Made by a program: the position numbers and the translations under genes
Virus record (IMG/VR): IMGVR_UViG_3300044627_004685
Location: 1 to 24,856 of that record
DNA from: a virus
Length of the DNA stretch: 24,856 nt
Reading direction: 5' to 3' (one strand)
Shown here: one piece after another, positions 1 to 24,856 of the stretch
Layout: each line of letters starts with the position of its first letter
How positions within the stretch are numbered: the first letter of the stretch is position 1
The notes under the pieces: model-generated
Databases searched by the model: none
What the model was told of the DNA's origin: nothing
What the model saw: the letters and a program-made list of their open reading frames with translations, nothing else

Positions 1-170
1 ACGGTGGAAATGCTGCATATTACGATGCAGGTCCATGTTCAAGACTCATCACCGCAACCGATGGTGATTTGCCGGGCGGCGGTGGTGGCGGCGGATACTC
101 CGGAGAAAGCAGTACTCCTGTCAAAACCGAGGGAACCGGTGGTGCAGGAATGGTAACTGTTACTTGGTAA
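1..170 (+). CDS. C-terminal end of a glycine-rich phage tail-fibre/structural-like protein (5' partial)
   Basis: Reading from base 3 gives 55 residues to a TAA at 168-170; the gene begins outside the window. The visible part contains a run of seven glycines and ends in GGAGMVTVTW. Glycine-rich stretches followed by a short hydrophobic beta-strand ending are common at the tips of phage tail fibres and other virion adhesins, where they form polyglycine sandwiches or host-contacting loops. An intrinsic terminator follows after about 20 bases, so this is the last gene of its transcript. Assignment to a virion protein rests on composition only; no fold can be proved from 55 residues. Confidence 0.5.
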   Translation, partial: GGNAAYYDAGPCSRLITATDGDLPGGGGGGGYSGESSTPVKTEGTGGAGMVTVTW

Positions 171-191
171 ATAAGTAAATTTACTAAAAAC

Positions 192-219
192 AAAAGCCCC
201 GATTTCTCGGGGCTTTTTT
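192..219. terminator. Bidirectional intrinsic terminator between convergent transcripts
   Basis: AAAAGCCCCGA at 192-202 pairs perfectly with TCGGGGCTTTT at 207-217 around a TTTC loop. The arms start in A-runs and end in T-runs, so the hairpin has a U-tract on both strands. It separates the + strand tail-like gene from the minus-strand operon ending at 221. Confidence 0.9.
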
Positions 220-220
220 A

Positions 221-703
221 TTATCCTTTGAATTTATAGATTATTATATCACCTTCATAATTGTGAAAGGCAACTTCAATCAATCTTTCTACTATTCTCC
301 AATCGCCGCCTCCAAGGCCACATCCCATAAGATATGGAAATCCAATATTTGGAACTGGTAAATCTTCATCATTCTCTACTAGATAGTTTTTCATTCCTTC
401 AAGAGAATCATACAACGCATTGTAGTTTGTCATTCTGGTTTTTGAGCCATACAAGTTTTGCCCATATAGGTTGAATATCTTCTTGAAAGGATTGCCATTC
501 ATATGACAAAAACTATAACTTCCAAGCACTGCTTTGCCATCCTTGTATGCCATACTATCTGCGTGATATGCCTTGGGATACATTTCTTTTATACTCTTAG
601 CAATACCTGCGCCAAATATGTTTTGGCAGTTGGCTTGATGAGCAATTACTTCAACGTCTGTTGCAGTAAGTAGATTGCCATCCTTGTGTATTAGTTTTTT
701 CAT
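221..703 (-). CDS. Macro-domain protein (ADP-ribose / ADP-ribose-1''-phosphate processing type)
   Basis: This 160-residue protein is a single macro domain. The segment IAHQANCQNIFGAGIA (about 20-35) is the adenine/ribose-binding loop with the conserved Asn and GAGIA, followed by a K-E-MYP-A-Y helix. Near the C-terminus GFPYLMGCGLGGGDW (about 121-135) is the phosphate-binding glycine loop. The best match by motif is the Poa1p/Appr-1''-P phosphatase-like branch seen in many phages, which binds ADP-ribose or removes its 1''-phosphate. Other macro domains remove ADP-ribose from proteins or DNA, so the substrate is uncertain. It is the third gene of a minus-strand operon, five bases after the phosphoesterase stop. 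A terminator follows directly. Confidence 0.85.
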   Translation of the reverse strand: MKKLIHKDGNLLTATDVEVIAHQANCQNIFGAGIAKSIKEMYPKAYHADSMAYKDGKAVLGSYSFCHMNGNPFKKIFNLYGQNLYGSKTRMTNYNALYDSLEGMKNYLVENDEDLPVPNIGFPYLMGCGLGGGDWRIVERLIEVAFHNYEGDIIIYKFKG

Positions 704-708
704 AAATT

Positions 709-1359
709 TTATTCATCTTTACCATGATGATCTGGAGGAATCGTTTTTCTTGGACTTAATTCTTCTACAATTTCGCTCCATTCCACGGGGCGTCTCTTCC
801 ATTCCCAACCAACATCAAGTCTAGCAAGAGAAAGATCTTCCTTTAAATTTCTATGACAATGACCGTGGATATTATAAGCACCTTTACTTATGCCGTGCCA
901 CGAAGCAATTGGATAATGGGTAAGAACAACTTTTTTGGTGTCTATACTTATTTCTGCATAATGTCCTAGAAAAGTAAAGTTTGTGTTTGGAATTGTGAGA
1001 GGATACATTTCAATATCATCCGCCAATAAACCTAGTTCTTTTCTATAATCGTCGTATATCTGTTGAATTCCGGCATTATGATTTCCCCAAATAAAATACT
1101 GATGTTTGCACGGAATATGCACAATTCTTTTGGCATACGCTAGAGAATTATCAAATGCACCAATCACAACATCACCGAGATTAAACACAATGTCATTTGG
1201 TCCGATATGTTCGTCCAACATTTTGTGCGTATGTTCGTATGCTTCATTTATATTGGAATAGTTTCTTGGGCCAAGAATGAATGGCTTGTTATGACCAAGG
1301 TGCAGATCGGAAACAAACCACATCTTTTGGTCTGCACTTTTAAGGCTGATCTTTTTCAC
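709..1359 (-). CDS. Calcineurin-like metallophosphoesterase
   Basis: All five metal-binding motifs of the calcineurin-like phosphoesterase superfamily are present in order: SDLHLGH near 17-23, LGDVV near 61, WGNHN near 91-95, LTHYP near 147 and HGHCHR near 164-169. The 216-residue length fits a single catalytic domain of the MJ0936/YfcE-like kind, often annotated in phages as a phosphoesterase. Such enzymes hydrolyse phosphomonoesters or cyclic phosphodiesters of nucleotides with two divalent metals. Translation starts at a GTG (1357-1359) that overlaps the TGA of the upstream gene as GTGA, so the two are translationally coupled. Its position between a cREC-like protein and a macro-domain protein suggests a nucleotide or ADP-ribose phosphate substrate, but this is inference. 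Confidence 0.88.
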   Translation of the reverse strand: MKKISLKSADQKMWFVSDLHLGHNKPFILGPRNYSNINEAYEHTHKMLDEHIGPNDIVFNLGDVVIGAFDNSLAYAKRIVHIPCKHQYFIWGNHNAGIQQIYDDYRKELGLLADDIEMYPLTIPNTNFTFLGHYAEISIDTKKVVLTHYPIASWHGISKGAYNIHGHCHRNLKEDLSLARLDVGWEWKRRPVEWSEIVEELSPRKTIPPDHHGKDE

Positions 1360-1709
1360 TTGATGGTGTTCTTGAAGTTTTCAACCAAACTGGTAATATT
1401 CATCTTTCCTACTGGGTTCATGCTATGAACAACATAGTGTGGAAAGTTTGTGTCTTCATTCATACACTTTTCAATCAGCCACTTGGCACAATGATATCCC
1501 GTTTTCTCTTTGAATTCACTTCTTGGATTGGCACCATAATGCTCTTCTGCGAGGTCGTGATCAAAGGCAACAAACGATGGAATGCCATTCTTTGAGATAT
1601 GCTCAACGAATTGATCATAATTACGCACAATTTCCCAAGGACCATCTGGTAGTTTTACCCAAGTCACTTGTTCTGGTTCTCTTACATCATCAAGAAATAG
1701 TTTATACAT
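1356..1709 (-). CDS. cREC-like protein (cyclic-phosphate processing receiver domain family)
   Basis: The 117-residue protein begins with KLFLDDVREP, has a central VAFDHDLAEE block with paired acidic residues, a helix TGYHCAKWLIE and a final strand with VHSMNPVGKMNI. These are the hallmarks of a stand-alone receiver-like family known as the cyclic-phosphate processing receiver domain. It keeps the acidic pocket of response regulators but has no output domain. The family name reflects its association with RNA-repair and cyclic-phosphate genes. The enzymatic activity is not established from sequence. It is the first gene of the minus-strand operon, with a promoter whose expected start point lies about three bases before the ATG. 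Confidence 0.75.
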   Translation of the reverse strand: MYKLFLDDVREPEQVTWVKLPDGPWEIVRNYDQFVEHISKNGIPSFVAFDHDLAEEHYGANPRSEFKEKTGYHCAKWLIEKCMNEDTNFPHYVVHSMNPVGKMNITSLVENFKNTIK

Positions 1710-1718
1710 AAAAATAAA

Positions 1719-1746
1719 ATATTATTCTAAGTATTGTATATGTCAA
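1719..1746 (-). promoter_or_regulatory. Promoter for the cREC/phosphoesterase/macro operon
   Basis: On the minus strand TTGACA (1746-1741) is followed after 16 bases by TAATAT (1724-1719). The ATG begins at 1709, so the expected start point near 1712 leaves almost no leader and no room for a ribosome binding site. Confidence 0.7.
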
Positions 1747-1788
1747 CCAGAATATAATTTTTATAAAAATTTCCTGAAATAAAAAGTA

Positions 1789-1817
1789 TTGACAAGACCA
1801 TATATCTAGATAATTAT
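1789..1817 (+). promoter_or_regulatory. Promoter for the structured RNA / tmRNA region
   Basis: TTGACA at 1789-1794 is followed by an AT-rich TAATTATAGT (1811-1820). With a 16-base spacer the -10 would be TAATTA. The expected start, near 1823, precedes the structured RNA candidate and the tmRNA. No other gene follows for 680 bases, so it probably drives RNA genes. Confidence 0.55.
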
Positions 1818-1841
1818 AGTTGTCGTTCTTTGAATCACTTT

Positions 1842-2030
1842 TAGAAGCGTGTAGGGTAGTTAAAAGAGTCGTTGTTTGTAAAACTTGCGACTATTCTCAC
1901 ATAACATCATAGTAGGCATCAAGTTTTATTCTTGTCTAAATAGCCGAAGTTGTTGGGATAGGATGAAATACCCGAATGTATTTCCGGTGCCGGTGCCCAA
2001 ACACCTAGCCCCTACACGTTTTCTATTTTT
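1842..2030 (+). ncRNA. Candidate structured non-coding RNA of unknown family
   Basis: A long-range helix closes about 180 bases. TAGAA (1842-1846) pairs with TTCTA (2021-2025), and CGTGTAGGG (1848-1856) pairs perfectly with CCCTACACG (2010-2018). Inside are four local hairpins. The first is AGTCG/CGACT (1867-1871 with 1888-1892) with nested GTTT/AAAC. The others are CAAG/CTTG (1920-1923 with 1931-1934), GAAATAC/GTATTTC (1965-1971 with 1978-1984) and GGTG/CACC (1992-1995 with 2002-2005). A T-rich run follows the closing helix, as in an intrinsic terminator. The RNA lies between a promoter and the tmRNA and has no convincing ORF. I do not recognise it as 6S RNA, RNase P RNA, a tRNA or a riboswitch. 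Confidence 0.55.
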
Positions 2031-2036
2031 TATTAT

Positions 2037-2417
2037 GGGCGTGTTCTGGATTCTACTATATAGTGTAGATGCAGTCCGCATGCACAGAGTCTAATGTCTC
2101 TGTATAATACCCGTTGGAAAAAATAAATGCTAAGAGAAATCTTGCTAAGACATCGTTCCTAAGCGTAAGCCGTAAGAGCGAAGTTGCTGTAGCCTAAGTT
2201 GCTACCCGTTTTATCTATTGACGCAGATATATAGAATAAAACGCTCGACCATCTGCTTGCTGTTGTAAGGACGAGGGTCGTAACAACAGCGAGAAACACG
2301 AGTCCTCAACTTCTAAGTGGTGCTCTACCAAACTTAGTCGGATTATAAGAGATAAGCATGTATATGGTTGTAGTTATATTATACAGCACAGGGGTTCAAC
2401 TCCCCTCACGTCCACCA
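2037..2417 (+). ncRNA. ssrA: Transfer-messenger RNA (tmRNA), phage-encoded, one-piece
   Basis: The 5' end GGGCGTG (2037-2043) pairs with CACGTCC (2407-2413), followed by discriminator A and an encoded CCA (2415-2417). The third pair is G-U, the alanine identity element. The D-arm-like TTCTGGATTC and the GCATGC-AGAG block match the conserved tmRNA 5' region. The T arm is AGGGG-TTCAACT-CCCCT (2390-2406). The tag ORF starts with the resume codon GCT at 2129 and runs to TAA at 2195-2197. It gives 22 residues, beginning AKRNLAKTSF and ending SEVAVA. Downstream are pseudoknot-type pairings, GCAGAT (2223-2228) with ATCTGC (2251-2256) and AGGAC (2268-2272) with GTCCT (2302-2306), plus a CTAAG/CTTAG hairpin. 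The RNA rescues stalled ribosomes and marks incomplete proteins for proteolysis. Confidence 0.93.
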
Positions 2418-2426
2418 TTTTATATA

Positions 2427-2455
2427 TTGACATAAAAGATTTTATATCATATAGT
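2427..2455 (+). promoter_or_regulatory. Promoter for the outer-membrane protein gene
   Basis: TTGACA (2427-2432), a 17-base spacer and TATAGT (2450-2455). It begins ten bases after the tmRNA 3' end. The spacer holds the small inverted repeat ATAAAA-GA-TTTTAT (2432-2445). Confidence 0.8.
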
Positions 2456-2507
2456 TATCGGTACTTTGCGAAAACCGTGAAGAATAATAACTAAATATAA
2501 AATAAAT

Positions 2508-3224
2508 ATGAAGAAATATATTACTAAACTAATCGTAGGATTGATTGCGATCACATCAGTTTCTTTCTCCCAGACAGTATCGGCTACTGCTGGATTTGAG
2601 AGTGACTATGTATTTCGTGGTGTAGCTGGAGGAACCAATGTAGGTACTTCCGAAGTCACCGTCAATCTACCATCTAAGACCAGCTTGAGTGTCGTCGGTC
2701 TATGGGATTTTGATAATCTAAATACAACCGTTCGTGAACTTGATGTGGCCTTGACTCAAGGATATACTATTGACAAGGCAACTACACTCAAGGTTGGTGG
2801 CGTGGGATATTTTTACCCCAAGGCTGCACCAGCAAAGGGCGAAACAAATTATAGTGTTGAAGTGTTCGGATCTCTGGCTTACGATGCTTTTTTGAGCCCA
2901 ACCGTAGCAGCAGGATATGACCTGAATCTGCGTCAGGTGTTTGCTGAAGGCTCTCTCAGCCAGCCAATCAACCTCTTCCTGCTCGCCAAGGGATTCAAGC
3001 TGGTTCCTGCTGCTACTCTTGGATGGGTTGGTGCCAAGGATGCTCTACCAGAGCGCCGTGGTGGCCCAGTCAAGGATTCGTATTATTACCTAACTGGTAA
3101 ACTGGACTTGGTGTATGAAGCCAAGAATGTTGTTGTTGGTGCTGGCTATCGCCATAACTACCTCAACAACTCTGTCACAACCAACAATAGTTGGCTTGGT
3201 GGATTTGTTACCGTCAAGTTTTAA
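2508..3224 (+). CDS. Outer-membrane beta-barrel (porin-like) protein with signal peptide
   Basis: The 238-residue protein starts with a Sec signal peptide: MKK, a hydrophobic core to about residue 20 and a likely signal-peptidase site after TVSA near 26. The mature part begins TAGFESDYVFRG, a strand typical of bacterial TorF-type putative porins. It continues in alternating polar/hydrophobic strands and ends in GGFVTVKF, whose final Phe is the usual outer-membrane assembly signal. It should insert into the host outer membrane through the BAM machinery. Such a protein is unusual in a phage genome; it could change surface receptors, exclude other phages or admit nutrients. It is monocistronic, with its own promoter and terminator. 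There is no clear Shine-Dalgarno sequence in the roughly 45-base leader. Confidence 0.8.
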   Translation: MKKYITKLIVGLIAITSVSFSQTVSATAGFESDYVFRGVAGGTNVGTSEVTVNLPSKTSLSVVGLWDFDNLNTTVRELDVALTQGYTIDKATTLKVGGVGYFYPKAAPAKGETNYSVEVFGSLAYDAFLSPTVAAGYDLNLRQVFAEGSLSQPINLFLLAKGFKLVPAATLGWVGAKDALPERRGGPVKDSYYYLTGKLDLVYEAKNVVVGAGYRHNYLNNSVTTNNSWLGGFVTVKF

Positions 3225-3250
3225 TAACATATCATAAACTGGTTATAATC

Positions 3251-3276
3251 AAGAGCCTCACACGAGGCTCTTTTTT
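3251..3276 (+). terminator. Intrinsic terminator after the outer-membrane protein gene
   Basis: AAGAGCCTC (3251-3259) pairs with GAGGCTCTT (3264-3272) around an ACAC loop and runs into a T-tract. Confidence 0.92.
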
Positions 3277-3282
3277 ATTGAT

Positions 3283-3310
3283 TTGACAACAGCATTTTAC
3301 CGTATAATAT
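3283..3310 (+). promoter_or_regulatory. Promoter of uvsE with start point at the start codon
   Basis: TTGACA (3283-3288) and, after 16 bases, TAATAT (3305-3310). An overlapping TATAAT (3303-3308) would give a 14-base spacer. The expected start near 3317 coincides with the ATG at 3318, implying a leaderless mRNA. Confidence 0.65.
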
Positions 3311-3317
3311 GTATGCT

Positions 3318-4268
3318 ATGATTTTACCATCTAATATTACTCCATCGCTATGCTGTATCCATACAGGACTACAAGAGCATAAAATCAAGTTCAATGTAAT
3401 GACATATGCCCAATATAAGAAGTTGGGTAGCAAGGTTGCTATGAAAGTGCTTGCTGATCGTTCATTGAATAATATTAAGACTATTCGTGCTGTTCTTGGA
3501 GAGTGTGCGGTTAATAACTGGAATTACCGCATTGGTAGTAATGTTTTTCCATTGATGACGCACCCAGATCTGGAGTTTACTGTGGATGATTTTTATAACG
3601 CCGAAGAAATATACTCGGAATTCAGAGCAGCCGCTAAGATCATACAGGACAATAACATTCGTTGTAGCATGCATCCTGACCAGTTTGTTGTACCTGCCAG
3701 TCCAAATCCAAAAGTTGTTGAAAACTCTATACGAGACTTGGATCAACACGCCATGATTATGGATATGCTTAATTTACCTCGTTCATACGAAGCACCGATT
3801 AATATTCATATGAACTGTTATAACAATGGTAACTATGCCGAAACAACAGATAGATTCCAGAAAGTATATCATAATATGAGCGACGGTGTGCGTAGTCGTT
3901 TAGTGTTGGAGAACGAAGACAAACTAAAGAGTTGGAGTGTAATGGCATTATATGAAAACACATACAAGCGACTGGGTATTCCAATTACATTTGATAATCT
4001 GCACCATATGTGTAATCCAGACTCAACCAGCGAAGAGTTTGCGTTTGATACAGCACTATCAACTTGGCCAACTGGAGTTATTCCGTTGTTTCATTTCAGC
4101 GAATCATTGCCCGGCAAAAATCCGCGTGCTCACGCCGACTTTCCTACTATGATGCCGTCTATTTATGCCAACTACAAAGGCAATCTACATCTCGACTTTG
4201 AGTTCAAGATGAAAGAACTTGCTATAAATAAGATTTCACGCGAAAGTTTATTGACAATCTGCGAGTAA
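3318..4268 (+). CDS. uvsE: UV damage endonuclease UvsE/UVDE
   Basis: This 316-residue protein has the TIM-barrel motifs of the UVDE family in order: YRIGSNVFP near 70-78, SMHPDQF near 117-123, NIHMN near 162-166, LVLENED near 195-201, FDNLHH near 225-230 and HFSES further on. The His, Glu and Asp residues in these blocks bind the metal cluster. The enzyme nicks DNA 5' of UV photoproducts and other distorting lesions, starting repair that needs no photolyase. Family members are about 300 residues, so it is full length. I chose the ATG at 3318 rather than 3309 because the promoter -10 overlaps the upstream ATG and would leave it untranscribed. Phage copies presumably repair sunlight-damaged phage DNA. 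Confidence 0.9.
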   Translation: MILPSNITPSLCCIHTGLQEHKIKFNVMTYAQYKKLGSKVAMKVLADRSLNNIKTIRAVLGECAVNNWNYRIGSNVFPLMTHPDLEFTVDDFYNAEEIYSEFRAAAKIIQDNNIRCSMHPDQFVVPASPNPKVVENSIRDLDQHAMIMDMLNLPRSYEAPINIHMNCYNNGNYAETTDRFQKVYHNMSDGVRSRLVLENEDKLKSWSVMALYENTYKRLGIPITFDNLHHMCNPDSTSEEFAFDTALSTWPTGVIPLFHFSESLPGKNPRAHADFPTMMPSIYANYKGNLHLDFEFKMKELAINKISRESLLTICE

Positions 4269-4280
4269 TCTACATACTGT
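4251..4280 (+). promoter_or_regulatory. Possible promoter inside the end of uvsE for the small basic gene
   Basis: TTGACA (4251-4256) and TACTGT (4275-4280) with an 18-base spacer. The -35 lies within the last uvsE codons. The downstream leader of about 43 bases holds a weak CTTAT/ATAAG hairpin. The -10 is imperfect. Confidence 0.4.
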
Positions 4281-4329
4281 ATTTATCTTATTCAACATAA
4301 GAATAATAAAAAACAAAAAATATACGCAT

Positions 4330-4545
4330 ATGACTAAGACAACCAAGACAAAGAATGGCCGCAAAATCAATACATTCGTCAAGAACGGAAAGTATTCTCT
4401 TTCTTTTACTCGCCCTGTAAAGGGTGTAAAGGATGAGATTATGCATCTTAGTGTGACTGGTATCAATCCCGTCACCAAGAAGATGAACAAGGTTCGCCTT
4501 GATGGTAGAGCAGTTGCTGCTTTGCGCCGTATTCTTACCAAGTAA
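4330..4545 (+). CDS. Small basic protein, 71 aa, function unknown
   Basis: The protein is rich in Lys, Arg and Thr, begins MTKTTKTKNGRK and ends in an Arg/Ala helix (AVAALRRILTK). The centre, YSLSFTRPVKGVKDEIMHLSVTG, looks like two or three beta strands. It could be a nucleic-acid-binding or RNA-associated microprotein, but I recognise no family. It stands alone between a probable promoter inside uvsE and a strong terminator at 4568-4599, which supports it as a real, separately transcribed gene. No Shine-Dalgarno sequence is visible before the ATG. Confidence 0.7.
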   Translation: MTKTTKTKNGRKINTFVKNGKYSLSFTRPVKGVKDEIMHLSVTGINPVTKKMNKVRLDGRAVAALRRILTK

Positions 4546-4567
4546 TATTGTAGAATATTGATATATC

Positions 4568-4599
4568 AAAATCCCCCAAGTTATTTTGGGGGATTTTTT
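4568..4599 (+). terminator. Intrinsic terminator directly before the RNA ligase promoter
   Basis: AAAATCCCCCAA (4568-4579) pairs perfectly with TTGGGGGATTTT (4586-4597) around a six-base loop, with A- and T-runs at both ends. The RNA ligase promoter begins two bases later. Confidence 0.93.
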
Positions 4600-4600
4600 A

Positions 4601-4628
4601 TTGACACTTAGTATATCCATAGTATGCT
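4601..4628 (+). promoter_or_regulatory. Promoter of the RNA ligase gene, leaderless geometry
   Basis: TTGACA (4601-4606), a 16-base spacer and TATGCT (4623-4628). The ATG begins at 4635, where transcription is expected to start. Confidence 0.65.
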
Positions 4629-4634
4629 TGTTCT

Positions 4635-5750
4635 ATGAAAATAGACATACAGTCTATAGATAGAAACTCTTTTATGGTTCACCAGCATCTCGTTGGTGAG
4701 CACGAGTGCTATTTGATTCAACCTATTCATATCGGAGCGACTTGGAACAAGCAGAATCTTATCTTTAGATCTTCACTGTGGGATAAGGAAGGAAATCCCG
4801 TTTCACTGAGTTTCAAGAAGTTTTTTAACCTTGGTGAAAAGCCTGACATATCACCCACACCGTCTTCTCTCGTTGGTTCAAGAATGATTGAGAAGTTGGA
4901 CGGTTCTACGCTTATATTCTCAAGATATAAGGGGCATACTGTTATTCGTACAAGAGGAACGACAGATGCTCGTAGGCAAGAAAACGCACACGAAATAGAT
5001 GTATTGCTAAATAAGTATGCCAAGTTTATATCATATCTTGAAAAGCAAGACACCACTCAGCATTCTTATATCTTTGAGTGGCTATCTCCTACCAATCGTA
5101 TTGTATTAGATTATGGCAAAGAGCCCGATATGGTTCTTATTGCCGCAATTGTACACGATGACTATTCGCTTGTAGACCAGCACTCACTAAACCATATTGC
5201 CAGAAACTATAACTTTCGCCGCCCAAAGTTTTATAATTATAACTCCATCGACGAATTACAGAAGGCAGTGGTTGATATGCGGGACTTTGAGGGCATATGC
5301 CTGTATTACAACGACGAACAGGATATTCTAAAGATCAAGAGTGCTCAATACTTGTATCTGCATCGCGCCAAGAGTGAAATCTCAAGCATAGAAAAGGTAA
5401 TTGATGTATATATTGATTGGTTTATGGACCGTCATACACTATCTCACGAACCTACTGGCTATACTGAGTTCTTTGATTATCTTACGCATAAGTTTGACTA
5501 CGAAATAGCAAATATGGCAATCGGGCATATTTCACGCATATGCGATGCGATGAAAGAAGTTCATACCATAATGAACGCACTGTTTGCTTTTGCCGCCGCT
5601 CGTTCTAAAATGCCACGCAAGTTTGCTGCCGCAGAAATATTACAAGCACATGGCAGCACAGGCAGATCTGCGATTGTATTCAAAGTGCTTGACGGTAAGC
5701 CAATAACAGCAGATGACTACAAGAAAATCTTATACCAAGTTCTTAAATGA
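4635..5750 (+). CDS. rnlA: RNA ligase, T4 Rnl1-like
   Basis: At 371 residues the protein matches the size of T4 RNA ligase 1 (374). It contains the nucleotidyltransferase motifs in order. Motif I is EKLDGS with the adenylated Lys at 87, motif III-like FEWLSPTNRIVLDY sits at 148-160, motif IV FEGICLYY at 218-225 and motif V LKIKSAQYLYLH at 232-243. The upstream segment ending FKKFFN also resembles the Rnl1 N-terminal domain. It joins 5'-phosphate and 3'-hydroxyl RNA ends using ATP. In T4 the enzyme works with a kinase/phosphatase to mend tRNA cut by host defence nucleases. No kinase/phosphatase is in this window, but a macro/phosphoesterase/cREC operon lies 3 kb upstream. Confidence 0.88.
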   Translation: MKIDIQSIDRNSFMVHQHLVGEHECYLIQPIHIGATWNKQNLIFRSSLWDKEGNPVSLSFKKFFNLGEKPDISPTPSSLVGSRMIEKLDGSTLIFSRYKGHTVIRTRGTTDARRQENAHEIDVLLNKYAKFISYLEKQDTTQHSYIFEWLSPTNRIVLDYGKEPDMVLIAAIVHDDYSLVDQHSLNHIARNYNFRRPKFYNYNSIDELQKAVVDMRDFEGICLYYNDEQDILKIKSAQYLYLHRAKSEISSIEKVIDVYIDWFMDRHTLSHEPTGYTEFFDYLTHKFDYEIANMAIGHISRICDAMKEVHTIMNALFAFAAARSKMPRKFAAAEILQAHGSTGRSAIVFKVLDGKPITADDYKKILYQVLK

Positions 5751-5904
5751 TCATCACAAACTTTCCTGCGAAACTAAAACAAACTATGAATCTCGCAACG
5801 ATGCTATTCGTGATGCTAAAAGAATACTGACAGAGTATCGTAGTGATAGAATACCATACAAATGTAGTTATTGCGGATATTGGCATCTTGCTACAAAATA
5901 CTAA
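5713..5904 (+). CDS. Zinc-finger microprotein, 63 aa
   Basis: The C-terminus has YKCSYCGYWHLATKY, a Cys-X2-Cys-X3-His cluster typical of small phage zinc-ribbon-like proteins. The first half is a charged helix (SRNDAIRDAKRILTEY). The ORF overlaps the last 38 bases of the RNA ligase gene, so the start could be internal, but the helix needs most of the upstream part. Such microproteins are frequent in large phages and usually have no known role. The motif may bind zinc and RNA or a host protein. It probably shares the RNA ligase transcript. Confidence 0.65.
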   Translation: MTTRKSYTKFLNDHHKLSCETKTNYESRNDAIRDAKRILTEYRSDRIPYKCSYCGYWHLATKY

Positions 5905-5913
5905 TATTTATTT

Positions 5914-6117
5914 ATGATGACAAAAACAGCACATACAGACAAAATCGCCAAGCGTCTTGAAGTTGGAGATGTTGTAATATCTTCAACAGGTAAAAAAATG
6001 AAAGTAACCGCCGTAATACAAAAGGTTAATAGAACTGTTGTATTATTTGATGATGATATGGAGATTGACTTTGACCCATACTTCAGGATTGAAAAAGTTA
6101 TACCTATCAAGAAATAA
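5914..6117 (+). CDS. Small beta-rich protein, 67 aa, function unknown
   Basis: After a short Lys-rich start, the segment LEVGDVVISSTGKKMKVTAVIQKVNRTVVLFDDDMEIDF reads like a small beta barrel of KOW/SH3 type: the LxVGDxV opening and alternating strands are common in that fold. I do not recognise a family. Two consecutive ATG codons (5914 and 5917) are possible starts. The leader shares 13 identical bases (TATTTATTTATGA) with the gene starting at 6871. It follows the zinc-finger gene after nine bases and is likely co-transcribed. Confidence 0.6.
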   Translation: MMTKTAHTDKIAKRLEVGDVVISSTGKKMKVTAVIQKVNRTVVLFDDDMEIDFDPYFRIEKVIPIKK

Positions 6118-6120
6118 GGC

Positions 6121-6149
6121 TTGACTTTTTATATTATTGTAGTCATAGT
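6121..6149 (+). promoter_or_regulatory. Promoter for the HNH gene
   Basis: TTGACT (6121-6126), a 17-base spacer and CATAGT (6144-6149). The -35 lies right after the previous stop. A Shine-Dalgarno-like GAAAGGA (6157-6163) sits seven bases before the ATG at 6170. Confidence 0.6.
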
Positions 6150-6169
6150 TATATCTGAAAGGATATATT

Positions 6170-6829
6170 ATGAATGTTATCTCCCAACCAGTATTGTGCC
6201 TAAATAACTTATGGCAGGCTTTGAATACAAAGACTGTCAAGGAGGCTCTTATTTCTATGCTGGGTGGAGTTGATGGTAATAATCCGCCTGCTCTTGCCAT
6301 AGATATGAACTTTCGTGTGGATGAAAATGGCAGCGTAGATTGGGATAATCCAGAATATGTACAGCCAGTTGATTGGGAAACTTGGAAGAATCTGCCTATA
6401 AGAGATTATGATCTTGCTATACATACCTCTAATATGACTATTCGGGCTCCGCGTGTCATTATTCAGCCAAACTATAGCAAGATGCCTGTAGTTACTCCTC
6501 GTCCGACCAAAGAAAGCATTCGTAAACGTGATGGTGGAGTATGTCAATATACAGGTCGTCAGATTTCTTGGAAAGATGGCAACATTGACCACGTTATTCC
6601 TCGTACCAAGGGCGGCAAGAATACGTTTGAGAATATGGTATGGTGTCATAAAGAAATCAACAGCAAGAAAGGTGATAAAACGCCAGAACAGGCTGGGCTA
6701 AAACTTATTCGCAAGCCAAAGGCACCAAGGGCTGTGCCAGTAAGTTCAACCATACAAATCGCACATCATCCAAGTTGGATACATTTCTTGGATAATGTCA
6801 CCGAAGTAAGACAAGAAATAGCATCTTGA
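6170..6829 (+). CDS. HNH endonuclease
   Basis: The 219-residue protein has a C-terminal HNH domain from about 116. It reads RKRDGGVCQYTG, then the catalytic DH pair (IDHVIPRTKGG, about 139-149), the Asn of FENMVW (about 155) and a final CHKEIN helix (159-164). The usual second cysteine of a CXXC pair is absent after C125. The N-terminal half resembles proteins that present an HNH fold as small DNA nickases or free-standing homing endonucleases. Free-standing HNH genes in phages spread as homing elements and can also process DNA at packaging. The gene has its own promoter and a good ribosome binding site, which fits an autonomous unit. Role in this phage is not determined. Confidence 0.85.
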   Translation: MNVISQPVLCLNNLWQALNTKTVKEALISMLGGVDGNNPPALAIDMNFRVDENGSVDWDNPEYVQPVDWETWKNLPIRDYDLAIHTSNMTIRAPRVIIQPNYSKMPVVTPRPTKESIRKRDGGVCQYTGRQISWKDGNIDHVIPRTKGGKNTFENMVWCHKEINSKKGDKTPEQAGLKLIRKPKAPRAVPVSSTIQIAHHPSWIHFLDNVTEVRQEIAS

Positions 6830-6854
6830 CAACAACTATACCCTGATCTATATT
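6826..6854 (+). promoter_or_regulatory. Strong promoter with an inverted repeat around its -10
   Basis: TTGACA (6826-6831), exactly 17 bases, then TATATT (6849-6854). ACCCTGAT (6840-6847) and ATCGGGGT (6855-6862) flank the -10 as an eight-base inverted repeat with one G-U pair. This could be an operator or a weak terminator for the upstream gene. Confidence 0.8.
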
Positions 6855-6870
6855 ATCGGGGTATTTATTT

Positions 6871-7215
6871 ATGACCTTTTTTTATATACTTCTGGCTGCG
6901 ATATTCATAATTGAGTTGTGTCTGGCGTATTCTTGTTATAAGTTTTATCTTATGATAAAGAAGATGGATAAGACAAATAAAACTACTATAGTTGAAAATG
7001 GCAACGCCATCACAGAAACACTAAGAATAATATTTGACAATCTAAAGCGTCAAACCAGTAAGGTGGATAAACTATCAGGCAAACATACAGAATATCAATC
7101 ACGATTTCATAGATTAGAACAGCACGTTCAGCGTCTTTTATCCAAAGACAAAGAATCTGTTGAACTACCAAAAGAGGAAAACAAAAATGAGCGACGAAAC
7201 AACAAAGCAGATTGA
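6871..7215 (+). CDS. Small membrane-anchored coiled-coil protein, 114 aa
   Basis: Residues about 3-27 (FFYILLAAIFIIELCLAYSCYKFYL) form one transmembrane helix. A charged, mostly helical region follows with heptad-like hydrophobics (about 45-95) and a hydrophilic, lysine- and glutamate-rich tail. The layout predicts an inner-membrane protein with a cytosolic coiled coil, possibly a spanin-, holin-regulator- or anchor-like microprotein; none can be chosen from sequence. It starts about ten bases after the expected transcription start. Its last 29 bases overlap the next gene. Confidence 0.65.
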   Translation: MTFFYILLAAIFIIELCLAYSCYKFYLMIKKMDKTNKTTIVENGNAITETLRIIFDNLKRQTSKVDKLSGKHTEYQSRFHRLEQHVQRLLSKDKESVELPKEENKNERRNNKAD

Positions 7216-7396
7216 GTTTGGCAAGTTGGCTATTGGCAGCAAGTTTTACTTGACTAAGCCTGTAGAATCAACTTCTGCTGTATTCACAAAGATTACATCG
7301 TCAAAAAATGATGCTGGTGTATGGTCCAATGCCAAGAATGGCTTTGGATTGACAACCTTTGTACAATACGATAAGCGTGTCTGGACTAAATCGTAA
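7187..7396 (+). CDS. Small conserved-looking phage protein, 69 aa, function unknown
   Basis: Starting at the ATG at 7187, with AGAGG seven to eleven bases upstream, the product runs MSDETTKQIEFGKLAIGSKF and so on. It is beta-rich: the segment IGSKFYLTKPVESTSAVFTKI, then a Val/Trp-rich end VQYDKRVWTK. No family is recognised. It overlaps the preceding membrane protein gene by 29 bases and ends one base before the clamp-loader-like gene, so all three are probably in one operon. Confidence 0.6.
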   Translation: MSDETTKQIEFGKLAIGSKFYLTKPVESTSAVFTKITSSKNDAGVWSNAKNGFGLTTFVQYDKRVWTKS

Positions 7397-7397
7397 A

Positions 7398-7868
7398 ATG
7401 CCAAGAAAAAAAGCAACAGAAACTGGTGCTGCTATAACAAAGCCCAAGGGATTGTTTGATCATATCAATCATGTCCGCGAAAAGCAGGACATTGATTATT
7501 TTGACAAACTTACCGACGCCGACAAAAAGAGTTGGTCCAACTTTATGGTGTGCCGTTTTCTAAGCATGCAACCCGAACTTATTGATACATTGAATCACGT
7601 ACAGAAATATAGCGGCGTATTATCTCCCAAAGAGTTTTATAAGGTGCTGATTGCTTTTGTGCCAAAGCGTAAGGCATTTTATCCATATATCAAGAGCAAG
7701 AGTGAGAAGTATAATCCTGCCTTGCTTAGTTTGCTCTCCAACCATTTTCAAGACAGCGAAAGAAATGTGCTTGAGTATATATCCATCTTGACAAAGGCCG
7801 ATATTGTTGGCATTGTTGGCAAATACGGATATAACGAAAAGCAAATCAAAGAACTAATGGAGGCATAA
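7398..7868 (+). CDS. Clamp-loader small subunit, T4 gp62-like
   Basis: The 156-residue protein has the pattern of T4 gp62. A W-SNFMVCRFLSMQPELI segment (about 46-62) is followed by a helical stretch with ...NHVQKYSG..SPKEFYKVLIAFVPKRKAFYPYIK (about 66-99), then a variable C-terminal helical part. In T4 gp62 the matching parts read YSKFMVENALSQFPE and a Pro-Arg-Gly-Lys segment. gp62 joins gp44 to load the sliding clamp for DNA polymerase. The ATG at 7398 follows the upstream stop by one base, so I use it rather than an upstream in-frame start. The similarity is short and by eye; the large subunit is not in the window. Confidence 0.6.
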   Translation: MPRKKATETGAAITKPKGLFDHINHVREKQDIDYFDKLTDADKKSWSNFMVCRFLSMQPELIDTLNHVQKYSGVLSPKEFYKVLIAFVPKRKAFYPYIKSKSEKYNPALLSLLSNHFQDSERNVLEYISILTKADIVGIVGKYGYNEKQIKELMEA

Positions 7869-7871
7869 CAT

Positions 7872-8306
7872 ATGAAAGTAGCCATCAACGCATCTTATGG
7901 AGGGTTTGGTCTATCACCTGAAGCACTAAAACTATACTGCGAAAAAGCAGGCATAAGTTGTTATTTCTTCAAGTATGAATATACTACTGAACCCACGCTC
8001 AGGAGCAAACTTGTTCCTGCATATGATCTGACTGACCATGGAAAATATAGCCGCGACAATCTTGCGTTTTCTATACCAAATCCTCAAGAGCAAAAAAATC
8101 CACATGATTATCGCATAGGCGACGGGTTTACAGATGACAGAACCAATAAGTTTTTGATTGAGGCGATTGAAGAACTTGGGTCAGAGGCAGCAAGCGGAAG
8201 CAGTTGTAAAATAAAAATCGTTGAAGTGCCCGACGATGTAAAATGGCATATTGCTGAATATGATGGTTGGGAGTGGGTGGCAGAAGATCACCGTAAATGG
8301 GAATAA
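7872..8306 (+). CDS. Conserved phage protein of the YGGFGLS family, 144 aa
   Basis: The opening MKVAINASYGGFGLSPEAL and the closing KIVEVPDDVKWHIAEYDGWEWVAEDHRKW match a protein common in unrelated large phages and bacteria. The middle contains DRTNKFLIEAIEELGSEAASG, where family members carry a R-x-D/N-x-x-L-I-E-A-I-E-E-L-G motif. The function is unknown to me; the family is small, globular and not membrane-bound. A GGAGG-type ribosome binding site lies within the end of the clamp-loader-like gene. The gene follows that stop after three bases and is in the replication-associated operon. Confidence 0.8.
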   Translation: MKVAINASYGGFGLSPEALKLYCEKAGISCYFFKYEYTTEPTLRSKLVPAYDLTDHGKYSRDNLAFSIPNPQEQKNPHDYRIGDGFTDDRTNKFLIEAIEELGSEAASGSSCKIKIVEVPDDVKWHIAEYDGWEWVAEDHRKWE

Positions 8307-8310
8307 ACAT

Positions 8311-8928
8311 ATGTCTACTAAAAATGTTATAGGAGTTGGAGGCGCAGCCCGCAGCGGTAAAGATACATTTGCTTCTATTGTAGAAATGAAATTACAGCAG
8401 GCTGGTTATAGCGTCAAGAAGGTCGCATTTGCCGACCCGCTAAAGCAGCATTGCGATAAGTTTTTATTGGAAAATCTTGGCATATCTGCTTTTACACAAG
8501 ATCCTGAAGAAAAGATTCTTATTCGTCCTATGCTTGTATGGTATGGCGATGCTCAACGCAGACGCACAGATGGTAGATACTGGATTGATCTTGCCAAGAA
8601 AACGATTGATGAATCAGACTATGACTTTTATATCGTTACGGATGTGCGATATGATGTATATGAAAAAGATGAACTATACTTCTTGAAGAAAGAAACCAAA
8701 GGAGTGCTGTGTCATATCAGCAAGTATAGCATTGTTGATGGCGTAAAGAAGTTTGTATTGCCCGCCAACGAACACGAAGAAGCCAACAATCCAAGAATCA
8801 GAAGCGCCGCACAGCATCGCATAGAATGGGAAGATGAAGGCAAGATGACAACCGAGGAACTATTACTGAATCCAAAACTGAATGAACACGTAGAAAAGTT
8901 TATGAAGATCTGGATACAAAAGTTTTAG
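8311..8928 (+). CDS. Deoxynucleoside monophosphate kinase (T4 gp1-like)
   Basis: The 205-residue protein begins IGVGGAARSGKDTF, a P-loop (GxxxSGKDT) at 8-19 of the kind found in phage dNMP kinases such as T4 gp1, whose Asp replaces the usual Ser/Thr neighbour. Later blocks DFYIVTDVRYDVYEKDEL and HRIEWEDEG are consistent with the lid and base-binding region. The enzyme phosphorylates dNMPs, including modified phage nucleotides, to diphosphates for DNA synthesis. I use the ATG at 8311 because an upstream in-frame start would overlap the previous gene. Its 3' end overlaps by four bases the stop of a convergent gene. Confidence 0.8.
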   Translation: MSTKNVIGVGGAARSGKDTFASIVEMKLQQAGYSVKKVAFADPLKQHCDKFLLENLGISAFTQDPEEKILIRPMLVWYGDAQRRRTDGRYWIDLAKKTIDESDYDFYIVTDVRYDVYEKDELYFLKKETKGVLCHISKYSIVDGVKKFVLPANEHEEANNPRIRSAAQHRIEWEDEGKMTTEELLLNPKLNEHVEKFMKIWIQKF

Positions 8929-9383
8929 TATTTGTATTCATCACCATCTTCTTCTTGATCTTCATCGTCATCTTCACCAAGTTCATTATCAAGTTCTTCA
9001 CTTAGTTTGATAAAATCTTCGTGCTCTAACTCAAGTTTGGCTACGATAGAAGAAATCAAGAAAGCAAGTTCTCCCTTATCAAAGTTCATGCTCTTGATAT
9101 TTTTTGAGAACTTGTTTGCGATGGTATATATCAAGTTTCTGCGTGCCGACAACTCATCATTGTTGTATATGATGCCAGGTATTGGATTTTTATCGCTATG
9201 CATGTCGGATAGTTTAGCCATTTCTTCCTTTAGCATCTGATTATACTCTGCATCATTTGCCGCAATACTTTTAATTAAACTTTTCAACTCATCTATGTCT
9301 TTTTTCTTTACAACCTTTGCCACTGAAAAAGTACGTAATACTCCCTTTTTCTGTAGAACGTGTGTGAATGTTTTGTTATCCAT
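8925..9383 (-). CDS. Acidic-tailed helical protein, 152 aa, function unknown
   Basis: This is the only minus-strand gene right of 1750. It is predicted mostly helical, with a basic N-terminal third (KVVKKKDIDELKSLIK) and a strongly acidic end where Asp and Glu dominate the last 20 residues. Acidic tails of this kind occur in DNA mimics and in proteins that bind basic partners, but no family is recognised. Its stop overlaps the last four bases of the dNMP kinase gene with no terminator hairpin between them. A minus-strand promoter (9403-9430) lies back to back with the forward promoter of the next gene. Confidence 0.75.
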   Translation of the reverse strand: MDNKTFTHVLQKKGVLRTFSVAKVVKKKDIDELKSLIKSIAANDAEYNQMLKEEMAKLSDMHSDKNPIPGIIYNNDELSARRNLIYTIANKFSKNIKSMNFDKGELAFLISSIVAKLELEHEDFIKLSEELDNELGEDDDEDQEEDGDEYKY

Positions 9384-9402
9384 ATATGATATATTTTTTG
9401 TT

Positions 9403-9430
9403 TATCTAAATAAATATAAACTCTTTACAA
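9403..9430 (-). promoter_or_regulatory. Probable promoter of the acidic-tailed gene
   Basis: Minus-strand TTGTAA (9430-9425), a 16-base spacer and TAGATA (9408-9403); the ATG starts at 9383. The -35 box directly abuts the forward TTGACA at 9431. Confidence 0.4.
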
Positions 9431-9458
9431 TTGACATCAACAATACTTGATATATACT
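9431..9458 (+). promoter_or_regulatory. Promoter of the PD-(D/E)XK nuclease gene, leaderless geometry
   Basis: TTGACA (9431-9436), 16 bases, TATACT (9453-9458). The first good ATG is at 9465, six bases past the -10, where transcription is expected to start. Confidence 0.75.
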
Positions 9459-9464
9459 GATTTT

Positions 9465-10475
9465 ATGTCTATAAATGATTTTTACGCCGAACCAGTAGCA
9501 GAAGTGCCTACTGTAACTCCAACTGAAGAAAAAAAGAAGAACAAGACCGTAAGTTTTTCTCAATATGCTATGTGGCTAAAGTGCCCGCAGCAATGGAAGT
9601 TGTCGTATATAGACAAACTTGCTCCGTATGAAGCCAATATCAATACTGCGTTTGGAACGGGCATTCACGAAGCATTACAAGAATATCTTAGATTGTTATA
9701 TAATGTAGGCTCTTCTGCTGCCGATGAGTTTGATTGTTATGCCAAGTTCATATCAGCGTTTGATGAAGAACTAAAACAACTCAAACTGGCAACAGACGAG
9801 CAAGTATCTACATTGTCTGCCGAAGATATAGAAGAACTTGGCTTGACCACACCATCTCAAGTAGCAGAGTTCAAGTCAGATGGCAGAACTATTCTTGACC
9901 ACGTAACCAGTTATGCCATACGCAGCAAACATTTTCCGTCAAAGAAGTATGAGGTAGTGGGAATAGAACTGCCGCTTGAAATACCGCTAAAGAACAATAC
10001 TATAACATACAAAGGCTTTCTGGATATTGTGTTCAAGGATAAAACGACCAACAAGATACTTATTTTAGATTTCAAGACAAGTCGTCTGGGCTGGAACAAA
10101 TATCAAAAGGCAGATAGAACAAAGATAGACCAACTACTGCTATATAAGAGATTTTATCATCAGGTATTCAAGGTGCCTATGTCTGATATAGAAGTTGAGT
10201 TCTTTGTAGTCAAGCGTAAGTTGCTTGAAGATGCTGAGTTTCCGCAGCAGCGTATTCAACGTATATCGCCGCCAGATGGAAAGATGAACATGAAAGAAGT
10301 AGAATCTGCTTTTCTTGACTTTATAAAAAATGGTTTTGATGACAACGGCGAATATAATAAAGACGCTGTGTTTCTAAAGAATCCTGGCAAAGGCCGCAAA
10401 AACTGTAAATATTGCATCTTCAAGACACTCAAGAACGATAAAGGCGAACTATATTGTAACGGAAAAGAAGGCTAA
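9465..10475 (+). CDS. PD-(D/E)XK nuclease with four-cysteine (Fe-S-like) set, Cas4/RecB-like
   Basis: The 336-residue protein carries the RecB-family core. FGTGIHEAL places His at 68, GFLDIV places Asp at 187, ILDFKTS gives the D202-x-K204 catalytic pair and IDQLLLY places Gln at 223. Cysteines at 40 (WLKCPQQW), 314 and 317 (CKYC) and 331 (LYC) have the one-plus-three arrangement seen in Cas4 and AddB-type nucleases, where they hold a 4Fe-4S cluster. It is likely an exonuclease acting in phage recombination, repair or host DNA breakdown. There is no Cas1 or spacer array nearby, so a CRISPR role is not supported. The ATG at 9465 fits the promoter; a TTG at 9447 lies upstream of the expected start. 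Confidence 0.85.
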   Translation: MSINDFYAEPVAEVPTVTPTEEKKKNKTVSFSQYAMWLKCPQQWKLSYIDKLAPYEANINTAFGTGIHEALQEYLRLLYNVGSSAADEFDCYAKFISAFDEELKQLKLATDEQVSTLSAEDIEELGLTTPSQVAEFKSDGRTILDHVTSYAIRSKHFPSKKYEVVGIELPLEIPLKNNTITYKGFLDIVFKDKTTNKILILDFKTSRLGWNKYQKADRTKIDQLLLYKRFYHQVFKVPMSDIEVEFFVVKRKLLEDAEFPQQRIQRISPPDGKMNMKEVESAFLDFIKNGFDDNGEYNKDAVFLKNPGKGRKNCKYCIFKTLKNDKGELYCNGKEG

Positions 10476-10500
10476 TAGTTTTTTATATATACGGAAAACC

Positions 10501-10553
10501 TAGTTTCATATATATGTATATAGAGAAATCTAACAATCATATATATGAAACTA
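10501..10553. repeat. 16-bp perfect inverted repeat spanning the start codon of the next gene
   Basis: TAGTTTCATATATATG (10501-10516) and CATATATATGAAACTA (10538-10553) are exact inverse copies separated by 21 bases. Each arm contains the palindrome CATATATATG, with centres 31 bp apart, about three helical turns. The ATG at 10545 lies inside the right arm. It may be an operator for the regulator it precedes, or an RNA hairpin hiding the start codon. Confidence 0.9.
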
Positions 10554-10754
10554 AAAACTAGCCACGAAACATCATTCACTTCTGTACACCTGTTCAAGGA
10601 CAAATATACTGCGTTCAAGGAAGCAGGTGTATCAAGTGGAATGACGCTGCAAAAACTCGTAAATCGTTGTGTATATCTTTATATCAACGATCCAGAGTTC
10701 AGAAAGAAGCTCAACGAAGAAAATTCTTTACAAATCAGCGGTTCTGCATTTTAA
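10545..10754 (+). CDS. Ribbon-helix-helix-like regulator, 69 aa
   Basis: The fold pattern is a short strand (FTSVHLFKDKYTAF), then a turn and helix (KEAGVSSGMTLQKLVNRCVYLYIND) and a short charged tail. This is the Arc/MetJ-type ribbon-helix-helix layout, in which the strand of a dimer reads DNA in the major groove. Its length is typical. The start codon is embedded in a perfect 16-bp inverted repeat, a usual arrangement for self-repression. Assignment is by pattern only; another small helical DNA- or RNA-binding protein is possible. The downstream glycan genes have their own promoter and could be a second target. Confidence 0.6.
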   Translation: MKLKTSHETSFTSVHLFKDKYTAFKEAGVSSGMTLQKLVNRCVYLYINDPEFRKKLNEENSLQISGSAF

Positions 10755-10759
10755 ATAAT

Positions 10760-10787
10760 TTGACATAACGCAGATTTAAAACATAAT
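10760..10787 (+). promoter_or_regulatory. Promoter for the glycan island
   Basis: TTGACA (10760-10765) and CATAAT (10782-10787) with 16 bases, or TAATAC (10784-10789) with 18. The ATG is at 10800. No other clear promoter was seen within the following 14 kb, so this may drive a very long transcript. Confidence 0.65.
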
Positions 10788-10799
10788 ACAAGGTTATAT

Positions 10800-12278
10800 A
10801 TGGTAAATAGTTATATTCCTCAGAAGGACAGAAAGAAGATTATACTGCTTTGCGATGACCTGAGAATGCATTCTGGTATTGCTACAATGGCAAGAGAGTT
10901 TGTTACAGGCTTGGCAGGCAAATACAACTGGGTACAAATGGCAGGTAGCGTTACGCATCCTGAAAAAGGCAAGATAATGAATCTTGACCAAGCCACCAAC
11001 CAAGTTGCTGGCATAGACGACGCATACGTTCGCCTATATCCGGTTGATGGTTATGGCGACGCCAATCTTCTAAACGAAGTTATTAAGATGGAAAAGCCTG
11101 ATGCGCTGCTTCATTTTACTGATCCGCGTTTTTGGATCTGGTTATATCAAATCGAGCGTGAATTGCGTCAGAAGATTCCAATCGGGTTCTATAGCATCTG
11201 GGACGATCTTCCATATCCTATGTATAATCGTCCATATTATGAATCGTGCGATTGGATTGGTTGTATCAGCAAGCAGACAGAAAATATCGTAAAGAATATT
11301 CTTGGAACTACACTAAATAATCCTACAACTGTATCGTATGTACCGCACGGCATCAATCGCAAGATGTTTAGACCGTTGACCACAGATGCTGAACTAAGTG
11401 AACTGCAACTAATACGTAGACAGTATTTCAAGAAGGACTATAAGTTTGTAATATTCTATAACAATAGAAATATTCGTCGTAAGCAAACCAGTACAATAAT
11501 GCTTGCCTACAGAGCATTCTGCGACAATCTACCAAAAGAAGAAGCAGCAAAGTGCGTATTGTTTCTACATACACACCCAGTAGATGAAGCAGGCACTGAT
11601 TTGCCCGCGTGTAAGCAGGCATTTTGCCCGAATTATGATGTAGTGTTCAGTGTTGAAAAGGTTCTGCCAGAAAGAATGAATCAACTTTACAACATGGCAG
11701 ATGTGACGGTAAATCTTTCCGACAACGAGGGATTTGGTATTGCCACTGCGGAGAGTGTAATGGCGGGTACTCCAATCATCGTCACGGTTACGGGAGGACT
11801 TCAGGACCAGTGCGGATTTACAGACGATGCCGGAAATCCTGTCCAATTTGAAAATGGATGGGGAACTAATGCCGATGGTAGATATAAGAAACACGGTAGA
11901 TGGGTTACACCAATCTTTCCGGGTGCAAGAATGATGCAAGGTAGTATTCCTACTCCATATATTCTTGCCGATTATGCCAAGTGGGAAGATTGTGCTGAAG
12001 CATTTATGTATTGGTATTTGACCAGCAAGGAAAAGCGCCTTGAGTATGCACTGGAAGGTAGAGAATGGATGTGCGGAGTTGGTGGACTAAGTGCAGAAAG
12101 CATGTGTGAAAAAATGGCATCTGGCTTAGAAAATATGATGGCAAACTGGAAAGGTCGCGAAAGATTTAATCTTCATCGTCACGACGAATATGTTGGGCAC
12201 AATATGCCAAACAACAGTCTTGGATTTCCGATTCCAAAGATTAACAAAGATGAAGTACTAAAAAAATATAACAAATAA
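10800..12278 (+). CDS. GT-B glycosyltransferase (GT4-like), 492 aa
   Basis: The N-terminal Rossmann half starts KKIILLCDDLRMHSGIATMAREF, and the hinge has VPHGIN near 181-186. The C-terminal half contains DVTVNLSDNEGFGIATAESVMAGTPII (about 301-327), whose E-x7-E pattern binds the nucleotide-sugar donor in GT4-type enzymes. It should transfer a sugar with retention of configuration. At 492 residues it is longer than usual (about 370-400), with an inserted segment near 345-380. It is the first gene of the glycan island, with a promoter at 10760. Its AAGGTTATATATG leader is nearly the same as that of the glycosyltransferase gene at 12498. Confidence 0.88.
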   Translation: MVNSYIPQKDRKKIILLCDDLRMHSGIATMAREFVTGLAGKYNWVQMAGSVTHPEKGKIMNLDQATNQVAGIDDAYVRLYPVDGYGDANLLNEVIKMEKPDALLHFTDPRFWIWLYQIERELRQKIPIGFYSIWDDLPYPMYNRPYYESCDWIGCISKQTENIVKNILGTTLNNPTTVSYVPHGINRKMFRPLTTDAELSELQLIRRQYFKKDYKFVIFYNNRNIRRKQTSTIMLAYRAFCDNLPKEEAAKCVLFLHTHPVDEAGTDLPACKQAFCPNYDVVFSVEKVLPERMNQLYNMADVTVNLSDNEGFGIATAESVMAGTPIIVTVTGGLQDQCGFTDDAGNPVQFENGWGTNADGRYKKHGRWVTPIFPGARMMQGSIPTPYILADYAKWEDCAEAFMYWYLTSKEKRLEYALEGREWMCGVGGLSAESMCEKMASGLENMMANWKGRERFNLHRHDEYVGHNMPNNSLGFPIPKINKDEVLKKYNK

Positions 12279-12286
12279 ATAATATT

Positions 12287-12478
12287 ATGGCTAAAGCATT
12301 GACTAAAGAAGAAGCAAAGACAAAAATCTACGAACTTGCCAAGCAACTTCGTGAAATCGAAATGGAAAAGCGAGTTGTTATGACTGACTTCAAGGATCGC
12401 ATCAACGATGTTAAGTCCGAGATGGAAGCGATTATTCAAGAACAAGAAGGTCAAAACACACCCGGTACAGCACCATAA
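12287..12478 (+). CDS. Small coiled-coil protein, 63 aa, function unknown
   Basis: Residues 5 to about 55 form one charged helix with regular hydrophobics (IYELAKQLREIEMEKRVV and then FKDRINDVKSEMEAII), followed by a disordered Gly/Pro-rich tail. It likely forms a coiled-coil dimer or trimer. It lies between two glycosyltransferase genes and could be a scaffold for them, though nothing in the sequence shows this. No Shine-Dalgarno sequence precedes the ATG, and the spacing to the upstream stop is eight bases. Confidence 0.65.
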   Translation: MAKALTKEEAKTKIYELAKQLREIEMEKRVVMTDFKDRINDVKSEMEAIIQEQEGQNTPGTAP

Positions 12479-12497
12479 TAAAAAAAAGGTTATATAA

Positions 12498-13796
12498 ATG
12501 AGCAACGAAATTAAACCAGTATGTGTCATACAAGGTCCAATAGCATCTCGCTCTGGATATGGCGACCATACATTTGCAATTGCGGCAGACATCATAAAGT
12601 ATGATAAGTTTGACGTTAAGATCGTACCAATGCGATGGGGAGTGTGTCCCAATACGATGTTGGATGACGAAAGTCGTCCTATGGTCAAAGAAATAAAGAG
12701 CAGAATACTAACTACCAACTTAACCGCACAGCCTGAATTATTTGTTCAAGTATCTATTCCCAACGAGTTCCAGCCACGCGGAAAATATAATATTGGCGTT
12801 ACGGCAGGTATTGAAAGTACTGTACCAAAGCCAGAATGGGTTGAAGGTCTGAATAGAATGAACTTGAATATTGTTCCTTCAAACTTTTCTAAGGAAGTAT
12901 TTGTAAAAACTGCATACGACCGTAGAGATGAAAGAACGGGAATGACGGACAAGATTCAACTCAATAAACCTATTGAAGTTGTATTTGAAGGAGTAGATAC
13001 AAGTATTTACAAAAAAACTAATGAACCGTCCGAAGAAATAGATTCTGCGCTAAATGCGATCCCAGAAACATTCTGCTATCTATTCGTAGGACATTGGATC
13101 CAAGGCGACCTAGGTGCAGATAGAAAAGATGTCGGAATGTTGATCAAGATCTTCAGCGAAGTATTTAAAAACAAGAAAAATGCACCCGCGTTAATTCTCA
13201 AGACTAGCGGAGCAACATTCTCCAAAATAGATAAAACCGAAATACTTAAGAAAATAAATGACATTCGTGCCCCACTGTCTGGAACTCTTCCAAATATATA
13301 TATTATACACGGCGAACTGGCTCCGACTGAATTGAATCGTTTGTATAACCATCCAAAGGTAAAAGCTCACGTCAGTCTTACTCACGGAGAAGGTTTCGGA
13401 AGACCGTTGCTAGAGGCAACTCTAAGCGGAAAACCACTACTTACTACTAATTGGAGCGGTCACGTAGATTTTCTTCCAGATAATCTTGCAAACTTGTTAC
13501 CCGGTACAATGGTCAACGTACCTCCGAGTGCGTGCAACGAATGGCTGGTAAAAGAAGGTCAGTGGTTTAATGCAAACTACAGCGTTGCTGCACAGAAATT
13601 GGAAGATATATACACAAACTATATCAATTATATTCCAAACGCCGAAAAACTGCGTGTTCAAAATGCAGAAAAGTTTAGTCTTGAAGCTGCTGGAAAAGTA
13701 TTGGTAGATGTCTTAGACAAACATCTCCCCGTGTTTGAGAAGAAGGTAGGAATTACGCTTCCAAAATTCAAAAAAATAACTCCGACAACGTCGTGA
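12498..13796 (+). CDS. GT-B glycosyltransferase (GT4-like), 432 aa
   Basis: The N-terminal half opens with CVIQGPIASRSGYGDHTFAIA, a donor/acceptor-binding loop as in GT4-family enzymes. The central VFEGVDTSIY marks the hinge, and the C-terminal LTHGEGFGRPLLEATLSGKPLL segment carries the E-x7-E-type donor site. It likely acts in sequence with the GT at 10800 on the same glycan. The ORF ends in GTGA, where its TGA overlaps the GTG start of the next gene. An AAGG ribosome binding site lies in a leader shared with the first glycosyltransferase. Confidence 0.88.
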   Translation: MSNEIKPVCVIQGPIASRSGYGDHTFAIAADIIKYDKFDVKIVPMRWGVCPNTMLDDESRPMVKEIKSRILTTNLTAQPELFVQVSIPNEFQPRGKYNIGVTAGIESTVPKPEWVEGLNRMNLNIVPSNFSKEVFVKTAYDRRDERTGMTDKIQLNKPIEVVFEGVDTSIYKKTNEPSEEIDSALNAIPETFCYLFVGHWIQGDLGADRKDVGMLIKIFSEVFKNKKNAPALILKTSGATFSKIDKTEILKKINDIRAPLSGTLPNIYIIHGELAPTELNRLYNHPKVKAHVSLTHGEGFGRPLLEATLSGKPLLTTNWSGHVDFLPDNLANLLPGTMVNVPPSACNEWLVKEGQWFNANYSVAAQKLEDIYTNYINYIPNAEKLRVQNAEKFSLEAAGKVLVDVLDKHLPVFEKKVGITLPKFKKITPTTS

Positions 13797-14476
13797 AAAT
13801 AAGTTATTTGGTTACGTGTAAAAATGAGACACTTGAGCTTCTTGAACTAATCGAGAAGCTCAAGACTCACATCGATTTTAATGCTCCGAACGACGAAGTT
13901 GTCATTCTTGATGATTTTTCTGATAACGAAGGTACTAAAAAGATACTGGAAAAAGCTAAAAACTATGGCTTTAGTATAATTCAACATGCACTAAATAAAA
14001 ACTTTTCCGAACATAAAAACTATGGAAGTAAACGTTGTGTAGGAGATTATATAGTCCAGTTGGACGCGGATGAATATCTGTGGCCTGAACTGTTGTATAA
14101 TATGCAAGAATTGATAATGTCTAATCCAAAAGTTGAATTGTACAGAGTTCCAAGAGTAAATATTGTAAGAGGAGCTACTTCACAAGATGCAGCTATGTGG
14201 GGATGGCATCTTAGTACACTACCAGAATATTTTGGTAATGAGCCAATAGTAAACTGGAATCACGGTGATTATCAATCTCGTATATATAAAAATAGCCTAA
14301 AGGTACAATGGCAAAAACCGCTACACGAGACTGTGATTGGTGCTGAGTATGTAACTATGCTTCCTAAAGAAGTTGAATGGTCTATTATTCATGACAAAAC
14401 AATAGACAGGCAACGTGCGCAAAACCTGTTTTATAACCAAAACTGGTCCAAACAAGCTAACATGGGACAAGGATAA
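13793..14476 (+). CDS. GT-A glycosyltransferase, GT2-like, 227 aa
   Basis: This is a compact GT2-type catalytic domain. ISYLVTCKNE begins the nucleotide-binding fold, VVILDDFSDN (about 37-45) is the conserved donor loop, and YIVQLDADEY contains the metal-binding DxD (D91-A-D93). A later WHLSTLPEYF and KPLHETV are in the acceptor region of similar short GT2 proteins. It starts with GTG overlapping the preceding TGA, so it is translationally coupled. It should transfer a sugar with inversion, using a divalent metal. Confidence 0.87.
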   Translation: MKISYLVTCKNETLELLELIEKLKTHIDFNAPNDEVVILDDFSDNEGTKKILEKAKNYGFSIIQHALNKNFSEHKNYGSKRCVGDYIVQLDADEYLWPELLYNMQELIMSNPKVELYRVPRVNIVRGATSQDAAMWGWHLSTLPEYFGNEPIVNWNHGDYQSRIYKNSLKVQWQKPLHETVIGAEYVTMLPKEVEWSIIHDKTIDRQRAQNLFYNQNWSKQANMGQG

Positions 14477-14479
14477 ATT

Positions 14480-15223
14480 ATGAAAATATCAGTAATAGGA
14501 CACGGACATTTGGCATATATAACTGCCGCTTGTATGGAACAATTTCATCAAGTAAATGTTGATGATTCTAAGGTTGGAGATAGTGACGTTATTTGGGTTT
14601 GCTATGATACACCGGTCGATAAGGACGGAAAGCCAGATTCAAGAATCATATTTGAATGGTTGGGAAGAGTACTTCCATTTGCCAAAAATAATGCTATTGC
14701 TTTGATATCTACCCAAGTTCCAGTTGGAACGTGCAGAATGCTAGAGAACGTATATACAGATATCAGAATTGCCTGTTCTCCAGAAAATCTAAGGCGAGGT
14801 AGAGCAATAAATGATTTTCTGAACCCAGAACGAATTGTTGTTGGATGTGATAGATTCTCAAAAGATGTACTTACCGAATTGTTTCGTCCATTGTCTTCTA
14901 ATATAATTTGGATGAGTTTGGAATCTGCTGAAATGGTAAAACACGCATTGAATTCATATTTGGCAATGTCTATTGCATTTATAAATGAAATAGATAAAGT
15001 TGCAAAGGCGGTGGGAGCAAATTCGTCAGATATAACCGCAGGATTGCAAACAGACAAACGCATAGGTAAGTTGTCTTATCTAAAAGCCGGTGGTCCATAT
15101 ACCAACGACACACTTGGAAGAGAAATACATAACCTCATTCAATTGGATCAAAAATACAATCTTGGACTGTCTCTCATCCCATCAATCAAGAAATCGAACG
15201 ATGAACATTCTAATAACAGGTAA
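14480..15223 (+). CDS. UDP-glucose dehydrogenase-like protein lacking the catalytic cysteine
   Basis: The protein has the order of the UDP-glucose/GDP-mannose dehydrogenase family: GHGHLAY (7-13) for NAD, STQVPVGT (77-84), SPENLRRGRA (100-109) and EMVKHALN with Lys154 and Asn158. However, the block that normally reads GGSCFPKD is replaced by SYLKAGGPYTND (199-210), with no cysteine. The family is usually 390-450 residues; this one stops at 247 and lacks the C-terminal UDP-binding domain. The four-electron oxidation to a uronic acid therefore looks impossible; it may do another redox step or be a binding subunit. AAGGA precedes the ATG, and its last 23 bases overlap the next gene. Confidence 0.8.
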   Translation: MKISVIGHGHLAYITAACMEQFHQVNVDDSKVGDSDVIWVCYDTPVDKDGKPDSRIIFEWLGRVLPFAKNNAIALISTQVPVGTCRMLENVYTDIRIACSPENLRRGRAINDFLNPERIVVGCDRFSKDVLTELFRPLSSNIIWMSLESAEMVKHALNSYLAMSIAFINEIDKVAKAVGANSSDITAGLQTDKRIGKLSYLKAGGPYTNDTLGREIHNLIQLDQKYNLGLSLIPSIKKSNDEHSNNR

Positions 15224-15935
15224 TACTTTTGGTATTGGAAAGATGCTGTCCGATAGATTTGAGAAAAATGGACACAATGTCTATGGTCTTTCTCGTTCTT
15301 CAAAATATCCTTGCGATGTGTCAAATATAGAAGAAGTACGTGGATGGTCTAACTACTTTCTTGATTGCGATGTTTATTTTGATGCAATCATTACGTGTGC
15401 GGGGACGCAGGGTGAATTGGGAAAGGTGTCAAAGACAAATCCAGAAAATTGGTCACAAACAATAAGAATAAACTTGGATGGAACATATAATGTTTTGAAA
15501 GAATTTTATCCATTGATGTGTACCAACAAACGTCAAAAGATAGTATGCATGGCTGGAGGTGGTGCTGGAAATGGCAGAGCATATTTTTCTGCATACGCAG
15601 TAGCAAAAACTGCCGTAGTTAGATTGGTGGAAACGATGGCTTTGGAAGAGCCAACCTTGGATATTAACGCAATAGCTCCCGGCGCTATAAAGACCGGAAT
15701 CGTTGATGGTCCAATAAATGCTGGGCAAGAAATAATTGGTATTCAGGAATACGAAAAAGCCAAGCGTCAAAGCGAAAGCGGAGATGACCCCGAACCGGCT
15801 ATGCAGTTGGTCGAATGGTTAATTTCCGATGAAAGTGACGGTGTTTCTGGTAAATTTATAAGTGCAAAGTGGGATTGTTGGAGAAACTTCAAGGATTTAT
15901 CCAAGGAGATTTATACTCTACGAAGAATGACCTAA
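15201..15935 (+). CDS. Short-chain dehydrogenase/reductase (SDR) of a sugar-modifying type
   Basis: The 244-residue protein has TGNTFGIG (6-13) for NAD(P), CAGTQGELGKVS (66-77) and the catalytic Y132-A-V-A-K136. The position of the usual catalytic Ser is in MAGGGAGNG, a glycine-rich version seen in SDRs found in polysaccharide loci. The end WLISDESDGVSGKFISAKWDCW is also typical of that group. The likely job is reduction or epimerisation of a nucleotide sugar. The ATG at 15201 overlaps the previous gene by 23 bases in another frame. The stop shares TAATG with the next gene. Confidence 0.85.
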   Translation: MNILITGNTFGIGKMLSDRFEKNGHNVYGLSRSSKYPCDVSNIEEVRGWSNYFLDCDVYFDAIITCAGTQGELGKVSKTNPENWSQTIRINLDGTYNVLKEFYPLMCTNKRQKIVCMAGGGAGNGRAYFSAYAVAKTAVVRLVETMALEEPTLDINAIAPGAIKTGIVDGPINAGQEIIGIQEYEKAKRQSESGDDPEPAMQLVEWLISDESDGVSGKFISAKWDCWRNFKDLSKEIYTLRRMT

Positions 15936-16879
15936 TGAAAATAGCAATACATGTAGAACAACTTGATCACCGAGGCTGTGGTACAGTGCCATACGACTAT
16001 TATATGGGAATAAGAGACTGCCTTGGTCATAACCCAATCATAATGAGTTCTAGATCAAAATCAACTTGCCCAATGGAAAAGTTTGATGGGTTGAACTATC
16101 ATCTATATGAAAATGAAAGTGAGATTCCAATTCTGGTAGAACGTGAAAAAATAGATCTGTTTTATATGATAAAGGCGGGCGGAAAAAATGAAGGAACTAC
16201 CCCATCAAATTGTAAAACCGCAATCCACTGTATATTCAGTATGACAGAACCACATGGCAATGTATACGCTGGCGTAAGCGAATGGTTAGCAAAAATGTTT
16301 AATCAGCCATTATGGGTTCCGCATATAATAAATCTACCAAAAACAAACGAAAGTCTGCACGACGAACTTGGAATACCAAAAAATGCTTTCGTATTGGGAA
16401 GATTGGGTGGATACAATCAATTTGATTTACAAATCGCGCACCGAGCATTGATAACTGCGATTGAAAAAAGAAACGATTTATATGCCGTATTTTTGAATAC
16501 TAAACCATTTGTTTCTCACCCAAAAGTAAAATTTTTACCATTCAATCCAAATTTGATGTATAAAAGTGAGTTTATAAATACGTGCGATGCCATGATACAC
16601 GCTCGAAGTGACGGCGAAACGTTCGGGTTGGCGGTCGCGGAATTTTCTTCTTTCAACAAACCAGTACTTACATATGACGGTGGATATGGGTGGTATATGA
16701 AAGCGCACTTGCATATGCTTGGTGAAAAGGCGTTGAAATATAAAAACGAACAAGAACTAACTTCATACTTATTACAAATTGACAAAGAGTATGTTAAAGA
16801 TATAGACTGGGATTGTTATTCATTAAAATTTTCTCCATCCAACGTGATGAAGCAATTTGAAGAAGTATTCATAAAATAA
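15935..16879 (+). CDS. GT-B-like glycosyltransferase, 314 aa
   Basis: The N-terminal half is short (MKIAIHVEQLDHRGCGTVPYDYYMG); the second Rossmann half is clear. It has FVLGRLGGYNQFDLQIAHRAL (from about 152), then MIHARSDGETFGLAVAEFSSFNKPVL (about 220-245), the donor-binding E-x7-E motif of GT4-like enzymes. At 314 residues it is shorter than the two upstream GT-B proteins. The TAATG overlap with the SDR stop shows coupling. A start 22 codons upstream exists but lies inside the SDR gene. Confidence 0.83.
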   Translation: MKIAIHVEQLDHRGCGTVPYDYYMGIRDCLGHNPIIMSSRSKSTCPMEKFDGLNYHLYENESEIPILVEREKIDLFYMIKAGGKNEGTTPSNCKTAIHCIFSMTEPHGNVYAGVSEWLAKMFNQPLWVPHIINLPKTNESLHDELGIPKNAFVLGRLGGYNQFDLQIAHRALITAIEKRNDLYAVFLNTKPFVSHPKVKFLPFNPNLMYKSEFINTCDAMIHARSDGETFGLAVAEFSSFNKPVLTYDGGYGWYMKAHLHMLGEKALKYKNEQELTSYLLQIDKEYVKDIDWDCYSLKFSPSNVMKQFEEVFIK

Positions 16880-16880
16880 T

Positions 16881-17699
16881 ATGCCAAACATAATAGAAGC
16901 CAGACACGGTAAGTTTTTGATATTGCCAAACGACGCACTGGGGCAGGCATTGATGAACAATGGAGATTTTGAGCCACATTTTTATAATGTAGCCAAAAAC
17001 GTAATAAAACCCGGAGATATTTGTTTGGATTGCGGAGCAAACTTGGGATATCATGCAGTAACGATGGCAAAAATGGTTGGACCCGCCGGAAAAGTTTTGG
17101 CATTTGAACCATTGAGAGTAATATATCAACAGCTATGTGGTAATGTATTCATCAACGACCTACGAAATGTATTTTGTTTCAATGTGGCGTTAGGGAATGA
17201 GAACAAAATGATTCAAATGGACTATGTTGACGTAGATAGACCTCAAGGAATTAATATAGGAGCAACTAAAATTGGTGGTGGCGGGGATGTAGTACAAATG
17301 ATAAAAATTGACGAAGTTATAAGTTCGGGTGTATCATTCTTGAAAATAGATGTACAAGGATCTGAGATATTTTTATTGGAAGGTGCCGAAAAACTTATTC
17401 AAAATTCTAGACCTATTATGTTTATTGAAGTCGAAAACCAGTGGTTGAATTGTTTTGGGCAGAGTTCAGAAACATTGCTCAATAAAATTTTGTCGTTGGA
17501 TTATATACTGGTCCGAATAAACAATGAATATCCGTGTGATCACGTAGCTATTCCAAGAGAGAAAAAAGATTTACTTGATATTATAATGAAGGACGTTGGG
17601 TATCCAATACAAATCGTAGACGGAAAATCTGTAAAGTTGAATTTTGATAGAACTGATTGGCAAAAAGAAATAAATTACGGGGGATTTGAAGTATATTAA
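16881..17699 (+). CDS. FkbM-family SAM-dependent methyltransferase
   Basis: PGDICLDCGANLGYHAVTMA (about 44-63) is SAM motif I with the DxGANxG signature of FkbM proteins. VLAFEP (about 72-77) is motif II and FLKIDVQGSEIFLLEG (about 153-168) is the family's most conserved block. FkbM enzymes O-methylate hydroxyl groups of sugars or polyketides. In this island the natural reading is methylation of a sugar residue in the glycan. The length of 272 is normal. The stop TAA shares its last A with the next ATG (TAATG). Confidence 0.9.
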   Translation: MPNIIEARHGKFLILPNDALGQALMNNGDFEPHFYNVAKNVIKPGDICLDCGANLGYHAVTMAKMVGPAGKVLAFEPLRVIYQQLCGNVFINDLRNVFCFNVALGNENKMIQMDYVDVDRPQGINIGATKIGGGGDVVQMIKIDEVISSGVSFLKIDVQGSEIFLLEGAEKLIQNSRPIMFIEVENQWLNCFGQSSETLLNKILSLDYILVRINNEYPCDHVAIPREKKDLLDIIMKDVGYPIQIVDGKSVKLNFDRTDWQKEINYGGFEVY

Positions 17700-19066
17700 T
17701 GATACCATCTCGTTTAATTATATTTGATTTGGATGGCGTGTTGTTAGACGCCAAGGAAATTCATTATAATGCTTTGAATAAGGCGTTGGCTCAAATAGAT
17801 TATAGATATATCATATCCAGAAAAGAACATCTCTTCAAATATGATGGATTGAGTACCAAGACAAAATTGGATTTTCTGAAAAAAGATAAGCAATTACCTG
17901 AGCATGTTCACGAGCAGGTATGGAAAAATAAACAACTGTTCACGTATGAAATGTTGAGTGCAGTAGAAAAAAATGATAGTCTTGTAGATAAGTTCAAACA
18001 GTTGAAAGAACTTGGTTATACTATTGCCGTCTGCTCCAACTCTATCAGACAGACAGTAAACATTTCGTTATTGAAACTTGGACTTATCCCATACGTGGAT
18101 TTTTTTCTATCAAACGAGGATGTTTCTCACTCAAAACCAAGCCCTGAAATTTTTTTGCGTGCGATGATAATAGCAAACGTATCTCCAAAAAATACTATAA
18201 TAGTTGAAGACTCTTATGTGGGAAGATCCGCCGCCGAAGCATCTGGAGCAAGGCTATTTCCAGTTAGTAGCCCAAAAGATTTAAACGACAATTCTATAAT
18301 TTCGTTCGCGTATAACTTTTTAAACAAAAAAGAAAATTCTATGAAATGGAAAAATAATAAACTGAATATTTTAGTTCCTATGGCCGGTAGAGGGAGCAGA
18401 TTTGAGAAGGCTGGATATACATTCCCAAAACCACTTATTGACGTTGAAGGAAAGCCGATGATACAGTTGGTGGTTGAAAACATAAACATAGAAGCCAATT
18501 ATATATTTTTGGTATTGAAAGAACACTATTCCAGATATAGTCTGGAAACGGTATTAAACAATGTTGCACCGGGTTGTAAAATAATACAAATAGACTCTGT
18601 TACTGAGGGTGCCGCCTGTACAACTTTGCTGGCAAAGGAGTATATAGATAATGAACAGCCACTTTTGATTGCGAATTCGGATCAATATGTTGAATGGGAG
18701 TCTTCCAAATTTATGTATAGTATGGAAGCCGACGGTATCGACGGTGGTATTCTGACATTCACTTCCACACACCCAAAATGGTCTTTTTGTAAAACAGATG
18801 AAATGGGAGTCATAACGGAGGTTGCTGAAAAAAATCCAATATCGGACAAGGCTTCGGTGGGAATATACTACTGGTCTAAGGGTCAAGACTATGTAAAGTA
18901 TGCCGAAAATATGATATCCAAAAACCTAAGAGTGAACAACGAGTTTTATATTTGTCCGGTATATAACGAAGCAATTGCTGATGGAAAAATTTTTAAAACA
19001 TACACTGTTGACAAAATGTGGGGTCTGGGTACGCCAGAAGACCTGGACTTGTATCTGAAAAAGTAA
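17699..19066 (+). CDS. HAD phosphatase - sugar nucleotidylyltransferase fusion, 455 aa
   Basis: Residues 1-205 are a HAD-family hydrolase: IIFDLDGVLLD with Asp10 and Asp12, CSNS near 112-115, the Lys of SKPSPE near 146 and VEDS near 169-172. After a short linker, residues about 222-455 form a GT-A-fold nucleotidyltransferase. It starts LNILVPMAGRGSRF, with PKPLIDVEGKPM, TEGAACTTLLA, the metal-binding ANSDQYVEW and a closing MWGLGTPEDL. The two halves would remove a phosphate and activate a sugar-1-phosphate with an NTP. Which NTP is used cannot be told. Fusions of this type also occur in bacterial capsule loci. Confidence 0.9.
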   Translation: MIPSRLIIFDLDGVLLDAKEIHYNALNKALAQIDYRYIISRKEHLFKYDGLSTKTKLDFLKKDKQLPEHVHEQVWKNKQLFTYEMLSAVEKNDSLVDKFKQLKELGYTIAVCSNSIRQTVNISLLKLGLIPYVDFFLSNEDVSHSKPSPEIFLRAMIIANVSPKNTIIVEDSYVGRSAAEASGARLFPVSSPKDLNDNSIISFAYNFLNKKENSMKWKNNKLNILVPMAGRGSRFEKAGYTFPKPLIDVEGKPMIQLVVENINIEANYIFLVLKEHYSRYSLETVLNNVAPGCKIIQIDSVTEGAACTTLLAKEYIDNEQPLLIANSDQYVEWESSKFMYSMEADGIDGGILTFTSTHPKWSFCKTDEMGVITEVAEKNPISDKASVGIYYWSKGQDYVKYAENMISKNLRVNNEFYICPVYNEAIADGKIFKTYTVDKMWGLGTPEDLDLYLKK

Positions 19067-19067
19067 T

Positions 19068-19502
19068 ATGATTATAGTAAGTCACCGAGGAAATTTGTAC
19101 GGTCCAGACCACAGTGTGGAAAATACACCTGATCAAATTGAATTGGTTATATCAAAGGGTATTGATGTAGAAATAGATGTAAGATTAGTTGATGGAGTTT
19201 GGTTTTTGGGGCACGATTTTCCTCAATATAAAATTGAAGAGTCTTTTTTAAAACAGAACGAATCGCACTTATGGTGCCACGCCAAAAACATAGAAGCATT
19301 GGAAAAATTAAGAGATATAGGAATGCATTGTTTTTGGCACGACCAAGATAAATACACGTTAACGTCCAAAGGAATTATTTGGGCATATCCAAATTATTAT
19401 ACCTCCAGTGGAATATTGGTATTACCTGATAAAACTTTTATGAGAACATATAGATATACACACAAAATACATGGTGTATGTGTAGACGACATAAACATAT
19501 AA
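19068..19502 (+). CDS. Short glycerophosphodiester phosphodiesterase (GDPD)-like protein, 144 aa
   Basis: SHRGN near 4-8, ENTPDQIELVISKGIDVEIDV near 22-39 and LGHDFP near 48-53 carry the His, Glu and Asp residues that bind the metal in GDPD enzymes. The C-terminal half (FWHDQDKYTLTSKGIIWAYP) fits the shortened barrel of a small subgroup found in capsule and phage glycan loci. Full GDPDs are about 230-250 residues, so this is either a compact family member or a degenerate copy. It follows the fusion gene after one base. The substrate may be a phosphodiester-linked sugar or glycerol unit. Confidence 0.75.
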   Translation: MIIVSHRGNLYGPDHSVENTPDQIELVISKGIDVEIDVRLVDGVWFLGHDFPQYKIEESFLKQNESHLWCHAKNIEALEKLRDIGMHCFWHDQDKYTLTSKGIIWAYPNYYTSSGILVLPDKTFMRTYRYTHKIHGVCVDDINI

Positions 19503-19506
19503 TATA

Positions 19507-20865
19507 ATGAAAATAGCAACTATAATAAATTACTGTACAAATGACTACATGTATCTTAAACCGTGTATAGACGGTGTAAGATCATTTTCATCGGAGATAA
19601 TTGTGCCATACTGTGATCGGTTTCACGACGGAACACCAGAAAATAAAGACCTATTAAGCCGATCCATTCGAGAAAATACGGGAGTTCAGTTCGTCGAATT
19701 TTCATATGAACCATCAATGACTTCTAGATGGCATTGTAATGCTTCCAGAAAACTTGGATTTGAGCTGGCATCATCGGATGTTGATTATTTTTTGTTGTTG
19801 GACACTGACGAAATAATTGAGTCGGATAAATTCGTTGAATGGTTTTCTCAACAAAAAGCAGGTGGGAATATGTTGGATGGTTATAAAATAGCCAACTATT
19901 TTTATTTTAGAGATTTCAAGTATAGAACCAAGCACACGGAGGATTCAATTGTTCTAGTCAAAAACGGACCTTTGGTACGAGATGATTCTTTAATATTTCA
20001 TGAACACGAACGATCTGGTATATTCGACGCCTGCCCGAAAAGAGCCAGAAATTGTATGCTGGACGGCAAGCCATTTATTCATCACTATTCGTGGGTAAGA
20101 AGTAAGCAAGCGATGTTAAAAAAAGTTACCGCATGGAGTCACAATAGAGATAAAAACTGGATTGCTTTGGTACATGAAGAATTTGAAAAACCTTTTAGAG
20201 GAAAGGATGTCATATTCGGTGATAACCGAGAGTATGAGGTCGTTGAGCCTTATTTAAAGCAATTTTCCGTCACCGACGATGGTGCTATGGGTATAAAAAT
20301 ATTAGATAAAGGTTCATGGAACTGGAACGATAGTTCAGAAAATCATTCAGAAAACTTGGATACTGGGTTAATGGACTATTTGTTAACATTCTTAAAAGAC
20401 AAAAATCAAAAAATAATAATGGATTTTGGTTGCGCTACTGGCTATTTTCTGAAATATATATCGGAAAGAACACAAGGACTAGAACTAATTGGAGTTGAAC
20501 CGCATGCGTCAAGTCATTCAAATCTGGAATATAAAAATATTCTCGACTATAATTTGGGGGCTCCTTTTGACCTCAACAAAAAAGGAACTGTGATGTGTAT
20601 AGAAGTACTGGAGCATATACCTGCCGAATTTGAAGACGCCGCAATAGATAATATCGTTAGACACTGCGATAAATATCTCTTCATAAGCTGGGCATACCGT
20701 GGTCAAGGAGGGTGGGGGCATTTCAATGAAAAGAATATAAATGAAGTCGTTTCCATATTTGAGAAAAAAGGTTTTGCTGTGTTAAAGGAAGAGTCTATAA
20801 AAGCCAGAATGGCGTCAACAGTCTCGTGGATCAAAAATAATTTTGTAATATTTGAGCGAGTATGA
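19507..20865 (+). CDS. Glycosyltransferase (GT2-like) - SAM methyltransferase fusion, 452 aa
   Basis: The first part is a GT-A-type domain: AT-IINYCTNDYMYL, then a segment DYFLLLDTDEI with the DxD at 99-101, followed by a region rich in WHCNASRKLGFELAS-type residues. The second part from about 300 is a class I methyltransferase, with IIMDFGCATGYF (303-314) as SAM motif I, GVEPH around 329-333 and a CIEVLEHIP motif at 364-372. It ends YLFISWAYRG-type, as in sugar or lipid O-methyltransferases. The fusion suggests a sugar is added and then methylated by one polypeptide. The stop overlaps the next start as ATGA. Confidence 0.85.
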   Translation: MKIATIINYCTNDYMYLKPCIDGVRSFSSEIIVPYCDRFHDGTPENKDLLSRSIRENTGVQFVEFSYEPSMTSRWHCNASRKLGFELASSDVDYFLLLDTDEIIESDKFVEWFSQQKAGGNMLDGYKIANYFYFRDFKYRTKHTEDSIVLVKNGPLVRDDSLIFHEHERSGIFDACPKRARNCMLDGKPFIHHYSWVRSKQAMLKKVTAWSHNRDKNWIALVHEEFEKPFRGKDVIFGDNREYEVVEPYLKQFSVTDDGAMGIKILDKGSWNWNDSSENHSENLDTGLMDYLLTFLKDKNQKIIMDFGCATGYFLKYISERTQGLELIGVEPHASSHSNLEYKNILDYNLGAPFDLNKKGTVMCIEVLEHIPAEFEDAAIDNIVRHCDKYLFISWAYRGQGGWGHFNEKNINEVVSIFEKKGFAVLKEESIKARMASTVSWIKNNFVIFERV

Positions 20866-21593
20866 AAATAAGGATATTTGCCAGACATTGTAAGTTCTCC
20901 AGTAACTCAGCCAATAAGGCCAGACCAAGCTGGTTTACTAGAGAAGGTTGTTTCAACAGTTTTATCAATACGCTTGATACAGACTGTGAACTAAACATAT
21001 GCTTTGACGGTACTTTGACGGGGAGTGGGCATTTCTTGGAGAACGACAAGTATAAAGGAAAGTTCAAGTTATATGAAAAGCAAGGTGGAAATGATGCCAA
21101 AAGCTTTTTGAACTTATTAGATACAGTCAAAGCATCCGACTTCTCGGACTATGATATTTTATATTTTGTTGAAGATGATTATCTACATAATATAGGTTGG
21201 CCAAAAATATTGAGAGAGGGATTTAAATATATTGACGTAGACTATATAACATTATACGATCATAACGATAAATATTTTTTTGAGATGTACGAAGACCTTA
21301 TGTCAAAAGTAGGACTTACGCCAAGTGTTCACTGGAAAACGATTCCTAATACAACAAACACATATGCTTGTTTGGGTAAAACATTCAAACGGGACTTTGC
21401 TATTCACGTAAAGTACTGCGATGTTGCGGGCGGTCTAACGAGAGACTTTGATAAGTTTTATGAACTTACATCAACGGGAAAAACTCTGATCAATCCAATA
21501 CCGGGTTATTCAACACACTGTGAACCGGATTTCATGAGCCCCGTCGTAAATTGGGAAAATATATTTAAAAAATTACAAAACTATGAAAATTAA
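20862..21593 (+). CDS. GT-A-like glycosyltransferase candidate, 243 aa
   Basis: The protein resembles small GT-A-type enzymes. DCELNICFDGTLTG is followed by a helical stretch and DILYFVEDDYLHN, whose acidic cluster at 104-106 fits a metal-binding DxD-like site. YKGKFKLYEKQGGNDAKSF and the late TTNTYACLGKTFKRDF also fit donor/acceptor loops. I recognise no exact family. It overlaps the preceding gene by ATGA and the following one by 11 bases, consistent with a fully coupled operon. Confidence 0.65.
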   Translation: MKIRIFARHCKFSSNSANKARPSWFTREGCFNSFINTLDTDCELNICFDGTLTGSGHFLENDKYKGKFKLYEKQGGNDAKSFLNLLDTVKASDFSDYDILYFVEDDYLHNIGWPKILREGFKYIDVDYITLYDHNDKYFFEMYEDLMSKVGLTPSVHWKTIPNTTNTYACLGKTFKRDFAIHVKYCDVAGGLTRDFDKFYELTSTGKTLINPIPGYSTHCEPDFMSPVVNWENIFKKLQNYEN

Positions 21594-22299
21594 CGTATTC
21601 TATCATTGCTATTTGATTAATAATTGGAGAGAAGTTGTAACAGAACAGTTTGAATTAATGCATAAGTCTGGGTTGTATGATGAATGTGAACAAATTTATG
21701 CGTATTTAATCGGCGGAGACGCCGAAATAGAAGAGTATCGGCAGATTATTTTAAACAAACCGAAGGTGGTTGTAAAAATTACAACCCCCAGCAACGTTGG
21801 AGAGTTTTTAAACCCGAATGGTAATCTAGAGAAATATAATACGGTATATAATGGAATAAAAGGAGCGTCGGATTTTTCAAAAACAAATGATTCTTTAATT
21901 CTTTATGTGCATACCAAAGGAACGACGCAGTCTCGGCCACAAGAAACGGATTGGAGAAATCTTCTAAACTATTTTTATATAACCAGATACAAAGATTGTG
22001 CTACTATTCTCCGCTCTGGTAAATATAATTGTGCGGGAATAAATTGCAGCAAACGTGTATCTCCTCATTTTTCTGGTAATATGTGGTGGACGACATCCCA
22101 ATACGCAAGAACGTTGAGAACACCTCCTCAAATATTTGACAGATTTTATTATGAATTTTGGATAGGAGAATCGCCGGAATTTAATCCATTCTCTTTCCAC
22201 AGTTCTCATCCAAAAAGTCACCACAGTGATTTGTATCCTTCGCATATATATATGAGCGACGCCCCGGCGGACTTTGAAAACAATAAATCTTTACCATAA
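21583..22299 (+). CDS. Glycosyltransferase-like protein of the HTKG/SGNMWW type, 238 aa
   Basis: LILYVHTKGTT (about 105-115) and a later HFSGNMWWTTSQYARTL block are typical of a group of polysaccharide-locus proteins annotated as rhamnan-synthesis-like or glycosyltransferases. The final DRFYYEFWIGESPEF is also conserved in such proteins. The opening MKINVFYHCYLINNWREVV gives the first strand and helix of the nucleotide-binding domain. No DxD motif is obvious. Its start overlaps the previous gene's end by 11 bases. Confidence 0.72.
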   Translation: MKINVFYHCYLINNWREVVTEQFELMHKSGLYDECEQIYAYLIGGDAEIEEYRQIILNKPKVVVKITTPSNVGEFLNPNGNLEKYNTVYNGIKGASDFSKTNDSLILYVHTKGTTQSRPQETDWRNLLNYFYITRYKDCATILRSGKYNCAGINCSKRVSPHFSGNMWWTTSQYARTLRTPPQIFDRFYYEFWIGESPEFNPFSFHSSHPKSHHSDLYPSHIYMSDAPADFENNKSLP

Positions 22300-22304
22300 A
22301 AGTT

Positions 22305-23615
22305 ATGAATTCAGACTATACTAAAGACATACAAGAATTTGTTGCTAGCATGCAACAAAAACACGGGGTTGTTCCCAAATTTGCCCACAATCTTGTGGCG
22401 AAAGACAAAAAGAGAGTGTATTATTCTGGCCCATACTTTGATGAAACAGAACTTGTTGCTGCGATAGAAACTTTGCTTTTTGGCAAATGGTCTTCGTCCG
22501 GAGAAACTTGTGCAAGATTTGAGCGAGAGTTTGGAAGACATATCAATAATAAGTTTTCGTTCTTTTGCAATAGCGGATCAAGTGCCAACTTACTATTGAT
22601 TGCTGCGTGCAAAGAGTATTTTGGATGGAAAGATGGCGATGAAATCATTGTTTCTGCGGTAGGATTTCCAACTACTGTATCTGCAATTGTACACAATAAT
22701 CTAAAGCCTGTGTTTATAGACATTGAATGGTCTACATTGAACTTTGATTTGGTAAAGATCGAAGAAAAGATAAATGAAAAAACCAGAGCAGTATTTTTGA
22801 GTCCAGTATTGGGGAATCCTCCTGACATGGATGAAATGCTCGCTATTACCAAAAAGCATAACCTTAAACTTTTGTTGGATAATTGCGATTCTCTTGGTTC
22901 TAAGTGGCGAGGGAAATATTTGAACGAATATGCCGTAGTATCCAGTTGTTCTTTTTATCCAGCACACGAAATAACAACACTTGAAGGTGGAATGGTATCC
23001 TCGGATATACAGGAAATTGTTGATTTGGCCAGAAGTTTTGCTACTTGGGGTAGAGATTGCTATTGCGTGGGAGCAGCCAACTTGTTGTGTAACGGTTCGT
23101 GTAATAAGAGATTTTCAAACTGGTTACCAGAGTTCCCAGAGCTTATCATTGATCATAAATATGTGTTTAATAGAATCGGCTGGAACTTGAAACCGCTGGA
23201 CCTCCAAGGCGCTATAGGACTAGAGCAGTTAAAGAAACTTGATTATATCTGTAAGACAAGACAATCTAATAAAGACGCAATACAATCTGCATTGAAGAAG
23301 TATGTCGATGGTTTGAATTTTCCAAACACATTTGCTGAAACAGATTGGGTTCCTTTTGGCGTGCCTATTATTTGCAGAGATAAAAAGCAAAAAGAAACGC
23401 TCGTTACGTTCTTGGAAAAGAACGGTGTTCAGACAAGAAACTATTTTGCTGGAAACTTGCTTGTGCATAATGGATACAAGCATCTCGACGATTATAAGAA
23501 ATATCCAGAATCAAACAAAGTTCTTGATCTTGTATTCTTTTTAGGCTGTGCTCCAACAATATCTTCGGATAATCTAAATCATATTGAAACCGTATTATCA
23601 ACATGGACGAACTAA
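22305..23615 (+). CDS. rfbH: E1/RfbH-type CDP-4-dehydro-6-deoxyglucose 3-dehydratase with [2Fe-2S] motif
   Basis: The 436-residue protein has the PLP-dependent DegT/StrS aminotransferase fold. FFCNSGSSANLL binds the cofactor phosphate; SCSFYPAHEITTLEGG sits where the PLP-binding lysine lies in aminotransferases, but here the residue is His221. Cys194, Cys252, Cys254 and Cys262 give C-X57-C-X1-C-X7-C, exactly the iron-sulphur ligand pattern known for E1 (C193, C251, C253, C261, His220), shifted by one. The enzyme uses pyridoxamine phosphate to remove the 3-hydroxyl of a CDP-4-keto-6-deoxysugar, the committed step to 3,6-dideoxyhexoses. It needs an electron-donating reductase (E3), not seen in this window. 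It overlaps the next gene by 13 bases. Confidence 0.9.
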   Translation: MNSDYTKDIQEFVASMQQKHGVVPKFAHNLVAKDKKRVYYSGPYFDETELVAAIETLLFGKWSSSGETCARFEREFGRHINNKFSFFCNSGSSANLLLIAACKEYFGWKDGDEIIVSAVGFPTTVSAIVHNNLKPVFIDIEWSTLNFDLVKIEEKINEKTRAVFLSPVLGNPPDMDEMLAITKKHNLKLLLDNCDSLGSKWRGKYLNEYAVVSSCSFYPAHEITTLEGGMVSSDIQEIVDLARSFATWGRDCYCVGAANLLCNGSCNKRFSNWLPEFPELIIDHKYVFNRIGWNLKPLDLQGAIGLEQLKKLDYICKTRQSNKDAIQSALKKYVDGLNFPNTFAETDWVPFGVPIICRDKKQKETLVTFLEKNGVQTRNYFAGNLLVHNGYKHLDDYKKYPESNKVLDLVFFLGCAPTISSDNLNHIETVLSTWTN

Positions 23616-24427
23616 CAATATTCGGCGGCTCTGGATTTGTTGGCAGCAATTTTGCCAAACTATATCCGCAAAAAAGCATAATAATGCCTCGCGACGAAAA
23701 TTGGTCCGAGAATTTGAAAGATGTGCTGTATCTTATTAGCACAACTCACAATTATCATGTCTTTGATGATCTTCATAAGGATATCAATACCAATCTCAAT
23801 AAGCTAATGGATGTATTGCCAAACGTTCAAGGCACGTTCAACTTTGTAAGTAGCTGGTTTGTATATGGCGAGGGATACACCAAATATCGCCCAGCCAAGG
23901 AAGGAGACCCGTGTAATCCCAAAGGATTTTATTCAATCACCAAAAAAACAGCAGAAGACTTAACAGAGTCGTTTTGCCGCACATTCCACAGAAATTATAG
24001 AATATTACGTTTGTGTAATGTAATTGGCGGAGATGTTGGTGCAGGAAAAAAGAAAAACGCATTGGAATATCTTATCGGAAACATTGTCAGAAACGAGCCA
24101 GTAAGCATATACAAAGGTGACAATTACAGAAACTTCATGCACGTTGAAGATGTATGCGCTGCGATAAACTTGGTGACTTACAGTGGAAAATTGAATGAAA
24201 TATATAACATAGGTACAGAAGAAAGCATTAAACTTGTCGAAATCATTGATTATGCAATCAAAAAAACCGGATCTACAAGTAAAATAACATACGTTGATGT
24301 ACCAGAGTTTCATCAAATAGTTCAAGCACCGAACTTCTTTATGGATTGCGAAAAGATAAGAAATCTTGGATTTCGTCAAAAATACACTATATTTCAGGCG
24401 GTGGATAAGATACTTGAAAAACTATGA
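23603..24427 (+). CDS. NAD(P)-dependent sugar epimerase/dehydratase (extended SDR), 274 aa
   Basis: IFGGSGFVGSN starts the Rossmann fold with GGSGFVG at 8-14; FVSSWFVYGEG carries the Ser of the catalytic triad near 84 and FYSITKKTAED gives Y110 and K114. Later blocks LRLCNVIGG, MHVEDVCAAI and NIGTEESIKLVEI are standard for this family. It starts inside the dehydratase gene (13-base overlap), which fits the usual next step of dideoxysugar synthesis, a 4-reductase or epimerase such as abequose, paratose or tyvelose synthases. Which sugar is made cannot be told from sequence. Confidence 0.88.
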   Translation: MDELTIFGGSGFVGSNFAKLYPQKSIIMPRDENWSENLKDVLYLISTTHNYHVFDDLHKDINTNLNKLMDVLPNVQGTFNFVSSWFVYGEGYTKYRPAKEGDPCNPKGFYSITKKTAEDLTESFCRTFHRNYRILRLCNVIGGDVGAGKKKNALEYLIGNIVRNEPVSIYKGDNYRNFMHVEDVCAAINLVTYSGKLNEIYNIGTEESIKLVEIIDYAIKKTGSTSKITYVDVPEFHQIVQAPNFFMDCEKIRNLGFRQKYTIFQAVDKILEKL

Positions 24428-24856
24428 ACATAGCAATGTTGTGGCACGGAGATGAAAATCAACCAGAGGAGTATTGGAACTGTCCTCTCGGACTTTCATT
24501 TGCCTTCAAGCGATTGGGACATAACGTAGATGTATATAAGTTTGATGCCGCTAACTGTAATTTGGATAGATTGTATCCAAATATAGAAAAATATGACTTC
24601 GTAAGCGTTTTTTGGCCTTGGACATCGCCTTCTCTCGATAGTTCTCTAAATAAACTAAAGACTATTAGTAAAACAAAACTGATACTTGATATGGGAGACG
24701 AGCCACAGACATTTGGTCAGGGATTTGAGCGAGCAAAAATAGCGGATGCGATATATACACCGGACGCGAGATGTTGTGCAAGATATAAGGAGATGGGATT
24801 TAAACACGTTCATTGGCTCAACCACTGGGGAGATGAGTTTTTATTTAAATATAAAG
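24424..24856 (+). CDS. Glycosyltransferase-like protein (CgeB/GT4-type N-terminus), 3' partial
   Basis: ATGA joins this gene to the previous stop. The 144 visible residues begin MNIAMLWHGDEN and include CPLGLSFAFKRLGHNVDVYKFD, FVSVFWPWTSPSL, LILDMGDEPQTFGQGFERAK, IYTPDARCCARYKEMGFKHV and HWLNHWGDEFLF. This is the N-terminal Rossmann half of GT-B proteins of the CgeB type, in which a D-x-E-P motif and a terminal W-GD pattern occur. The donor-binding half lies beyond the window edge, so activity and length are open. The glycan island therefore continues to the right. Confidence 0.75.
   Translation, partial: MNIAMLWHGDENQPEEYWNCPLGLSFAFKRLGHNVDVYKFDAANCNLDRLYPNIEKYDFVSVFWPWTSPSLDSSLNKLKTISKTKLILDMGDEPQTFGQGFERAKIADAIYTPDARCCARYKEMGFKHVHWLNHWGDEFLFKYK

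Follow-up and report, generated by a model that had tools for sequence, protein, structure and literature searches.

Among surface epitopes, 3,6-dideoxyhexoses are dominant, and they also serve phages as receptors. A phage locus with two overlapping genes for such sugar chemistry raises the question of which reactions the encoded enzymes would catalyse, and on which nucleotide sugar. The locus lies at the right end of the window, a stretch of 24,856 nucleotides from the virus record IMGVR_UViG_3300044627_004685. The following features were assigned:

22305 to 23615, plus strand: long-loop E1/RfbH-like sugar 3-dehydratase, 436 aa (ORF, family and structure matches, alignment, AlphaFold model)
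22884 to 22886, plus strand: Cys194 codon (E1 C193, a cluster ligand by alignment), invariant in 112/112 rows
22965 to 22967, plus strand: His221 codon (E1 H220, which replaces the PLP lysine), invariant in 112/112 rows
23058 to 23066, plus strand: Cys252-Tyr-Cys254 codons (E1 C251 and C253), invariant Cys by alignment
23067 to 23099, plus strand: loop of 11 residues between conserved ligands (7 in E1) by alignment, with the non-conserved Cys262 (codon 23088 to 23090)
23100 to 23102, plus strand: Cys266 codon (E1 C261, aligned as the fourth cluster ligand), invariant in 112/112 rows
23603 to 24427, plus strand: compact extended SDR, 274 aa, probably an NDP-4-keto-sugar reductase, or else a 4-epimerase (family and structure matches, conserved residues)
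24424 to 24856, plus strand: glycosyltransferase gene, truncated at the edge of the window; L003, an identical locus, has it in full (292 aa, PF13524)

The E1-like dehydratase and its putative cluster ligands

The 436-residue protein matched the DegT/DnrJ/EryC1 family at 9e-70 and the RfbH family NF011936 at 9e-104, the latter with 347.5 bits, under the cut-off of 423 bits. Its closest solved structures were those of E1 (3bcx, 5e-71; 3bb8, 8e-70). Judged by these matches, the relationship to E1 is homology and not chance. The AlphaFold model had a pLDDT of 91.4, with the region of the cluster loop less sure (block means of 75-83), and its top structural match was again E1 (3bb8 and 3bcx with Z scores of 49.9 and 49.7 over 405 and 404 residues, rmsd 2.4).

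The first-pass annotation had proposed a histidine in place of the PLP lysine, and this was confirmed: H221 corresponds to E1 H220 and is invariant in all 112 aligned rows. These rows were 31 viral proteins, the best 80 genome-collection loci and E1, with a ColD-like outgroup row uncounted; identical proteins and rows that were shorter than 300 aa or matched fewer than about 250 residues had been left out. The four cysteines at ligand positions are also kept, C194, C252, C254 and C266 standing for C193, C251, C253 and C261 of E1. An exact C-X57-C-X-C-X7-C signature had been claimed as well. The letters do exist (C194, C252, C254, C262) and C-X57-C-X-C is shared with E1, but the spacing of seven residues to the fourth ligand did not hold, and the conserved motif of the window enzyme is C-X57-C-X-C-X11-C. 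The X7 match is a coincidence, since the loop is four residues longer than that of E1 and the invariant C266, not C262, aligns with E1 C261. C262 was disfavoured as the fourth ligand; 12 of the 31 viral rows have a cysteine at this position, against none among the other 81 (the best 80 genome-collection loci and E1). In a smaller alignment C262 stood opposite E1 C257. The loop has 11 residues in 30 viral rows and 12 in the remaining one, whereas among the best 80 genome-collection loci it has 11 in eight and, as for E1, 7 or 10 in the other 72. From the aligned positions we infer that the window enzyme binds a [2Fe-2S] cluster through C194, C252, C254 and C266.

Compared with E1/AscC/RfbH (3bcx, 3bb8), the window enzyme thus shares the fold of the model, the His for Lys exchange, the four ligand cysteines and the C-X57-C-X-C part, but is 32% identical and has 11 instead of 7 residues before the fourth cysteine. 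ColD, the GDP-4-keto-6-deoxymannose 3-dehydratase (2gms), likewise has the fold and the histidine, but C252, C254 and C266 (C-X-C...C) are missing from it in the alignment, and PMC8987622 describes it as free of a cluster. The same paper presents SpnQ as a four-cysteine [2Fe-2S] 3-dehydratase of dTDP-4-keto-2,6-dideoxyglucose that uses ferredoxin or flavodoxin reductases. By this description, the window enzyme would likely work in the mode of SpnQ, although SpnQ serves an antibiotic sugar pathway.

The fold family is common to aminotransferases, and the protein could, as most DegT proteins do, aminate C4, or act as SpnQ does without its reductase; under this condition SpnQ can transaminate, as stated in PMC8987622. 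We regard this as very improbable. The histidine at the catalytic Lys position and the four ligand cysteines were present in 112 of 112 rows, and according to the same paper this activity was not seen with E1 or ColD.

The long-loop branch and its SDR partner

In a tree calculated without the loop columns, the long-loop enzymes fell on one side of a single branch (SH-aLRT 99), in agreement with one change; trees were made by a quick method with SH-aLRT supports only. L048 was left out of A2 for a stop-codon error. The same SDR (40-100% identity) was found in 46 of 55 long-loop loci, with the genome-collection loci taken from the best 80, and was absent from the other 9. It adjoins the dehydratase gene in 44 loci and lies 3.7 kb away in two cyanophage loci. 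The genome-collection loci L052-L056, L058 and L059 also have it. In the short-loop loci (72 of the best 80 genome-collection loci) the SDR identity was at most 30%. Selection by motif gave SDRs from 44 and nucleotidyltransferases from 31 of these 72 loci. L042-L044 with their 12-residue loop and the fragments L047 and L049 were left out of these pairing counts and of the neighbourhood counts below.

The window SDR has the marks of an extended SDR, a glycine-rich NAD(P) motif and Ser/Tyr-X3-Lys, and the residues G8, G11, G14, S83, Y110 and K114 were invariant in 25 of 25 rows. RmlB-type 4,6-dehydratases carry a Thr-Asp-Glu signature beside Tyr-X3-Lys. A function as 4,6-dehydratase was ruled out for the window SDR, which has S-W-F where RmlB has T-D-E (STDEVYG in L016). 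The 50 structural matches listed (Z 27.2-30.5) were 4-epimerases, 4,6-dehydratases, 4-reductases and others. Its residues and matches suggest that the SDR is probably an NDP-4-keto-sugar reductase but may instead be a 4-epimerase, as the structural matches mix both classes.

Both ORFs were found where the first-pass annotation had placed them, on the same strand and with the overlap it described, which measures 13 nt, and the SDR stop is overlapped by 4 nt by the glycosyltransferase gene. The comparisons support a phage-borne sugar 3-dehydratase of the PMP/[2Fe-2S] type and, coupled with it, an SDR that resembles reductases or epimerases, as that annotation had held; the two lie within a glycosyltransferase island.

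Relatives also occur on the genome-collection contigs L052-L059 (among the best 80 loci), and bacterial DNA might have been misassigned to a virus record. These contigs are presumed to be bacterial, and some are short MAG/SAG pieces (4.2 kb for L056, 5.8 kb for L057). Misassignment is hardly credible: the window carries phage-family genes for RNA ligase/tail-fibre attachment, exonuclease and dNMP kinase, the same region is present in identical or near-identical form in several viral contigs, and a relative of 53.5% identity is encoded in the complete genome of the isolated cyanophage S-B05. Cyanophage S-H68 encodes a long-loop enzyme (QBP05885.1, annotated as CDP-4-dehydro-6-deoxy-D-glucose 3-dehydratase) that is 53.5% identical and an SDR that is 45.7% identical, but its SDR gene is 3.7 kb away instead of adjacent and its cluster has RmlB- and RmlC-like genes. 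The isolated cyanophages settle the phage origin for the enzyme family. From their sequences, the long-loop enzymes seem to be a little-noticed branch that is common to aquatic phages and some presumed bacteria.

Genes around the pair and the nucleotide question

The first-pass annotation had pointed to the right of position 24856 for the missing pathway genes. L002, L003 and L005 share 12,552 identical nt with the window and extend 7.5-8.8 kb past its end. Apart from the paired SDR, no match to a 4,6-dehydratase turned up in the L003 flank or in family searches of its whole 60-kb record and of relatives in the window's group, nor did any E3 domain, and the L003 flank ORFs of at least 100 aa, read by eye, contained no CDP-glucose synthase, 4,6-dehydratase or E3. 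With PF00483, one of 26 records matched for CDP-glucose synthase (G020) and none of the L002 and L003 records did. This insensitive search gives a soft negative, because it missed a weak NTP_transferase domain at 17699-19066 of the window that was seen by direct scan. None of 20 viral records gave a match to the E3 domains NAD_binding_1 (PF00175) and Fer2 (PF00111). Proximity of an E3 is a poor test, since E3-like genes were scarce near short-loop loci too (2 of 72 among the best 80 genome-collection loci, by motif scan). No E3 or 4,6-dehydratase came up in those records of the window's phage group that were searched, so substrate and electrons are probably provided by the host.

The neighbourhoods of the two enzyme types differed. 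At a distance of up to 6 kb, RmlB (dTDP-glucose 4,6-dehydratase) was present in 6 of 25 long-loop and 4 of 64 short-loop groups, whereas RfbG (CDP-glucose 4,6-dehydratase) was present in 0 of 25 and 37 of 64 (Fisher p = 2e-5 for the contrast); groups were formed at 85% identity and are not fully independent, contig ends cut some 6-kb neighbourhoods, and the genome-collection loci were the best 80. RfbF was within 6 kb in none of the 25 long-loop groups, and RmlA against RfbF gave only p = 0.054. A dTDP sugar is therefore likelier than a CDP sugar. In L054, RmlA and RmlB above the NCBIfam cut-offs adjoin the dehydratase/SDR pair, and L059 repeats this gene order at 84-87% identity. In L052 both, again above the cut-offs, are one glycosyltransferase gene away from the pair. 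Marine virus AG-345-D19 has RmlB, SDR and dehydratase in consecutive order, its RmlB falling slightly short of the cut-off of 365.1 bits with a score of 362. RmlC (PF00908) was found in 0 of 10 viral records.

The canonical CDP pathway, assumed at first, would use CDP-4-keto-6-deoxyglucose and a dedicated E3 for a sugar of the abequose, paratose, tyvelose or ascarylose type. E1 is the nearest characterised enzyme, and the L054 genome has RfbF and RfbG on the contig of its long-loop gene, at a distance of about 17 kb. There, with no second RfbH past 1e-40, a CDP route may operate. This pathway was not borne out by the viral data and is quite improbable for the window. In a profile search none of 26 viral or phage records that contain relatives had RfbG over the cut-off, absence from fragments not being conclusive, and the nearby glucose-type 4,6-dehydratases are of the dTDP type. 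The long-loop relatives differ from the RfbH equivalog, under whose cut-off the window enzyme falls, in having the recurrent SDR and no RfbF or RfbG near. The RfbF and RfbG of the L053 genome are accompanied by another RfbH, which has a short loop and scores 750 bits, and the RfbG-like match of the L052 genome (216.9 bits) is under the cut-off of 278.45.

A GDP route would have GMD (GDP-mannose 4,6-dehydratase) provide GDP-4-keto-6-deoxymannose, from which the E1-like enzyme would remove O3 and the SDR would form a GDP-colitose-like sugar. GMD genes are present in L016, L017, L018, L019 and L040, outer members of the window's branch; in three scanned loci they matched with 350-364 bits, under the cut-off of 415. 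In these phages a RecA/UvsX-like family gene (one member scanned) stands one to three genes away from GMD. GMD keeps this position in L040 too, with the E1-like gene more than 8 kb off (and GMD, over 6 kb away, uncounted above), so it may be a phage gene unrelated to the pathway. No GMD was near the eight genome-collection long-loop genes among the best 80 loci. In the window's phage group PF16363 matched only the paired SDR, once each in the 12 records searched of 15, and neither RmlB nor GMD was found in the 15 loci. The GDP route is unlikely, and with no 4,6-dehydratase found in this group the nucleotide is not fixed there.

A proposed two-step pathway

We consider it fairly probable that the dehydratase and the SDR are a two-step 3,6-dideoxyhexose module that is fed by the host with electrons and with a substrate that is more likely a dTDP than a CDP sugar. 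This reading builds on the observed genes and their overlap, the conserved residues, the predicted fold, the clade, the pairing and the neighbourhood statistics. The cluster, reaction, nucleotide, electron donor, stereochemistry and glycan target are putative in the following scheme. PMP on the long-loop enzyme would form a Schiff base with an NDP-4-keto-6-deoxyhexose, H221 would take the PMP proton and the C3 hydroxyl would leave. The [2Fe-2S] cluster on C194, C252, C254 and C266 would pass two electrons to yield NDP-4-keto-3,6-dideoxyhexose, which the SDR would reduce at C4, and the PF13524 glycosyltransferase would probably put the sugar on a cell-surface or virion glycan. The substrate would come from the host, and a CDP sugar is less likely in this role than dTDP-4-keto-6-deoxyglucose, which belongs to the rhamnose route. 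The electrons may be delivered by host ferredoxin or flavodoxin systems, by analogy to what is reported for SpnQ.

A wider reading is possible, and we hold it only tentatively: a distinct subfamily of iron-sulphur 3-dehydratases in aquatic phages and scattered bacteria, recognisable by the 11-residue loop and a compact SDR of its own, may make dTDP-linked 3,6-dideoxyhexoses, which would give the infected cell or the virion a new coat with a sugar not made by the host. The phage would bring only the two genes and a transferase, since host dTDP-4-keto-6-deoxyglucose, the rhamnose precursor, and the ferredoxin pool would supply the rest.

The first-pass annotation had called such a phage pathway striking, which is too strong: phage rfbH has been published as an auxiliary metabolic gene, in PMC10653327 and PMC11295528 (the latter calls it a reductase), and cyanophage S-H68 has an annotated copy. 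RfbF, RfbG, RfbE and RfbI are listed for viral metagenomes in the accessible text of PMC3877843, whose title warns of cellular contamination, and the corresponding text of PMC12911398 lists RmlB, GMD and others, with rfbH not among them. The open-access literature, as far as it was searched, gave phage rfbH listings but described neither a long-loop subfamily nor a phage pathway that is linked to dTDP. New are the long-loop subfamily, its SDR partner and its dTDP context. If the scheme is true, a minimal addition of two enzymes to the host rhamnose precursor would be a cheap surface change of the infected cell or virion, which could, for example, exclude competing phages. The long-loop clade also puts automatic annotation into question, as phage genes named "CDP-4-dehydro-6-deoxyglucose 3-dehydratase" may use another nucleotide.

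The dehydratase and its predicted cluster ligands

The last complete gene pair of the glycan island encodes an E1/RfbH-like dehydratase and an SDR. The first-pass annotation had placed an overlapping SDR gene behind an RfbH-like gene, and this arrangement was borne out.

22305-23615, + strand: E1/RfbH-like 3-dehydratase gene (436 aa)
23603-24427, + strand: SDR gene (274 aa), overlapping the dehydratase gene by 13 nt

The E1/RfbH affiliation was found by Pfam, NCBIfam and PDB searches. An AlphaFold model of the dehydratase, built from 44 rows, had a mean pLDDT of 91.4, and its best structural match was E1 (Z 49.9/49.7, 405/404 residues aligned, rmsd 2.4, 32% identity), with aminotransferases and ColD ranking behind from Z 47.1 downward. 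In the alignment, H221 stands opposite H220 of E1, and C194, C252, C254 and C266 opposite C193, C251, C253 and C261. All five residues were unvarying in the 112 non-redundant rows (31 viral, 80 genome-collection and E1). The His proposed earlier in place of the PLP lysine was confirmed, but the exact X7 spacing was not, as C266 and not C262 aligns with C261. C262 lies in a loop four residues longer than that of E1, and 12 of the 31 viral rows have a Cys there; the literal match to X7 is thus coincidental.

According to PMC8987622, the class mechanism involves a PMP Schiff base, the His as base/acid and reduction via the cluster, with E3 as the reductant for E1 and ferredoxin/flavodoxin systems for SpnQ. 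The window enzyme differs from E1/RfbH proper in both the spacing and the equivalog test. Judged from its sequence, it would work like E1 and SpnQ, yet stand outside E1/RfbH proper.

The long-loop clade and its SDR partner

Eleven residues separate the third ligand from the fourth in 38 rows, and 12 do so in a single row, the viral locus L042; four rows have 10 and 69 have 7. On a quick-method tree from which the loop columns had been left out, a single branch (SH-aLRT 99, one change) divided the 39 rows with a long loop from all others. Of these 39, 31 are viral or phage rows; the other eight come from the genome collection (L052-L059), with contigs that include Polyangiaceae, Nitrosomonadaceae, Bacteriovoracales and Prochlorococcus. 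Some of the genes have ordinary bacterial neighbours (QueA and Tgt in L053, a carbamoyltransferase in L055), and the family is therefore common to phages and bacteria. In 50,697 annotated phage records, seven of the 40 matches listed of 77 were relatives at 53%, namely Synechococcus phages S-H68, S-B05, S-B43, RB11-B and RN05-S, Marine virus AG-345-D19 and an uncultured phage of 642 kb; the remaining 33 were at ≤34%.

The same SDR (40-100% identity) was present in 46 of 55 long-loop loci, adjoining the dehydratase gene in 44 and lying 3.7 kb off in two cyanophage loci. The best match in 72 short-loop loci had 30% identity. The glycine motif and Ser83/Tyr110/Lys114 were kept in 25 of 25 rows, and the Asp-Glu typical of 4,6-dehydratases is absent. 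The SDR model (pLDDT 90.9) was about equally like various NDP-sugar SDRs (Z 27.2-30.5, 50 entries listed). Nine loci were without this SDR (L022, L035-L039, L048, L057, L136). Among the six scanned, L022, L036, L038, L039 and L048 had an RmlD-like or epimerase-like SDR beside the dehydratase or one gene away; in the sixth, L035, the gene next to the dehydratase encodes a formyltransferase. The recurrent unit is therefore mostly a 3-dehydratase plus some keto-sugar SDR.

To the right, a third gene overlaps the SDR gene by 4 nt and is truncated by the window end. The viral loci L002, L003 and L005 match the window identically over 12,552 nt and then extend further; in L003 the third gene is complete and encodes a 292-aa PF13524 glycosyltransferase.

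Several side observations were made. Split transketolase-like genes lie beside the long-loop dehydratase in L039 (8594-10202), L048 (4311-5347) and L035 (10783-11361), one piece each of L039 and L048 being called by scan (PF00456, PF02779) and the rest by eye. By analogy, their products could attach a two-carbon branch to a 4-keto sugar; yersiniose-type sugars have such a branch. The L042 dehydratase (10001-11248; also in L043 and L044) takes a basal position in the long-loop branch; an RmlB-like gene (304 bits, below cut-off) and GMD (557 bits, above cut-off) lie 2-4 kb downstream. The 10-residue loops are cellular (L062, L067, L070, L091; Chloroflexota, Spirochaetota) and occupy two places on the tree. 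Genomes G030 (L053) and G033 (L056) carry a short-loop-like RfbH (750/720 bits, above cut-off) and a long-loop gene on different contigs; provided that the MAG/SAG bins are clean, the two probably belong to different systems. The phage of L016 has a second DegT protein (6540-7703; in L017 at 3874) with His for Lys (FGHQVQSVEGG), which keeps the first Cys (DNCEN) and is without the C-X-C...C ligands. By its sequence it looks like a ColD-type 3-dehydratase, so the phage may have two 3-dehydratase kinds.

The sugar nucleotide

Neighbours within 6 kb were counted in groups at 85% identity. The 25 long-loop groups had RmlB in 6, RfbG in 0, GMD in 3, RmlA in 2 and RfbF in 0, whereas the 64 short-loop groups had 4, 37, 4, 7 and 28, respectively (RmlB versus RfbG, Fisher p = 2.0e-5; RmlA versus RfbF, p = 0.054). 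NCBIfam scans agreed for the short-loop side: among 66 SDRs chosen from nearby, 36 scored as CDP-glucose 4,6-dehydratases at 1e-60 and 3 as RmlB, and among 33 nucleotidyltransferases 24 scored as RfbF and 6 as RmlA. In the genome-collection locus L054, the SDR-dehydratase pair has RmlA (388 versus a cut-off of 360.65 bits) and RmlB (441 versus 365.1) in divergent orientation, an arrangement found again in L059 (84-87% identity). In L052, RmlB (470) and RmlA (434) are one glycosyltransferase gene from the pair. RmlB, SDR and dehydratase stand in a row in Marine virus AG-345-D19, and the S-H68 and S-B05 clusters hold RmlB- and RmlC-like genes.

Against dTDP counts that RfbG exceeded its cut-off in the L053 and L054 genomes, two of the 34 records, with a weaker match in the L052 genome. 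In the L053 genome RfbG stands with RfbF and a short-loop RfbH of their own, on a contig other than that of the long-loop gene; in the L054 genome RfbG and RfbF are ~17 kb from the long-loop gene, the sole RfbH-family gene at 1e-40. Also against dTDP, GMD occurs in outer relatives of the window's branch, with a RecA/UvsX-like gene one to three genes away. None of RmlB, RfbG and GMD was found in the window's own group. Because of this evidence on both sides, we judge the chance of dTDP to be about one half, of GDP about one quarter and of CDP about one eighth.

A 4,6-dehydratase and an E3, which the first-pass annotation had proposed to seek elsewhere in the genome, did not appear in the group records searched, fragments among them. 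PF16363 was run on 12 of the 15 window-group records and matched nothing but the paired SDR. The RmlB and RfbG models had no match at 1e-30 in the ten group records searched with both (L002, L003, L004, L006, L007, L009, L011, L014, L015, L020), and the E3 domains PF00175 and PF00111 were absent from 20 viral records, 10 of them from this group. The group includes a 297-kb record, and absences carry less weight where records are fragments. Read most simply, both the substrate and the electrons would come from the host. In S-B05 and S-H68, a soluble [2Fe-2S] ferredoxin is annotated in the phage itself.

Novelty and the surrounding island

PMC10653327 and PMC11295528 already list rfbH in phages as an auxiliary metabolic gene, and the S-H68 gene carries a CDP-enzyme annotation. 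The open-access literature searched showed neither the long-loop subfamily nor its SDR partner, nor any phage pathway linked to dTDP; as far as that literature goes, the subfamily, the partner and the probable dTDP context are new here, phage rfbH itself being known.

The window, which covers a complete IMG/VR virus record (24,856 bases), contains phage families (RNA ligase/tail-fibre attachment catalyst, exonuclease, dNMP kinase). The glycan island spans it from ~10.8 kb to the right end, with glycosyltransferases, a nucleotide-sugar dehydrogenase, an SDR, an FkbM methyltransferase and a HAD/nucleotidyltransferase fusion. This fusion of a sugar-nucleotidyltransferase domain to a HAD hydrolase (17699-19066) is a possible NDP-sugar source for the island. 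The UDP-glucose dehydrogenase-like gene (14480-15223) has matches confined to the N-terminal and central domains, and an SDR ORF overlaps it. An ORF at 221-703 reads like a putative macrodomain protein.
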